A stretch of 64,000 bases of DNA from Metallosphaera yellowstonensis MK1 (GTDB taxonomy: Archaea > Thermoproteota > Thermoprotei_A > Sulfolobales > Sulfolobaceae), in assembly GCF_000243315.1 (NCBI RefSeq), contig NZ_JH597770.1, positions 603,740 through 667,739 on the forward strand, given 5' to 3'. Positions 1 through 64,000 of this stretch are shown here, piece by piece. A program made the translations under genes and the position numbers. Position 1 is the first letter of the stretch; every line of letters starts with the position of its first letter. The notes beneath the pieces were generated by a model that was not told where the DNA came from, searched no databases, and saw only the letters and a program-made list of their open reading frames with translations.

Positions 1-40
1 ATTGGAGTTCAGGCAAGAGATGAGTGAGGTCAAGAAGTGA
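1..40 (+). CDS. 3' end of a truncated upstream gene
   Basis: A reading frame open from the window edge (frame starting at base 2) ends with TGA at 38-40 and encodes LEFRQEMSEVKK. The charged composition is compatible with a C-terminal helix, but 12 codons are too few to assign a family. It could be a chance frame. It is listed because nothing else explains these bases and the next 280 bases contain no gene. Confidence 0.3.
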   Translation, partial: LEFRQEMSEVKK

Positions 41-327
41 ACGGAAAAGGGGTTTAAGGCATTACAGGTGAGCCGTGAGAGCTTCAATTTTTCCATTTTA
101 GAGAGGAGAAGTTCCTTAAAGGATAAAGATGGACTACCTGAGCTTAAACACTTTTTCCCAAACTCTTTAGTTAAATCAATGGTACTCCTTCATGGATGCT
201 TAAAGGAACCGTAGGATTAGTGTCCGCTGTCCCTTATCCTAAACCTTTCATGTGAAGGATCAGCGGGTTCTGACTCCAGTGAGAGGAGTTCTCTGTAACA
301 CTCTATCCCTACTATGTAGGTAAACTA
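41..327. other. Gene-poor region beside the IS element
   Basis: No convincing coding frame was found. The stretch contains AT-rich segments near 60-190 and a short inverted repeat (ACTCC, 7 bases, GGAGT) near 272-289. It lies directly beside the tnpB element, on the side where a TnpB-associated guide RNA would read its guide from flanking DNA. It may hold remnants of an older gene or insertion, but nothing can be assigned. Confidence 0.4.
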
Positions 328-430
328 CCCCGCCCTCACGGACGGGGCTTTGGGGTTTCCAGTGGCCTTCACGACGCACCTTCATGTCCCCTTCGGGGTG
401 TTTACGTACCCCCGACCCGTACCTCTCGTT
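300..430 (-). ncRNA. Possible TnpB guide (omega) RNA
   Basis: In characterised TnpB systems the guide RNA scaffold comes from the 3' end of tnpB and the element's right end, and the guide itself is the flanking host sequence. Here that region would be transcribed leftward through the tnpB stop (382), across the hairpin at 328-347, and into flanking DNA near 300-320. On the minus strand the hairpin's single mismatch becomes a G-U wobble pair, which suits an RNA stem. Boundaries are inferred, not observed. Confidence 0.35.
328..347. repeat. Right-end hairpin of the tnpB element
   Basis: The stem is CCCCGCCC / GGACGGGG with loop TCAC and one mismatch. It is the near-duplicate of the hairpin at 1564-1583 and lies 34 bases past the tnpB stop codon. 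Confidence 0.75.
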
Positions 431-1527
431 AAGGCACGGGCTACGTTAATAGATGCGTTCAGGTCACGGTTGTACTTGAGACCGCACTTAGGACAGCGAT
501 ATTCCCTTCCTTCAACGTGGGTAACGTACCCACACCTGTGGCAAGTCTTGGACGTATTCTTAGGGTCTATGTATACCACCTTGATTCCTTGTATCTTAGC
601 CTTGTACTCCACCATCTTCTGCAGTTTCCTGAAGGGTAAGGAGTGAAACCTCCTATTGAGTTTCTTACCCTTCTTGAAGTTCTCTCTAATACCCGTGAGC
701 TTCTCCATCACTATCACAGGAGAAGGGAACTGTTTTACGTATTCCACAATCTCCTTGGAGATAACGTGAAGCTCGTGGTTCACAATCCTTCTCTCTCTAC
801 CTCTCAGCCTCTTGAACACGTCCAACCTTCTCTTTTCCTGTAGTTTCCTCCTGATGTTGAAGTGCCTGTGCCTGACTTCCTTGATTCTAGATCCCTTGAA
901 GAAGGTGCCCTTTGTCGGTTTACCGACTAGTGCCACTACTGTGGCTAAGTTCTTTTCACCCAGGTCTATCCCTATAGGTGTTTGTGGTTCAAAATCCTTG
1001 AATGGTTTTTCAAGGGTGAAGTAGGCGTACCACTCTCCGTCTCTCTTTACGAGTTCAACCTGTTGCAAAGACCACTCGCCGTCGTCAGAGAGGGCGTCAA
1101 CTATCATCTGTCTTTGTCTTTCCCCGAACTGTACTGGATACCACACACCATCACCGTCCAGCTTGAGGTACAACCAATAAGGTGTTAACTTAGTGTCCCT
1201 CCTCACGAGCTTGAAAGCACGGTAGTTCACTCGCATTGATACTTCATGCACGTGAAATTCTCTTCCCTCATTAGCCTTAACCAGTTCTACTGCTTTGTCC
1301 CTAGCAGTCTGCGTGAGAGTGGAAGATAGACCGAACCTTCTTCTCGCCTCCTTGTACGCTTTCTGTTGGAGAAGATTCTTATCCTTGATCTTAAAGGAAG
1401 CGAAGAACTTCACAGCTTTTAGGTACTTCTCTAGAACGACGTTCAGTTTGTGTCTCTTCTCTTTGTTAGGGTTCAGAATCTTCCCCTGTACTGCTACTTT
1501 AACTTCTGCCCTCAGGGAACGTCCCAA
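382..1527 (-). CDS. tnpB: TnpB RNA-guided nuclease (OrfB family)
   Basis: The 381-residue protein belongs to the TnpB/OrfB family, the ancestors of Cas12, which use a right-end-derived RNA to cleave DNA. The RuvC core is intact: Asp188 in GIDLG, Glu275 in VMEKL and Asp355 in NRDLNAS. A four-Cys zinc finger sits at C329/C332 and C345/C348. The start is TTG, since an in-frame stop lies three codons upstream and no ATG fits. No frameshift or premature stop is seen, so the gene looks functional although no TnpA partner is present. Length matches full-size archaeal TnpB (about 370-410 residues). The left-end hairpin lies 36 bases upstream of the start. Confidence 0.93.
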   Translation of the reverse strand: MGRSLRAEVKVAVQGKILNPNKEKRHKLNVVLEKYLKAVKFFASFKIKDKNLLQQKAYKEARRRFGLSSTLTQTARDKAVELVKANEGREFHVHEVSMRVNYRAFKLVRRDTKLTPYWLYLKLDGDGVWYPVQFGERQRQMIVDALSDDGEWSLQQVELVKRDGEWYAYFTLEKPFKDFEPQTPIGIDLGEKNLATVVALVGKPTKGTFFKGSRIKEVRHRHFNIRRKLQEKRRLDVFKRLRGRERRIVNHELHVISKEIVEYVKQFPSPVIVMEKLTGIRENFKKGKKLNRRFHSLPFRKLQKMVEYKAKIQGIKVVYIDPKNTSKTCHRCGYVTHVEGREYRCPKCGLKYNRDLNASINVARALTRGTGRGYVNTPKGT

Positions 1528-1563
1528 TCTTTTTTATATTTTGATTCACATTTATACTTAGCT

Positions 1564-1583
1564 CCCCGTCCTCATGGACGGGG
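1564..1583. repeat. Left-end hairpin of the tnpB element
   Basis: The stem CCCCGTCC / GGACGGGG is perfect, with loop TCAT, 36 bases upstream of the tnpB TTG start. It pairs in form with the hairpin at 328-347 and marks the other end of the element. Confidence 0.75.
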
Positions 1584-1687
1584 TCTCAGGTGTCAAAAGA
1601 TGAAAGCATGAAAGTGAATTGGTAGCGAAAACGTGAGCCCGATGCAGGAAAAACTTTCACCTTCCTTCAGTCGTGAGAAGAATTAGG

Positions 1688-2632
1688 TCACTTGCTCCAT
1701 ACTACGCGGTATACATCCAGAAGTTTTTTGTCCCTCCAACGGGACAGTTCCTGGAAACTCTTATCCTTGATGAAGGCATACTCCTTCATCTGTTCTACTG
1801 CCTTCTTCACTGCGGTGTAAGGAAACTTATCGAACTTAGCTAGAGTGTGCATCCACTCGTTAGCTCCGTACCCAAAGCCTCTACTGAAGAAGTACTCTAA
1901 TCCGCCCTCCCCACCCCCCAGGTGGTAGGTTAAGAACGGACCCATGAAAGCCCACCTGAGGCCTATTGCCGCTGTCATGACCTTGTCTATGTCCTCCACC
2001 GTTGCTACTCCTTCATCTACCAGGTGCACGGCCTCCCTGAACAAGGCGAAGGCTAGCCTGTTCCCGAGAAATCCTGGAACCTCCTTTTTGAGGACCACTA
2101 CTACCCTGTCTAGTTTTTCCATGAAGTCTTTAGTTCTATCCAGCGTCTCTTGTGACGTCTTCTCACCCGGTACTACCTCCACAAGGGGAAGGAGATGAGG
2201 TGGATTCCACGGATGGGCTATCACCCCCCTCTCTGGATGTCTCTCCATGGCCTTTTGAATTTCTGTCATCAGGAGCCCAGAGGTGCTGCTGGCTAGTATT
2301 ACGTCACCGTGCAACATCTTATCTAACTTCGAGAATAGGGCCTTTTTGGCTCCATAGTCCTCTATGATAGCCTCTATTACTATGTCTGCGCCCTTAACTG
2401 AGCTCTCAAGATCGTTAAATGTGGAAATCCTCTTCATCACATTTTCTACGTCCTCCTGAATCAAGGAGTTGGTCTTCATCACTTCCAGGTACCCTCTCAC
2501 CTTAGCTAAGCCCTTGGTTAGAGTCTCCTCCTTCTCGGTGTAGAAGGATACTTCGTATCCCTTTGAGGCCAGGAGGGTTGTCCACCCGGCTCCTATCACT
2601 CCAGCCCCCACTACTGCGGCTCGTCTTATCAT
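1688..2632 (-). CDS. 3-hydroxyacyl-CoA dehydrogenase family protein
   Basis: The 314-residue NAD-dependent dehydrogenase belongs to the 3-hydroxyacyl-CoA dehydrogenase / lambda-crystallin superfamily. The N-terminal Rossmann fold has GxGxxG at residues 9-14. The catalytic region shows H140 with N143 and E152 (IAHPWNPP...LVEVV), and the C-terminal helical domain starts after GFLGNRL at 188-193. The C-terminal segment around 230-245 ([14 protein letters not shown]) is typical of the shorter lambda-crystallin/L-gulonate dehydrogenase-like branch, so the substrate may be a hydroxyacyl-CoA or another 3-hydroxy acid. It lacks a fused enoyl-CoA hydratase domain, unlike the bifunctional enzyme of the 3-hydroxypropionate/4-hydroxybutyrate cycle. 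It is divergent from the translin-like gene, with a TATA-like ATAT segment about 25 bases upstream of the ATG (2653-2660). Confidence 0.85.
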
Positions 2633-2652
2633 GTGTGCTTATACAGTTCAAA

Positions 2653-2680
2653 CAATATAAGCATTAACAAGGCTTTTATA
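2653..2680. promoter_or_regulatory. Divergent promoter region
   Basis: Two TATA-like elements lie back to back. AATATAAG at 2653-2660 serves the leftward dehydrogenase, about 25 bases from its ATG at 2632. TTTTATAA at 2672-2679 serves the rightward translin-like gene, about 26 bases from its ATG at 2702. Both spacings predict leaderless messages. Confidence 0.55.
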
Positions 2681-2701
2681 AGAGACGAGACCTTACCTCT
2701 T

Positions 2702-3310
2702 ATGCTGTCAGATAAGATATCTGAGTATATTCTTTCAGTGGAAGCTAGGCTAAGATCTAGGTTTGAGAGTAGGGAGAAGTTGCTCCTAATGGCAAGGGAG
2801 GTAATCAGGTTGTCTGGCGAGACTATCTCACTTTCGCACAGGGGGAGGAGAGAGGAGGCCCTGAGGAAATATTCTGAAGCTGTAACTAAGGTAGCCGAGA
2901 TCAGGAACATAGTGGACAGCTTTCCGGAACTCTTAGCAGGAGATGTGGGGACAGCGTTCCAAGAGGTGAGCGAGGCTACAATAGTCCTCTCCCTATACTT
3001 TGGAGTACAGTTGTCCTTCCCCAAAGAGCTCGGAATACCAGACATCTATTACATCACTGGGATCGCTGACGCCGTGGGAGAGATGAGGAGAGCTGTACTT
3101 GAGAGCCTGCGAAAAGGCGATAAGGCCAAGGGAAGAGAGATCATGGAGGAGATGGAAACGATATATGAGGAGTTGTGGAAGTTGGAGTACCCTAAATCCC
3201 TGGTCCCAGGTCTTAGACAGAAGATAGACGCACTCAGGAAGCTGGTGGAGGACACCAGGCACGACCTGTTCTTGGCTGAAGTTATGGGTACAAGGGAAAA
3301 AGAGGACTAG
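2702..3310 (+). CDS. Translin-like RNA-binding protein
   Basis: The 202-residue, almost wholly helical protein resembles archaeal members of the translin/TRAX family, predicted single-strand nucleic-acid binding proteins whose eukaryotic relatives process small RNAs. Evidence is the overall helical pattern and the segment with [12 protein letters not shown] followed by [21 protein letters not shown], which matches the translin core. An upstream in-frame ATG at 2633 is possible, but it sits next to the divergent start and upstream of the TATA box at 2672-2679. The ATG at 2702 lies 26 bases after that box and is preferred. It converges on argX with a 4-base overlap. Its target RNA is unknown. 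Confidence 0.7.
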
Positions 3311-4152
3311 GAGAACTTCTCCTTTACGTGTTGCACTAACTTGGACGCCACGTCTATCCCTGTGGCTAGCATGAAGCCTTTGAACTCAGGCACGTCGTTG
3401 AGCTCATTTATTACATAACCTTTTGTTTGATGTTCTAAAACGTCTATGGACACAAACTCTCCCCCTACTACTTTCACTGCTTTGAGGGCTATTTCACGTA
3501 AGCTATCGTCTACCTCCAATGGGGAAGGCGTTCCACCTAGGGCTACGTTGGCCCTCCACTCGTTGGAGGGTATATTCCTAGCGTAACATCCAAGTAGCTC
3601 GTCTCCCAAGACTATACACCTTATGTCCCTGTTCTTCCCCGTTATATACTCCTGAACGATGTGAACCTTGAGGGCAGAGTTTCCCATCATCTCTCTATGT
3701 TCGATTATAGTTTTTCCCTCCAAGATGTCTCTGATAAGTGAGACCATCCTCCCCCAACTACCTATGGGGGGCTTATCTATGACTGGAAATCCCATCTGCT
3801 CATATGCCTTGAGTACCGAGTCCGCAGACATGGCTATGATAGAGTGGGGTATCTGTATTCCTGCCTTAAACAGTTTGGAATAAGTCAATATCTTGTCTCC
3901 TGCCACACTTATGACATCGGGAGAGTTTATTGTATGTACTCCCGCTCCCTCCAGCACGGCAGCTGCATACAGGGACCTGTACATACTCACGGCCCTGATT
4001 ATGGCCACGTCATATCGGGCGAGCGCCTTATTGAAGGGCAGTGGTTCCTGAGCGACGTTGAGGACGTCGTAGCTGATGGCACTATCATTTAGCGCCTTAA
4101 CCAGTAACTTCTCCTCTTGTCTAACTATGTCTACTACCAGAGCTACTTTCAC
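3307..4152 (-). CDS. argX: Glutamate--LysW ligase ArgX (LysX/RimK family)
   Basis: The 281-residue ATP-grasp ligase belongs to the LysX/ArgX branch of the RimK superfamily. In Sulfolobales, ArgX attaches glutamate through its amino group to the carrier protein LysW as the first committed step of arginine synthesis, while LysX does the same with alpha-aminoadipate for lysine. Assignment as ArgX rather than LysX rests on context: it is the last gene of an argG-argH-carA-carB operon. The ATP-grasp signature appears as the lysine-containing [13 protein letters not shown] segment and the metal-binding [11 protein letters not shown] near the C-terminus. The start is GTG overlapping the carB stop (GTGA). 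LysW and the downstream kinase/reductase genes are not in this window. Confidence 0.82.
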
Positions 4153-7100
4153 GAGACCCCTCCCCCGTATTTCCTCATCTCGAAAAATGTCATCTCTGTA
4201 TCCAGGGCGGCAGCTATCTCTGCCCCTAATATACCGTTCAAGATTAGGGGTACGTTAAAGTCCACCGCACTCCTCCTCACCGAATAATCCAACCGTTTCA
4301 GATAACCATTGGTTATCACTAACCCAATTTCACCCTTGTGAATGAGCTCTTGTGCTAGTTGGGGCTCCACCCAGTCGTACCCTGGGACAGAATACTCAGA
4401 CAGCGTCTTCACTGTCAAGCCGAAGTTCTCCAGGTTCTTAGCTGCAATCTGTAAGTACTCCTCGTTGCCCTTCCCATACACCAACGCTGTCTTACCCTTT
4501 TGAGGAATCCTGTTGGGAGAGCAGGAGAGCCAACTCTTCAGTAGGGCGTCCTGGAAAGTGACTCCCAGCGACGCTGACTCCCCAGTACTCCTCATCTCTG
4601 GCCCTAGAAACGGATATGATCCCTTTAACTGCGTCCAGGAAAACTGCGGCGACTTAACAGCCCAGGATTTGCTCTCTGGCTCCACGAAATCCTCAACCCC
4701 TAGTCCCTCCATCAGTGCCTTCATGGCCACATCCATGAGGTTTATACCTTTGGCCTTGCTGGTGAAGGGCATAGATCTGCTAGCCCTCAGGTTGAGCTCG
4801 ATGACGTATGGCAGACCGTCTTTCACGACGAACTGCAAGTTGAAGGGCCCTTTAATTTCTATTTCTCTTGCCAGGGATAGAGCGATCTTTCTCATCTCCC
4901 TAACCGTGTACTCGGGGATCTTCCTGGTTGGTATACTCATGGTGCTGTCTCCGCTGTGAACCCCTGCTTCCTCCACGTGCTCTATGACAACCCCGAAAAC
5001 GCCTTTACCGTCACTCACTCCGTCCACCTCGGCCTCGTAAGCGTTCTCCAAGAACTTGCTCACCACAATGGGATACTTGGTGGAGAGTCTCGCGACCTTT
5101 ACGAATTCCTCCAGCTCCTTCCAGTTCCATATAACCCTCATGGATGACCCACTGAGAACATAGCTCGGTCTCAGTAACACAGGGAACCCAACGCTCTCCA
5201 CGAATTTCCTAACCTGATCCATATCAGTAGCTGAAACCCAAGGCGGTTGCTTTATTCCCAGGGAATCCAAGAGTGACGAGAACTTCTCCCTATCCTCTGC
5301 CTTATCTACACTCTTGCCAGAGGATCCCAAGAGCCTCACACCTTTCTCCTCAAGTTCCCTTGCAATGTTATTTCCCAATTGTCCACCCGCGAAAGTGGCC
5401 ACGTAGGTATACCTCTCCTTGTTTACAATGTCTAGGACCCTCTCCACAGATATTTCGTCAAAGTATAGCTTTCTGGCTACGTCCCAATCAGTGGAGACGG
5501 TCTCTGGGTTGTAGTTTAAGATCGTCACATCATCGAAGTACTTTAGGGCAGCCTGCATGAGCGATACCACTCCCCAGTCGAACTCCACGGATACCCCTAT
5601 TCTGAAGCCCCCCGCACCAACTATTAGCAACCTGTTTCCCGTAGACGAGAGCTCTATGTCGTCCTCTTGGCCCACGTAAGTCATGTAGAGATAATTGGTT
5701 ACAGCGGGCCACTCCCCAGCTAAGGTATCGATTAATTTGACCTTCGGGAGTACACCGTGTTCTAGCCTCGTCTTAAACACTTTGTCTTCCGAAACTCCGA
5801 TACCCTTGGATATCTGCTCGTCGCTGAAGCCCAACTTTTTCAGTTCGAGAAGCTTTCTGCTGTCCAACCTGGAGCCCTTCAGGCTTTCGTAAGTTTTGAC
5901 CAGGTTTTCCAATTTCTTAAGGAAGAATTTATCTATCCCGGTGGAGTTATATACTTCCTCCAAGCTCGCCCCCTCCTTAAAGGCCTTAGCTGCGTAGAGA
6001 GGCCAGTAGGGTTTCCTTGTCCTCAGTAACTCAAGTGCCTGTTCTTTGCTCAGGGTCGAGTGATATGTTCTGCCTCCGACTACTCCCGGTTCTCCCAAGT
6101 CCAACATCCTGACTGCCTTCTGGAGAGCCTCCTCGAAGGACCTGCCTATACTCATGACTTCGCCTACGCTCTTCATTTCCGTTCCAAGACTGGTCTCAAC
6201 TTCCTCAAACTTCTGAAGGTCCCACCTGGGTATTTTGATTACCACGTAGTCCAAGCTTGGCTCAAAGCAGGCACAGGTGGCACCAGACACCTTGTTTAAC
6301 ACTTCGTCCAGCGTGTAGCCTAAGGCGAGTTTTGCTGAGACGTAGGCGAGAGGATAACCTGTTGCCTTACTGGCCAGTGCACTCGACCTGGACATCCTGG
6401 GGTTAGTCTCTATAACGTAGGTCGTGTAATCCTTAGGACTCAGGGCGAACTGAACGTTGCACTCCCCTACGAGATCGATGGACTTAGCGACCATGGTGGA
6501 AAGACTCCTCATCTCCTGAAGTTCTTTGTTGTCCAAGGTCTGACACGGGGTGATAACTATGGACTCCCCAGTGTGAACTCCCATTGGGTCTAGGTTCTCC
6601 ACACAGGCTATCACTGCAGAGTTGCCCTTTGAATCTCTCATCACTTCGAACTCCAACTCCTTCCAATGGTGGAGGTATTTCTCGACGAGTACCTCTCCTA
6701 TATAGCTCTGGGAGAGTGCCCTGTCAATACTACTCCTCAGGGACTCCCTATCCCAGGCTACAGTTGATCCTCTCCCTCCGAGGTTGAAGCTGACCCTCAC
6801 CATTACTGGGTAGCCTATCTTTTCTGCCTTCTCCAGGGCCTCCTCCGACGATCTTGCAGAAAAGCTGGGTGGGACGGGTATTTTGACATCTATCATAGTC
6901 TCTCTGAACTTCTCTCTACTCAGAGCCCTCTCTATTCCCTCTATGGGAGTGCCCAATACCTTGATCCCGTACTTCTGGAGGATTCCTTTCTTGAAGAGAT
7001 CCACTCCCACGTTTAGGGCGGTCTGTCCACCGAAGCCTATGGCTATGGCGTCAGGTCTCTCCTGCTCTATCACCTTCTCTACGGCCCACCAGGTGACGGG

Positions 7101-7292
7101 AACCATGTATATTTTGTCAGCTACTTTGTAGCTGGTCTGCACTGTGGCTACATTAGAGTTGACTAGGACGGTCTCGATCCCCTCCTCCCTGAAGGCCTTT
7201 AGGGATTGAGAACCGCTATAGTCAAACTCCGCAGCCTCAGCTATCTTGATGGGACCGGAGCCCACCACGATGACCTTCTTGACGTCAGGCAT
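4149..7292 (-). CDS. carB: Carbamoyl-phosphate synthase large subunit
   Basis: The 1047-residue synthetase subunit makes carbamoyl phosphate from bicarbonate, ammonia from CarA and two ATP. Both halves are present: an N-terminal carboxyphosphate half starting at [17 protein letters not shown] (residues 12-28) and a C-terminal carbamate half restarting at GAGGFRIG around residue 560. A short MGS-like allosteric domain covers roughly the last 120 residues. Full length for the family, no breaks. The start ATG overlaps the carA stop by 8 bases and the stop overlaps argX by 4, so translation is coupled. The product feeds both arginine (ArgG/ArgH branch) and pyrimidine synthesis (PyrB at 28646). 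Confidence 0.97.
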
Positions 7293-8394
7293 TCTTATTC
7301 ACCATCCTCTTGAACTTGTCAAACACCCACGTGGTATCCATGGGACCAGGTCTAGCCTCTGGATGAAACTGGGTAGTTATTATGGGAAGTTTTCTATGAA
7401 GTAATCCCTCCACAACTCCGTCGTCAGGGTTTACGAACCAGACCTGTGTCTCTGGGGGTATATCCTCCTTGAACACCCCATAGCCGTGATTGTGAGTGGA
7501 GATGTAACATCTTCCATCGCTCAGGTCCTTGACTGGCTTATTTATGGCCCTGTGACCAAACTTCATCTTCTTAACTTTGCCTCCAAGGGCCACAGTGGCT
7601 ATCTGGTGACCTAAACAGATTCCAAGTATGGGTATGCCGTACTCCTTTACGTCGAGGAAGGTCTTGGCTAACCCGGTGAGCAGGTTAGGATTCCCTGGAC
7701 CGTTACTGAAGACTACACCCTTTGGCGAGTAGTCCATGATCTGGTCTGCACTGGACTTGCAAGGTAGCCTAACCACGGTGAATCCCCTCTTGTATATCTC
7801 CTCCAAGATGCCGTGTTTGATCCCGCAATCGACGACTACCAGAAGATCTCCCTGGTTATGATGCACGATGGGGGATTTGGGTGAGGTGAACTGGGTGAAG
7901 TCTATTTCGTCGTACTTGGAGAGTATGTAACTTCTTGGATCCTCTACCTCCACTCCCGACGAAATGACTCCCATCATGGAACCCAAGGACCTCACCCTCT
8001 TCACTATCATCCTTGTGTCCACATTGGACACACCTGGGACGCCTCCTTCCTCCAACCACTGGTGGAGACTCCTGGAGGAATTCCACTTGTAAGGGTCTGT
8101 CTCTTCCGTGACCACTAGGCCCTCAATTTGGAGTCTCTCCGACTCAAAGTTCTTCAATATTCCGTTCTCAACCTGAGGGGTCGGAACACCATAGTTTCCC
8201 ACGAGCGGGTGAGTTATAACCAGTATCTGCCCCCTATATGAAGGGTCGGTGAGGCTCTCTGGATAGCCGTTCATGGCGGTAGTGAACACCACCTCCCCAT
8301 ATCTGATGCCCTTAGCCCCAAAGCCACACCCCCTGAGGAGTGTTCCGTCCTCCGTATAGAGGAACCCCTCAAGACCCCTCTTGCAGTATGTCAT
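7285..8394 (-). CDS. carA: Carbamoyl-phosphate synthase small subunit
   Basis: The 369-residue glutaminase subunit hydrolyses glutamine and channels ammonia to CarB. It has the CarA-specific N-terminal domain (about 1-175) and a class I glutamine amidotransferase domain with the nucleophile Cys260 in GICLGHQ and the His344/Glu346 pair in QFHPEA. The start ATG lies 26 bases inside argH, so the two genes overlap. The N-terminal seven or so residues look slightly extended compared with typical CarA, but no better start is visible. Confidence 0.97.
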
Positions 8395-9715
8395 CTTCCA
8401 TCGACCTCAATTCCCCGATTCCTTTGAGAATCAGGTTTTTATACTCATTCAACACCCTTTCGTGAGTTTCCAGTCTGTTCTTCACTTCCATAATACTCTC
8501 CCTCATTTTGGAGGGATTGGGAGAACCCTTCACGGCTTTCCTGGCCAGGGAATCTTCGAAGGTGAGGGAGGGACGGAATGACCCTTCCCTCAAGGACTTC
8601 GCCACTTCGAAGTAGGCAGTCCTATAACTCACATCCCCCTTAACTCTAGACTCAGCCTCATCCGTGGATAAAGTTTCGACGTCAAGCTTCGGGTCCCTCA
8701 CCCTTAATTTACTTAGCAAATCGTGCAGAATATAGACGGCCTTCCTGGCCTCGCTCAATATCGCCCAGTATTCTGGGTTCATCTCCTGGAGGTCTAGATT
8801 GTACCCCGAGGGTAGGGACTTATAGATGGAGGAGAGGGTCATCAAGGCCCCCAACACCTCTGAGGTTTTAGCCCTGAGTATCTCCATGGTGACGGCATTT
8901 CTCTTCTGTGGCATCAAAGAACTTGTACTTACATGCTCGTCAGGCAACTGGATAATGTTAGTCAGCTTGGAGGATAGCAGTATCAAGTCCTCAGCAACCC
9001 TGCTGAGTACCAACATGAGCACTCCTACTTCCATGCTTGCAGAGATAAGGTCAGCCCTCGAGGACGTGGCAGAGATCGTGTTAGTTATGACCCCCTCAAA
9101 TCCCAGAATATTGGCCTCTCTCTCCCTGTTTAAGGCCACTGAGGTGCCAACAACGGCACCGCTCCCCAAGGGAGATCTGTTCACCAGTCTGAGGGCTGAG
9201 AATATCATTTCCCAGCGTTGAGCTAGTTCCTCCTCTACGTAAAGGAGATAATGACCAAAGCTCGTGGGTTGGGCAGGCTGGAAGTGTGTGAAGGAAGGAA
9301 ATAGCGTAGTGGTCTCATCCTGGGCCCTCCTGATCAGAGTCCCTCTCAGTTGCAACAGTTCCTCAAGTAGCGAGATGAGTTCCTCCCTCATCTTCAACCT
9401 CAGGGCTGTTGCCACATGGTCGTTCCTGCTCCTCCCAAATCCCACCATACCCCCAAAGTCCCCGGCAAACTTGAGGAGGTGATCTTCCAGTGCCTCATGT
9501 ATATCCTCGTAGTTCTTCCCGATCTCCTTAAACGCGTTTATCCCCTGAATGAGGATCCTGCAGGCCTCTCTCGATATGTAACCTGAGAGAAATAACTCAA
9601 CGACGTGTGCCTTCATCACCAACTTCACTTGTTCTAATATTTCGGTATCGTCTTGGTACGACGACGTGTACCAAAGCACTGGATCTTTTTCCGTTCCCCA
9701 CTTCCTGTAGAGCAT
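8369..9715 (-). CDS. argH: Argininosuccinate lyase
   Basis: The 448-residue enzyme splits argininosuccinate into arginine and fumarate, the last step of arginine synthesis. The fumarase/aspartase superfamily signature is present as SSLMPQKRNAVT near residue 265, with the upstream SRNDHVATAL and HFQPAQPTS blocks that build the active site. Length is normal. The ATG start directly abuts the argG stop (stop at 9716-9718), and its 3' end overlaps carA. Confidence 0.97.
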   Translation of the reverse strand: MLYRKWGTEKDPVLWYTSSYQDDTEILEQVKLVMKAHVVELFLSGYISREACRILIQGINAFKEIGKNYEDIHEALEDHLLKFAGDFGGMVGFGRSRNDHVATALRLKMREELISLLEELLQLRGTLIRRAQDETTTLFPSFTHFQPAQPTSFGHYLLYVEEELAQRWEMIFSALRLVNRSPLGSGAVVGTSVALNREREANILGFEGVITNTISATSSRADLISASMEVGVLMLVLSRVAEDLILLSSKLTNIIQLPDEHVSTSSLMPQKRNAVTMEILRAKTSEVLGALMTLSSIYKSLPSGYNLDLQEMNPEYWAILSEARKAVYILHDLLSKLRVRDPKLDVETLSTDEAESRVKGDVSYRTAYFEVAKSLREGSFRPSLTFEDSLARKAVKGSPNPSKMRESIMEVKNRLETHERVLNEYKNLILKGIGELRSMEDDILQEGS

Positions 9716-10891
9716 CTACCCGTACCTCGCCTTCCTGGCCAGGATGGAGTGCATACCCCAGATCTCGATGAACCCTCTTGCCATCTCATCTGAGGGGTAC
9801 CACCCCCTATTGTAACTGGAAATTTTTTCAGAGTATGGGGAGTAGGGAGAGCTCCTACCCAAGATCCTCATGGCCTTCCCCTCTACCTCCACCTTAACCT
9901 CTCCATTAACCCACCTGTTGAGATCGTCGCCGGCATGATCTAACACTTCCCTCAAAGGCTCGAGCCAAAGGCCTCGATAGACTAAATCCGACCAAAGGGA
10001 ATCTATCATTCTCTTAAACCTAAACTCCTCGGGGGTCAGGACTGTCTTCTCCAGGTCCCGATGAGCGTAAACTAAGGTGAGCGCTGCTGGGGCCTCGTAG
10101 ACTTCCCTGGACTTAAAGCCTACGACCCTGTTCTCCAAGTGCTCTACTCTTCCAAAACCTCTAGCTCCAATTTCCTCGTTCAACCTGGAGATCAGTTGTA
10201 CTGTATCCATCCTCTCCCCATTTACCTTGACCGGAATACCCCTCTCAAACTCTATCTCGAGCTTCAACTTGTCGTTCTTTCTTGGGACGGTCCACTCGAA
10301 AGCGTCCTCTGGGACCTCTACTGCTGGGTCGGAAATAACGTCACCCTCTATACTCCTTCCCCAGAGGTTCTCGTCTATGCTATACTTACTACTTTCCGTC
10401 TTTATGGGGATTCCCTTCTCCTTGGCGTATTTGATCTCATCCTCCCTCGTCATTTTCCATATTCTTGCAGGTGCAATTATCTTCGCGTCTTCCATGAGAC
10501 TCATTAGGGTTAGATCGAATCTGACCTGATCGTTACCCTTGGACGTTGAGCCGTGAGCCACATAGTTTGTTCCCTCTTTCTTTGCTACCTCAATGACCTT
10601 TTGTGCAATTAGAGGCCTGGCCAGAGCAGTTGAGAGCGGGTATACTTCCTCATAGAGGCCATTCATCATTACGTCCCTAAACGCGAACTTTTCAGCGAAC
10701 TCCCTTTTGGCGTCAACCAGGTAATGCCTAACGGCACCAGCTACGTACGCTCTCTCCTCTATCTTCTTGAAGTCATCTCTTTGACCCACATCCACACTCA
10801 CGCTGACGACCTCTGCACTATAGGTTTCCTTTAACCACCTTATGGCCACAGTAGTATCTAGACCGCCAGAGTACGCGAGCACTATTTTCAT
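9716..10891 (-). CDS. argG: Argininosuccinate synthase
   Basis: The 391-residue N-type ATP pyrophosphatase joins citrulline and aspartate with ATP to give argininosuccinate. The PP-loop AYSGGLDTT is at residues 6-14 and the family blocks APARIWKMTREDEI and GRSIEGDVI follow. It is the first gene of the argG-argH-carA-carB-argX operon. A TTATAA box at 10917-10922 lies about 28 bases upstream of the ATG, giving an almost leaderless message. Ornithine carbamoyltransferase (argF) is not in the window. Confidence 0.97.
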   Translation of the reverse strand: MKIVLAYSGGLDTTVAIRWLKETYSAEVVSVSVDVGQRDDFKKIEERAYVAGAVRHYLVDAKREFAEKFAFRDVMMNGLYEEVYPLSTALARPLIAQKVIEVAKKEGTNYVAHGSTSKGNDQVRFDLTLMSLMEDAKIIAPARIWKMTREDEIKYAKEKGIPIKTESSKYSIDENLWGRSIEGDVISDPAVEVPEDAFEWTVPRKNDKLKLEIEFERGIPVKVNGERMDTVQLISRLNEEIGARGFGRVEHLENRVVGFKSREVYEAPAALTLVYAHRDLEKTVLTPEEFRFKRMIDSLWSDLVYRGLWLEPLREVLDHAGDDLNRWVNGEVKVEVEGKAMRILGRSSPYSPYSEKISSYNRGWYPSDEMARGFIEIWGMHSILARKARYG

Positions 10892-10916
10892 TTCACTGAA
10901 TGCGAAACTACCTGAG

Positions 10917-10922
10917 TTATAA
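10917..10922 (-). promoter_or_regulatory. TATA box of the argG operon
   Basis: TTATAA centred about 28 bases upstream of the argG ATG (10891). The predicted transcript start is within a few bases of the start codon. The 89 bases between argG and the RHH gene hold no other gene. Confidence 0.55.
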
Positions 10923-10980
10923 GCTATGGAGAAAATCAGACTAACGTATTTCTCTAGACATAGTATGTTGAAGGAATCCT

Positions 10981-11124
10981 TTAGACCTTTCCCACTTTGT
11001 TGAGAAAGAAATCTATTGCCTTGAGGATGAAGTCCGTCCTGTTTTCGGCACCCACATCCTGAAGGTGAGCATCTATTTCCTTTATTACTTCTTCTTTCAA
11101 TCTTACGCTTACGACCTTACGCAT
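10981..11124 (-). CDS. Small ribbon-helix-helix DNA-binding protein
   Basis: This 47-residue gene reads ATG at 11124 to TAA at 10981. The N-terminal strand MRKVVSVRLKEEVIKEID followed by two helices matches the CopG/Arc/MetJ ribbon-helix-helix fold, in which a beta-strand pair from a dimer inserts in the DNA major groove. A TATA-like AATATAA at 11154-11160 lies about 33 bases upstream. It is transcribed in the same direction as the arg operon, just upstream of argG, so a role in its control is possible but only by position. Sulfolobales carry many such small regulators, so its target cannot be named. Confidence 0.75.
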   Translation of the reverse strand: MRKVVSVRLKEEVIKEIDAHLQDVGAENRTDFILKAIDFFLNKVGKV

Positions 11125-11268
11125 GCGTCATCCAGTAATACTTTGTAAAAGGTAATATAAAACGTTTAGACCCTGTAACCAAGTTGAAAAGATTGATAAG
11201 AAACTCTTTAGGCCACTACTAAAATTAAATTCAGAATAGGCAGGAGAAGGTGGGAAAACCTTATAAAG

Positions 11269-11724
11269 TTATGTGGTGGCCACAGCCACTGCCTTCTCCT
11301 TCTTGGCCCTATACTCCTCCAATCTCTCCATCATGGATTTTACTGCCAACGTCAGCTGATCCTTGTGATATTTTCTAACGTGCTCTTCAGTGTCCTCTCT
11401 AGCAACAACGGTGTTGCAGATCTTGCATGTGTATGCGCCGCTGTCATTTCTTGTGATTATGGGTTCGACGCCTTTTGAAATGTATTTGAGGATCGGAATG
11501 ACCTTCTTTGCTCTTATCTCGCTTCCGCTCTTCTCGATGATCCTCTGTGCATACCCCCTAAGCTGATGTTTGGAGATGTTGTACTTGTGAGCCACTATGG
11601 CTGGACCTTCTCCGTCCACTAAGTACTCCTCTAGAGCGTCCAATAGATAGTCGCTACCTCCTAGGATTTTTAGAGATACGTAATTTACGAGAGACTTTAT
11701 ATCAACTGGCTTCATACTAGCCAC
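11269..11724 (-). CDS. HTH plus C2H2 zinc-finger protein
   Basis: The 151-residue protein was not matched to a named family. Residues about 41-65 (IVAHKYNISKHQLRGYAQRI) resemble a helix-turn-helix. Residues about 99-120 carry a C2H2-type finger: CKIC, then H..KYH. The last 30 residues are a charged helix ending in an Ala/Val-rich tail. It is probably a nucleic-acid-binding regulator conserved in Sulfolobales. The start chosen is GTG at 11724, 26-28 bases after a TTTAAAA box at 11749-11755; an ATG nine bases further in (11715) is the alternative. It lies between the arg and pur operons and has its own promoter. Confidence 0.6.
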   Translation of the reverse strand: MASMKPVDIKSLVNYVSLKILGGSDYLLDALEEYLVDGEGPAIVAHKYNISKHQLRGYAQRIIEKSGSEIRAKKVIPILKYISKGVEPIITRNDSGAYTCKICNTVVAREDTEEHVRKYHKDQLTLAVKSMMERLEEYRAKKEKAVAVATT

Positions 11725-11770
11725 TAAACACTGCTTAGAGATTTAGAGTTTAAAAGGAATTGATAAAATT

Positions 11771-12739
11771 CTATATATCAAGAATTTGATTTTTGTACGA
11801 CCTCAGCTTTATCTTGCCTTGATCTCCCCTTACTTTCCCTAACCTGTAGGTCTTCACTCTGTTCGACAGTTTATTCTCAACCTCCTCTACGGTATCCTCA
11901 GGGACGAAGAGTATCATCCCAATTCCCATATTGAAGACTCTATGCATCTCTCTGTGGCTCACCCCAGCCCTCTCTATCTCCTTAAAGACATCAGGAGGGT
12001 CGGGAAGATTGATCTCTAACGAGTACTCGGTTATCCTCCTCAACTTAGCGAAGGCTCCTCCGGTTATGTGGGCAGCGCCCTTTATCAAGTCCAGTACCGA
12101 GAGCACCTCTCTTACGTATATTCTGGTCGGTCTCATCAACTCATCCTCCCAATCCTCGAGGGACAGTTTTCCTTCATCAATGAGTTTCCTTACGAGGGAA
12201 TATCCATTCGCGTGTATCCCGTCGCTGGCCAAACCTAGTAGGACGTCTCCAGGTCTTACCTCATTACCTAATTTGGTCTTCTCCACTACACCCAACGCAG
12301 TGCAAGCGACGTCGAAACCGTTGACCACTCCCTTCATTATGGCGGTCTCTCCCCCAACAACTTCGGAGTCCGAGACCTTGGCACCCTCCACGATACCCTC
12401 AATGATTTCCTTCACCAGTTCATCGTCCTCGCTCTCCAAGGCCAGGTAGTCCACCAGAGCTACTGGTCTGGCTCCAACACACACTAGGTCGTTAACGTTC
12501 ATGGCCACGCAGTCTATCCCTATGGGTTTGAATTTCCTGGTCCTCAGAGCCAACAGTGTCTTGGTGCCGACACCGTCGGTGTGTATTGCAAGGTTTATCC
12601 CATTTATGTTCACTACGCCGGCGTAGTGACCTGCCCCCACTATGGTTCTCCTGTAGGTGGAGGATATCAGGCTCCTTATTCCCTCGTGATATTCCCTCAA
12701 TTTATCCAGATTGACACCGGAGTCCCTGTACTCGTTCAC
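11771..12739 (-). CDS. purM: AIR synthase (FGAM cyclo-ligase)
   Basis: The 322-residue ATP-dependent enzyme closes the imidazole ring of formylglycinamidine ribonucleotide to give AIR. The family blocks are visible: the N-terminal glycine-rich GAGHYAGVV segment, HTDGVGTKTLLA, GIDCVAMNVNDLVCVGA and the C-terminal GGAFAKLRRI and FNMGIGM. It is the last gene of the purine operon. The start is GTG overlapping the purD stop (GTGA). Somewhat short of bacterial PurM (about 345 residues) but complete. Confidence 0.95.
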   Translation of the reverse strand: MNEYRDSGVNLDKLREYHEGIRSLISSTYRRTIVGAGHYAGVVNINGINLAIHTDGVGTKTLLALRTRKFKPIGIDCVAMNVNDLVCVGARPVALVDYLALESEDDELVKEIIEGIVEGAKVSDSEVVGGETAIMKGVVNGFDVACTALGVVEKTKLGNEVRPGDVLLGLASDGIHANGYSLVRKLIDEGKLSLEDWEDELMRPTRIYVREVLSVLDLIKGAAHITGGAFAKLRRITEYSLEINLPDPPDVFKEIERAGVSHREMHRVFNMGIGMILFVPEDTVEEVENKLSNRVKTYRLGKVRGDQGKIKLRSYKNQILDI

Positions 12740-14169
12740 CAGAGACCACCGTTAGGCGACCAATCCTTGGAGACCCCCAAGGTGCCTCTCTTCACCCTAT
12801 TAAGATAGGAGTACCTCACTATCTCCGCTTTGTCCTGCTGTTCCCAGATCCCTCTCCCTATGTCAGTCCTATATATGAGCTCCGTGTTAGAGTTGATCAG
12901 CTTGACACAGGACTCCAGTCTCCTGCTCGACTCCTCGAAGTCCCCTATGGACACTAACTCTAAGGCTCTTGAGCCTTTGCTTATCAGTTTCCCTCCTTCG
13001 TAAGCGATGGAACCGAAGTACACCTTGCAACCCTTCTCTCTCATTCTCTCTAGATCAAGTTGAAACTCCTTTCCAGAGGCCAGGTCTCTCCTTAGGGGAT
13101 AACCCAGGGGAGCTACTGCCCACACCACAGCGGGTTCTGGAACGACTTCTAACATGGCTTTTGCTAACCTTCCCTCAGCAGCTAACTGAAGGATTCTGCC
13201 GAAGTCCGAGCTTATCCTGGGAATTATGGCGGAGGTCTCTGGATCCCCCATCCTGGAGTAAAACTCTATGACTGTAGGCCCCCAGAGCTCCGTAAGCATC
13301 ATCTGTCCAGAGATGAAACCTCTATACGTATCCCCGGTCTCCTTCGATATGGACTCAGCGGTTCTCTTCACTATCTCAAAGGTCTTCTCATATTCCTCCC
13401 GCGTGATGAAAGGTAATAGGTTACCAGGTCCTGATATTGAACCCATCCCGCCAGTCTCAGGACCTATTCCGTCCTGGTATGCGTGTTTGTAATCCTGAGC
13501 CAGGGGAAGAGGGAGGTATGAATACCCGTCTGTCAACACGTGCAGAGTATACTCGGGTCCATCCACTTTCTCCTCTATGATTATCTTCACCTCGCTTTTG
13601 ACCAGGGAACCTATCTCGTCCACGCTCCTGCTCAGGGCACTCCTTTTCTCTTTAGATAGATAGGCCTGTAGATCAGCTACTACCTTGACTCCCTTCCCCC
13701 CTACCTGCTCTGACGGTTTCACGGCCACAGATCCGCCATACTCCATGATGAACTTTGAGGCCTCCTCCAGGCTGGTGAATGCCCTAAACCTCAGCCTCCC
13801 GTCTATTTGGTACTTCCACATCAGTTCTCTCATCCATACCTTTGACTTCTCGATCTGGGAGCAAGTCTTAGAGGGACCTATGACTGGAAGCCCCTCTTTC
13901 CTGAACTCGTCCGCTACACCGTGAAATAATGGATCTTCAGGACCCACCACTCCGAAATCCGGCCCCACCGTCCTTATGGCCTCTCTCACGTCCTCTTGGG
14001 AACTTACGTTTCCTCTCAGGTACTCTCCGCCTGTCTTCCTCACCACCTCCATGATACCTGGGTTAATGTAAGAGGATAAGGCATACACCCTGTAGGACTC
14101 CGATGAGTTACCCAGGGACTCAGCCAGGACATGTTCCCTGGCACCTTCTCCTATTAAGAGTACCTTCAT
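12736..14169 (-). CDS. purD: Phosphoribosylamine--glycine ligase
   Basis: The 477-residue ATP-grasp enzyme attaches glycine to phosphoribosylamine. The N-terminus MKVLLIGEGAREHVLAES is the classic GAR synthetase start, followed by GPEDPLFHGVADEF, GPSKTCSQIEKSK and the GRMGDPET-like block RMGDPETSAIIPR. The frame is open 31 codons further upstream, but that extension lies inside purF2, has no family similarity and is rejected. The chosen ATG (14167-14169) shares its A with the purF2 stop (TAATG). Longer than many PurD proteins (about 430), mainly through internal insertions. Confidence 0.93.
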   Translation of the reverse strand: MKVLLIGEGAREHVLAESLGNSSESYRVYALSSYINPGIMEVVRKTGGEYLRGNVSSQEDVREAIRTVGPDFGVVGPEDPLFHGVADEFRKEGLPVIGPSKTCSQIEKSKVWMRELMWKYQIDGRLRFRAFTSLEEASKFIMEYGGSVAVKPSEQVGGKGVKVVADLQAYLSKEKRSALSRSVDEIGSLVKSEVKIIIEEKVDGPEYTLHVLTDGYSYLPLPLAQDYKHAYQDGIGPETGGMGSISGPGNLLPFITREEYEKTFEIVKRTAESISKETGDTYRGFISGQMMLTELWGPTVIEFYSRMGDPETSAIIPRISSDFGRILQLAAEGRLAKAMLEVVPEPAVVWAVAPLGYPLRRDLASGKEFQLDLERMREKGCKVYFGSIAYEGGKLISKGSRALELVSIGDFEESSRRLESCVKLINSNTELIYRTDIGRGIWEQQDKAEIVRYSYLNRVKRGTLGVSKDWSPNGGLW

Positions 14170-15380
14170 TATTGAATCACCTTCGGGTAACTCCTGGTCA
14201 TGCATCCCATGCAAAGGGAGGAAGAGGTCAGAGCTCTCCTTAAACCCTCCAGGGAGAGCCAATGTATCGAGTCAGCGCCTAATACCTTGGCTATCTCCTC
14301 CTCCCGCAGGTTAGCTGCTATGAGCTCTTTCTCTTCTGGCACCTCCACCCCGTAAGGACAAGGGGAGACCAACTTCGGACTCCCGATGAGAACGTGAACC
14401 TCCTTGGCTCCCAATCTTCTCAGGCTAGCTATGGTGTTCTTTAATGTAGTACCTGTGACCATGGAATCGTCAATGAGGACGACTCTCTTACTATGAACTG
14501 CTCCTCTGACCGGATTGAGTTTCAATTGAACTCCCACAATTTTGAGGAAATCGTCCGAGGCCAACATGGTCCTTATGGGACTTCCTGTCCTGGTGAAACC
14601 CAGTTCTAGCGGTATATTCAGCCTCCTCGAGTATCCCAGGGCGAAGGGGAGCGCGGTGTCCGGAACCCCTATCACTACGTCGGCCTCAAGAGGCCTCTCC
14701 TCTGCCAGCAGTTCTCCTATCCTCACCCTAACTTGATACACCTCACTTTCGTTAACGTAACTGTCAATTCTAGCCTGATATACGTACTCTATGGAGCAGT
14801 AGGCCTTCCTGGGCTCCCTCAACTGCTTGGTTGAAACGTTGAGTCTTGACATGAGGATCATCTCTCCAGGTTTGACCTCTCGCCTGAACTCTCCCCCAAT
14901 AACCCACATAGCCACAGGTTCCGAGGCAATAATACCCATGTCGAAGCCGAAGCCTCCTAAGGCCAACGGCCTCAATCCGGTCTCATCTCTATATGCTATC
15001 AGGTTTCCATCCCTAGTCAAGGCTATGAGCGAGAATGCTCCCTTGGCACTAAGTATGGCTGACTCTGGATCGGTGACTAGTCTCTTGGAGAACTCGTTCA
15101 AGTCCACCTTTATTACGCCGTCTATCACGAGGGCAGCGTCGTCTGTGACCACTGGGTATCCTCTCCTGGTTCCCGCGTATCCCAGTCCAGCCCATCCTCC
15201 TATGTCCACCTCCAAGTCCTCCGGCGGTACGTCATTGATTTTCTCTCTGATTTTTCCGTCCAGTAGAGCGACTCCGCTGGTCGCGTATCCCCTGTGTTGA
15301 AGACCCACTAGGGAGTAGTAGAGGAACTTAGAGACGTTCCATACTTGATCGAAGGCTAATATGCCTACTATTCCAGCCAT
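14169..15380 (-). CDS. PurF paralogue with degenerate glutaminase site
   Basis: The 403-residue protein is homologous over its whole length to PurF, but where the glutaminase nucleophile Cys follows the initiator Met it has Ala (MAGIVGILAF). Other glutaminase residues are also lost: the Asn-Gly of NGTITN is replaced by IDGVIKV and the RYSTTG block by TRRGYP. The phosphoribosyltransferase half keeps the PRPP loop (VVLIDDSMVTGTT near residue 300) and the C-terminal Cys residues (SPCPYG, CMGC). It cannot use glutamine itself. It could be an ammonia-dependent enzyme, a regulatory subunit or a partner of PurF. The ATG at 15380 is chosen because AGGTGAT at 15384-15390 forms a good Shine-Dalgarno site; a GTG nine bases upstream overlaps the purF stop. 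Confidence 0.88.
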   Translation of the reverse strand: MAGIVGILAFDQVWNVSKFLYYSLVGLQHRGYATSGVALLDGKIREKINDVPPEDLEVDIGGWAGLGYAGTRRGYPVVTDDAALVIDGVIKVDLNEFSKRLVTDPESAILSAKGAFSLIALTRDGNLIAYRDETGLRPLALGGFGFDMGIIASEPVAMWVIGGEFRREVKPGEMILMSRLNVSTKQLREPRKAYCSIEYVYQARIDSYVNESEVYQVRVRIGELLAEERPLEADVVIGVPDTALPFALGYSRRLNIPLELGFTRTGSPIRTMLASDDFLKIVGVQLKLNPVRGAVHSKRVVLIDDSMVTGTTLKNTIASLRRLGAKEVHVLIGSPKLVSPCPYGVEVPEEKELIAANLREEEIAKVLGADSIHWLSLEGLRRALTSSSLCMGCMTRSYPKVIQ

Positions 15381-15385
15381 ATTTA

Positions 15386-16723
15386 TCACCTAGAGAAGAC
15401 CCTCTCCAGTGAGGAGAGGTCATATTTTCCCCTCAGGGGGTAGTCACCGGTGAAGCATGCCTCACAGATGGTTCTCTTGCCTATGGCCAGCTCCATTTCC
15501 TCAACTGTAAGGTACTCCACGCTGTCTGCACCTATTTCCTCGGCTATTCGTCTTAAGTCTCCGGATCTGGCCAACAGGTCGGATCTCTTGGGGAAATCTA
15601 TTCCCATATAACACGGATATCTTATCATGGGAGATCCTATTCTGACGTGTATCTCCCTCGCTCCCGCACCTCTCAAGGAGCTCACTATCCTGTTCATGGT
15701 ATTCCCTCTGACTATGGAATCGTCCACCAGTACCACCCTCTTGTCCCTCACCGCCACGTCCACGAGGCCAAACTTTTCCTTAAGGACTTCGTTTCTCTTC
15801 TCGTTGGAGGGCATAATGAAAGACCTCTTGGAATATACGGTCCTGACCAAGGCTTCCTCCAGTGGAATCCCACTCCTCCTGGAGAAACCCAAGGCAATTG
15901 GCCGAGACGATTCAGGGACAGGGACTACGACGTCGGCCCTGGCCGGATGTCTCTCCGCAAGGATCTCGCCCAGCTTAATCCTGGCAGAGTAGACCGACAC
16001 CCCGTCTATCACGGAGTCACTTCTTGCGAAATAGATGTACTCAAAGGCACACGTGGTTCCCAACATGTGAAATACCTGTTCCCTCTTAATTCCACCCCTT
16101 TGAATTACTACCAACTCTCCAGGATGAACAGAACCTATGACCTGTCCACCGAGTTGTCTTATCACCGAGTCTTCGGAGGAGACTACCCACGCCCCATTGA
16201 TCTTTCCCAGCACCAGAGGCCTGAACCCTCTAGGGTCCCTCACAGCCAACACAGTACCGTCACGGGCTAGCACGAGCAGTGAGTACGCCCCGTCTGCCAC
16301 GTCCATGAAACCCTTTAACGACTCCTTCAGGGGCTTTCCCCCCTTCATTTCCCTCTCCAGGAAGGTCAGAATGAATTCAGTGTCAGTGGGGTAATCCCCA
16401 TGCATGAAGTAGTTGGTTATGGTGCCGTTAAAGGACACGGAGATTCTATCGTTTCCCAAGGGCTGAGCCTCCTCCAGTGTGGTTGAACCGGTGGTGGAGT
16501 ACCTGACGTGGCCTATGGACGCCTCTGATTCCTCCAACCTCTCCGGATCTATGGCCTCACCCACCAGACCTAGCCCCTTCACTAGCTTAACCCTACCATC
16601 CTTTGTCCAGGAGATTCCAGCTGACTCCTGTCCCCTGTGCTGAAGTAGCTTCAGCCCTTCATAGGTGAGCTTCACTGACCCCTCCCCTACTGCGCCAAAT
16701 ACCCCACAATGCTCCCTGATCAA
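15386..16723 (-). CDS. purF: Amidophosphoribosyltransferase
   Basis: The 445-residue enzyme makes phosphoribosylamine from PRPP and glutamine, the first committed purine step. The N-terminal glutaminase nucleophile is Cys6 (MIREHCGVFG), exposed after removal of a five-residue propeptide as in known PurF proteins. HVRYSTTG and NGTITNY complete the glutaminase site, and VVLVDDSIVRGNT is the PRPP loop. C-terminal Cys residues (YPCYMGI, CEAC) recall the iron-sulfur ligands of Bacillus-type PurF, although one of the usual four is absent. The start is TTG overlapping the purL stop. It is followed directly by the inactive paralogue. Confidence 0.95.
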   Translation of the reverse strand: MIREHCGVFGAVGEGSVKLTYEGLKLLQHRGQESAGISWTKDGRVKLVKGLGLVGEAIDPERLEESEASIGHVRYSTTGSTTLEEAQPLGNDRISVSFNGTITNYFMHGDYPTDTEFILTFLEREMKGGKPLKESLKGFMDVADGAYSLLVLARDGTVLAVRDPRGFRPLVLGKINGAWVVSSEDSVIRQLGGQVIGSVHPGELVVIQRGGIKREQVFHMLGTTCAFEYIYFARSDSVIDGVSVYSARIKLGEILAERHPARADVVVPVPESSRPIALGFSRRSGIPLEEALVRTVYSKRSFIMPSNEKRNEVLKEKFGLVDVAVRDKRVVLVDDSIVRGNTMNRIVSSLRGAGAREIHVRIGSPMIRYPCYMGIDFPKRSDLLARSGDLRRIAEEIGADSVEYLTVEEMELAIGKRTICEACFTGDYPLRGKYDLSSLERVFSR

Positions 16724-18828
16724 CTTAGCTCCTCCTCAAGCATGTTCAGGTATCTTTCTACTTCCCTCTCCAACGGAAGTTCGACGTCGTCAAGGAACAG
16801 TGAAGCCTTGCCCTTCGTGACCTTGCCTATGGTAGAGGCCACAATCCCCTTCCTGGACGCCTGAATGTGGAACCAATGTGGGTCGTCGGTCAGCACCAGG
16901 AATCTTCCCCCACTCTCAGAGAACAATATGGAGAGCAGGTCCCTGGTGCCAATAACAGCTTTAGTATTGATGTGTACTGCGTGCCCTGACGCCAGAATGG
17001 GCAATAGTGATCCTGCCAGACCTCCCTTATTGATGTCCTTATTCCAGGTTAGCTTGGACTCATTGATGGCCTTGATTATCAACTCACTTGCTAGGAGGTC
17101 CTCCATGAGCCTGGCCCTGGCTACCTCCCCTCTCCCTCCAAAGAGTCTCGAGAAGAGCGTACCCCTCAGCTCATTCCTCGTAATTCCCAGCAGGACTAAC
17201 CATCCCTCTTCTACTCGTGGTTTCAGGTACTTTCCCTCTACCAGTCCAGCCATTACTATGAGAGGTGTAGGTTTTATGGGGTTCCCATTCTTGTCCTCAT
17301 TGTGGAACGATACCTTCCCTCCAACTATGGGGACGGAGAAGAACTTAGCTGCCTCTGATATCCCCCTGATACTATCAACGAAGTCTTGGTAGACCTCCGG
17401 CTTCCTCGGATCCCCGAACTGAAGGTGATCCACTGCGGCGATCCCTCTAGCTCCCACTGAAGCTAAATTCCTGAACGCCTCAGCGACTATGGCCTTTCCG
17501 CACTCGTACGCGTCGACTTCGCAAAGGTCTTGATTGGCGTCCCCTTTGACGGCGATTTGCCTCCCGTTGGGCAACTCGATCACCGCACTGTCAGCCTGGC
17601 CTGGCTTAACCAGTGTAGATACTCCGACCTCATAGTCAAACTGCGAGTAGGCCCACTCCTTGTTGCCCAAGTCAGGATGAAGGAGTATGGTCGATAGGGC
17701 TTCCCTCACGGAGACCTCTTTCACCTCCTCAGTCCTGACCTTCCTGTTCATGGGCCAGACGAAGAGGGGAGGTGACAGTAAGAGTTGGGAAGGAAGGTCA
17801 ACTACAACTTTACCCTCGTAAGTGAAGGTAATTCTGGGTTCACTCACGATCTCCCCGATGACCTCACATGGATAGTTGTAGTCCTCAAAGGCTCTGCACA
17901 CTTCTTGGACATTCTCAGATTTAACGGCGAAGAGCATCCTCTCCTGCGTCTCTGAAATGATGATCTCTTCGGGGCTCATGCCCTTCACTCTGAGGGGGAC
18001 CCTCTCCAGTTGCACCCTTGCCCCGAGACCGTTGGCCATTTCTGTCACGGCCACGGCCAAACCTCCCCCACCCAGATCCTTCATGGCCTCCACCTTTCCT
18101 CTAACCTCCAGCGTCGCGTCGATCAGGATCTTACCTGCAAAGGGGTCTGCTATCTGGACAGCCCCTATCTCATCCATCCCGCTGAGTTTCCTTGACGCGA
18201 AGGACGCCCCTCCAATGCCATCTAACCCAGTGAAACCCACGAGCACTAGCTTAAGTCCAGGAGTTCTCACGACGCTGGGTACGATCTCGCTAGCCTTCAC
18301 CACGCCCACACAAGCCACGTCCACCAAAGGGTTATCGGTGTAGGTGGGGTCGAAGGATAGTTCTCCTCCAACCACTGGAACTCCCACGCTATTACCGTAG
18401 GAAGCTATTCCAGCTATGATGTTCTTTAGGAGCCACTTCCCCTTGGCGTCCAGTCCTCCAACCCTTATCATGTCCAACAGTGCTATGGGCCTGGCTCCCT
18501 TGCTTATTATATCCCTCAAGATTCCGCCCACACCAGTGGCTGCACCGTTGTAAGGATCCACAGCCGAAGGGTGGTTGTGGCTCTCCACCTTCAGGACCAG
18601 AGCCCATCCGTCACCGACGTCCACCGCACCTGCGTCTTGCCAATCCTCCACGCTCATTATAACTCCTTGCCCAGTAGTGGGCAAGCTCCTGAGGAAAGTC
18701 TTGGAACTCTTGTAGGAACAATGTTCCGACCAAAGCGCATCTACGACCTTCCACTCAGCCTCGTTGGGTTCCCTGTCCAGAGTGGATCTAACCAGTTCCA
18801 TTTCCTTTGAGGACAAAGTAAGCATCAT
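16720..18828 (-). CDS. purL: FGAM synthase II
   Basis: The 702-residue synthetase subunit converts FGAR to FGAM using ammonia supplied by PurQ, with PurS as the third subunit of the complex. N-terminal SEHCSYKSSKTFL, the metal-binding KVESHNHPSAVDPYNGAATGVGG region near residues 79-102, and the duplicated AIR-synthase-like halves show the family. Length is typical of the small, PurQ-dependent archaeal and Gram-positive type. The ATG overlaps the purQ stop (ATGA). Confidence 0.97.
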   Translation of the reverse strand: MMLTLSSKEMELVRSTLDREPNEAEWKVVDALWSEHCSYKSSKTFLRSLPTTGQGVIMSVEDWQDAGAVDVGDGWALVLKVESHNHPSAVDPYNGAATGVGGILRDIISKGARPIALLDMIRVGGLDAKGKWLLKNIIAGIASYGNSVGVPVVGGELSFDPTYTDNPLVDVACVGVVKASEIVPSVVRTPGLKLVLVGFTGLDGIGGASFASRKLSGMDEIGAVQIADPFAGKILIDATLEVRGKVEAMKDLGGGGLAVAVTEMANGLGARVQLERVPLRVKGMSPEEIIISETQERMLFAVKSENVQEVCRAFEDYNYPCEVIGEIVSEPRITFTYEGKVVVDLPSQLLLSPPLFVWPMNRKVRTEEVKEVSVREALSTILLHPDLGNKEWAYSQFDYEVGVSTLVKPGQADSAVIELPNGRQIAVKGDANQDLCEVDAYECGKAIVAEAFRNLASVGARGIAAVDHLQFGDPRKPEVYQDFVDSIRGISEAAKFFSVPIVGGKVSFHNEDKNGNPIKPTPLIVMAGLVEGKYLKPRVEEGWLVLLGITRNELRGTLFSRLFGGRGEVARARLMEDLLASELIIKAINESKLTWNKDINKGGLAGSLLPILASGHAVHINTKAVIGTRDLLSILFSESGGRFLVLTDDPHWFHIQASRKGIVASTIGKVTKGKASLFLDDVELPLEREVERYLNMLEEELS

Positions 18829-19502
18829 TTCCCAAACACCCTGAGGATCTCTAGACCATCTGTAGACCCGTCTGGAGTTAGTTTAGAGAAAGACGCTCTC
18901 TCTGGGTGTGGCATAAGCCCTATCACGTTCCCAGCTTGATTTGCGATGCCTGCCACGTTTTGCACGGAACCGTTAGGGTTCACCTCCTCCACCACCAGCC
19001 CGGAGGGATTAGAGTACTGGAAGACCGCCAGCTCTCTGGCCTCCTCTTCGTCCTCCAGATAATATCTCCCCTCAGCGTGTGCTATGGGCATCAGTAGTAC
19101 GTCCTTGATACCTCTGGTGAATGGCGTGTCCTTTCTGCTCACCCTCACGTAAGTCCATTTGGTGATGAACCTGAGTTTCAGATTGGGGAGGAGGGCTCCC
19201 TTCAGTATTCCAGACTCTACAAGTATTTGGAAGCCGTTACAAATCCCGAGGACCAACTTGCCCTGGTCTGCCATCTCCCTCACCCCCTTCATGGCCTCGC
19301 TGTTGGCTGCTATGGTTCCGGCCCTGAGGTAGTCTCCGAAACTGAAACCACCAGGTATCACCACCCCCTGATACCTGTCTGGGTCGAAGGAATTGAACTT
19401 GACCACCTCGGCCTCAGCTTTCACCAGCCTCAGTGCCTTGACTACGTCTTCCTCGCAGGTCGTGCCTGGAAACTTAAGGACTGCCGTCCTCAACCCTCTC
19501 AC
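18825..19502 (-). CDS. purQ: FGAM synthase I, glutaminase subunit
   Basis: The 225-residue class I amidotransferase supplies ammonia to PurL. The nucleophile is Cys88 in LGICNGFQIL and the His/Glu pair is in MPHPERA near the C-terminus. PGGFSFGDYLRAG at about 50-62 is diagnostic for PurQ. The GTG at 19502 lies inside the end of purS; a TTG three codons later gives the more usual N-terminus, so the true start may be 19493. Confidence 0.95.
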   Translation of the reverse strand: MRGLRTAVLKFPGTTCEEDVVKALRLVKAEAEVVKFNSFDPDRYQGVVIPGGFSFGDYLRAGTIAANSEAMKGVREMADQGKLVLGICNGFQILVESGILKGALLPNLKLRFITKWTYVRVSRKDTPFTRGIKDVLLMPIAHAEGRYYLEDEEEARELAVFQYSNPSGLVVEEVNPNGSVQNVAGIANQAGNVIGLMPHPERASFSKLTPDGSTDGLEILRVFGK

Positions 19503-19743
19503 TCCTCACGATGATCTTGTGAACGATAGGGTTGAACAGTCTCTTCTCTTCAGCTATCCTCTTGACCAAGGATTCAGCCTCATCCTTGGACTTAGCCTCC
19601 ACCAGGAACCTCACGTACTTTCCTGCCTTCACCTCGCCTATAATCCCAGAGTACTGCTCCTCGATGACGAACCTCTTTATGGTCTCCCCCTCCGGATCCC
19701 TGACGCCGTCCTTGTTCACTATTATTAGCTCCACTGCGTACAT
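19474..19743 (-). CDS. purS: FGAM synthase subunit PurS
   Basis: The 89-residue protein is the small structural subunit that bridges PurL and PurQ. The N-terminus MYAVELIIVNKDGVRDPEG and the two-strand, two-helix pattern fit PurS. The ATG starts directly after the purC stop (19744-19746) and the 3' end overlaps purQ. Order purC-purS-purQ-purL is the standard archaeal and Gram-positive arrangement. Confidence 0.93.
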   Translation of the reverse strand: MYAVELIIVNKDGVRDPEGETIKRFVIEEQYSGIIGEVKAGKYVRFLVEAKSKDEAESLVKRIAEEKRLFNPIVHKIIVRSERVEDGSP

Positions 19744-20445
19744 CTAAACCACTCTCCTGAGTTTATCCAGGAACTCGGAGTAGGAGTCCCTCACGACCTC
19801 TAGAGGGAAGCCTCTCCTATACAAGTCCTTATCTAAGATCCTCCCGCTCCTGTCCCTAACTCTCATGGAGTCCAGGGACAGTTCATCTCCCAATATCAAC
19901 CTGTTGTCCAGCCTCCCGAACTCGAGCTTAAAGTCGTAGAGGACAAAGCCTGCCTCTTCAACCACCTTCTTCAGGACTTCGTTTACCTTGACCGCTAAGT
20001 CCTCCACTTTTCTGGCCTCTTCCTCTGAGAACAACTTGAGGTATCTCATGTGATGATAATTGAGGAGAGGATCATGTCTAGTATCGTCCTTCAGGAAGAA
20101 CTCCACTATGGGGGGTTGGAATACCTCTCCCTCCCCTATGGGTAGCCTCTTCACTATGCTACCCGTAGCTACGTTCCTCAGCACCACCTCCACAGGGACC
20201 ATTTTAAGCCTTTTTACGATCATGGTCCTCTCGTCCTCCATCCCTACGTAGTGTGTCTCCACGCCGTGTCTCTCCAACAACCTGAAGAGTATGGCTGAAG
20301 TCTGAGCGTTGAGGACTCCCTTCCCTGGTAACACGTCAGACTTAGCCCCGTCCCCAGCAGTTATTGAGTCCTTGAACCTCAACAGAACGTGTTGACCGTC
20401 CAGAAGGTAGACCTCCTTGGTCTTTCCCTCCCCTAACTTCTCCAT
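19744..20445 (-). CDS. purC: SAICAR synthetase
   Basis: The 233-residue enzyme joins aspartate to CAIR. The N-terminus [15 protein letters not shown], the [14 protein letters not shown] segment and [12 protein letters not shown] are family signatures, followed by the C-terminal DFKLEFGR. It is the first gene of the purine operon. The ATG at 20445 lies 26 bases after a TTAAAAAT box (20468-20475) and is preferred over the GTG 15 bases upstream; the transcript would be leaderless. purE, purB, purN/T and later steps are not in the window. Confidence 0.95.
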
Positions 20446-20467
20446 ATTGCTTGTTAACACAACTAGC

Positions 20468-20530
20468 TTAAAAATGCATCTTCATCTCCGTGAAACATTT
20501 ACTTGTTTAAGTAAACACACATATTAAATT
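20468..20530. promoter_or_regulatory. purC divergent promoter with palindrome
   Basis: A leftward TATA box (20468-20475) serves purC and a rightward AT-rich box ATATTAAAT (about 20520-20528) serves the tRNA-binding gene. Between them is TTTACTT-GTTT-AAGTAAA (20498-20515), a 7-4-7 inverted repeat placed upstream of both boxes. It is a good operator candidate for either gene. Confidence 0.5.
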
Positions 20531-20545
20531 AGAGGTTCCTCCTGA

Positions 20546-20890
20546 ATGCCCATGGAGATCACCATTGACGAATTCCAAGAGGTGGAGATGAGGGTGGGGA
20601 TAGTCAAACAGGCAGAGAGGATAGAGGGAACCAAACTCCTCAAGCTCCTGGTAGACGTGGGGTCGGGAACTAGGCAAATAATCTCAGGTATAGCTCCGTA
20701 TTACAATCCGGAGAGCTTAGTAGGTAAGAGAGTGATCGTCTTGGTCAACCTCAAACCTAGGGTGATAAGGGGATACGAAAGTCAAGGGATGATATTGGCT
20801 GCAGGTTGCAAGGAAGATGAGGAGAGGGGAGTTAAACCTTCCGTCCTGACGGTTAACGATGAAGTACCTCCGGGAACTAGGGTATGTTAA
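20546..20890 (+). CDS. tRNA-binding OB-fold protein (MetRS beta-like)
   Basis: The 114-residue free-standing protein has the EMAPII/Arc1p/CsaA tRNA-binding OB fold. Motifs are EMRVGIVKQAERI near the N-terminus, KLLKLLVDVG, and VGKRVIVLVNLKPRVIRGYESQGMILAA. In archaea this module is often a separate gene that acts with methionyl-tRNA synthetase; a chaperone role of CsaA type is the alternative. A second ATG two codons in (20552) is equally plausible. It overlaps the next gene by 7 bases. Confidence 0.85.
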   Translation: MPMEITIDEFQEVEMRVGIVKQAERIEGTKLLKLLVDVGSGTRQIISGIAPYYNPESLVGKRVIVLVNLKPRVIRGYESQGMILAAGCKEDEERGVKPSVLTVNDEVPPGTRVC

Positions 20891-21882
20891 ATCCTTTTGA
20901 GGGCGTCACACTACCTCCCGATCCCGAGGAGCTGATAAGAAGGGAGTTGAGGAGGCTTAGGGACGTTCAAGGAGTAACAGTGAAGGACAGGGAGATAAGG
21001 AGGCTGATACACTTCAGGGACGCTTTACAGACATACAATAGGTTCCTGAACTCTTTCCCCAAGTTAGACCGGCTCCATCCCTTTTATCTCACCTCACTTG
21101 AGATAACCGCTGGGTCATTGGACAAGGTCAAGAGGTGCCTGGCACAGGTGAGGAGGAAGGTGAACGTGGCGAGCAGGCTCCTGGAGAATTACGTGGAACA
21201 AATCAAGAGGAGCCCAGAGGCGAGAGCGAACACCCTCATGAGGACAGGTTTCGGAAGGGCCGCCTCAGTACTGAGGGACGGTAGGGAGTGTATAACTTGG
21301 TTAGCCGAGGTCACGAGGGAACTCTCTAAGGCAAAGTCCGTAGACCCAGACCTTCCCACAATAATAATTGCAGGTCCGCCTAACGTTGGAAAATCCACAT
21401 TGGTCTCCAAGATCTCATCGGCCAAACCCAGGATAGCCAGTTTTCCGTTCACCACCAAGGAAGTACATGTGGGACACATGAACTGTGGGGTCAAGATCCA
21501 AGTGTTAGATACTCCAGGTATATTGGACAGACCGGACAGTGAGAGGAACGTCATAGAGAGGAAGGCCGTGAACGCCATAAGGAACCTTAGGGGGATAGTG
21601 ATCTTCATGTTCGATGTCTCCAACTCATCCCTTTACGATGCTGGGGAACAGCTCTCCATATACAGGGAAGTCACCGGGATGGGAAGACCTGTAGTCACGG
21701 TCTTCAACAAGGTGGACGACGTAAATCAGGAGCTCTTCGACGCGTTGGCCCAGAAGTTGAACCAGGAGAGAGTGCTGAAGCTGAGCGCAGAAAAGGGTGA
21801 GGGTATGGTAGAACTCAAGAGGGAAATTTTTATTCGCTTGAAGGAAGTTTCCCCTGATATAAGTGATCTACTGGATTGTTGA
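20884..21882 (+). CDS. Nog1-type GTPase
   Basis: The 332-residue GTPase has a helical N-terminal NOG1 domain (about 1-155) and an Obg-like G domain: G1 AGPPNVGKST (about 161-170), G3 DTPG, G4 NKVD. Eukaryotic Nog1 acts in 60S ribosome assembly, so the archaeal protein probably helps mature the large subunit. The eukaryotic C-terminal extension is missing, as is normal for archaea. The ATG overlaps the preceding gene, and the 3' end overlaps queE by 20 bases, so the three are cotranscribed. Confidence 0.92.
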   Translation: MLNPFEGVTLPPDPEELIRRELRRLRDVQGVTVKDREIRRLIHFRDALQTYNRFLNSFPKLDRLHPFYLTSLEITAGSLDKVKRCLAQVRRKVNVASRLLENYVEQIKRSPEARANTLMRTGFGRAASVLRDGRECITWLAEVTRELSKAKSVDPDLPTIIIAGPPNVGKSTLVSKISSAKPRIASFPFTTKEVHVGHMNCGVKIQVLDTPGILDRPDSERNVIERKAVNAIRNLRGIVIFMFDVSNSSLYDAGEQLSIYREVTGMGRPVVTVFNKVDDVNQELFDALAQKLNQERVLKLSAEKGEGMVELKREIFIRLKEVSPDISDLLDC

Positions 21883-22495
21883 AATATTCTCCTCCATACA
21901 AGGGGAGGGACTTCTAATAGGCTCGCCCTCCAACTTCATCAGATTAGCCGGTTGTAATTTGAGGTGCACATGGTGCGATACCAAATATTCCTGGATAAGA
22001 TCTGACGGGAGACCCATGACTCTAGAGCAGATACTGGACTCCCTGGACACCACTCCGCAATGGACCACCGTGACAGGAGGGGAGCCACTACTCCAGGACA
22101 TCTTCCCCCTTGCGGATGCTCTGAAGAACAAGGGATTTAAGGTGGCAGTTGAAACCAACGGTACGGTGAAGCCCAGAGAGGAGGTGAGGAAGGTAGTTGA
22201 CGTGTTCTCCGTGTCTCCTAAGCTATCCAACTCCGGCTATAAACTGAGGTACGACTTCAGCGACGATTGGGCGACATATTACAAGTTCGTGATAGTCAAC
22301 CCAGAGGTAGACCTCAGGGAAGTTAAGGACTTCGTGGAGTCTCAAGGAATAAGGAAAGAGAAGGTCATAGTCCAACCTGACGGTAACAGGAGAGATTACC
22401 TTCAGGCTCTGAAGGAACTAGCGGACAAGGTAATGGAGATGAGGCTACCCTTTAGGGTTTTGCCCCAACTTCACAGGATCATTTCTTACAGATGA
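21863..22495 (+). CDS. queE: 7-carboxy-7-deazaguanine synthase
   Basis: The 210-residue radical SAM enzyme contracts the ring of carboxytetrahydropterin in the pathway to archaeosine and queuosine. The cluster ligands are C31, C35 and C38 in CNLRCTWCDT, preceded by the diagnostic FSSIQGEGLLIG. VTGGEPLL follows near residue 71. The start is GTG inside the Nog1 gene. The 3' end overlaps taw3 on the other strand by 51 bases. Both neighbours (QueE and Taw3) act in tRNA guanosine modification. Confidence 0.92.
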   Translation: MIYWIVEIFSSIQGEGLLIGSPSNFIRLAGCNLRCTWCDTKYSWIRSDGRPMTLEQILDSLDTTPQWTTVTGGEPLLQDIFPLADALKNKGFKVAVETNGTVKPREEVRKVVDVFSVSPKLSNSGYKLRYDFSDDWATYYKFVIVNPEVDLREVKDFVESQGIRKEKVIVQPDGNRRDYLQALKELADKVMEMRLPFRVLPQLHRIISYR

Positions 22496-23053
22496 CTCAA
22501 CCTGGATTCTCAACATCTCCATCTTTTCCTTTCCTCTGGTCAGTACCTCATTGGCCAGCTTGACTAGCGGTCTCACCTCAGGATCTTCAGTTTCCTCTCC
22601 CTTGAGGAGGTGAGTCAACTTTATCCCGGTCCGCAGCTCCACCAGGATTCCCTTGGAATTTACTGTCATTATCCCGCTGTGTTTGAAACCGGCCAGCCTG
22701 GCTATCCTGAGTATCTCCCAGGCTTCCCCCATGTCCTTAGTGTAAACGTGAAGGATCGGCCCCTGAACGACTAACCACAACCTGTGTAGCGCCCCTTTAC
22801 TCAGTACTCCAGTCAGATCCTCTTCGGTAATACCCAAATGGTTCTTGAAGACCACCGCCGACCCCCTCCTCGACCAAGGATAGTCCGCGTCAATCACGGT
22901 TATCCTTCCACTACAGCTACTGTAAGTGAACGACTTCCCCCTCTTAAAGAACGCCCAAAGTAGATCCCAGATATCCGGATCCAGATAACCTATTTCTCTA
23001 TCCCTAATTAACCTCTCCATGGCTTGTCGCTTAGCCTCTTCCCACGAGTCCAT
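22445..23053 (-). CDS. taw3: tRNA wybutosine-pathway methyltransferase Taw3
   Basis: The 202-residue TYW3/Taw3-type protein N4-methylates the tricyclic wyosine intermediate at G37 of tRNA-Phe. The signature YSSCSGRI lies at about 43-50, and ADYPWSRRGSAVVFKNH and a C-terminal LANEVLTRGK are also family-like. A TATA-like box CTTAAAAAG at 23075-23083 lies 26 bases upstream of the ATG. It is convergent with queE, overlapping by 51 bases. Confidence 0.88.
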   Translation of the reverse strand: MDSWEEAKRQAMERLIRDREIGYLDPDIWDLLWAFFKRGKSFTYSSCSGRITVIDADYPWSRRGSAVVFKNHLGITEEDLTGVLSKGALHRLWLVVQGPILHVYTKDMGEAWEILRIARLAGFKHSGIMTVNSKGILVELRTGIKLTHLLKGEETEDPEVRPLVKLANEVLTRGKEKMEMLRIQVESSVRNDPVKLGQNPKG

Positions 23054-23057
23054 CGCC

Positions 23058-23083
23058 GATTTTAACTTCCCTAACTTAAAAAG
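23058..23083. promoter_or_regulatory. Interlocked divergent promoters
   Basis: GATTTTAAC (23058-23066) is placed about 27 bases upstream of the rightward GTG at 23090. CTTAAAAAG (23075-23083) is about 26 bases upstream of the leftward taw3 ATG at 23053. The boxes lie between the two start codons so that each transcript begins past the other gene's box. Confidence 0.45.
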
Positions 23084-23089
23084 GGTTTT

Positions 23090-23476
23090 GTGAGAGCCTC
23101 AGAGGTCCTGAGGAGGTATCTGGAAGAGGAGGAGTTCCAGCTGGAACTCCAGGAGGAGATAGAGTACGATAGTCTCGGTGAACTCCAGGAAGTCCCCCTG
23201 GAAGTCAGGATCCTTGTGAGGAGCAAAGGGAGAGCCAGACTTGTCCTCCTGGGCTTCCTGAAGATCGCCTATGAGTGCAGTCCGGAGTTCGCTAAGGATT
23301 ACTTGGACATGAGCATCTCTCTAGAAGAGATTAAGAGAAGGCACGGGGTTTACACTGAACTGGAGTTCGTAGCCCTTCATTGCCTCCACATGATAAGGGA
23401 TAAGGATGCACAGGCTACAATGCGGAAGCTCAAAACCTATATACTCTCTCGAGAGAGTAAAGCCCATGGACTTTGA
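23090..23476 (+). CDS. Conserved hypothetical protein, 128 residues
   Basis: Not recognised. The protein begins with an acidic, Glu-rich helix (about 1-32), then a strand-rich middle (EVPLEVRILVRSKGRARLVLLG) and a helical C-terminal half with two His and two Cys residues. The start is GTG at the leaderless distance from a TATA-like box. The last codons contain the promoter and an 18-bp palindrome of the downstream lpd gene. No signal peptide or membrane segment is seen. Confidence 0.6.
   Translation: MRASEVLRRYLEEEEFQLELQEEIEYDSLGELQEVPLEVRILVRSKGRARLVLLGFLKIAYECSPEFAKDYLDMSISLEEIKRRHGVYTELEFVALHCLHMIRDKDAQATMRKLKTYILSRESKAHGL
23442..23459. promoter_or_regulatory. Perfect 18-bp palindrome at lpd promoter
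   Basis: TACTCTCTC-GAGAGAGTA is a perfect inverted repeat with no spacer. It starts right after the TATA-like CTATATA (23438-23444) and ends seven bases before the lpd ATG (23466), covering the predicted transcription start. That is where an archaeal repressor would block polymerase. It lies inside the coding sequence of the preceding gene. Confidence 0.55.
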
Positions 23477-24815
23477 TGTAGTAGTTATCGGAGGCGGAGT
23501 CGCGGGGGTCGCAGCGGCCCTAAGAGCTTCAGAATTAGGGAAGAGAGTGGCTATAGTTGAGAGAGATGAAATGGGAGGAGAATGCATAAATAGGGCCTGC
23601 ATCCCTTCCAAGACGCTAATTGACGCCGTAAAGGTCGTGAATAAAGCGAGGAGTTCCCCGTGGATACAATCAGCAGCGAGGCTGGATTACCCTAAGCTGA
23701 ACGAGTACAAAACAATCATCATCAAGTCAATAAAGGAAAGGATGGAGGCGAACCTCAATTCCAAGGGAGTGAAGATCGTGAAGGGTCAGGCTAAGGTGAG
23801 AACATCAGGTGAAGTTGAGGTAGGAGGAAACGTGATAACCACCGACTCGTTAGTTCTAGCTACCGGATCAGTACCTCTATCTCTCCCTGACTTCCCTCTG
23901 AACGGAAAAAATGTCCTGGATCCGTGGACAGCCATGAATCTGAGGGAACTACCAGAAGAAATAGTGATAGTAGGGGGAGGAGTTGCTGGTGTGGAGCTCG
24001 CGACGCTCTTTAGAGCACTAGGGAAGGAGGTAACTATCCTTGAACTCATGCCTCAACTGCTTCCAGGGTTTGACAAGGACATAGCGTCAGCTACAAAGAA
24101 GAGAATGGAGGAGAAGGGGATCAGGATCTATCTAAACGCTAAGTCTAAGATCGTGAGCTCTGAGGGGAAGGTGAGGTTCTTAGTCAATCTTCCCAACTCG
24201 TCAGAGGAAGTGGTAGGCGATATGGCAGTGATCACCATAGGGAGGAAAGCTAGCACGGAATACGTGAACCTCAGGGATATTAGCGTGGAAACGGATCCTA
24301 GGGGATACATAAAGGTAGATGAAAATGCAAGGACTAGCAACCCTAGGGTATTCGCTGCAGGCGATGTGGCCGGAATACCCCTATCTGCCACTAAGGCCTG
24401 GAGGCAAGGAGTAGTGGCTGGAGATAATCTAGGAGGAAGGGCATCTAAAATGCCAAGATTCATACCCACCTCAATATTTGCTGATCTAGAGATAGGAGTA
24501 GTAGGAAGGACCTTAGATGATGCCAAGAAGTTGGGACTGGATGCCAGGGAAATAATCGTGCCCATGAAAGTTATCCCCAGGGCGTGGACTACAAATGAGA
24601 CTGAAGGTTTCTTAAAATTAGTTGTGGCAAACGATAAGATAGAGGGGGCCCACATGATAGGAGAGGGAGCTACCGAAGTCGTGAATACCGTGAGTATGGC
24701 CATGGAATTGGGAGTTAGCATCCAACAACTCTACGCTGTTACATTTGCCCACCCAACGGTCTCTGAAATCGTAGGGGAAGCAGTACAGAGGCTAACTCAC
24801 GGTGAACTATATTAG
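23466..24815 (+). CDS. Dihydrolipoamide dehydrogenase-like flavoprotein
   Basis: The 449-residue enzyme belongs to the class I pyridine nucleotide-disulfide oxidoreductases. It has an FAD-binding GGGVAG near residues 9-14, the redox pair C40/C45 (GGECINRACIPSK), an NAD-binding GGGVAGVE at about 168-175, AAGDVAG, and the C-terminal catalytic His-Glu in FAHPTVSE. All dihydrolipoamide dehydrogenase landmarks are there, but no E1/E2 genes are nearby, so the substrate could be another disulfide. The ATG at 23466 is preferred to an ATG 60 bases upstream because it lies 26 bases after a TATA box and gives the normal MDFDVVVIGGG start. Confidence 0.88.
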   Translation: MDFDVVVIGGGVAGVAAALRASELGKRVAIVERDEMGGECINRACIPSKTLIDAVKVVNKARSSPWIQSAARLDYPKLNEYKTIIIKSIKERMEANLNSKGVKIVKGQAKVRTSGEVEVGGNVITTDSLVLATGSVPLSLPDFPLNGKNVLDPWTAMNLRELPEEIVIVGGGVAGVELATLFRALGKEVTILELMPQLLPGFDKDIASATKKRMEEKGIRIYLNAKSKIVSSEGKVRFLVNLPNSSEEVVGDMAVITIGRKASTEYVNLRDISVETDPRGYIKVDENARTSNPRVFAAGDVAGIPLSATKAWRQGVVAGDNLGGRASKMPRFIPTSIFADLEIGVVGRTLDDAKKLGLDAREIIVPMKVIPRAWTTNETEGFLKLVVANDKIEGAHMIGEGATEVVNTVSMAMELGVSIQQLYAVTFAHPTVSEIVGEAVQRLTHGELY

Positions 24816-24838
24816 GCTTCCCATCTCATTAACATGAA

Positions 24839-25156
24839 ATGAGTAATGAGAGGGAGAGGAGGGAGATAAGGAAGCTATTCAAGCTCCTTTTCCTCACGTC
24901 AAGGGGAGGGATTACCAGAGTGAGGATCATCACGGCACTCTTGTCCTCTCCCATGAACGCTAATCAACTCAGTCGCGCCTTGAACCTAGATTATAAAACG
25001 GTCATCCATCACTTGGAAGTGCTAACGGAGAACTCCTTGGTAGTCAAGGAGGGAGAAGGATATGGTGCCCTTTATAGGCCCTCGAGTTTCCTTAAGCTTC
25101 ACTTTGACATCTACCAAGAGATAGTTGGTAATTTCAAACCTGTAAAAAAAGCCTGA
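24839..25156 (+). CDS. Winged-helix transcriptional regulator
   Basis: The 105-residue winged-helix protein is of the ArsR/Lrs14-like type. A recognition-helix region (NANQLSRALNLDYKTVIHHLEVL, about 40-62) is followed by a wing (NSLVVKEGEGYGALYRPS). It carries no ligand domain. It sits 23 bases after the lpd-like gene, in the same direction, so it may be cotranscribed and is a candidate reader of the palindrome at 23442-23459. Confidence 0.8.
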   Translation: MSNERERREIRKLFKLLFLTSRGGITRVRIITALLSSPMNANQLSRALNLDYKTVIHHLEVLTENSLVVKEGEGYGALYRPSSFLKLHFDIYQEIVGNFKPVKKA

Positions 25157-25205
25157 CGTTGAGAACCCTAAACCCTCTTAAAGTCTCTTTCCCAATAACA
25201 TTCGT

Positions 25206-25706
25206 ATGAACAAAGAGCTACATAGATTTCTAGTGCAGACTAGGACTTTCAGGGGAAAGATAAGGCTTTGGCAGGGTAAGCTAAGGAACAGAGCAGAGCA
25301 TTACAGGAACCTCTCTGCCGTTAACGCCACCAGGTTCTCCGCTATTGCACAACAGTACGCTAAGGAGTCAGAACAATTAGAGAAGATATCGCAACACCTT
25401 GAAAGGATGGACGTCCTCTTGGAGATGTTAGAGATGAAAGTCGAGACCGCGCTCTATATTGACTATATAGCTCAAGAGCTAGTAAATGTAGTTGAGGCAC
25501 TCAGGGAGTTCAAAAAGGAAACTCCGTTCCTGGGTGCTGAACTCACAATGCTTTTAGATGAACTATATACAAGCTTTTATACGTCCTTCAAGGTCCCCGA
25601 ACCGGTGATAATACAGGCGAGGGAGAAGGCGGTTGAGGTACTTCAAGAGGCCGACCAACTCATACGAGCTAGGGAAAAGGAAGGGAAGAGTAGTATAAAG
25701 ACTTAA
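25206..25706 (+). CDS. ESCRT-III (CdvB-family) protein
   Basis: The 166-residue all-helical protein matches the Snf7 core of archaeal ESCRT-III. A basic first helix (QTRTFRGKIRLWQGKLRNRAE, about 11-31) is followed by a long helical hairpin and then the segment LEMLEMKVETALYID...VVEALREFKKETP...ELTMLLDELY, which aligns with the archaeal helix 3-4 region. It lacks the C-terminal MIM2 and winged-helix parts of full CdvB, so it is best seen as a short paralogue like CdvB3. Such proteins polymerise at membranes in cell division and vesicle release. A TATA box (TCTTAAAG near 25181) 26 bases upstream predicts a leaderless, separate transcript. Confidence 0.75.
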   Translation: MNKELHRFLVQTRTFRGKIRLWQGKLRNRAEHYRNLSAVNATRFSAIAQQYAKESEQLEKISQHLERMDVLLEMLEMKVETALYIDYIAQELVNVVEALREFKKETPFLGAELTMLLDELYTSFYTSFKVPEPVIIQAREKAVEVLQEADQLIRAREKEGKSSIKT

Positions 25707-25710
25707 AAAA

Positions 25711-25725
25711 TATATAGCCTATATA
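25711..25725. promoter_or_regulatory. TATA-region inverted repeat
   Basis: TATATAG-C-CTATATA is a 7-1-7 inverted repeat ending four bases before the GTG start of the AbrB-PhoU gene. It overlaps the promoter region and could be bound by the AbrB-like domain of that protein (autoregulation) or simply be a paired TATA sequence. Confidence 0.4.
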
Positions 25726-25729
25726 ACTT

Positions 25730-26749
25730 GTGCAGTCAAAGACAACAAGGAGAATACAGCTCACAGGGGGCTCCACTTACATCATCTCTCTCCCCAAAAA
25801 CTGGGTCAGACAACTGTCCCTTAAGCCAGGTGACGAAGTGGATGTTATCCAGGACAGTAATCTAAGGCTATTGCTGGTACCAAAAGGTACATCCCAGGAC
25901 GGAAGACAGAACAGGGCTGTAATAACATGTGAAAACCTCAGACCTAACTTCGCCGTTAGAGAGTTCATTGCATACTACATGGCAGGTTATACAATAGTTT
26001 CCCTGATCTGTGCCAAGATGAAAGCTGAGGATAGGACTGCAATTAAGGACACGGTAAGGAAGAGACTACTTGGAGCTGAAGTGGTGGAAGAGGATAGCAC
26101 TAACCTAACGGTTCAATTCTTAGTGAACGAGAAGGATCTACCTATATCGAGGGCCATTAATAGGGCAGCCGCGATATCACAGAACATGTTGAAGGACACC
26201 CTTGATGCCCTGAGGACTGGGGATATAGAGGTAGCTAGGGAGGTCCAGGAGAGGGACGATGAGGTGGACAGGTTTTACTTCTATGTAGCTAGACAGCTAA
26301 CCCTCAGTATAACCTCCTTTGAGATCCTTGAGGAAGAGGGATATAACGCCACGCAGATAGTGGATATATACTCGGCAGCGAAGTCCGTGGAGAGGATTGC
26401 AGATCACGCCCATAGGATTTCGAGTCTGATCCCTGAGATCGGCGGTGCAGTACCGGAGTCTGTAGTTAAGGTGGGGGAAAGAGTTCTCGAGCTCTACAAG
26501 GAGGCCTCAAGTTCTTTCATTAATGGCAAGAGGGAAACAGCAAACAGGATAATAGAGGAGGACAGGGAGATAGCTGAGTTACACAGGACTGTCATGTCGT
26601 CTCTGCTCAAGGAGTTGGGAGAGCTTAGAGCACCAATCCTGTTCGTTCTAGACTCCTTCAGACGAATTAGCAGGTACTCAGTGGACTTGGCTGAAACTAC
26701 AATAAATCTCCTTGCTAAGAATAAGGACTCACCGATCCAGGGGAGTTGA
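25730..26749 (+). CDS. AbrB-PhoU phosphate-uptake-type regulator
   Basis: The 339-residue protein has an N-terminal SpoVT/AbrB swapped-hairpin DNA-binding domain ([29 protein letters not shown], about 6-35) and two PhoU-type helical domains, the second around 190-335 ([13 protein letters not shown] is the metal-binding PhoU helix). This fusion is common in archaea and is thought to control phosphate uptake or other transport. No phosphate transporter genes are in the window. The start is GTG. The 3' end overlaps the convergent JAMM-like gene by 21 bases. Confidence 0.87.
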
Positions 26750-27382
26750 CCAAATCTGCAGGTTACCCGCCTTGAAGTCCGCGTAGGCCTGAGCCAATTC
26801 CCTTACGTCCTTCGCTTTTTTAACCCTTTTAGCTAGATCGCTCAGGGCCTCCCTGTCCTCCAGGGTGTAAGGACCGGACTTAAACAAAAGGAGAGCGCAC
26901 GTCGGATTCATCACGGCCACACTAACGTAGCCCCTAATGAACAGGGAGTCGGCTGTCTCTAAATCTGGCTTAGAGAAGAGACATATACCCGGGTGGGTGT
27001 GAGCCGAGGTAACGCCGTGAGGCATGGGAAGTGTAACCCTATTCTCTTCCCCTTCAAAAATGGCGTACTCTCCCTCATCGGTCGTGAACGCTAAGAACTC
27101 GATCCCAGTCTCCATGGTCTTCCTGGAGAAGGGCAAGAGAACCTCCTTTAGAAAACGTAAGTGCTCTCTCGCTATTTCGAAGTAAATCTGGGTGTATGGC
27201 TGAGGTCCCCTCCCCTTAACCGTGCCCTCCATTCCTCCAACAGTGAACAGGTATTTCAGGTCAGTAGTTGGGGGTTCCTCATACTCCTCGTGTATCTCCT
27301 CTGCCCTGATTAAGAGTGAGTAAAGCCTAGATATCCTCTCTGAGCTCTCATGTCTCCCTAGCCATTCCTCCTTTGCACTCAT
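26729..27382 (-). CDS. JAMM/MPN-like putative metalloprotein
   Basis: The 217-residue protein is not firmly recognised. Residues 128-140 read [13 protein letters not shown], close to the JAMM metalloprotease motif (His-x-His, then Ser-x-x-Asp), but with six rather than seven residues between the second His and Ser137. Glu95 in the preceding strand could be the catalytic glutamate. Known JAMM enzymes remove ubiquitin-like modifiers, and Sulfolobales have the ubiquitin-like Urm1/SAMP proteins, but activity here is only a hypothesis. It overlaps the start of pyrF by 35 bases and is cotranscribed with pyrE-pyrF. Confidence 0.55.
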
Positions 27383-28004
27383 TGATAGCTACCTCCTGTT
27401 CTTTAACGATTTTCAATAGCGAGTCAAGGGGTGAATGTGATAAATAAACAGACCTTCCCACTATCTCGAAATCAGCTCCAGCACAAAGGGCAGAGCCCGG
27501 TCTAGCTCCCTGGGCTCCTACTCCTGGGGAGATGATGATCTTATCGGGAAAGTCGGCTCGCGCTCTTCTCACGACTGAGTGCCTAGTGGCAGGTGCGACC
27601 AGTCCCTCTGGATTCACTCCCTTGGTCACTTGAAGGAGGTACTGGTACACTTCATCGCTCCACCCAGGATGGGACATGGAAATGACCAGATAGAGTTCCC
27701 TGTCCTTCAGCTCTCTTCTTAAAGAATCTAAGGCTCCATCGATACCGACGAAGGAGTGAGCAATGAAACCGTCACCCAGACTCTTCAGCTTTGAGGCTAT
27801 AGAGACCATCGTGGAGTCGATGTCGGCTAACTTGAGGTCCAGGATGACCTTGAGGCCTAATCCCTTGGTCAGCTCGCTGACCTTAGAGGGACCCAAATCC
27901 AAGAGGAGAGGCCACCCTACCTTAACTCCCGCCAGGTGATGGGACAACTCCTTAAGTCTCTCCCTGTCCATGGGCACATCTAAGGAGAGTATTACCCTAC
28001 TCAT
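27348..28004 (-). CDS. pyrF: Orotidine 5'-phosphate decarboxylase
   Basis: The 218-residue enzyme decarboxylates OMP to UMP. The catalytic DxKxxD block appears as LDLKLADID (about 56-64), with LSLDVP at the N-terminus and [12 protein letters not shown] and GRSVY (phosphate binding) at the C-terminal end. It is short and archaeal in type. The ATG overlaps the pyrE stop by 4 bases. Confidence 0.96.
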
Positions 28005-28585
28005 ACGTTTCCCCTCATATACTCAAGAATCTGGGCTCTATCGGTCTCGCTCAACTTGTCCAAGATCGATCTCAAGATCTCCGATATCCTATATATAGCC
28101 CTGAACTCCATTCCCATCTCCCTTAACTTCCTCTCGGCCCCTTCCTCTCTATCAACTATGACTAGAGCCCCTACTACCCTCCCCCCATTTCTAAATACCT
28201 CCAAGGACGCCCTCTCCAATGAGCCTCCGGTTGTGGCAACGTCGTCCACTACTAGGACCTTCTTGTCTGACACTTCAGCCTCAATTAACCTATCGGTCCC
28301 GTGACCCTTCTTCTCTATCCTGACATAACCCATGGGTTTCCCCAACTTACACGCCATAAAGGAAGCCAAGGGAACCCCTCCTGTAGCTACCCCTAAAATC
28401 ACGTCATAATCGATATCCTTGACTCTTTCCATTGCCTCCTCTACGATCTTAAAGAATTCTGGATAGCTAGGCAGTTTCCTCAGGTCTAGGTAATAGGGAC
28501 TAGTCTTCCCAGAGGTCAGGACGAAGTTCCCTATCATGAGGAGCTTTCTCTCCATGAGTACACTTCCTATATTCATGTTGTTCAC
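28001..28585 (-). CDS. pyrE: Orotate phosphoribosyltransferase
   Basis: The 194-residue enzyme makes OMP from orotate and PRPP. The PRPP loop [14 protein letters not shown] lies near residues 109-122 and the [17 protein letters not shown] block near the N-terminus is typical. The GTG at 28585 is 26 bases from the shared TATA box (28607-28614), giving a leaderless message; an ATG three codons later is possible. A GTTGT-TC-ACAAC inverted repeat (28577-28588) overlaps the start. Confidence 0.96.
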
Positions 28586-28606
28586 AACCTCAATAGCGGA
28601 AAAGAG

Positions 28607-28614
28607 TTTAAATA
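28607..28614. promoter_or_regulatory. Shared bidirectional TATA box (pyr)
   Basis: TTTAAATA is almost self-complementary and is the only AT-rich box in the 60 bases between pyrE and pyrB. It is centred 26 bases from the leftward pyrE GTG and about 35 bases from the rightward pyrB TTG, which has a short purine-rich Shine-Dalgarno-like GAAGGG. One box therefore appears to serve both halves of the pyrimidine cluster. Confidence 0.55.
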
Positions 28615-28645
28615 CGGTTTTCGTTAAAGGTGTAGAAGGGCTTTA

Positions 28646-29548
28646 TTGCAAGACTTGATATCGATCCTCGACCTCGCTAAGGAGGAGGTCCTGGAAATTT
28701 TCGAGAAAACCGACGCTCTTCTTCGAGGGAAGATCAGGCTGAGGCTTGACGGGAAGATAGTGTCACTGGCCTTCTTCGAACCGAGCACGAGGACCGCCTT
28801 GAGCTTCGAGAGTGCTGCTCTCTCCATGGGAGGACGAGTCCTCGGTTTCACCTCAGAGGAATCTATATCAGTGGCCAAAGGGGAAAATCTAGCAGACACT
28901 GTGAGGATGCTAGACAATTACTCGGATTGCATAGTGATAAGGCACAAGTTCGATGGAGCAGCGAAATTCGCATCAGAGATAGCACAGAAGCCGGTGATAA
29001 ACGCGGGAGATGGCAAGCATGAACATCCCACTCAAACGCTCATAGATCTTTACACCATCAAGAGGATCTTTGGAACTCCTGAAGGTCTAACCTTTGGTCT
29101 CTTGGGGGACCTGAGATACGCCAGGACAGTGAACAGTCTAGTAAGGGGTCTGAAGTTCTTTAGGCCTAAGAAGGTCTATTTGATCTCCCCACCACAACTG
29201 AGACTCAGGGAGGAGATCAGAAACGAACTTGACTACCCGACTGAGGAGAGAGTCGATCCTAGAGACGTGATAGGTGATATTGACGTACTCTACGTCACCA
29301 GAATTCAGAAGGAGAGGTTTCCAGACGAGTCGGAATACGAGAAGGTGAAGGAAAGCTACAGAGTTGACGTAAGGCTAGTAGAGGAGATGAGGAAGGACAG
29401 CGTAATCCTCCATCCACTCCCTAGAGTCACGGAAATAGATAGAAGGATAGATTCCTATCCACAAGCCAAATACTTCCTCCAGGCATCCTTGGCTGTGCCC
29501 TTAAGGTCTGTCCTGCTCCACGAAGTCGTGGGAGGCGTTGAGGCTTGA
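28646..29548 (+). CDS. pyrB: Aspartate carbamoyltransferase catalytic chain
   Basis: The 300-residue enzyme condenses carbamoyl phosphate with aspartate. The carbamoyl-phosphate site [12 protein letters not shown] (about 48-59), the [12 protein letters not shown] block and the HPLPR segment near residue 255 are all intact. The start is TTG. It heads the rightward pyrB-I-K-C-D run, with tight overlaps between genes. Substrate comes from carAB at 4149-8394. Confidence 0.97.
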
Positions 29549-30012
29549 AGAACGGACTGATAGTGAGCAAGATCAAGAACGGCACTGTAATAGATCACAT
29601 ACCTGCAGGTAGGGCGTTGGCAGTGCTGAGGGTCTTAGGAATAAGGGGGCAGGAAGGCTATAGAATAGCGTTGGTCATGAATGTGGAGAGTAGCAAGATG
29701 GGGAGAAAGGACATCCTCAAGATTGAGGAAAGGGCCATTGAGGAGAGGGAGGCTGAGCTCATAACGTTGATAGCCCCTGAGGCAACTATAAACATCGTAA
29801 AGGATTATGAGGTAGTGGAGAAGAGAAAGCAGAAGGTTCCAGATAAGATAACAGGTCTACTAAGGTGTACTAACCCCTCCTGTATAACAAATAACGATCC
29901 TGAAGCGGCCACAAAATTCAAGACACTTAGGAAGTCACCAATAGAGCTCGTCTGCGAGTATTGCGAGACCAGAATAACCGAACAGGAGGTATTGAGGCAG
30001 ATCTTGGAATGA
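29545..30012 (+). CDS. pyrI: Aspartate carbamoyltransferase regulatory chain
   Basis: The 155-residue subunit binds nucleotide effectors and joins PyrB trimers. The C-terminal zinc domain has CTNPSC and CEYC as the four ligands. The N-terminal allosteric domain starts [19 protein letters not shown]. The start is TTG overlapping the pyrB stop (TTGA). Its presence suggests E. coli-like allosteric control of the first pyrimidine step. Confidence 0.96.
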
Positions 30013-30602
30013 TGTATTCTAAAGTACTCAGGGTTGAGCCAACCAGGGAAAGTACGAGAGTTCTCCTGGAGTATTACGGTAAGGAACCGTCACCTGGCCA
30101 ATTCGTTGGGCTCGTGTTCCCAGGCGAGAGTGAGATACCGCTAGGGGTAACCGATTACAAGGAAGGCGAGTTGGAGCTGTACGTGGATTCGGAGAGGTTG
30201 GTCCAGTATCTTCGTAAGATGAGCAGGGTGATAGTGGAAGGGCCTTTTGGAAAGCCAGTTGAGATTCGAGGGAACGTCATGGGGATAGCTGTAGGGAGGT
30301 TATATCATGACCTCCTCTATCCCCTGAGGATTGCCAAGAGGAAAGGGTACCAGGCCTCCTTGAACTGCGAGTCTTGCACGGACGAGTTCCAGAGGCCCAG
30401 TCAAGAGGTGAGATGGGATCTAATCCTAGCCTCAGTTCCCTTGGAGTTCATTAAGACTCTTCCCCGTAACACGTTAGTTTACGTCAGGTGGGTCAAGATG
30501 AACTGTATGATGGGAGTATGTGGGGTCTGTAATGTGAAGGGGTTCCTTCCCTGTGTGGAGGGACCCTTCATGGAGGTGGAAAAAGTTGTGGATAAAGGGT
30601 AA
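30009..30602 (+). CDS. pyrK: Dihydroorotate dehydrogenase electron-transfer subunit
   Basis: The 197-residue protein is a PyrK-like ferredoxin-reductase-fold subunit. The C-terminal 2Fe-2S ligands are in CMMGVCGVC plus a Cys eight positions later (NVKGFLPC). It is shorter and more divergent than bacterial PyrK (about 250 residues). The Sulfolobus PyrDK enzyme has been described as a separate type (1S) that does not use NAD, and this gene fits that type. The ATG at 30009 overlaps the pyrI stop; the frame is open 48 bases further but that part is inside pyrI. Confidence 0.85.
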
Positions 30603-31737
30603 GATTTACCTGAGGGGTCTAGAGGAGGCCTGCGTGTCATTCGATAGGAGGATTAAGGAGATCAGGAAGGAGTGCAGACCAGACCTTAAGCTTCCCTCAG
30701 ACTCTTACGTGTTCCCAGCAGGTGTAGATATGCACGTTCACCTCAGGGGACTCGAGCTCTCCTATAAGGAGACTATAGCCTCAGGGACGTCAGAGGCCGT
30801 CTATGGGGGGATTGGGGTGGTGGTGGACATGCCTAACACTGTTCCAATAATCAACAGCGTGGAGACCATTAGATTGAGACTCTCAGAGTTAGGGAACTAC
30901 TCCAGGTGCGACTACGGAATTTACTCCGGGGTGACTCAGGATAAGGGAGTCGCTAAAATGCCCATAGCCGGATTCAAGGTATTCCCAGAGGACCTTGAGA
31001 GAGACATACAGTGGATATTGGAATCTCCGATGGTCAAGGTCTTGCACCCAGAGATACCTATGTCCCTGAGGCCTGGGAGACACAATAGGAGGTTATGGCA
31101 GGAATTGGCGTCCCTCTACCTTGTCAGAGGGAACTTTCACGTGACTCACACCACTAGTTTGGATACCATTAAGCTAGCAAAAAGGATGGGCTTCTCGACC
31201 GATTTCACTCCCCATCACCTTCTAGTTCCAGGAGAGACGGATTGCCTGTCTAAGGTCAACCCGCCCATAAGGGGCAAGAGTGAGAGGAACAGTCTCCTCA
31301 TAGCTCTAACCGAGGCTGATGCGGTAGCTAGTGACCACGCGCCTCACTCAGTAAAGGAGAAGTCCTTCCCCATTGAGTTATGTCCTCCAGGGATTGCAGC
31401 CGTGTCCTTCACCCTACCCTTTATCTTCACCCTAGCTCTCAGGGGTGCTATAACATTGGGTAGGGCAGTGGAACTAATCTCCACAAACCCCTCCAGGATT
31501 CTTGGGATCCCCGCGGGGGAGATAGCTGTGGGGAACTTAGCAAACTTCGTGATCATAAGGAGGGAGAGATGGAGATACTCCACTACCTTCAGCAAGATGA
31601 CACACACACCATTAGACGGCTTTCCCTTGGATGCCACAGTTTATGCGACCATAGTGGAAGGTAAGGTAGCTTATCAGGACGGAAACGTTTTCCCGGTGAG
31701 GGGATCCAATGTATTCGACAAGAGTGGCAGGACTTAA
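30586..31737 (+). CDS. pyrC: Dihydroorotase
   Basis: The 383-residue amidohydrolase cyclises carbamoyl aspartate to dihydroorotate. Zinc ligands are H50/H52 (DMHVHLRG), further His residues in FHVTHTTSLD, and Asp in ASDHAPHS near residue 253. The start is set at TTG 30586, giving [11 protein letters not shown], the normal dihydroorotase N-terminus; an ATG at 30553 adds 11 residues that only translate the end of pyrK out of frame. The 3' end overlaps pyrD by 29 bases. Confidence 0.93.
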   Translation: MWIKGKIYLRGLEEACVSFDRRIKEIRKECRPDLKLPSDSYVFPAGVDMHVHLRGLELSYKETIASGTSEAVYGGIGVVVDMPNTVPIINSVETIRLRLSELGNYSRCDYGIYSGVTQDKGVAKMPIAGFKVFPEDLERDIQWILESPMVKVLHPEIPMSLRPGRHNRRLWQELASLYLVRGNFHVTHTTSLDTIKLAKRMGFSTDFTPHHLLVPGETDCLSKVNPPIRGKSERNSLLIALTEADAVASDHAPHSVKEKSFPIELCPPGIAAVSFTLPFIFTLALRGAITLGRAVELISTNPSRILGIPAGEIAVGNLANFVIIRRERWRYSTTFSKMTHTPLDGFPLDATVYATIVEGKVAYQDGNVFPVRGSNVFDKSGRT

Positions 31738-32581
31738 TTTGAACGACCCATTCGTCATCGCTTCTGGTGTTATCCCAGAAGTACCTGGACTCATGAGGAG
31801 AGTTTGCCACCAATACAGACCCGCAGCCATAACGACCAAGACTTTCACACTGTATCCCGTAGAATCTCATCACTCCCCCACAATCGTTAAAGTTGGAGAA
31901 GGCTGTTACATCAACGCCATAGGTCTAGGGAATCCTGGAATCAGGGCGTTGGAACCCAACGAGTGCGTCCAGATAGTGAGCATAGGTGGGAGTTCCCTAG
32001 AGGAAATGGTCCAGGCCTCCTTGGAGGGGGAGAGATACGCCAATGCCATAGAGCTGAATCTGAGCAGTCCAAATAGGAGAGGGTACGGAGCTGACACAGC
32101 CAGCCTAGTTTCTGATATAGTTTCTGCAGTGAAGTCGAGCGTGAAGAGGCCGGTCTTGGTAAAACTGGGACCATGGGACAATGTCCTCTCCCTAGCAGGG
32201 AAAGCGCTAGACGCGGGAGCAGACGGGCTGACGTTAATCAACACGATGAAGGGAATGGTAGTAGATGTAGAGGAATTCAAGCCAATCCTGAGTTACGGTA
32301 CTGGAGGAATTTCAGGTAGGTGTATACACAACCTGGCTGTGAGAATAATTTATGAGGTGTACAGAGAGTACAACCCAGATATAATAGGTGTTGGAGGAGT
32401 TTTCACCCTCGACGATGCGTTAGAGCTCTTATCTGTGGGTGCAAAGGCTGTAGGTATAGCTAGTCTTATAATAGAGAGCGGATTTGAGGCAATTCCTAAG
32501 TTAAGGGCCTCTCTCTCCCTTTACCTACAGAGGAAGGGATTAAAACTCGAAGACATTATAGGAAGGGCAGTGAAACGATGA
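31709..32581 (+). CDS. pyrD: Dihydroorotate dehydrogenase (type 1S-like)
   Basis: The 290-residue flavoprotein oxidises dihydroorotate to orotate. The active-site loop reads ELNLSSPNRRGYGAD: the position occupied by catalytic Cys in class 1 enzymes is Ser (about residue 120), as reported for the Sulfolobus type 1S enzyme. FMN-binding GVGGVFTLDDALELLSVGAKAVGIAS lies near the C-terminus. GGTGAGG at 31695-31701 is a clear Shine-Dalgarno site upstream of the ATG. It forms a complex with PyrK. Confidence 0.95.
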   Translation: MYSTRVAGLNLNDPFVIASGVIPEVPGLMRRVCHQYRPAAITTKTFTLYPVESHHSPTIVKVGEGCYINAIGLGNPGIRALEPNECVQIVSIGGSSLEEMVQASLEGERYANAIELNLSSPNRRGYGADTASLVSDIVSAVKSSVKRPVLVKLGPWDNVLSLAGKALDAGADGLTLINTMKGMVVDVEEFKPILSYGTGGISGRCIHNLAVRIIYEVYREYNPDIIGVGGVFTLDDALELLSVGAKAVGIASLIIESGFEAIPKLRASLSLYLQRKGLKLEDIIGRAVKR

Positions 32582-32871
32582 GGATAAGCATGAAGGGCAG
32601 GGATATGGAGACTTTAGTGTTCCTGGGTAGGGTTAAGGCCGTGAACGTTGAGTTCTGTAACGATTCCAAGACTATGGCCAAGGTTGTGGCTAAACTGGAC
32701 ACCGAGGAAGAGGTCGAAACGGAGTGTATCCCCACCAGGGCAGCTGGGAAGATCTCCACGGTAATGAAACACTACCTTAGGTTGGGAGTAGGAAAATATA
32801 TAATCACCAATGATAAGGTCAGCGGTAACGTGGATACGGAGGGAGGAGAAGATGAAGTTCAGGATCGATAA
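32578..32871 (+). CDS. Hypothetical protein in the pyr run
   Basis: This 97-residue protein is not recognised. It is strand-rich (ETLVFLGRVKAVNVEFC, MAKVVAKLDTEEEVETEC) with a final helix-strand (MKHYLRLGVGKYIITNDKV) and two Cys. The ATG overlaps the pyrD stop (ATGA), so it is cotranslated with the pyrimidine genes, and the 3' end overlaps the next gene by 20 bases. No membrane segment. Confidence 0.6.
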   Translation: MRISMKGRDMETLVFLGRVKAVNVEFCNDSKTMAKVVAKLDTEEEVETECIPTRAAGKISTVMKHYLRLGVGKYIITNDKVSGNVDTEGGEDEVQDR

Positions 32872-33181
32872 ACTTCCCAAGAGCGACGAGGACTTGGAGG
32901 AAATACAGAGGGAGGTAGAATCCACACACTCCCACGAGCACGAACATCACCATCACGGTGAGGAAGAGTTAGAGTCAATAATAGGAGAACTTTACGCCAA
33001 TTATCAGAACCTTCAGGCCAGAGTTCAAGAGCTCGAGGAGCAGAACGAAAAGTACAGGAAAGAAATCTCGACGCTTTACGAACTCCTGAAACACTCCCTT
33101 AGGCTGTCGACTGCCTCAGATCAGGCCGAAAAGTCTAAAATACTAAGGGAGATCCTTGCCGTGTTAGATAATGAGTCTTGA
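32852..33181 (+). CDS. His-rich coiled-coil protein
   Basis: This 109-residue protein is not recognised. Residues about 25-36 are a His/Glu cluster ([10 protein letters not shown]), a likely divalent-metal-binding stretch. Residues about 37-80 are a coiled coil ([33 protein letters not shown] without breaks in heptads). The ATG at 32852 follows GGGAGGAG, a strong Shine-Dalgarno site, and is preferred over an upstream ATG at 32810. It overlaps the marC start by 11 bases, so a link to metal or membrane transport is possible from context only. Confidence 0.65.
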
Positions 33182-33773
33182 GTCTGTATTAATAATAGCA
33201 GTGAAAGTTTTCGCGGTCATGGACCCGTTCTCCATAATCCCGTATATTCTCTCCATATTTGAGGAGGCCACACAGGGCGATGAAAAGATGAGGTGGACAG
33301 CCCTTGTGAATAAGGTTGAGGTCGCAGTAATCATTTTAGTCCTAATCTTCTCCCTCATGGGGCGACCACTACTAAACTTCTTGGGGTTGCAACCATACTC
33401 CCTTGAAATCGGGGGAGGGATACTTCTTCTCTATCTAGGAATAGATACCCTAGGAGGGTTTCAGCAACTGAAGTTCGTGTCGAAGAGGCTTGAAGAGGCT
33501 GTAGTTACACCAATAGCTACTCCCCTCATAGTAGGTCCTGGAACCATGACGGCGCTTATATCGCTATCGGTTCAGAACAGTGTTATAGACCTAGTTTTGG
33601 GTAGCCTAGTGGCAGCATTTCTCACTTATCTCGTTCTACTGAGTGGGCCTCTCCTGATCAAGGTACTAGGAAGGACGGGAACCGTGGCAGCGGGAAGGTT
33701 TACAGCCATCATCATAGCAGCCTTCGGGGTTCAGCTAATTATTAGTGGAATATCTCAAGTTAAATTGGCGTGA
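33171..33773 (+). CDS. MarC-family membrane protein
   Basis: The 200-residue integral membrane protein has about six hydrophobic segments and the MarC/UPF0056 N-terminus ([20 protein letters not shown]). The family core [18 protein letters not shown] lies near residues 110-127. Despite its name the family's function is unsettled; it is not a proven drug exporter. The start overlaps the His-rich gene. Confidence 0.88.
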
Positions 33774-33803
33774 GAATCCCAGGACTAACTAAAAAATTTT
33801 TAA

Positions 33804-33828
33804 TCCCGAAGGAGAAGTCATATCGGGA
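33804..33828. promoter_or_regulatory. Inverted repeat before Lrp gene
   Basis: TCCCGA and TCGGGA separated by 13 bases lie between the TATA-like AATTTTTAA (about 33795-33803) and the ATG at 33832. Lrp-type regulators often bind such sites in their own promoters. Confidence 0.4.
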
Positions 33829-33831
33829 CAA

Positions 33832-34302
33832 ATGACAAGTGATGGCAAAAGGAGGGTAGATTTAGACACAATAGACAGAAGACTCCTCATAGAATTACTC
33901 AGGGACTCGAGGGTGAGCCTAAGGAGACTTTCAGAGGAAATGAACGTCTCTCCTGCCACTCTTCACAACAGGCTCACCAAACTCGTCCAAGAGGGTGTGA
34001 TAAAGGGTTTCACAGCCCTCGTGGATTATACGAAGTTGGGTTACTCCCTCTCAGCCATCATCATGGTCAAGGTGAATGGAAAATACCTGGTTGAGTTCGA
34101 GAGGGAAATAGCCAACACGGACAACATCGTGGCAGTTTACGACGTTGTGGGAGAATATGACGTTGTGCTCATTGCCAAGTTCAGGAGTGTCGAAGATCTG
34201 GACGTTTTCCTGAAACAATTGCTCAAAAACAGCAAGGTGGAGAGAACGTATACCAGCATAGTCCTTAACGCGGTCAAAGAGGATCCAAGAGTTAAAATAT
34301 AA
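33832..34302 (+). CDS. Lrp/AsnC family transcriptional regulator
   Basis: The 156-residue protein has an N-terminal HTH ([37 protein letters not shown], about 16-52) and a C-terminal RAM effector domain (about 70-145) with [15 protein letters not shown]. It probably responds to an amino acid, although no ligand can be read from the sequence. It is monocistronic, with a TATA box and inverted repeat upstream and a T-rich stretch after the stop. Confidence 0.9.
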
Positions 34303-34303
34303 C

Positions 34304-34320
34304 GTTTTGCTATTATTTTT
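34304..34320 (+). terminator. T-rich terminator candidate
   Basis: Two T runs (TTTT at 34304-34307 and TTTTT at 34316-34320) follow the Lrp stop codon. Archaeal transcription ends at such U-runs without needing a hairpin. Confidence 0.45.
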
Positions 34321-34395
34321 GCGTTGACATCTAAATTCTGATCCAAAACCTTTATATATGAAACCATGGGCTTAGCATATATATGGTGTTTTAGG

Positions 34396-34701
34396 ATGCA
34401 GTTTTGTCCTAAAGACGGAGGTCTCATGGTACCCACTAAGAAGGGGAACAAGGAGATTCTGAAGTGTAACAAGTGTGGGTACGAAATGCCCCTGGACAAG
34501 AAAGCCAAGAAGGCCTACGAGATAAAGGAGAACAGGGGCAAGTCGGGTAAAGTTCTCACTACTTCCATAGTGAGCGAAAATGAGGGCAGGAGGAGGGAGG
34601 ACGATGAGTGGCAACAGGAGAGGGAGGAGTACTACAAGGAGGTAGGCCTTGAGTTATTGAGGGAGGAGTTGGAAGGTACAGAGGAACACGAGGAGGAGTA
34701 A
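34396..34701 (+). CDS. TFS N-ribbon-like zinc protein
   Basis: The 101-residue protein begins like transcription factor S/RpoM ([13 protein letters not shown]...[10 protein letters not shown]): an RPA12-type N-terminal zinc ribbon in which the second Cys is Asp (CPKD). After residue about 50, where TFS has a linker and a catalytic C-terminal ribbon with an Asp-Glu hairpin, this protein has only a charged, Glu-rich tail. It therefore cannot stimulate RNA cleavage in the TFS manner but may still dock on RNA polymerase. The ATG at 34396 is preferred over one 30 bases upstream because it gives the family N-terminus. Confidence 0.7.
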
Positions 34702-34768
34702 GGATCTTCTAAATAAATTGTCTTTAACACCGCAAATATTATATTGTCAGTTCTATTATCATTCCCTT

Positions 34769-35002
34769 ATGAGAATCAACGAAACCACGAACAGATATTC
34801 GCTGAAGGTGGGAAGAAGGAACCTGTTGATAGAGGAATTGAAGAATGAGAGAGGCGAAAAAATATTCTCTATTCTTCAAACCATCTATGCTACCACTCTA
34901 GATGATAAGGAGTGGTTGGCCGATACCTCAAATGTCAAACCTTTGGACAGGAAAAACCTTGATCCTGAGCTGAAGAAGTTCCTAAAGGTTATCGGGATCT
35001 GA
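34769..35002 (+). CDS. Hypothetical protein, 77 residues
   Basis: Not recognised. It is small and charged, with a strand-rich start ([20 protein letters not shown]) and a helical end ([13 protein letters not shown]). The ATG at 34769 lies 27 bases after AATATTATATT (34737-34747), so the message is leaderless. An open stretch upstream to 34718 is ignored for that reason. It is followed after 10 bases by a radical SAM gene and is probably cotranscribed with it. Confidence 0.6.
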
Positions 35003-35012
35003 GGTGATCTCC

Positions 35013-36524
35013 ATGGAGACCTTCGACTTCGTGATAACAACAGATCGGTGCCTCATGACCAACCATCACGGGAAGGAGTTCTTAGGCTTTCTGGGAACAG
35101 GTCCGGCCATAGGAGTACCGGAGTCCGCGTGGAAGTGGTTAGCGTGTCCCAAAATAAAGACTGACAATGTAGGTAGGCCTCACCAGGCGCCTTACGGAAT
35201 GAGGAAAGTGGAAGCGAAACTGATAGATGAAGGATTCAAGGCAGCAATAATAGATCCAGACCACTTAGCTCCACACCTCAAGAACGCTAAGGCCCTGATG
35301 TTCTCTCACCACGACTACTTTGCTTTCGGGCCTCCCTCATCGACCTGGTGGGGAATAACGAAGAAGGAACCTATCAACTACAAGAGCTTCCAGGAACTCG
35401 TGAATAAGCCCGAGGTGCAGGAAGCCAGAAAGAGAGGTGTGAAGATGATCGCTGGAGGCCCATCAGTCTGGCAGTGGCTCTGGAGGGAGGACATGATAGA
35501 GAAGGTCGGAATAGACTCCCTAATCGACGGAGAGGCTGAGAAGGTGATAGGTAAGATCGCCCAAATGATATTGGATGGGGAGGAATTACCCAGATATTAC
35601 TACATCAGCGGTGAGGACGTACCAGGTATAGAGGACATACCTGACATCAAGGGTGCCAGTGTCAACGGCCTCATAGAGATAATGAGGGGGTGTGCCAGAT
35701 CCTGTAGGTTTTGCTCCGTCACCTTGAGGCCCACCAGGTACTATCCTCTCGAGAAGATCGAGAGAGAACTCCAGGCCAACGTAAGGGCCGGAGTCAGACA
35801 CGGAGTTATTCACAGTGACGACGTGCTATTTTATGGTGCTGTTGGTATCCTCCCCCGTCCAGAACCTCTAATAAAGTTACACAAGCTCGTGAAGAGATAT
35901 TATAAGACGATCGCCTGGAGTCACGCCAGCTTGGCTGCCATCAGATACTCTCAGGAAAAGTACGGACTTATATCTAAACTTACTGAGATCGTATATGCAA
36001 ACGAGTCTCAGAGCTATTTAGGAGTGGAGGTAGGAATCGAGACTGGCTCTCCGAGGCTTGCAAAGGAGATAATGCCCGCCAAATCGTCACCGTACAAACC
36101 AGAGAGCTATCCCGAAACTGTGGAGGAGGCGTTTAAGATAATGCACGAACATAACATAATACCTGCCGGGACTATGATCGTGGGACTCCCCGAAGAAAAG
36201 GAAGATGATGTACTAAGGACTATAGATCTCGTGGATAGCTTAAGGCCCTATAGGAGTATACTAGTTCCGATGTTCTTTGTGCCTATGGGCTACTTCAAGA
36301 ACAAGGATTGGTTCACCAAGATCAAGTTGAGCGACTCTCACATAGAACTATATAAGAAAGTGTTCTGGCATGACGTATACTGGGCTGAGGATATACTGAA
36401 CAGGTTCTATATGAAGGGCCCTGTATATTATCCCGTGAGGATGTTACTGAAATTGTTCCTTAGAGTAGCCAAGAAGAGAATGAAGGAAGTCGAGGCTTGG
36501 CTACAGGCCCAGATGAAAAATTAG
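35013..36524 (+). CDS. B12-binding-like radical SAM enzyme
   Basis: The 503-residue radical SAM protein has cluster ligands C227, C231 and C234 ([11 protein letters not shown]). The N-terminal 200 residues resemble a cobalamin-binding-type domain seen in this superfamily ([17 protein letters not shown]), though no clear DxHxxG is visible. The C-terminal third is helical and basic. Its reaction is unknown; methylthiolation or methylation chemistry is common among relatives. GAGGTGATC at 35001-35009 is a strong Shine-Dalgarno site for the ATG at 35013. The 3' end overlaps serS by 4 bases. Confidence 0.8.
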
Positions 36525-37885
36525 ACCTTTTTCGGCAAAATGACGTCCTTAGGTGCTGAAGGGAATAGTTCTAGGTACTTCCTGAGAACTTTTGGTATCA
36601 CTACGGTGCCGTCCTCCATCTGGTTATTCTCCAGTATTGCCGTTATGGCTCTGGTTGTGGCTATGGCGGTACTGTTCAGGGTGTGAACGTAACCCTTTCT
36701 GTTGTTCTTCCTATCCACGTATCTTATTCTCATTCTGAAGGCTTGCCAGTCGGTACAGTTACTACAACTCACCATTTCCCTGAACTTGGCCTGGGCAGGC
36801 ATCCATACCTCAAGGTCATACTTCTTGGCTGCGCAGGCCCCTAGATCTCCAGAGGCTATATTGACGACTCTGTATGGTAACTCAAGCCCCCTAAATATCT
36901 CCTCTGCGTTACTGATTAACTCCTCGTGAAGTTTCCAACTGTCTTCAGGGAGGGAGAAAATGAATTGTTCCACCTTATTGAACTGGTGAACTCTAAATAT
37001 TCCCTTAAGGTCCTTATTGGCGGCCCCAGCCTCTTTCCTGAAGGCAGGGCTAAGCCCAACATATCTCAAAGGTAATCTGGTCGCATCGATCTCCTCCTTG
37101 TAATAAAGGGCAGCTATGGCATGCTCAGCTGTAGCTATGAGGTAAAGGTCTTCCTCCTCGATCTTGTAGATCGCATCCTTAAATGTTTCAAGATCTATCA
37201 CAGACTTGATGACCTCTCCCCTCAACATGTAGGGAGGGATGATGAGAGTGTAACCCTTTGATGTCACTACGTCCACTGCGTACATTATGAGGGCAAGCTC
37301 CAACCAGGCTACGTCCTGGAATAAATAGTAAAACCTGGAACCAGCAACTTCCGCTGCCTTGGTTGTATTACCTTGCCTTAACACCTGTTCCAGGGCATCT
37401 GCATGCCCTATCGGTTTGAAAGATAATACTTCATATTGGGCCTCCAGTCCCCTAACTTGGTCAAGGAAGCTCTGCACATCCTTTTCATAGACTCTGAACT
37501 TGCCCCAAACCCTTATGGGAACGTTATAAGAATCATCAGGACCTTCAGGTACAGACTCGTGAACTAAATTAGGGAGACTTTTCAGGAGGTTATCACGTTC
37601 TTCCTCTATCTCCTTTAACTCCCTCTCTCTCGCATCGATTATCCTCAGGAGGTTTCTAGCCTCCTCTATCTTTTTCTTTCTATCTTCAGGCTGGAGCTTC
37701 GGAATCTGGGAGCTCACTAAGTTGTGCTCATGTCTCAGTTTCTCGACCTCCTGCAGCACGCTCCTCCACTTTCTGTCCAGCTCTACAGCCTTGTCAACTA
37801 CAGACGCGTCTATGCCCCTCTTTCTCAGACTATCCATCAGTCTCTGAGGGTTCGACCTTATTAATTCAAGTAGACTCCAAGACAT
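36521..37885 (-). CDS. serS: Seryl-tRNA synthetase
   Basis: The 454-residue class II synthetase has an N-terminal coiled-coil tRNA-binding arm (about 1-110), motif 2 [26 protein letters not shown] and motif 3 near the C-terminus ([17 protein letters not shown]). It is the common (bacterial/eukaryotic-like) SerRS, not the rare methanogen type. Monocistronic; converges on the radical SAM gene. Confidence 0.97.
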
Positions 37886-37909
37886 AACTAGACAAAAAGT
37901 TCCAGGATT

Positions 37910-38302
37910 TTATGCCTTCTGATCCTCGGTGGGGAGACCGTAGGTCTGGATCCACATCTCCACTATATCGTAACCGTAGAGTTTTTTGAACTTCTCTCTC
38001 CCTTCTGGACTCATCTTGAGGGGAGACCATTGCGTCTCCATGTCAATGTCAACCTCAACTTTCTTGGCAGGCACGGTCTCTTTGATCACTTCCTCTACGG
38101 TATAGACCAGATCATCCACAACTGGGCAACCGGGTGCAGTGAGTCCAAGTCTCACGTAAACCTCTCCGTCGTCTGATATCTTAAGATCGTAAATTAAGCC
38201 CAAATTAACGATATCTACCGGTATTTCGGGATCGTAGACGTCCTTAAGGGCCTCCATTAATTTTCTCGACCACTCTTCCTTATTCACAACCTGAGAACTC
38301 AT
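37910..38302 (-). CDS. MIP18/SufT (DUF59) family protein
   Basis: The 130-residue MIP18-family protein is related to SufT and PaaD, which help to assemble iron-sulfur clusters. The signature is DPEIPVDIVNLGLIYDLKI near residues 23-41 and LGLTAPGCPVVDDL with the conserved Cys. It stands between serS and the his operon with its own upstream AT-rich promoter. The C-terminal 25 residues extend past the domain. Confidence 0.85.
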   Translation of the reverse strand: MSSQVVNKEEWSRKLMEALKDVYDPEIPVDIVNLGLIYDLKISDDGEVYVRLGLTAPGCPVVDDLVYTVEEVIKETVPAKKVEVDIDMETQWSPLKMSPEGREKFKKLYGYDIVEMWIQTYGLPTEDQKA

Positions 38303-38362
38303 TATTATCAGGAGATGACTCTGTCAACGATAGAATTTATCCTTTTGTATGTACTTGAGGAA

Positions 38363-38719
38363 TTACGGTCCCTTCAAGTCACTGAGTTCTCTATAAAAAC
38401 AGGTCCTATTCCCGGTATGGCATATGGGTCCTCGGGGCCTCACTAGCACAACTACGCTATCCTCGTCGCAGTCCACCTTCACTTGTACTACCTCTTGAAA
38501 ATTTCCACTGGTCTCACCCTTGAGCCATATTCTCTTCCTAGATAGGGACCAGAAGTGAAGAAGGCCTGTGGTTAACGTCTTGATGAACGCCTCCTTGTTC
38601 ATGTTCCCCACCATGAGTACTTCCTTGGTCTCAAAATGTTGAACCACTGCAATCACAGTGCCCTCTTCATGGCGAAAGTTAAGTTTAGAAGCTAAGACTT
38701 CAGCCTCTTCGACCCTCAT
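38363..38719 (-). CDS. hisI: Phosphoribosyl-AMP cyclohydrolase
   Basis: The 118-residue enzyme opens the adenine ring of PR-AMP, step 3 of histidine synthesis. Zinc and magnesium sites are in CDEDSVVVLVRPRGPICHTGNRTCF (split over about 88-112), with WSLSRKRIWLKGETSG before them. It is separate from HisE, unlike the bacterial HisIE fusion. The ATG at 38719 overlaps the hisH stop (ATGA) and follows GGGTGA; a GTG four codons upstream is the alternative. Last gene of the his operon. Confidence 0.94.
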   Translation of the reverse strand: MRVEEAEVLASKLNFRHEEGTVIAVVQHFETKEVLMVGNMNKEAFIKTLTTGLLHFWSLSRKRIWLKGETSGNFQEVVQVKVDCDEDSVVVLVRPRGPICHTGNRTCFYRELSDLKGP

Positions 38720-39303
38720 CTCTTCACCCACTCGATTAGATTCCTCAAGAAGATTCCCCCAGTCTCCCCGCTCTTCTCAGGGTGAAATTGCGTGCCCACC
38801 AATTCATCGGTGCACACCAGTGCTGGGAACTCCATTCCATAGACTGAAGTCATCGCTGGCCTCATGGGAGTATAGGCAACATAGCTGTGCACGAAGTAAG
38901 CATACCTCCCTTTGAGTCCCTCGCTTAGATCACAGGACCCCTTCTCCATGAGAACGTCCCATCCTATGTGAGGTAGCTTTGGGGCATCCCGTAGGAGATC
39001 AACGTAACCCTTCAGCCACCCGAGTCCCTTAGTCCTCCCACCTTCGTACCCCTCTTCGAAGAACAGTTGCATGCCTAGGCAGACTCCTAAGAACTTCGAC
39101 CCACTCCTCCTCAACTCCTCTAGTCTTCCCCTCCACTTTGCGAGAAACGATCCGACAGAAGAGAAGGCCCCCACGCCAGGTAGGACTATAAGATCCGCCT
39201 CAGCCGGCTCGGCTCTTATCTCCACTTCGGCACCTAGCCTCTTGAAGGCGGAGGAGATGCTGAAGAGGTTACCTACACCATAATTGAGTATTATTACCTT
39301 CAT
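38716..39303 (-). CDS. hisH: IGP synthase glutaminase subunit
   Basis: The 195-residue class I amidotransferase feeds ammonia to HisF. Nucleophile Cys75 in GVCLGMQLFFE; His/Glu in TQFHPEKSG near the end. NYGVGNLFSI at the N-terminus is typical. It lies four genes from hisF in this operon, although the two proteins form one complex. Confidence 0.96.
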   Translation of the reverse strand: MKVIILNYGVGNLFSISSAFKRLGAEVEIRAEPAEADLIVLPGVGAFSSVGSFLAKWRGRLEELRRSGSKFLGVCLGMQLFFEEGYEGGRTKGLGWLKGYVDLLRDAPKLPHIGWDVLMEKGSCDLSEGLKGRYAYFVHSYVAYTPMRPAMTSVYGMEFPALVCTDELVGTQFHPEKSGETGGIFLRNLIEWVKR

Positions 39304-39581
39304 TTCATTCTCCTCCTCAACTCCTCGTACACCTCCTCGGGTTTTACCCCCTCCAGTGCCATGAGAACCAAGAGGTGGTATATGAGATCCGCAGTCTCGC
39401 TAATTACCCTCTCCTTGCCCTCCGTTAGGGAAGCAACTACTACCTCAACCGCCTCTTCTCCCACCTTTCTAGCTACGTACCCCTTTCCTCTCTTGGCTAG
39501 AGAGGCAGTGTAGCTCCCTTCCGGCATCTCCTTGAGCCTTGAGTCTATTATCCTATACAGTTGATCCATGACTTCACTCAT
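39300..39581 (-). CDS. hisE: Phosphoribosyl-ATP pyrophosphatase
   Basis: The 93-residue all-alpha MazG-like enzyme removes pyrophosphate from PR-ATP (step 2). The metal-binding EEAVEVVVAS and ETADLIYHLLVLMAL helices are visible. The ATG overlaps the hisD stop; a second ATG at codon 5 gives an equally good start. Confidence 0.94.
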   Translation of the reverse strand: MSEVMDQLYRIIDSRLKEMPEGSYTASLAKRGKGYVARKVGEEAVEVVVASLTEGKERVISETADLIYHLLVLMALEGVKPEEVYEELRRRMK

Positions 39582-40761
39582 ATCTCACACCCATACTCCT
39601 GGAGTGAACGGTAAATCCCTCATATTCTGCCAGTTTCATGGCAGCCCTTATCAACTCTCTATCTGGATTCTTAGACCTCACGTATGCTATACCTTTCAGG
39701 AAGTCGTATACCGTAAGACCTCCCCTAAACCTAGCCCATCCATTGGTGGGCAACACGTGATCCGGACCGGCTGAGTAGTCCAGTAGGGCTGGTGGTGTGT
39801 CTCCTACGGTAATAGCACCTGCGTTCCTCACCTGCCTGAGCAATTCATCAGCGTTCCTCACGTAGAGTGAGAGGTGCTCTGGAGCCAGCTCGTTTGCTAC
39901 GTTCACTGCCTCCTCTAGGTCACTGGATTTAATCAAATAAAATGTTCCCTCCTGAGGTAGGAGTTCCTCCACCTTGTTTAGGAGAGCCTCAGAGGGAGAG
40001 ATGAGAACTAGAACACTTCCAGGACCATGTTCACCTTGTGCCATTAAGTCTAAGGCAACTCTCGTCGGATTCGCAATCTCATCTGCAATGACAACTAGCT
40101 CTGTGGGCCCCTCTACACCGTCGATCCCCACTTCCGCGCTAACCAAATATTTAGCTGCCTGGACGAAGACGTTTCCAGGTCCCACTATCTTGTCCACCTT
40201 CTTAATTGTCTGAGTTCCGTATGCTAGGGCTCCTATTGCCTGGGCTCCGCCGACCTTGTAGACACCGTCGACGTTGAGCTTTAGGGCTATGTAAGCTATG
40301 GCGGGATCCACCGATGTCTTGACTGGAGTACACACGTAGATCTCCTTAACTCCTGCCACTCTAGCGGGGATCCCGGTCATCATGAGTGTTGAGGGATACG
40401 TCTTTCTCCCTCCTGGAACGTAAATCCCCACCCTATCTATAGGTACCCAATTAACTCCGTACTCGATTCCACCTCTCCCACCTCCCATGCTGGGGGGCTT
40501 CATGAGCGAGTGAAAAGACTCCAATTGATTCCACACCATATCTATGGATCTCCTGACTTCAGGATCTAGTCTCTCTGCGCCCTCTTCCAGTTCCCATCTC
40601 TCTGCCTCAAGGTTGTTGAGCTCCACTCCATCGAACTGAAGGGCTAGTTGAGTGAGCGCATTATCTCCTTCATTCCTGACCCTGCGTAATATTTCCTCCA
40701 CTTTGCTCAAAACGTCAGTTAACGTTTCGAGTCTCCTTGTAGGTATTTCTCTCCTTATCAA
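39574..40761 (-). CDS. hisD: Histidinol dehydrogenase
   Basis: The 395-residue NAD-dependent enzyme oxidises histidinol to histidine in two steps. [31 protein letters not shown], and the catalytic Glu-His pair in [11 protein letters not shown] are present, with [15 protein letters not shown] near the C-terminus. The start is TTG overlapping hisF (TTGA). Confidence 0.96.
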
Positions 40762-41513
40762 GTTCTCACCTCAACGCCGTTTTCCCTCAAGTATTCCTTC
40801 AGGGCTCTGATCCTGATCACCCCATCATGAAACACGCCAGCTGCAAGAGCTGCATCAGCCTTACCTTTCAGAAAGGCCTCTAAGAAATGTTCTGGTTTCC
40901 CTGCCCCGCCACTCGCTATTACCGGTATTGTGACGTTCTCCGACACAAACTTCGTCACCTCAATGTCATAACCGTCCCTAGTTCCATCCCTGTCAATGCT
41001 AGTCAGTAAGATCTCGCCCGCACCTAATTCTTGCACCTTCTTAGCCCACCTCAGTGCGTCAAGCCCTGTGTTCTCTGTACCAGACCTGATGAACACTGCC
41101 CACGAATCATTGAGTCTCTTGACATCTATGGCTACCACCACTGCCTGGGCACCGAACTCCCTTGAGGCAAGTTCAATCAACTCTGGGTTCTCCACGGCTG
41201 CTGTGTTGATACTCACCTTATCTGCACCATTTGAGAGTAGTCTAGAGACGTCGTCCACTGTCCTCACTCCCCCTCCTACAGTCAACGGAATCGACAGGAT
41301 CTCCGCCGTCTCCCTGACCTTCTGTAACAGAGTCTTCCTCCCCTCCACCGTTGCCGAGATATCCAAGAAGACTATTTCGTCCGCCCCCTCCTCCTCGTAT
41401 TTGCTAGCCAGTATGGCTGGATCTCCCTTTTCCTTCAAATTCACGAATCTCACACCCTTGACTACTTTCCCGTCCTTTACGTCAAGGCAGGCGATTATCC
41501 TTTTGGCCGTCAT
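40758..41513 (-). CDS. hisF: IGP synthase cyclase subunit
   Basis: The 251-residue (beta/alpha)8 barrel makes IGP and AICAR from PRFAR and ammonia. The two catalytic Asp residues are in IACLDVKDG (near residue 11) and VVAIDVKR (near 130). Phosphate-binding GGGVRT and GGAGKPEHF loops mark the two half barrels. AICAR links this pathway to purines. Confidence 0.97.
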
Positions 41514-42091
41514 AGTGATCCCTTCGTGCTCCTGACGTCCTTTCCAATCACGGAAACAGCCTCCTCAAGCGACAGCCCGACTCCCTTAAACGACGCCTCT
41601 ATGACGTGATGCTCATTCTCCCCAGAGAGCTGTCTCACGTGAAGTGTTATCCCAGAATTGATGGCGAAAGTCTTGAAGAAGTGGGGTACGTTCTCTGTCG
41701 ACAAACCGCCTATAGATTCCCTCTTAACCCTGAGGCCTATCTCTGCCATCCCTCTCCCAGAGATGTCTACAGCCACCAGAACCAAAGCTTCGTCCATAGG
41801 TACGATGGCATGTGCAAACCTCTTTATACCAGCTCTGTCTCCCAAAGCTTCCCTCAACGCCTGACCTAAGGTTATCCCCACGTCTTCGACAACGTGATGA
41901 TCATCGTAATTCTGCTTATCCTCAGCCTCTACTACAGCCGAGATACCCATATAGAATAACATGGTATTGAGCATATGATTGAAGAAAGGTACTGGAGTTC
42001 TGACTTTCACTTCTCCCTTCTCGTCCAAGTTCAGTTCCACTAAGACTTTCGTCTCCTTAGTCTCCCTGACCTTCCTAACGCTTCTAGACAT
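41510..42091 (-). CDS. hisB: Imidazoleglycerol-phosphate dehydratase
   Basis: The 193-residue enzyme dehydrates IGP. The metal-binding [14 protein letters not shown] (about 64-77) and [13 protein letters not shown] motifs are both present. It is monofunctional; the histidinol-phosphatase domain found in some bacterial HisB proteins is absent. Confidence 0.97.
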
Positions 42092-42770
42092 TTAGAACCC
42101 CCCTTATGGCCCCAGTGTATAGAGCCATACCTACAATGGCGAAGTCGAAGCCCATTTCCTTTAACCTCCTCAAGTCTTCAGTTGAAGCTATCCCTCCGGC
42201 ATAGCCCTTCTCCCCACATATCAGCTTCAGCCACCCTCCTATACGTTCGTCTATTCCGCCTTTTGTACCCTCATTACACACATAGGTGAATATGAACCCC
42301 CTAACCTTGAATCCATTGAGTTTATCAATCGCAACCGATGCCTTGACACCCTCGTTCCATCCCTTCACGAAGATATGATCCCCGCAATAGTCCACTGATA
42401 TCATGACTCTGTCCTCAACTCCCCTAACAGCTTCCCTGAATTTCTCCGGTTCCGTGAAGGGTAGAGTGGACATGACCGCTATTGTTGAACTCTCTTTCAA
42501 GATACTGTTTAGCCTTTCCCTATCCCTTATTCCTCCACCCACGGTCACTCTTAAGAAACCCACCTTTATTATGTCAAGAACATGCCTCCAATTGTTCCCA
42601 ATACCCTCTGCAGCGTCTAGATCCACCACATGGATCGAATCGTAACCCATCTTCCTGAGCTCTGACGCTACTGCAACTGGGTCCCCGAGTTGTAGCCCGG
42701 TGTCCCTCTTACCTTTGATCCTCTTCACAGCCTTTCCTCCACTGATGTCAACGCTTGGAACTACCTTCAC
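42084..42770 (-). CDS. hisA: ProFAR isomerase
   Basis: The 228-residue barrel enzyme isomerises ProFAR to PRFAR. VPSVDISGGKAVKRIKG near the N-terminus carries the first catalytic Asp, and GGGIRDRERL is a phosphate loop. It is homologous to HisF. The second catalytic Asp segment is less conserved (VCNEGTKGG instead of the usual DGT-type sequence), so PRA isomerase specificity may differ slightly, but the operon position supports HisA. The start is GTG. Confidence 0.9.
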   Translation of the reverse strand: MKVVPSVDISGGKAVKRIKGKRDTGLQLGDPVAVASELRKMGYDSIHVVDLDAAEGIGNNWRHVLDIIKVGFLRVTVGGGIRDRERLNSILKESSTIAVMSTLPFTEPEKFREAVRGVEDRVMISVDYCGDHIFVKGWNEGVKASVAIDKLNGFKVRGFIFTYVCNEGTKGGIDERIGGWLKLICGEKGYAGGIASTEDLRRLKEMGFDFAIVGMALYTGAIRGVLNV

Positions 42771-43624
42771 TTTATCACCTTCTCTATGTTGACTACTACT
42801 ATGTCTCTGGCCCCTGCAGTCTTAGCCTTAGCTATCACCTCCGGTAGGTCATCCTCGTCGGCCACTGTCACCACTTCCCATGCCTCCGTTCCGCTGAGTC
42901 TGGAGACGGCTGGAGCCAACATGGCCGGGAGAGATGATATCACGTTCTTGAGGGAGTTGTCGTCAACGTTCATGAATATCATTTTCTTCCCCCTTGCATT
43001 TAGAGCTCCCTTCATCATGGTGAGCACAAGGTTTATCCTATCTGCTTCCTCGCTTCTCATCCAATCCTTATTACCTATGACCAAAGCATAGCTCTCAGCC
43101 ACAGTGTCTATGGGTTTGAGCCCGTGGAGCTTGAGAGTCGTTCCCGTACTCGTGACGTCAATTATGGCGTCTGCAGCACCTAGCGAGGGCATGATCTCCG
43201 CTGCACCGCTTATCTTTACTAGTTTAGCTCTTATTCCCTTCCTTTCCAGGTATCTAGTGGCAAGGTTAAAGTACTTGGTGGCAATCCTAATCTCCCCCTT
43301 TATCTCTTCAGGATCGTCTATATTCCAAGCTTGAGGGACGGCCAGCACTATTCTCGATCTACCGAAATCCAATTTTATTAATTCCTCTACGTCTGCCCCG
43401 GATTCCATGACGTAGTCCAGCCCAGTGATGCCCAACTCAGCAGCTCCCGCCTCTACTATGTTGGGTATGTCCTCAGTCCTTATGGTCACCAATTGCACTC
43501 CGTCCCAGCTCGTTGGAACCATCAGAGCCCTATCGTCATTAGCGGTGGGCTTGATTCCCACGGAGTTCAAGAACTGAATAGTAGGAGTCTGTAACCTACC
43601 TTTGTTCGGTATTGCTATCTTCAA
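42767..43624 (-). CDS. hisG: ATP phosphoribosyltransferase (long form)
   Basis: The 285-residue enzyme is step 1 of histidine synthesis, joining ATP and PRPP. The N-terminal [27 protein letters not shown] and the PRPP site [14 protein letters not shown] are clear. The last 75 residues form the PII-like histidine-binding domain of the long, HisZ-independent type, so feedback inhibition is expected. The start is TTG inside the end of hisC. Confidence 0.97.
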
Positions 43625-44657
43625 TTATCTCACCCAATTCCTTCACGAATATGTCACATTGTTCCTTAGTCCCCACGGTGACCCTATAGAAGTCTTTTAT
43701 GGGGTTCCTTATGGCTATCCCTCTCTTAAGCAAGGGGCTTAGCAGATCTCCCCCATATTTAAAGAAGAGGAAATTGGTCACAGACTTATACACCTTGAGT
43801 CCCACGGACTTTAAAGCCCTGTACAGATATTCCCTGTTCCCAGATATTTCAGACGCTATCTCCCTGGCATAGGAAGGTCTCTCCAACGCCGTTATCCCGG
43901 CTATAAGGGACGGTAAGGGGACGTCGAAGGGAGTGGATCCCTTCTCTAAGACTTTCACTATTTCTCTGTCAGCTATTAGATAACCCACTCTAAAGGAGGC
44001 CAGAGAGAATGCCTTGCTCAAAGTCCTCACAATGACGAGATTGGGGTATTTGCTGACTAACTTCGACGCCGTGTAGCCGGAGAATTCATAATATGCCTCA
44101 TCCAATAACACTATACCCTTGACTCTCTCCGCCAAGGCCTTTATCTTATCCTCGTTGGCCTGAAGCATAGGGGATCCAGTCGGGTTGTTTGGGTCGTCGA
44201 TCACGACCAGCCTAGACCTATCAGCCTTGCTGAGTAGGGAATCCATGTCCTCCTGCCACCAGTCACCAGCCTCCCTTAAATTCACCCTCTCCTCCCTAAG
44301 TCCCCTGAAGGAAGAGTAAACAGAGTACATGCTGTATCCAGGGTAATTGGACAGGACAACATCACCGGGTTGGGTGAAGTTGTAGAACACTGACCTTATT
44401 GCACCGTCCCCTCCAGTAGTAGGGAATATCTCATCCGGTTCAACGCCATTATATTCAGCCGCGAGCTCCCTGAATCTCTTGGACAGATCTGGGTGCTGAT
44501 ACCTGTTTCCGGCCTTAAGATATCTGGTGACTGCCTCCAACACGAAATCAGGTGGAGGGTAAGGAGACTCGTTGAGATGAAGCCTCAATCCCTCCTTTAT
44601 GTCCGTGAAATCGTACTCCTTGGCCCCCTTTAGCCAAGGATATATTACTTCCTTCAA
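43596..44657 (-). CDS. hisC: Histidinol-phosphate aminotransferase
   Basis: The 353-residue PLP enzyme of fold type I transaminates imidazole acetol phosphate. The PLP lysine lies in [15 protein letters not shown] (about 215-230), with DDPNNPTGS upstream. It is the first gene of hisC-G-A-B-F-D-E-H-I. The start is TTG about 15 bases after the predicted transcription start, without a clear Shine-Dalgarno site. Histidinol-phosphate phosphatase is not encoded in the operon. Confidence 0.94.
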
Positions 44658-44694
44658 GTCGGTTGGTGCAATAAGAATCCCTCCACCTACATCG

Positions 44695-44702
44695 TTTATA
44701 TT
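44695..44702. promoter_or_regulatory. Shared bidirectional TATA box (his)
   Basis: TTTATATT is centred 26 bases upstream of the rightward ATG at 44725. Read on the other strand as AATATAAA it predicts a leftward start near 44672, 15 bases before the hisC TTG. No other good box for hisC is visible, so a single element seems to serve both directions, as at the pyr locus. Confidence 0.5.
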
Positions 44703-44724
44703 TTCCTAAAAGTTTTTCCTTATC

Positions 44725-45312
44725 ATGTTCTTGGAGGAACTGCTGACGGGCAGACATCTACTCGTCTCCTATTATTACTCTGTAAACGTAGCGATAATCT
44801 CATCGATAGCTAGGGAATTGAGCAGGAGAGGGTTTTCGGTATGTATTGTAAACTTAGAGAAGATGAGATTTTGGGAAAGGGTCGAGGTGAAGTGCGAGCC
44901 AGGAGCTAGAGTACTGGTCTTTGATGCGGAGAGTGAAAGTGAAGTACCACAGGATTACTTACTGGTGACCTCAACTATGAACCTGAATTTAGAGGGCGTT
45001 AAACGATATAAAATAAAAAAAGTGCAAGGGAATATCTACAGAGCGGAGGGAGAGGCGACATACTACTTTAAAGTTAACCAGGGTAGGGTAGAGGACTACG
45101 AGCTCTCCCAAGGGGACCTCCTGGTGGATATCCTAAGGGAGCTCGGAGGAGAGGCTACCCTCAAGGATTTAGTGAACATATACTCACACAGGAGCGGAAA
45201 GGGGAGGGAAAAAGTTAGGGAAGAGTTGGGTCTCTTGGCCAGGCTCGGAAAAATAGAGATAAGAGGGGGTAAGGTTAGGCTACTGAACGATTATGGCTGG
45301 TCTGAGGGGTAG
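44725..45312 (+). CDS. Hypothetical protein divergent from hisC
   Basis: This 195-residue protein is not assigned. Its first 80 residues look like a degenerate nucleotide-binding or RecA-like alpha/beta domain (hydrophobic strands [27 protein letters not shown]) without a P-loop. Residues about 130-190 resemble a winged helix ([24 protein letters not shown], then a wing [12 protein letters not shown]). It may be a regulator or an adaptor. Leaderless ATG. The 3' end overlaps leuS by 33 bases. Confidence 0.6.
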
Positions 45313-48135
45313 GGCCTCCTTGTTAAACTTGGTCTTTACCTCATTGGTGAAGGGTTCGACCTCAACGTCAAGGTTCAATTTGTACCTTATATACGAGACT
45401 CCTTTCCTGAGGACTTCCAACTCGTTCACTCCAAGGAGAGCTAACCTCTTGTTATTCTCTCCCATCTCCGTCACGTATTGGAACAGCCTTTGGTACGTCT
45501 TGGCCTCCTCCTTTGAGGAGGGCCTCTTAGAGCTCATGAAATCCTTGAGATTTCCTCCCTTGGTCACTATTTCCACTGCCTCCCTAAGAAGAGGTGTGAG
45601 GGTTCCATCATGAACATATATCATAACCAGGGACGGTTTGCCTTTGTAGACGTTTAGGATGGCCCTTATGTCTTCGACCAGTTGCTTATGATACTCGTGC
45701 TCCAGTTCCAACACGTCATTTATCTTTGATTCGTCATGTGATGGCCAACCCTCTGTGGAGACGAATGTGGTGTGGCCTAGTCTATGCCACATCTCCTCAG
45801 CCAAGTGAGGAGCGAAGGGGGCTATGAGCCTGGTCCATATTTCCAATACCTCCCTTATGACATCAGGATTATACTCCCTCGATTCAGACCTGACCATTTC
45901 CAGGTACTCATTAACGTAGGACGACATATTGAAGAGGATCTCGTTAATGAATTCCCTGAACTTCATATCGGTCATGAGTGGTACCGAATCCTTCACAATC
46001 CTGTGGAGCTTTGATTGTATCCACCTCTCTGGAATCCCAACTATTCTGGACCCGGACTTCATGTCGAGCATGTCGAAGAACTTCTTGAGCGTCTCCGCTA
46101 TCGCCCTAGCTCCACTGTCTGTGAAGTTTACATCTGTAGCCATGTCAACAAGAGAGGTGAGCGAAATTCTCACTACATCTGCCCCATAATTCTTAACGGC
46201 CTTCCTCAGAGGAATTATGTTCCTCAACGACTTACTCATCTTCTTTCCTTCATAGAGGATGAAGCCGTTAATGGCTACTCCCTTAGGCCACAGTTCTTCT
46301 GGGAATATTCCGGCGTGGTTGAAGATGAAGAAGCTCAGATGGTTCGGTATTAAATCAGGACCGCTGTGTCTCATGTCCAATGGGTACCAAAAGGTGAAGT
46401 TTCGCCTCAAGTCCTGAAGAGTCTCGAGAGCGACACCCGATTTCTCGGCTACCTTAGCTGGATCTCCCTTTCCTAATAACACATAGTCCCAAAACTCTTC
46501 GCTAAGCTGAGTTGCGTGGAGGTTCAGAGCCTTTATCCTATGGGCGACCGTGTAATAGGCCATGTAAATTGTGGAGTCTGACAGGCTCTCTATTATCCAC
46601 CTCTTATCCCAAGGTAGTGGGGTACCTAAGCCTCTAGTTCTCGCACACGCCCTCTTCTGGAGCCAGTCCAGCGAGTACTCGAAGTCCTTCCTCACCTCAT
46701 CAGGCACTACCCTCATGTTGGCCAGAAGCTTCTTGGCCAACCTCTTCCATTCTGGGTTACCGTAATCCAAGAACCACTGGTCCTTCAACAGCTTTACTAC
46801 CACCTCGTTTCCACACCTGCAGTACACGGGCTTGTTCAGGATCTCAAGGACCTTCGAGGCCATCCCCCTCTCAGAGAGAACCTCAGTTACCAGTTTCCTT
46901 GCCTCCGGTACTGACGAGCCCGGAACCTTTGAGAGGGACTCCTTGAGCTGATCCCTGACCCTGGACAGTATGTCGGCCCTCATGACTCCCTTATTATACT
47001 CAGACTTGTACAACTGTTCCGTGAGCTTCTTGAGATCGGCGTCGTTCTTAACTTGAGTGCTTTCAACCAGCTCCTTGGCTGGGGCGTCTGAGTAACCTTC
47101 CAGGGAGATCACTGGCACTATCTCCAGGTTTACCCGGCTCCTCTTGAGGTAAAAGTAATCAAAGGGAGCGTGGGCCGGGACACTCATCACGACACCTGTA
47201 GCCGTGTTTGGATCCACGAAATCTGCAGGTAGGACTGGAATCTCTCTTCCAGTGACCGGGTTCGTTGCGTTCATTTTCTGGAGGTCAGAGGGGCTGACCC
47301 TTTGGATCACGTTCACTCCATCCATCTGGAACTTCAGTTTATCCGCGGCCTTCTCTGAAATGATAATCTTAGAACCCCACGCTTCCGCAATCACGTAACT
47401 CGCCTTAGGGTTGACCCATACGGCCACGGCGCCAAAAACGGTCTCAGGCCTGAGTGTGGCAGCGGCTAACCTACCTAAGGGCGTATCAAAGAATATCACT
47501 ACATACTCTCCAATCTCCGGCTCGACGTCTCCCTTAGTGTCATGCATGCCCACGGGGAGGTTATGGACTGGACACCATCCCACAGGGTGTGTATCCTTTA
47601 CCACGAACCCTCTCTCCTGGAGCTTGGAGAACTGCCAAACTATGAAAGACGAGAATTGTGGATCGATGGTTGTAAACTCCCTCCTCCAGTCAATGGATAG
47701 ACCTAACTCCCTCATGGCCATCTTTATCTCTTCCTTGAAATAATTAGCCATGAAAAGTGGGTCCGAGAGTCTAGGTATCACGTCCGAAGGTATCTCGTAA
47801 ATGTTTTGGAAAATGTCCAAGAGGTCCTTATCCCCCTTTGCCACATCGTCCGCCATCGTTATAATGGGGGTTCCTGTGAAATGGAAACCCATGGGGAACA
47901 GGACGTTGTATCCTCTCATCCTCATGAACCTAGCGTAAACATCTCCTGTCACGTATGTCCTACCGTGGCCCAAATGGAAGGGACTATTGGGATAAGGGAA
48001 AGCTACCGTGGTGAAGAACTTCTTACCTTCCTTGGGTTCCGCTTCGAATAACTTGTTCCTGTTCCACTCGTCCTGCCATTTCTTAGAAATCTCATTGAGG
48101 AACGCTACGAAGTCCTGAGAAGGAATTGTAATCAC
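45280..48135 (-). CDS. leuS: Leucyl-tRNA synthetase
   Basis: The 951-residue class I synthetase has the HIGH motif as HLGHGR in the N-terminal 60 residues and KMSKS as [10 protein letters not shown] around two thirds of the way in. The CP1 editing domain is intact ([26 protein letters not shown] with the conserved Asp). Sulfolobales often have a second, degenerate LeuRS; this copy has all catalytic and editing motifs, so it should be the functional one. The GTG at 48135 is preferred because a CTTAAAAAA box lies 26 bases upstream; a TTG nine bases earlier also fits the frame. Confidence 0.95.
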
Positions 48136-48142
48136 CAAAACC

Positions 48143-48165
48143 AATTTAAGAGTGCCTTTTTTAAG
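48143..48165. promoter_or_regulatory. Interlocked leuS / adenosyltransferase promoters
   Basis: AATTTAAG (48143-48150) is 26 bases upstream of the rightward ATG at 48174. The run read as CTTAAAAAA on the minus strand (48157-48165) is about 26 bases upstream of the leftward GTG at 48135. Each box lies within the 40 bases between the start codons. Confidence 0.5.
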
Positions 48166-48173
48166 TTTTTTAA

Positions 48174-48701
48174 ATGTTCACAAGAGAGGGAGATAAGGGA
48201 GAAACCACAGTTCCTCGAGGCAGAGTTGGGAAGGACTCACCTTTGGTGAACCTTCTTGGGGACATCGATGAGGTCAACTCCTTCATCGGGCTGGCTCTGA
48301 CTAAACTCCCTTGGGAAGATATGAGAAGGGATTTGGAGGTCGTTCAAGTGGACCTCTTCGCTGTTGGAGAAGATTGGAGCACTGAGAAGGAAAGGATTGG
48401 GGAGGACAGGGTAAAGTGGCTAGAAGCGAGAACAGTGGAATACAGGAAGGAGAGCGGACCAGTGAAGCTGTTCATCATCCCTGGGGGAAGCGAGGAGGCT
48501 GCGTTCCTTCACGTAGCGAGAACGATAGTACGGAGGTTAGAGAGGAACGCGGTGAAGCACTCCAAAGAGGTGGAACTTAAGAACAAGTGGACCATAGTGT
48601 ATTTAAACAGACTGTCATCCCTCCTGTTCGCCATGGCTGTTGTCGCCAACAAAAGGAAGGGTAGACAGGAGAGATACTACGAGATAGGTAAGTTCTTTTG
48701 A
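48174..48701 (+). CDS. Cob(I)alamin adenosyltransferase (PduO type)
   Basis: The 175-residue ATP:cob(I)alamin adenosyltransferase of the PduO/MMAB family makes coenzyme B12. The N-terminal [10 protein letters not shown] (ATP loop) and [15 protein letters not shown], the central [11 protein letters not shown] and the C-terminal [13 protein letters not shown] are diagnostic. In this lineage the product would serve methylmalonyl-CoA mutase and ribonucleotide reductase. Leaderless ATG. Confidence 0.93.
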
Positions 48702-48705
48702 GAGT

Positions 48706-49653
48706 TCAAAGGTCACTCTTCAGCAGGCCAGAGGAGATCAGTAACTCGCAATTCTTACATATTTCTCTGCCGAAACTCGTAGGCTCTCCACATATCCTAC
48801 AGGTTGGTAGCTCTCCAAGGGACGAGGACCTCCTAACGGTCTCAGCTATCTTATCGTAGGTTTCCAATATTCTCAGGAGGGATCCTGGTGACTCGTCCTC
48901 GATGGCGTACATGAGATCCCTAACCTTAGACCTCATGGTAGGTCTAGATGAGATGTAGGGGCACTCGGTCTCTTGAAACTTGAATCCCTTGAAATAGGCA
49001 TACATTGTGGTCTCCCACTCGTAAATCTTCCGAAGTGGCTTAACTCTCGTGACGAACTTGTCGCTGAGTTTCACAGGCAAGTCCCCAACCCTAACCAATT
49101 TCTTCACATCACCCCTTAGCAAATTGATTATTATGGTCTGAACTTCGTCGTCCAGATTGTGACCAGTAGCCACGAGGTCTGCCCCAACATCCCTACCTGC
49201 CTGGTTTATGAGCTTTCTCCTGAACCCTCCACAGAAGGTGCAGGCAGAGATCTTGAGTCCCCTTCCCTGAGATGCCCTAACAATCTCATCCAAGGAGTAA
49301 CCGACTCCGTCCTTGAAGGACGTACCGATGAGTTCCACTCCTAGATCCCTTAGATATCTCTCGAGTTCCTTAACCTGAGATTCCCTGTTATATCCCTCTA
49401 TACCCTCCATTATGTTGAACGCTACTAACCTCCCTGGATCTAGAAACGAGGAGATGGTGTCTGCCAGGACTAGACTGTCCTTACCTCCAGATACTGCTAG
49501 CAATATCTTCTTAGCGTTACCGAGACCCAAACGGATGGCCTCGAGCCTCACCCTATTCCTTACGTTCTCCAGGAAACAGCTGTCGCATAACCTCCTCCCG
49601 GTGTGTTTCTGATATACTCTCGCATTTCTGGAACCACAGATGTCACACTTCAC
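48706..49653 (-). CDS. tRNA 2-thiolation protein (TtuA/Ncs6 family)
   Basis: The 315-residue PP-loop ATPase adenylates tRNA uridine (U34 or U54) for sulfur transfer. Zinc-finger Cys pairs are at C3/C6 and C23/C26, the PP-loop SGGKDS at 55-60, an internal CTFC segment near 138-141 that supplies cluster or sulfur-relay Cys, and a second C-terminal zinc finger (CRIC, CKNC). It overlaps the DUF211 gene by 4 bases (GTGA). TtuA and Ncs6/CTU1 cannot be separated with confidence from sequence alone. Confidence 0.9.
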
Positions 49654-49931
49654 CTGGGCCGTCTTCCCTCCACCACCCTTTTCCCTCCTACGACCTCATC
49701 GATACTATGTATGGCGCATCCCTCCTCTTCCAATACCCTCTTAATCTCGTCGAACCTTATGTCCTCACCCTCAATGACCACTATGAGTCCCATGGTCTCC
49801 ACGTCCATGTCTGAAACACTTATGTTGACACCCTCTATCCCTTCCAGTTTATCTATCCTATTTGCCAAGTCAACTATGGAGGAACCCCTGATGGGTTTCA
49901 GAACGTCCAGAACTATACGCCTTATGGTCAA
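49650..49931 (-). CDS. DUF211 family protein
   Basis: The 93-residue archaeal DUF211 protein has a ferredoxin-like fold ([21 protein letters not shown], then INVSVSDMD-type strand [14 protein letters not shown] and [12 protein letters not shown]). The family is small, archaeal and of unknown function; ACT-like ligand binding has been suggested by fold. The start is TTG. It is cotranscribed with the tRNA thiolation gene. Confidence 0.85.
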
Positions 49932-50025
49932 ATTGCATCAATACACTAATTCAAAAGACTCACCGTTAAATTTCTGACTACAATCCTCACAGGTCGAAGG
50001 AACTGCCGTGAAAAACTTTGTGAGG

Positions 50026-50043
50026 TTAATAAGTGTTTATTAA
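50026..50043. promoter_or_regulatory. Palindrome upstream of AdoMet decarboxylase
   Basis: TTAATAA-GTGT-TTATTAA is a perfect 7-4-7 inverted repeat in the 205-base gap between the DUF211 gene and speD. It sits about 50 bases upstream of the TATA-like CTTAAATATAAC (50091-50102), where an activator could bind. The rest of the gap contains no gene. Confidence 0.4.
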
Positions 50044-50136
50044 AAATCACGTAGTACCCTTTATTAACATCAAGGAGATAGACTGGATAACCTTAAATAT
50101 AACTGCGTACAGGGGTATATAAACGGGGGGTCACAA

Positions 50137-50511
50137 ATGATGGGGGCAGAAGTAAGGGGAGTCCCGAAAGTAATAGGAAGGGAAGTCTTTGGAAACCTCT
50201 ACGACTGTGATGCTGACGTGTTGAGAGACGACGAGAGGTTAAAGGAGATAGCTGTCGAAGCTACCAAGGTCGGGAACATGACTCTCTTGGACGTTAAGGC
50301 ATGGAAGATTGGCGAAGGGGTCAGTGTAGTAGCCATAGTATTGGAGAGCCACGTGACAATCCACACCTGGCCAGAGCACAACTTCGCCACAGTTGATGTT
50401 TACTCCTGCGGAAGCCACACCGATCCCAAGAGGGCTTTCTACTATATTGTAGAGCAATTGAAGGCGAAGCGGTTTAATGTAAGAGAGGCTGATAGATCAT
50501 CGGAGTTTTAA
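50137..50511 (+). CDS. speD: S-adenosylmethionine decarboxylase proenzyme
   Basis: The 124-residue pyruvoyl enzyme provides the aminopropyl donor for spermidine. Self-cleavage is expected at Glu70-Ser71 ([15 protein letters not shown]), making the pyruvoyl group from Ser71; VDVYSCGSH supplies the conserved Cys91. Crenarchaea also have a closely related arginine decarboxylase that evolved from this family, and specificity cannot be proved from sequence; the absence of the small insertion I recall in the arginine form favours AdoMet. GGGGGGT upstream of the ATG is a good Shine-Dalgarno site. Confidence 0.85.
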
Positions 50512-51383
50512 TAGTAGGGGGCGGCATAGCAGGTCTTCTTTTGGGTTTAAAACTGAAGGACAGGGATCCTATAATCTTCGATAGGAGGAGGTTCCCTGGG
50601 AAGGAGTGTACTGGAATAGTAAGTACCTCGACCTTCACCAAGCTCTCCTTGCCTAGGGAGTTCGTGGACAGGGAGTTCAAGGTGATTAGGGTCACAGACG
50701 GGAGACATGACGTAGTCATTGAGACTAACGTGCTGAGATTGAACAGGGAGAGAGTGGAAGTCTGGCTAGATAGGGAGTTGAGGACCAGGAGACCAGTGGA
50801 TGCAGTAATAAAGGGAGAGGAGGAGGTATTAGTGGGCACGGAGAGGTTTACAGGAAAAGTGTTCGATGCCTCAGGGTGGAAGGGGAGGGCCAAGTGGGTG
50901 AAGGCTGTTGAGCTGGTCACAGAACCCTTGGAACAAGAGGAAATATTGGTCACGCTGGATTCAAGGAATAAGGCAGGCTTCGGTTGGGTAGTCCCTCTGC
51001 CTGACAGGGCCTTAGTAGGGGCACTCTCTTATGGGGATCCCAGGCCTTTCATCCCACGCGTTGGAAAGAGAATATTGAAGGTGCATGGGGGAGCCATTCC
51101 TAGGGTGAAGCCCATCAAAACTAATGTCCCCTCCATAGGAGATAGAACCGGCTTGATAAAGACTTTTACAGGTGGTGGACTGTTCAGCATAGCGGAGATC
51201 CTCTCCGACACGCCCCGTGAGAAACTTGAGAGGGAAATAAGGAGGCAATACTTGATCACCGAACTCCTAGAGAGGTCCTGGAGGTTAGTCCTTCTGGCTT
51301 TTAGGTTCCTGGACGGAAAGACCGTGAGGGTTAGAGAGGAGTTCGATTTTCACTCCCTTCTTTTCTCCCTTACTAAGTTATAA
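50496..51383 (+). CDS. Geranylgeranyl reductase-like flavoprotein
   Basis: The flavoprotein frame contains the FAD-binding strand-loop [19 protein letters not shown] and later [16 protein letters not shown] and [22 protein letters not shown], which match the geranylgeranyl reductase family that saturates archaeal lipid chains. The protein is only about 295 residues against about 400-450 for typical members. The Rossmann strand lies upstream of the first canonical start (TTG 50541). Between the in-frame stop at 50493-50495 and that TTG there is no ATG, GTG or TTG, so translation must begin at ATC (50496 or 50499) or another rare codon, or the sequence has an error. The 5' end given is the limit of the open frame. 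Confidence 0.65.
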
Positions 51384-51544
51384 CAGCCTTCCCCTCTGGT
51401 TATTATCCCCTCTCTCAGGAGTTCGGCTATGACTTTCTCGGGCTCCCTGATACCGAGAGACTTCAAGTCCCTCAGGACTATTATCTCTCCAACCGAGATG
51501 TTCGTTTTGAAATACTTAATGGCTATCTCCAGATCCTTGTCCAC
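51350..51544 (-). CDS. Small winged-helix-like protein
   Basis: The 64-residue protein looks like a minimal winged helix: [29 protein letters not shown] followed by an [10 protein letters not shown] wing. It could be a DNA-binding regulator or a subunit fragment. The start is GTG, close behind an AT-rich box (51553-51566). It converges on the flavoprotein gene with a 34-base overlap and is divergent from the prenyltransferase gene. Confidence 0.65.
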
Positions 51545-51580
51545 GGCAACCTTATTTTATTTTAGGGAATTTATTCTTTC

Positions 51581-52426
51581 GTGAATCCTTACTTCAGACT
51601 CGTCAGGATACACAACGTCCTTGGTGCAGCGTTTGGGGCATTCACCGGATACGTAGTGGGTGCAGGGTGGGAAATAAGGCCTCTGTCGCTAGTAGAAGCG
51701 TTACTCGTTGTCTCCCTTGTTGCCGCCGGAGGATATTCCATTAACGACGTTTACGATTTGGAGATAGACAGGATCAATAAGCCAGATCGTCCTCTCCCCT
51801 CCGGGGCCATATCGTTGAGGAGGGCAACTTATCTCTCGTATTCGCTCATGGGTTTAGGAGTGATGATCGCGGTAATTCAGGGAGGAGCCCAGGCCGCTGT
51901 GGCCCTCCTAACAGCCGCGGCCTTAGTCCTGTACGCAAGGGATTTAAAGAAGACAGGGTTTTACGGGAACCTGCTCGTAGCCACCACTACAGCGCTCTCC
52001 ATATTTTACGGAGGGATATCCTACGGGTCTGGCACGTGGTTGGACAAGATATGGATACCTGTGGTGTACACCTTTCTCCTAACCCTTTCCAGGGAGGTGA
52101 TAAAGGGGATCGAAGATTATAGGGGTGATCTCATACATGGCGTCAGGACTGTCGCTACTAGGATGGGGGTAGAGAGGGCTTGGACGATAGCCAGAGCGTC
52201 CCTGATCTCGACCAGCTTGATCTCACCTCTACCTCTGCTCCTGGGCTTCAACCTCCTCTACGGCGTCCTTCTGGTGCCCTTCCTCTACTTCACAGCACGT
52301 GCGATCACGGCTGAAACCAGTGAACAGGGTGCGTCGAAGGCTAGGGCCTTACTTAAGGGCTCGGCCTTCATAGGTATGCTGGCCTTCTCCCTGGGAAGTC
52401 TACCTCTCTCCCTACTTCACCTCTAG
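51581..52426 (+). CDS. UbiA-family DGGGP synthase-like prenyltransferase
   Basis: The 281-residue membrane protein has about eight or nine hydrophobic helices. The first Asp-rich motif NDVYDLEIDRINKPDRPL lies at 55-72 and the second (REVIKGIEDYRGD) near residue 172. In archaea this family member usually adds the second geranylgeranyl chain to geranylgeranylglyceryl phosphate, a core membrane-lipid step. Location near a geranylgeranyl reductase-like gene supports the lipid role. The start is GTG. Confidence 0.87.
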   Translation: MNPYFRLVRIHNVLGAAFGAFTGYVVGAGWEIRPLSLVEALLVVSLVAAGGYSINDVYDLEIDRINKPDRPLPSGAISLRRATYLSYSLMGLGVMIAVIQGGAQAAVALLTAAALVLYARDLKKTGFYGNLLVATTTALSIFYGGISYGSGTWLDKIWIPVVYTFLLTLSREVIKGIEDYRGDLIHGVRTVATRMGVERAWTIARASLISTSLISPLPLLLGFNLLYGVLLVPFLYFTARAITAETSEQGASKARALLKGSAFIGMLAFSLGSLPLSLLHL

Positions 52427-53362
52427 GTTTCTGTCCACAACCTTTCTGATACCAGCCTTGATCCCAACCGCCCTCACCAGGACGTTCCCCTTCTTATTGG
52501 GAGGTAACTGGACGACGTGGCTGATCGACTCGCTCGGCTTCAGTGAACCAAGTAACTTGAAGTTAACTATAACTCCGTTGATCATAACGTTTAGTGACAC
52601 CTTGTCGAGCGTGACCTCTCCGGTGTTGATTATCCTCACCTCTAAGGTGTTTCCTTGAAGCTTGAGTTCAACGTCAAAGTCCATCTTCGGCGAGACGGTA
52701 GAGGTGAGATAGTGAAGGAAAACCAAGGCGTTCTTCCCAGAGATCTCATTGATCAACCTGAGGACCCCGTGGGACGTGTACTCGTACTCCTCACATTCGT
52801 ATCCAAGTTCAGTCTCCTCGATCTCCCTCCCGTTGACTATCCTCAACCTGTTCTTCCCTCCTCCCTTCACTACCAGATAGTTCTTCCCGCTGCCCTCCAG
52901 GGCTATCTCCTCCCCAGGTCTCAGGAGAGCTAATCCAGCCCTCAGGGAGTAAAAGGTCTTGAACCCCTCTTCCTTAAAGATTGACACCACGTTTATCAGG
53001 TGTATACTGAGGGGCCTAACACCTGAATATGTTATCATGAACTCGTTCTTACCTTTAGCTACAATGTGAGTTATATCGAAAAGGTGCATGTGGAGTGATC
53101 TACCCTCGAGGTTGGCGGAATCATTTGGTTTAAACTCCTTAGTTAGAGAGAAATTGTTTAGCCAAAGCCTCCACTTAATGAAGTTTGCGGGAGTTTCACT
53201 TACTATCAGAATGAAAGTTTTCTCCGGCCTTCCCTCTACGTAGAAGTTAAATACGGTTTCCTTAACCGTGGGTCCCAACACCACTGTCTTAGTGGAACTC
53301 TGATAGTCGAGGAAGCCGTCAACGCTCCCTTGGTCGAATTGATGTAACTGATGTACTGACAT
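52412..53362 (-). CDS. Hypothetical beta-rich protein, 316 residues
   Basis: Not recognised. The sequence alternates short hydrophobic strands and loops throughout. The last 90 residues (FDVELKLQGNTLEVRIINTGEV and on) look like an immunoglobulin-type or CARDB-like beta-sandwich, with the N-terminal part reminiscent of a galactose-binding-like fold. No signal peptide, no transmembrane segment, so it would be cytoplasmic. A leaderless ATG is predicted from the AT-rich box near 53390. The 3' end overlaps the prenyltransferase gene by 15 bases. Confidence 0.6.
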   Translation of the reverse strand: MSVHQLHQFDQGSVDGFLDYQSSTKTVVLGPTVKETVFNFYVEGRPEKTFILIVSETPANFIKWRLWLNNFSLTKEFKPNDSANLEGRSLHMHLFDITHIVAKGKNEFMITYSGVRPLSIHLINVVSIFKEEGFKTFYSLRAGLALLRPGEEIALEGSGKNYLVVKGGGKNRLRIVNGREIEETELGYECEEYEYTSHGVLRLINEISGKNALVFLHYLTSTVSPKMDFDVELKLQGNTLEVRIINTGEVTLDKVSLNVMINGVIVNFKLLGSLKPSESISHVVQLPPNKKGNVLVRAVGIKAGIRKVVDRNLEVK

Positions 53363-53365
53363 ATA

Positions 53366-53397
53366 TTATATTGAGGGGTACATCCCAAATAAAATAA
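53366..53397. promoter_or_regulatory. Interlocked divergent promoters
   Basis: TTATATT (53366-53372) lies 26-29 bases upstream of the rightward GTPase ATG (53398). An AT-rich box (53387-53397, TTTATTTT on the minus strand) lies about 26 bases upstream of the leftward ATG at 53362. Only 35 bases separate the two start codons. Confidence 0.5.
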
Positions 53398-54180
53398 ATG
53401 TTACAACTGGTGAAAGATGTAATTCGCAGGGCCGACCTAATAGTAGAGGTACTGGATGCTAGGGAACCTCGACTGACCAGGTCCAGGAGTATGGAGAGCC
53501 TCGTGGAGAGGTTGGGGAAGCCCCTGCTCCTGGTTCTAAACAAAGGAGACTTGGTTCCCAGAGGGGTCCTGGAGTCCTGGAAGAGGTGTTTTGAGCTCGA
53601 GGGACACCCCACAGTTTATATCGCGGCAACACAACACATGGGCACAAAGTTGTTGAGAACCTCCATTAAGGAGGCGATGAGAGGGAGGGGAGGCATAGTC
53701 GGTTTTGTGGGCTATCCCAAGACCGGTAAATCTTCCATAATAAATGCCCTAAAGGGAAGACATTCGGCCACAACGTCTCCCCACCCCTTCTCACCTGGAT
53801 ACACTAAGTCCCTGCAACTGTTCAGGATAGACTCGAAGCTTTACGCAATAGACTCTCCAGGATTGATACCCCCAGACGGTAACCCGCTGGAGAGGGCCAT
53901 AAGGGGGAGCAGACCGGAGGATCTCGAGGATCCGGTTAAGGTTGCCCTAGCTCTCATTGAAAGAATAGAGGAGTTCAGTAGAGGTTCCCTCGGGAAAGTC
54001 TACAAGGTAGATTACACCTCTCCCCTAGACCTCTTAGAGAAGATAGCCAGAAAGAGGGGGTGGATCTACAGGAGTAATGGAGAACCTATCGTGGATCAGG
54101 CGGCAGTTCAGCTTATAAGGGACTATCATGAGGGGAAGATCACATACTATATACTCCCGAAGGGTTGTGGGCATGATTAA
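53398..54180 (+). CDS. Circularly permuted GTPase (YlqF/RbgA-like)
   Basis: The 260-residue GTPase has its motifs in permuted order: DAREP (20-24) and G4 NKGD (48-51) come before G1 GYPKTGKS (105-112) and G3 DSPG (152-155). That order defines the YlqF/YawG family, whose members act in ribosome large-subunit assembly. It ends with a basic helical tail. It overlaps the downstream HAD gene by 8 bases. Confidence 0.92.
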
Positions 54181-54664
54181 GGCTGTCGTGTTCGATGCTG
54201 ACAAGACTCTCTGGGATCACTACAACATCTCAGAGTTTGAAGAGCCTTTTACCGTAATAGAAGGGAACAGCCTGGTGGACGCGAAGGGCAGGAAACTGAA
54301 GGTGTTCCAAAACGTGAGGAGAACCCTCAAGGAGCTTAGGGAGAGGGGGATCATAATAGGGATGGCCACATGGAATTTCTCCCACAAGACCAGCCTAGTC
54401 CTCAAGGCCTTAGAGCTAGAGCAGTTCTTCGACGTCGTGGTTTCGAGGGACTTTCCCTATAAGTTCCTCATGTTGGGTGACTTTATCCTTGAAATGAGGA
54501 GGAGGGGAAAGACGATCAGACCGGAGGAGATACTCTTTGTGGACGACAGGAGGGTTCACTTCGGAAACGTCTGGCTTTATCTAGGAAAGGTCAAATGCCT
54601 AGAGATGTGGAGGGAAGTGAACGATCACTTGGAGATCCTGAAGAGGATCGACACGGATCGATAG
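54173..54664 (+). CDS. HAD phosphatase (MDP-1-like)
   Basis: The 163-residue haloacid dehalogenase superfamily protein is closest to magnesium-dependent phosphatase-1. The nucleophile is Asp8 in VFDADKTLW (motif I DxDxT), motif II is ATWN, and motif III/IV is [10 protein letters not shown]. The substrate is unknown; histidinol phosphate is conceivable because the his operon lacks its phosphatase, but nothing in the sequence shows this. The ATG at 54173 gives the family N-terminus; an upstream ATG at 54128 is inside the GTPase gene. Confidence 0.85.
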
Positions 54665-54679
54665 GGCCTCTGGATGCCC

Positions 54680-54719
54680 CAGGAAAAAATCCTGTAGCAA
54701 ATATTTCCAGGAATACCTG
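54680..54719. repeat. Two tandem mini-hairpins
   Basis: CAGGA-AAAAA-TCCTG (54680-54694) and CAGG-AATA-CCTG (54708-54719) lie 13 bases apart just after the HAD gene stop. They are similar in sequence (CCAGGAA...CCTGT twice) and may form a processing or termination structure. Confidence 0.4.
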
Positions 54720-54758
54720 TGACCCAACTTATCCTCACTAATAAATATGAGTTTTAAC

Positions 54759-54785
54759 ATTTTATAACCTTCATTAGGTTAAAAT
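54759..54785. promoter_or_regulatory. Inverted repeat over ilv TATA box
   Basis: ATTTTATAACCT, TCATT(+1), AGGTTAAAAT form an imperfect inverted repeat. The left arm contains a TATA-like TTTTATAA from which a transcript would start near 54790, upstream of the hairpin at 54804-54850. A regulator bound here would cover the promoter. Confidence 0.45.
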
Positions 54786-54803
54786 GAAATAAGAAAGTTT
54801 AAA

Positions 54804-54850
54804 AACCACCTCTCAATCCTTTATGCTCGTGAAAAGGATGATAGGTGGTT
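54804..54850 (+). promoter_or_regulatory. Long stem-loop in the ilvB leader
   Basis: Outer stem AACCACCT (54804-54811) pairs with AGGTGGTT (54843-54850); inner stem ATCCTTT (54816-54822) pairs with AAAGGAT (54833-54839); the apical loop is 10 bases and the internal loop is 4 by 3. All 15 base pairs are perfect. It may be an RNA leader hairpin or, if transcription starts further down, a DNA operator. A T5 run at 54871-54875 follows. Confidence 0.55.
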
Positions 54851-54867
54851 ATACCCTCCAAGTCTGA
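54823..54867 (+). CDS. Possible ilv leader peptide
   Basis: A 14-codon frame with ATG and TGA encodes MLVKRMIGGYTLQV, in which five of 14 residues are Leu, Val or Ile. It begins in the apical loop of the stem-loop and would have to be translated through its 3' arm. A TTTAAAAA box at 54798-54805 lies about 22 bases upstream. The composition recalls attenuator peptides of bacterial ilv operons, but no archaeal precedent is claimed. A short frame like this can occur by chance. Confidence 0.3.
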   Translation: MLVKRMIGGYTLQV

Positions 54868-54930
54868 AACTTTTTCAAAAAATGAAGGCAAGTTATACCA
54901 GGCATCTATACACTATGGAAGAGGTGTTCT

Positions 54931-56629
54931 ATGTTGCCCAGCGGAGCTAGGCTAGTAGTTGACGCTCTCAAAAGGGAAGGAGTAAGTACCATATTCGGTA
55001 TCCCCGGACTCACGAATATGCCCATCTATGACGCCTTCCTGGAGGACCTTCAAAATGGTGAGTTGAGACATGTACTAATGAGACATGAACAGGCAGCAGC
55101 TCACGCTGCAGACGGTTACGCTAGAGCCTCAGGGAAACCCGGCGTATGTACGGCGACTTCTGGACCCGGTGCCACTAACCTCGTGACAGGGATGGTCACG
55201 GCTTATTGGGACAGTTCCCCGGTCGTTGCAATAACCGGACAAGTAGTTAGGTCTGTAATAGGAAAGATGGCGTTCCAAGAGGCTGACACACCAGGTATAT
55301 TCGCTAACGCCACGAAGTATGTGGTCCAGGTCAAGAACATCCACGAAATACCTCTCTGGATCAAGAACGCCTTCTTCATCGCCACCACAGGGAGACCTGG
55401 ACCGGTAGTGGTAGATATCCCGAGGGATGTCCAGTTGGAGAAGGTAGATGATGTGAAGTGGCCAGAGAAGCCCAACGTCAAAGGCTATAGACCTTTCAGA
55501 ACGATAATAGATACGGTTAAGATAAAGAGGGCAGCAGAGATTTTAATTGAGGCAGAGAGGCCCATAATTCTCGCCGGGACCGGTGCGGTTTGGTCTAACT
55601 CGACCCCAGAGATCCTAGAGCTCTCCGAGCTTCTGGGAATCCCCATGGTCTCAACTCTACCTGGGAAGTCGGCCATACCTCACGATCATCCCCTGTTCCT
55701 TGGGGCCATGGGCTACTACGGGAGGGCAGAGGCCTCTATGGCGGCACTGGAGTCTGATGCCATGCTCATCGTTGGGGCGAGGCTGAGCGATAGAACTTTC
55801 ACCTCCTACGACGAGATGGTGGAGACTAGAAAGAAATTCATAATGATAAACATAGATCCCACGGACTCAGAGAGGGCCTTTAAGATAGACGTCCCACTGT
55901 ATGGAGATGCCAAGGTCTTACTGAGGGAGATAATAAGTGCAGTTCGCTTGGTCGGCAGAAAGAAAGATAACACGGCGTGGATCAGAAGAGTCAAAGAGCT
56001 TAGGGATTATTACTCTCAGTATTACTATCACGAAGAGGACGGAAAGCTGAAACCGTGGAAGATACTCAAGACCATAAGGAACGCCATTCCGAGAGACGCC
56101 ATAGTCACCACGGGCGTGGGACAGCACCAGATGTGGTCAGAGGTGTTTTGGGAAGTCTTAGAACCTAGGACCTTCCTTTCCTCCACAGGGATGGGAACCA
56201 TGGGTTTCGGTTTACCTGCCGCCATGGGAGCTAAGATGGCGAGGCCTGACAAGGTAGTGGTGGATCTGGACGGAGATGGTTCTTTCCTGATGACAGGAAA
56301 TAACTTAGCCACGGCTGTGGATGAGCACATCCCAGTCATCGCTGTGATATTCGACAACAGGACACTGGGACTGGTCAGACAGGTCCAAGATCTATTCCAG
56401 AGCAAGAGGGTAGTGGGTGTCGACTACGGTCCATCTCCAGACTTCGTTAAGTTAGCTGAGGCCTACGGAGCTTTAGGCTTCAACGCCACTAGCTACGACG
56501 AGATCTCGAGATCCATAAACATAGCCATTAAGGAGAACGTTCCTGCAGTGATCAGGGTACCTATAGATAAGGAAGAGCTGGCTCTCCCAACCCTTCCACC
56601 AGGAGGAAAACTGAAGCAGGTGATAGTGC

Positions 56630-56652
<23 letters not shown>
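54931..56652 (+). CDS. ilvB: Acetolactate synthase large subunit
   Basis: The 573-residue ThDP enzyme joins two pyruvates (or pyruvate and 2-ketobutyrate) in valine, leucine and isoleucine synthesis. The catalytic Glu is in LMRHEQAAAHAADGYARA (about 49-66); the ThDP motif GDGSFLMTGNNLATAVDEH lies near 448-466. It is the first gene of ilvB-N-C. A second out-of-frame ATG frame (54882-54950) overlaps the start. A weak TATA-like CTATAC 22 bases upstream may give a second, leaderless promoter. Confidence 0.96.
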
Positions 56653-57998
<1,346 letters not shown>

Positions 57999-58001
57999 CA
58001 C

Positions 58002-58006
58002 TTTTT
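58002..58006 (+). terminator. T5 run after ilvC
   Basis: TTTTT begins four bases after the ilvC stop codon, a plausible archaeal terminator for the ilv operon. Confidence 0.4.
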
Positions 58007-58064
58007 AAGTTTGGATTGTAAAATTATTGGGATTTATACGGTTCTAGGTTTAGACGTGAAGAAT

Positions 58065-58086
58065 CCTGCCCCCTTCTATGGGCAGG
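58065..58086. repeat. GC-rich hairpin upstream of hjc
   Basis: CCTGCCC (58065-58071) pairs with GGGCAGG (58080-58086) around an 8-base loop. In form it resembles the IS end hairpins at 328-347 and 1564-1583, but the stem sequence differs. No transposase remains nearby. It may be a terminator structure or an IS scar. Confidence 0.4.
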
Positions 58087-58132
58087 GACAAAACTACTCA
58101 TTTTTATAACTCTCCCTTTGTATAAAACTCTC

Positions 58133-58567
58133 GTGAATTACAGGAAGAGAAGGGGAACGGAAGAGGAGAGAAGGATCCTCACCCTCCTGAGGGATAGGGG
58201 GTTTGCAGTTATAAGATCCCCTGCCAGCGGAAGTAAAAGGAAAGATCCGGTGCCCGACATCGTGGCGATGAAGGACGGGGTCATACTCTTGATAGAAGTC
58301 AAGAGCAGGAGAAACGGAAAGCAGGTTTATGTGAAGAGGGATCAGGCGGAGGGAATACTGGAGTTCGCCCACAAGAGTGGGGGAGAGCTCTTCTTAGCAG
58401 TGAAGAGACCCAGGGAACTCAGATTCCTTAAGTTCTCAGAGCTCAGGAGAACAGATGGAGGAAACTTCGTGGCCACGGAGGACGCCATTAGAGCCGGGTT
58501 GGACCTGGACGCGCTAGTTCGTTACGTGGAGTCCAAGTTCAGTAAACCCTTGGACTCATTCCTGTGA
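58133..58567 (+). CDS. hjc: Holliday junction resolvase Hjc
   Basis: The 144-residue archaeal resolvase cuts four-way DNA junctions during recombination and repair. The nuclease-superfamily site is D42 (VPDIVA), E55 and K57 (LIEVKS), with acidic residues at 10-12; D42 and E55 coincide with the numbering of characterised Sulfolobus Hjc when GTG 58133 is the start. That GTG is 26 bases after a TTTTTATAA box (58101-58109), supporting it over a TTG 15 bases upstream. The 3' end overlaps the convergent pina gene by 12 bases. Confidence 0.94.
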   Translation: MNYRKRRGTEEERRILTLLRDRGFAVIRSPASGSKRKDPVPDIVAMKDGVILLIEVKSRRNGKQVYVKRDQAEGILEFAHKSGGELFLAVKRPRELRFLKFSELRRTDGGNFVATEDAIRAGLDLDALVRYVESKFSKPLDSFL

Positions 58568-60082
58568 TTCCTCATCCTGTAACTTTATCCTTATCTTCAC
58601 CCCATGTTTCTTCTCTATCCTCCTTAACTTCGAGTTTACCTTCCTATTGAACTTAGAGATTTCACCCTTAGGTATCTCTACTACATATTCGCCTCTCTCG
58701 CTCTTCACAGTGGCCCCTGGGATAACGCTCGTTATAGCCCTTGATATCCTGTTCTCCACCGTGTTCAAACTCAACCTTCCCACAGGTACTATCATGGTTT
58801 GCTCCCCGAACACGTAGATCTCATACTCAACCTTGTCGTTAAGGAAATCCTTTATCTGAACCACTGGTCTAGCCAAGTCCGCTTCCCTGAGGCCCTCAGG
58901 AACCTTAACCGTCATCTCCAGGCTGTAAACCTTCTCCACCGATCCCTTATTTATGAACAGGACTGTGTCCAGTATGCCTGGAATAGTGCCTAGGTCTACC
59001 CTGTTGAGGAACCTGTGGATAGCATCTATGGGAGTTGTGGCGTGAACTACGCCGATCATGCCTATACCGGCTAGCCTGAGGTCTATGTAAAGCCTGAAGT
59101 CCTCGTCATTTCTCATCTCGTCATAGACAGTGTAGTCGGGTCTACTCAGTAGGAGTATGTCGTGAAGCTCGCCTATCTCCGCATAGTTCTTGGAGTACTG
59201 CGTAATATCAGGCGGAAGGTGCATGTCTCTAGGGGACTCTATGGTCTTGACTATCTTGCCTAACTTCATGTAATGTTCGGCTAAGGCCTGAGCAAAAGTC
59301 GTCTTACCCATGCCTGGAGAGCCAGCTATCAGTATACCTTCTGCCCTCGACTCAAGTCTCCTGATGAGTTCTGGGTTTAGGGAGTACTCCTCCAGTTTCT
59401 TCTTAGCCACTGGCCTGGTCGCGGTGATCTCCCATCCGTCAGAGAGCGGGGGTCTGGTTATGACGATCCTGTAGTTACTTAGTTGTACTATAGTGGACCC
59501 CTTCCTCTCAATCTCTATGAACGAACCCTTCATCCACCTTATGGAGTTGAGTATCTCTGAGACTATCTTCTTTATCTCCTGACTGGATAATGGAGAGTCC
59601 TGAAGGACTATGAACTCCCAATCCCCAGGTCTTCCCTTCTTGGCCTTCGGTACGGCATCTTCCTTAAGGTGAACGCTCATGGTGCTTCCGTCAAAGAACT
59701 TCTCTATGGTCAATGGCTCCATGAGGGGTTCCAGAAATTTCACTTTGATACCCAATATCTCGCTCACCTTCCTCTGCACCTCGTCGGCGGTGAGGAGCTC
59801 ACAACCCCTCTCGGCACAGTAGTCCCTGAGCTCCTGCTCGACAGAGCCTCCTGGAGACCCTACTATTTCCACGGGGAAGAGATATCTCTCGGAGAGCTCC
59901 TTGAGCCTATTTATCTCTTCCAGGGCTATATCACTGGTCACCAGCCCCTGTCTAGACTCCTCCTCCAGTTGTCTCAACAAGGCCCTGTGAATCAAGAAGG
60001 ACCCGTTTATCATGTTTCTTTCCACGTATCTAGAGATTCCCTGCAATAGGGAACTCTTATCCAGCATGAACTCACTGGGCAA
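58556..60082 (-). CDS. pina: PINA, PIN-domain ATPase for Holliday junctions
   Basis: The 508-residue protein has an N-terminal PIN domain (LDKSSLLQGIS, IALEEINRL; about 6-115), a VirB11/PilT-like ATPase with Walker A AGSPGMGKTT at 253-262 and a DE-containing Walker B (YDEMRNDEDF), and a C-terminal KH-like domain (about 430-505). PINA of Sulfolobus has been described as an ATPase that migrates Holliday junctions and works with Hjc. The hjc gene lies tail to tail here, supporting the pairing. The start may be TTG 60082 or the ATG five codons later. Confidence 0.88.
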   Translation of the reverse strand: MPSEFMLDKSSLLQGISRYVERNMINGSFLIHRALLRQLEEESRQGLVTSDIALEEINRLKELSERYLFPVEIVGSPGGSVEQELRDYCAERGCELLTADEVQRKVSEILGIKVKFLEPLMEPLTIEKFFDGSTMSVHLKEDAVPKAKKGRPGDWEFIVLQDSPLSSQEIKKIVSEILNSIRWMKGSFIEIERKGSTIVQLSNYRIVITRPPLSDGWEITATRPVAKKKLEEYSLNPELIRRLESRAEGILIAGSPGMGKTTFAQALAEHYMKLGKIVKTIESPRDMHLPPDITQYSKNYAEIGELHDILLLSRPDYTVYDEMRNDEDFRLYIDLRLAGIGMIGVVHATTPIDAIHRFLNRVDLGTIPGILDTVLFINKGSVEKVYSLEMTVKVPEGLREADLARPVVQIKDFLNDKVEYEIYVFGEQTMIVPVGRLSLNTVENRISRAITSVIPGATVKSERGEYVVEIPKGEISKFNRKVNSKLRRIEKKHGVKIRIKLQDEESQE

Positions 60083-60122
60083 AAGATCTTTCCCCTTCTG
60101 AGCAATTTACGTTCTAGGAAGT

Positions 60123-60129
60123 AAAAAAA
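60123..60129 (-). terminator. U7 terminator after pdxT
   Basis: Seven A residues on the plus strand (U7 in the transcript) directly follow the pdxT stop codon at 60130-60132, a strong archaeal termination signal for the pdxS-pdxT operon. Confidence 0.6.
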
Positions 60130-60726
60130 CTACTTCTTAGCTATCTCCACGAAATAGCTGTGAACCTTAGTGGTCCCAGAGAGTTCAGGATGGAAGGTCG
60201 TGGCTAGCATACCTCCCTCCTGAGCCATGACTATAACATCGTTGAGTGTAGCCAGGGCCCTCGCCTTTCCCCAAACCTTAGTTATTGCCGGGGCCCTGAT
60301 GAATACGAACCTCTCCTTTTCTCCATCTATCTCTGAGAGATCCACCGTGGCCTCGAAACTCTCCCTCTGCCTTCCATAGTAGTTTCTCACCACAGAGGAG
60401 TTCATGGAGCCTATTAGAGGCTGATTCTTCTTTCCAACCTTCGCATCAACTACGTCCTTGGAGAGCATTATGGCACCGGCACAAGTTCCCATCACGGGAA
60501 GACCTTGCGTGATCTTCTCCTTAAGTGGTTCCAACAATCCCAACCTAGAGGCTATCATACCAATCGTTGTACTCTCTCCCCCAGGGATGATGATAGCGTC
60601 AACATCTAAGTCCTTAGCTCTCTTCACTTGTATTACCTCTCCTCCTCCCCTCTCCTGGAGGACCCTCTTCATCATTAGGTAGTGCTCCTCAAAGCTTCCC
60701 TGGTACGCCAGTACACCGACCTTCAT
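60130..60726 (-). CDS. pdxT: PLP synthase glutaminase subunit
   Basis: The 198-residue amidotransferase supplies ammonia to PdxS. Nucleophile Cys82 in [10 protein letters not shown]; His/Glu in TFHPELSG near 178-180; [10 protein letters not shown] is diagnostic for PdxT. The ATG overlaps the pdxS stop by 4 bases. Confidence 0.96.
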
Positions 60727-61736
60727 ACTCCCCTCACCTGCATTAACTCCTCTGGCTTAAGCGTTCTTATGTCCATCCCCATCATGGACTTATGTTCGCT
60801 TATCATTTTCTGCGCCTCTAGTACGACCTCAGGGTCCTCCCAACAGGAGGTGGCCAGGACTATCGCCTTAGCTCTCTCCAAGGGATCTTGGCTCTTAAAT
60901 ATTCCAGAACCGACGAATATTCCATCCGAGCCGAGCCACATCATGAGTGCTGCGTCTGCTGGAGTAGCGATACCTCCGGCTGCAAAGTTCACAACGGGAA
61001 GCCTATTGAGCTTGGCTGTTAGCTCCAGAAGCTGGTAGGGCACTTGCATCTCTCTGGCCTTCTTGACCCTGTCCTCCTCACTCATGAACTTGACGGCCCT
61101 GATCTCCGAGTTGACTATCTTCATGTGCTTTACCGCCTCACTGACGTTTCCGGTTCCAGGTTCCCCCTTAGTCCTTATCATGGATCCTCCTTCCGATATC
61201 CTCCTTAGGGCTTCTCCCAGGTTTCTTGCACCGTTGACGAAGGGAACTTTGAACTCCCACTTGTTGATGTGATGCTCCTCGTCAGCTGGAGTGAGGACTT
61301 CGCTCTCATCTATCATATCCACTCCTAAGGCCTCCAAGACTTTGGCCTCATAATAGTGGCCTATCCTGACTTTGGCCATCACTGGTATGGTGATGGAGTT
61401 CATGACCTCTTCTATCACCTTAGGGTCAGCCATTCTCGCCACTCCTCCAGCCTTCCTAACGTCGTAGGGTAATTTGTCGAGAACCATCACCGATACTGCC
61501 CCAGCCTCCTCGGCTATCCCCGCCTGCTCCACGTTAGTCACGTCCATAACTACCCCTCCCTTCTGGAATATGGGGAAGGCGTGCTTTACATAAGTGGTGC
61601 CTTGGATAGGTGAAAGGTCTGTTCTAAGCTCAGGCAGGAAGGAGAGATACCCATCTCCTTTAAGTACGTCCCTCACTTCGGCTAACCTATAGAAGAACTC
61701 CTCGATTTCGTGAAAGGATAGCTCATAAAGTCTCAT
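60723..61736 (-). CDS. pdxS: PLP synthase subunit PdxS
   Basis: The 337-residue barrel enzyme builds pyridoxal phosphate from ribose 5-phosphate, glyceraldehyde 3-phosphate and ammonia. [19 protein letters not shown], the Lys in MAKVRIGH and [17 protein letters not shown] are family signatures. The N-terminal 45 residues are an extension beyond the usual 290-300 residue core. A TTATAA box at 61761-61766 is 26 bases upstream of the ATG, so the message is leaderless. PLP is the cofactor of HisC in this window. Confidence 0.96.
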
Positions 61737-61749
61737 AAGTAAATCGTAG

Positions 61750-61947
61750 ACAAATTTAAGTTATAAGCTTACGCCAGGGTATTACGAAATCACTGACCAA
61801 GTTTACAGATATAGGGACCAGTTGAAGGGTAAAATCAAGCAGATGAAATTGAGAGTTTTTGGAAATGTCACGAATGTTATGATTGAACTCCCTCCAGGAT
61901 GGAACCAGAGGTCTAAAACGAAGCTGAGAAAAGAGCCCTCAACTTAA
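61750..61947 (+). pseudogene. Possible gene remnant
   Basis: An open frame of 65 codons with gene-like composition (YYEITDQVYRYRDQLKG, then VMIELPPGWNQRSK) runs from just after a TAG to TAA at 61945-61947, but has no start codon before ATG 61843, which would leave 34 residues. It may be the 3' part of a broken gene, perhaps a former mobile-element protein judging by the basic end. No homology can be stated. It fills much of the 279-base gap between pdxS and rps26e. Confidence 0.3.
61761..61766 (-). promoter_or_regulatory. TATA box of pdxS
   Basis: TTATAA is centred 27 bases upstream of the pdxS ATG at 61736. Confidence 0.55.
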
Positions 61948-62015
61948 ACCCCAAAGGTAACACGAAATGATGACAAAATTAGCGAAGGCCACGGCTGAGG
62001 CGAGTGACTTCAACG

Positions 62016-62303
62016 TCAGTATATCCTTGCTCTAGACTTCCTCTCATCCTCGGCCCTTATCTTAATGAGTCCGTAGTGGACTGCACAGTTCACACAATAG
62101 CACTTCGTGACAGGATATCTCGTTATTATTGCCCCCTTCTTCTCTAGCTCGTTTGCTAGAGCTGCATCGACTGGGCTGTACGTCCTAGTTACACAAATGG
62201 CCTTGTCCTCTGGAACCCTGGCACCACAGTTGTCGCACATTATAGTACCTACGTGGCCTTTGTCGCCCTTTCTCCTGCCCCTATTCTCTCTCTTCTTAGG
62301 CAA
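62016..62303 (-). CDS. rps26e: Ribosomal protein eS26
   Basis: The 95-residue small-subunit protein has the eukaryote/archaeal eS26 zinc-binding Cys residues (CDNCG, then CYCVNC) and the basic N-terminus PKKRENRGRRKG. The TTG at 62303 is chosen because it follows GGAGGTG with good spacing and gives the family start; a GTG at 62324 would add seven residues that merely translate the Shine-Dalgarno region. It lies just downstream of proS in the same direction. Confidence 0.92.
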   Translation of the reverse strand: MPKKRENRGRRKGDKGHVGTIMCDNCGARVPEDKAICVTRTYSPVDAALANELEKKGAIITRYPVTKCYCVNCAVHYGLIKIRAEDERKSRARIY

Positions 62304-62337
62304 TAACTTTACACCTCCTGACACTTACCACCAATAT

Positions 62338-63780
62338 CTAATAAGTTTTTGCCACTCTAAGAGAATTCTTAGCTCCCCTTCCACAAATCACACATTTTCC
62401 CTCTCCGTTTGGGATTAAGGGAGATCCCAGTACTCTAGCTTGGACCTCTTCCTCCACCTTAAGTCCGCAAGTCTCGGAACCGCACCACGGAACCTCAGCT
62501 ATCCCCCCTCTCTCCGAGAGGTACTTCTTGACCCCCTGAATGTCCTCGAACCTCTTCACCCTCTCCTTGAAGTCTCTCCAGGCCCTCTCGGCGAGATCCT
62601 TCTGTATCGTTGCGAGTGTCTCCCTAATTGCCGGCACCAACTCATCCCTCTTAACCGACTTACCCTCCAGCGTGTCCCTCCTCTTGAGGAAGACCGTGTC
62701 GTTGTCCAGTTCTCTTGGGCCTATCTCTGCCCTGATGGGAACTCCTCTCATCTCCCAATAGTAATACTTCTCCCCGGGAGTCCTCTCATCGCTCCCGTCC
62801 AATACCGAGCTTATTCCAGCGGAGTTTAACGTGGAGTTGATCTGCCTAGCGAACTCGAGCAACTTAGCTTGTGTCTGTTCGTCCTTAGCTGGAATAGGTA
62901 TAATGACAACAAGCACTGGCGCTATCGAGGGGGGTAGGACTGGGCCGTGATCGTCTCCGTGCAAGGCGATCACTGTAGCTACAACCCTGTCCGATATTCC
63001 GTAACTGGTCTGATGGGGGTAATCTGAGGTGTTGTCGGCCTTAGTTACCTTGTAGTCCATAGCCTTGGTGAAGTGCTGACCCAGGTGGTGAGCAGTACCT
63101 ATTTGAAGGGCCCTCCCGTCCGGCATCAGTGTGTCGAAGGCGATGGTATACTCCGCCCCGGCGAATTTGTCCCACTCTGGTCTCCTGGAGATGAGGTAGG
63201 GTATCCCGAGAGTGTCGAAGAACTTGCTATATATCTGAACTGCCTCCTCAACCTGCTTTGCTGCCTCTTCGTAGGTCATGTGAACCGTGTGTGCCTCCTT
63301 AAAGGTGGTCAGCTCCCTCACCCTTATCATGGGTCTTGTGGCCTTGGTCTCGTATCTGAAGACGCTCACTATCTGATAGAACTTCTTAGGTAGCTGTGAA
63401 TATCCCTTCAACCAGAGCGACTCCATGAAGGTTATTGCCACCTCCGACGTGGGCCTCAGGGCCAACTTAAGTTCCAATTCCTCCTCCCCTCCCTTGGTCA
63501 CCCAGAAGACCTCTCTCTCGAACCCCTTGACGTGCTCGGATTCCTTCCTCAATAGATCCTCGGGCACGAGAAGCGGGAAGAGGACTTCCTCGTGTCCGGT
63601 CTCATCCAAGAGCCTCCTGATGAGGTTGATGATGTTCTGCCTTATCTTGAAACCATAGGGCATCCACACCCCTACTCCCTTGACCGGATAACGACCGTAA
63701 TCGTATATTTCTGCTTCAGACAGGACTCGGTCAAACCACTCACTAAAATTAGACGACCATTTCTGCCTACTTACCTTCAT
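62338..63780 (-). CDS. proS: Prolyl-tRNA synthetase
   Basis: The 480-residue class II enzyme is of the archaeal/eukaryotic type. Motif 2 is [23 protein letters not shown] (split over about 142-164), with LRPTSEVAI before it, and the C-terminal zinc domain has CGSETCG and CVICGRG. Length is normal for this type. ATG start. It precedes rps26e by 35 bases. Confidence 0.97.
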
Positions 63781-63824
63781 GACGGGTTATTGCAATAAAG
63801 GAGGAACTAAAAAATGTTTAGGAC

Positions 63825-64000
63825 TTAGAACTTTCCGAAGAGCATCAGCACAGCGAACAGGATCCCGTATACAGCTATCCCTTCACCTATGGCGACGAAG
63901 ATGAGCACTGTACCGAACATTTCCCTTTTCTCTGTGAGGACACCTATTCCCGCAGCAGCTGCCATCCCCACTGCCATTCCTGCACCTATTGCAGCCAATC
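63825..64000 (-). CDS. atpK: A-type ATP synthase subunit K (3' part)
   Basis: The last 58 codons of a proteolipid subunit are seen. The visible part covers the end of one glycine/alanine-rich transmembrane helix ([16 protein letters not shown]), a polar loop ([10 protein letters not shown]) and a second helix carrying the ion-binding Glu in [13 protein letters not shown], ending LMLFGKF. The 5' end lies beyond the window. It forms the rotating c-ring of the archaeal ATP synthase. Confidence 0.93.

Follow-up and report, generated by a model that had tools for sequence, protein, structure and literature searches.

Why should an archaeal purine gene cluster carry two PurF genes in tandem, the second encoding a protein that begins MAGIVG, with Ala in place of the canonical Cys1? 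The question concerns the committed, feedback-controlled step of purine synthesis, which is catalysed by PurF, an enzyme that in its characterized, canonical form is a homotetramer.

A second PurF gene in the purine cluster

The two genes lie in the window analysed here, a 64-kb stretch of the genome of the thermoacidophilic archaeon Metallosphaera yellowstonensis MK1 (Sulfolobaceae), within a minus-strand run that reads purC-S-Q-L-F1-F2-D-M (Table 1). The identical eight-gene order was found in 30/30 Sulfolobaceae loci, and thus the placement of purF2 is not a matter of chance. The purF2 ATG sits 5 nt past the stop of purF1, while a GTG at 15389 on the same strand provides an alternative start that would extend the ORF to 406 codons and overlap the purF1 stop by 4 nt (GTGA). 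At the other end, the purF2 stop and the purD ATG overlap by 1 nt (TAATG), placing the purD start at 14169. The original prediction held that purF2 is translationally coupled to both of its neighbours. The overlapping or touching reading frames on which this claim was built are indeed present on both sides and, because stops and starts meet in this way, coupling of PurF1, PurF2 and PurD is probable.

Table 1. Coordinates of the purine genes and of landmarks within purF2 in the window
Feature	Position	Strand	Basis or remark
purM	11771-12739	-	order in 30/30 loci
purD	12736-14169	-	ATG shares 1 nt with purF2 stop
purF2 (PurF')	14169-15380	-	403 aa counted from ATG at 15380
PRTase half of PurF2	14172-14798	-	Pfam PF00156 38.5 bits, cut-off 26.3; dN/dS 0.035
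PRPP loop VVLIDDSMVTGTT	14445-14483	-	sequence, alignment
KLNP, PRTase flexible loop (Lys349 equivalent)	14511-14522	-	Lys349 in 79/79 PurF2
Glutaminase-like half (class II GATase fold), catalytic residues gone	14799-15380	-	alignment, fold model, dN/dS 0.066
Asp-Gly at Asn101-Gly102 oxyanion hole position	15117-15122	-	alignment
Gly at glutamine-binding Arg73 position	15171-15173	-	alignment
Ala codon at Cys1 nucleophile position	15375-15377	-	sequence comparison
purF1, complete canonical PurF	15386-16723	-	TIGR01134 394.7 bits, cut-off 350
purF1 Cys1 codon	16706-16708	-	preceded by 5-residue leader
purL	16720-18828	-	order in 30/30 loci
purQ	18825-19502	-	order in 30/30 loci
purS	19474-19743	-	order in 30/30 loci
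purC	19744-20460	-	order in 30/30 loci

Two features flank the cluster on the same strand. Immediately past purM, positions 11269-11724 encode a 151-aa protein with a zinc-finger-like CxxC...HxxxxH pattern and a sub-threshold Pfam match, and further on (7285-10891) lie genes assigned by reading as carA-like, argH-like and argG-like.

A second PurF-like cluster of Crenarchaeota was named PurF' by Brown et al. (2011; PMC3261824), who reported one such protein per crenarchaeon studied, encoded close to purF and in many cases bearing Ala or Val for Cys1. These authors suggested an ammonia-dependent enzyme, calling for experiment, and the conclusions of their paper describe duplications, purF included, as having no established explanation. 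The same paper records a second PurF in Methanocorpusculum labreanum, Mlab_0150, likewise altered, with Ser for Cys1. The PurF2 of the window, matched to PurF' by description, fits it: Cys1 is present in 0/79 of the copies aligned here, the copies form their own clade, and the gene lies near purF and other purine genes. PurF2 is a real and conserved protein, already described in kind as PurF'. No later work on the paralogue was recognized in the open-access literature; the main text of a S. islandicus Tn-seq paper (PMC6249222) contains no purine term, and the available part of a paper on Urm1 (PMC12625751) places purine biosynthesis among the target networks and does not name PurF.

The glutamine and PRPP sites of PurF2

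Residues were compared, in the numbering of mature E. coli PurF, across an alignment of that enzyme with 79 PurF1, 79 PurF2 and 20 single PurFs of the phylum. Cys1, Arg73, Thr76, Asn101, Gly102 and Asp127 are present in 79/79 PurF1. By contrast, the Cys nucleophile, Arg73 and Asn101, which mark an active class II glutamine amidotransferase, each occur in 0/79 PurF2; position 1 is occupied by Ala (40), Ser (10), Gly (8), Thr (7), Pro (5), a gap (4) or, in the remainder, other residues, and position 101 by Asp in 64 copies and Glu in 10. In the window the FNGTITN and RYSTTG blocks of PurF1 are replaced by IDGVIK and GTRRG, respectively. The PRTase half has fared differently, with Arg332, Lys349, Asp366, Asp367 and Gly372 in all 79 PurF2, and Tyr258 (78), Thr or Ser at 333 (78), Asn351 (76), Ser368 (78) and Thr374 (77) in nearly all. 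Both the motif, including Asp366 and Asp367, and the domain (PF00156) of type I phosphoribosyltransferases are thus found. In simulations of the E. coli enzyme (PMC7953260), Arg73, Thr76 and Gly102 bond a glutamine analogue, and Thr333, Lys349, residue 258, Arg371 and Thr374 bond a PRPP analogue. The original prediction had set a lost glutamine site, with Ala for Cys and both sequence blocks gone, against an intact PRPP loop and surviving C-terminal Cys residues. The alignment bears out each of these points and makes the contrast exact across the 79 PurF2, although the intact loop of the window, VVLIDDSMVTGTT, has T in place of the R typical of PurF.

Four Cys are common to PurF1, PurF2 and single PurFs, those at E. 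coli positions 403, 457 and 460 being invariant and the one at 252 occurring in 92% of PurF2; the C-terminal Cys of PurF2 are three of these. The four positions are those of the [4Fe-4S] ligands of PurF. Within the dead pocket PurF2 keeps Arg26 and Gly27 in 79/79 copies, and thus the pocket appears to possess conserved chemistry of its own, in which Arg26 may form a salt bridge with Asp or Glu at position 101.

The loop substitution is widespread, position 371 being Thr in 55, Arg in 19 and Ser in 4 of the 79 PurF2. Type I PRTases in general likewise have Thr here in the PRPP loop, and the opening segment of the flexible loop displays a motif of its own, xTGxxxR[ST], in many copies of PurF2. 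It could be argued from these features that PurF2 acts outside the PurF reaction, either hydrolysing PRPP or, as a PRTase, serving a different acceptor. It should be emphasized, however, that purF2 stays within the purine cluster and that Arg371 is retained in many deep copies, and we regard such a role as improbable. The flexible loop also bears on a division of labour in which, within a single complex, PurF1 would chiefly supply glutaminase activity and PurF2 chiefly PRTase activity. Indeed PurF1 lacks Asn351 in 62/79 and Lys349 in 8/79 cases, whereas PurF2 keeps these residues in 76/79 and 79/79, respectively. Tyr258, Arg332, Asp367, Ser368 and Arg371, however, are kept in 79/79 PurF1, some deep pairs (L049 and L050) have KLN in both copies, and single PurFs, which necessarily work alone, are without Lys349 in 9/20 and without Asn351 in 9/20. 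Since single PurFs show the same absences, the loop changes in PurF1 do not prove loss; the case for reciprocal degeneration is weakened and a division of this kind is very unlikely.

Three details of the alignments deserve mention. The alignment used for the tree showed Cys1 in L039 and L042 and Asn101 in L063; these residues were taken as misaligned, because the localpair alignment places Cys1 and Asn101 in 0/79 PurF2 and there is no Cys in L039; change counts from the tree alignment were discarded for positions 1, 101 and 127. In loci L061-L066 (families f22 and f30) the flexible loop of PurF1 is altered or shortened and the usual Lys349 stretch is absent, while the PurF2 of these loci keeps it. 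The f22 PurF2 are mostly short, with open frames often of 376-395 aa, and their N-terminal half is barely matched by the PurF2 profile.

Profile searches and fold prediction give a complementary picture of the whole protein. Against TIGR01134 PurF2 scores 248.5 bits, under the curated cut-off of 350, and its best stretch begins only at profile position 140; GATase_7 gives 11.6 bits (cut-off 25). An AlphaFold2 model built on 71 PurF2 sequences (pLDDT 93.4, pTM 0.90) nevertheless superimposes on 6lbp, 1ao0 and E. coli PurF with Z 41-44 and rmsd 2.1-2.6 across 380-389 residues, the whole model matching 6lbp at Z 44.3. Residues 2-190 of the model match GlmS glutaminase domains at Z 23 and adopt the class II glutamine amidotransferase (Ntn-type) fold, so that in the model the glutaminase-like half retains its fold. 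PurF2 is therefore like the canonical enzymes of E. coli (1ecb, 6czf), B. subtilis (the Fe-S type; 1ao0, 1gph) and Arabidopsis (6lbp) in full-length fold, PRPP site and the four Cys of the Fe-S type, and differs from them in having no glutamine site and in falling below the TIGR01134 cut-off. Beta-lactam synthetase (1jgt, 1mbz) matches the model at Z 13-14; this enzyme uses a class II GATase fold without glutaminase activity, joined to a different second domain, and is not known to use PRPP.

Retention, pairing with PurF1 and possible function

Selection was assessed by pooled dN/dS (Nei-Gojobori) over close pairs, using comparisons with dS 0.05-2; 15 pairs were tried, the last of which was without a PurF2 partner. 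PurF1 gave 0.062 for the glutaminase (10 pairs) and 0.053 for the PRTase (11 pairs), and PurF2 0.066 for the glutaminase-like half (12 pairs) and 0.035 for the PRTase half (9 pairs), although the ranking of these four values is no test since the pairs are few and partly nested. With dN/dS far below 1, both halves of PurF2 are under strong purifying selection, and the constraint on the dead half matches that on its live counterpart in PurF1 (0.066 versus 0.062). The absence of the catalytic Cys might be taken to indicate a decaying pseudogene. In the relatives, however, the frames are open and constrained, and the PurF2 of Thermoproteota, Asgard and Theionarchaea fall in a single clade; given the open frames and low dN/dS, decay was rejected and is hardly credible. 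The original prediction that PurF2 has a retained role is supported by these values, and the loss of PRPP binding that would have spoken against it is not seen, the site residues being kept in essentially all copies.

The occurrence of PurF2 is bound to that of PurF1. At the level of the class, 57/144 genomes have PurF1 and the identical 57 have PurF2, while 87 have neither. A profile search of 397 Thermoproteota genomes with a completeness of 90% or more found PurF2 in 95, with both proteins in 93, a PurF2 match only in 2, canonical PurF only in 189 and none in 113. Both PurF2-only genomes are cut at the locus: G267 has the tail of PurF1 immediately before PurF2 at a contig end, and the sequence of G262 breaks off at the PurF2 start. 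Conversely, G182, counted among the 189, has the beginning of a PurF2 where its contig runs out. In two fragmented genomes from families with pairs (G288 and G387) no PurF2 was seen beside PurF1. PurF2 also occurs in 11/147 genomes of the Asgard phylum and 6/99 of the Theionarchaea phylum, with canonical PurF in each (one cut at a contig start). Among the genomes searched in the three phyla, none with PurF2 is demonstrably without PurF1. PurF2 follows PurF1 immediately in 66/79 pairs; of the other 13, 8 share a strand with PurF1 at a distance of 6-8 kb, 1 is side by side on opposite strands and 4 are elsewhere in the genome or on another contig. In further loci holding both, PurF2 follows PurF1 in 28/28, some genomes being represented twice.

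These data lead us to favour, at just short of an even chance, the view that PurF2 is a conserved, glutaminase-dead partner subunit of PurF1 that is predicted to bind PRPP. The two proteins would form a mixed oligomer in which PurF1 would carry out glutamine-dependent phosphoribosylamine synthesis, the PRPP site of PurF2 could act as a second reaction site or as a sensor of PRPP and nucleotides, and its dead glutaminase fold might provide a structural interface. Co-occurrence and gene order back this view, as, weakly, do co-varying rates, and the strongest point in its favour is that PurF2 is never found without PurF1 while its useless-looking half is under selection. Against it stand above all the PurF1-type enzymes that occur without PurF2 in 189/397 genomes by match counts (G182 included), and in addition the fragmented genomes G288 and G387 and the 13/79 pairs in which PurF2 is not directly after PurF1, the two being far apart or on different contigs in 4; an independent PRPP-using enzyme of the purine pathway, moreover, would co-occur with PurF1 too.

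The main rival reading, put forward by Brown et al. (2011), is that PurF2 is a free-standing, ammonia-dependent PRPP aminotransferase, making phosphoribosylamine from PRPP and NH3. It is consistent with the PRPP-site residues in 79/79 PurF2, with the location of purF2 in a purine operon and with the statement in PMC3261824 that replacing Cys1 of E. coli PurF abolishes its use of glutamine but not that of ammonia. PurF2, however, was never observed replacing PurF1, and its glutaminase-like half is constrained though useless to such an enzyme. In addition, PurF2 is absent from all AmoA-bearing (ammonia oxidizer) genomes, 94/397, although this says little because ammonia oxidizers represent few lineages. 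Tyr74, Tyr329 and Phe334, which we take to line the ammonia channel of PurF, are lost in the PurF2 alignment; the loss is neutral here, since an enzyme fed from solution needs no channel. We consider the ammonia-dependent enzyme unlikely, and favour the partner subunit over it.

Partnership was also explored through evolutionary rates, by correlating residual rates over 57 branches of 30 Sulfolobaceae for seven genes (21 gene pairs; p-values not adjusted for that number). With the mean of the others as control, PurF1-PurF2 ranked 1/21 (0.53). With all other genes as controls it ranked 2/21 (0.36), below PurC-PurF2 (0.39) and above PurF2-PurD (0.34). Among six comparisons of domain halves, the PRTase of PurF1 with the glutaminase-like half of PurF2 was highest (0.39). 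The support that this co-variation lends to partnership is suggestive only, and the test is weak because a known complex, PurQ-PurL, reached 0.27 under both controls and only rank fourth or fifth of 21.

Origin and order of loss

When 116 rows were placed in a quick maximum-likelihood tree, the 41 PurF2 fell into a single clade (SH-aLRT 100) that spans Thermoproteota, Asgard and Theionarchaea, whereas PurF1 and single PurFs intermingle and are not split by the presence of PurF2. Because all PurF2 rows fall together, the protein probably had one origin rather than repeated ones, through an old duplication followed by loss, or through transfer. The Asgard copies preserve what may be intermediate stages. 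Six of the 11, including that of Candidatus Jordarchaeum (L109, again L189), keep Cys1, Asn101, Gly102 and Asp127 and have Ser or Cys in place of Arg73; the remaining five comprise one with Val1 and Asn101 and four with Ser or Ala at position 1 and Ser at 101. Two of the six Cys-keeping copies were placed in the tree and both nest within the PurF2 clade, and thus the simplest order would be that the glutamine-binding Arg was lost first and the nucleophile later and more than once, regain of Cys being the alternative.

Taken with the pairing, this order suggests a more specific scenario, advanced tentatively as somewhat less than an even bet. PurF1 and PurF2 would be an obligate hetero-oligomer, an ancient two-gene PRPP amidotransferase of Thermoproteota, Asgard and Theionarchaea, in which PurF2 lost Arg73 first and the nucleophile later and repeatedly, and persisted as a subunit that, loaded with PRPP, serves in catalysis or sensing. 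Should archaea indeed rely on a mixed enzyme that includes a glutaminase-dead subunit, they would control the committed step of purine synthesis otherwise than bacteria and eukaryotes do. New here, relative to the PurF' account (PMC3261824, section 6), are the exact 57/57 co-occurrence, the wider spread within Thermoproteota and into Asgard and Theionarchaea, the residue-level contrast between the two sites, the selection values for each domain, the co-varying rates and the Asgard intermediates that keep Cys1; this contrast, the pairing with PurF1 without a demonstrated exception and those intermediates make the role of PurF' experimentally tractable.

Five Asgard loci (L209, L210, L211, L213 and L214) hold a further PurF-like protein of ~460-475 aa, encoded beside canonical PurF on the opposite strand; in L209 it occupies 2964-4373 on the minus strand, and Pfam detects GATase_7 only. 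By profile these proteins are not PurF2, scoring 169-187 bits against PurF2 and 215-229 bits against PurF1. Their Cys1 position is Gly or a gap, Arg73 is absent and Val stands at the Asn101 position, so that the glutaminase seems to have been lost independently in these proteins.
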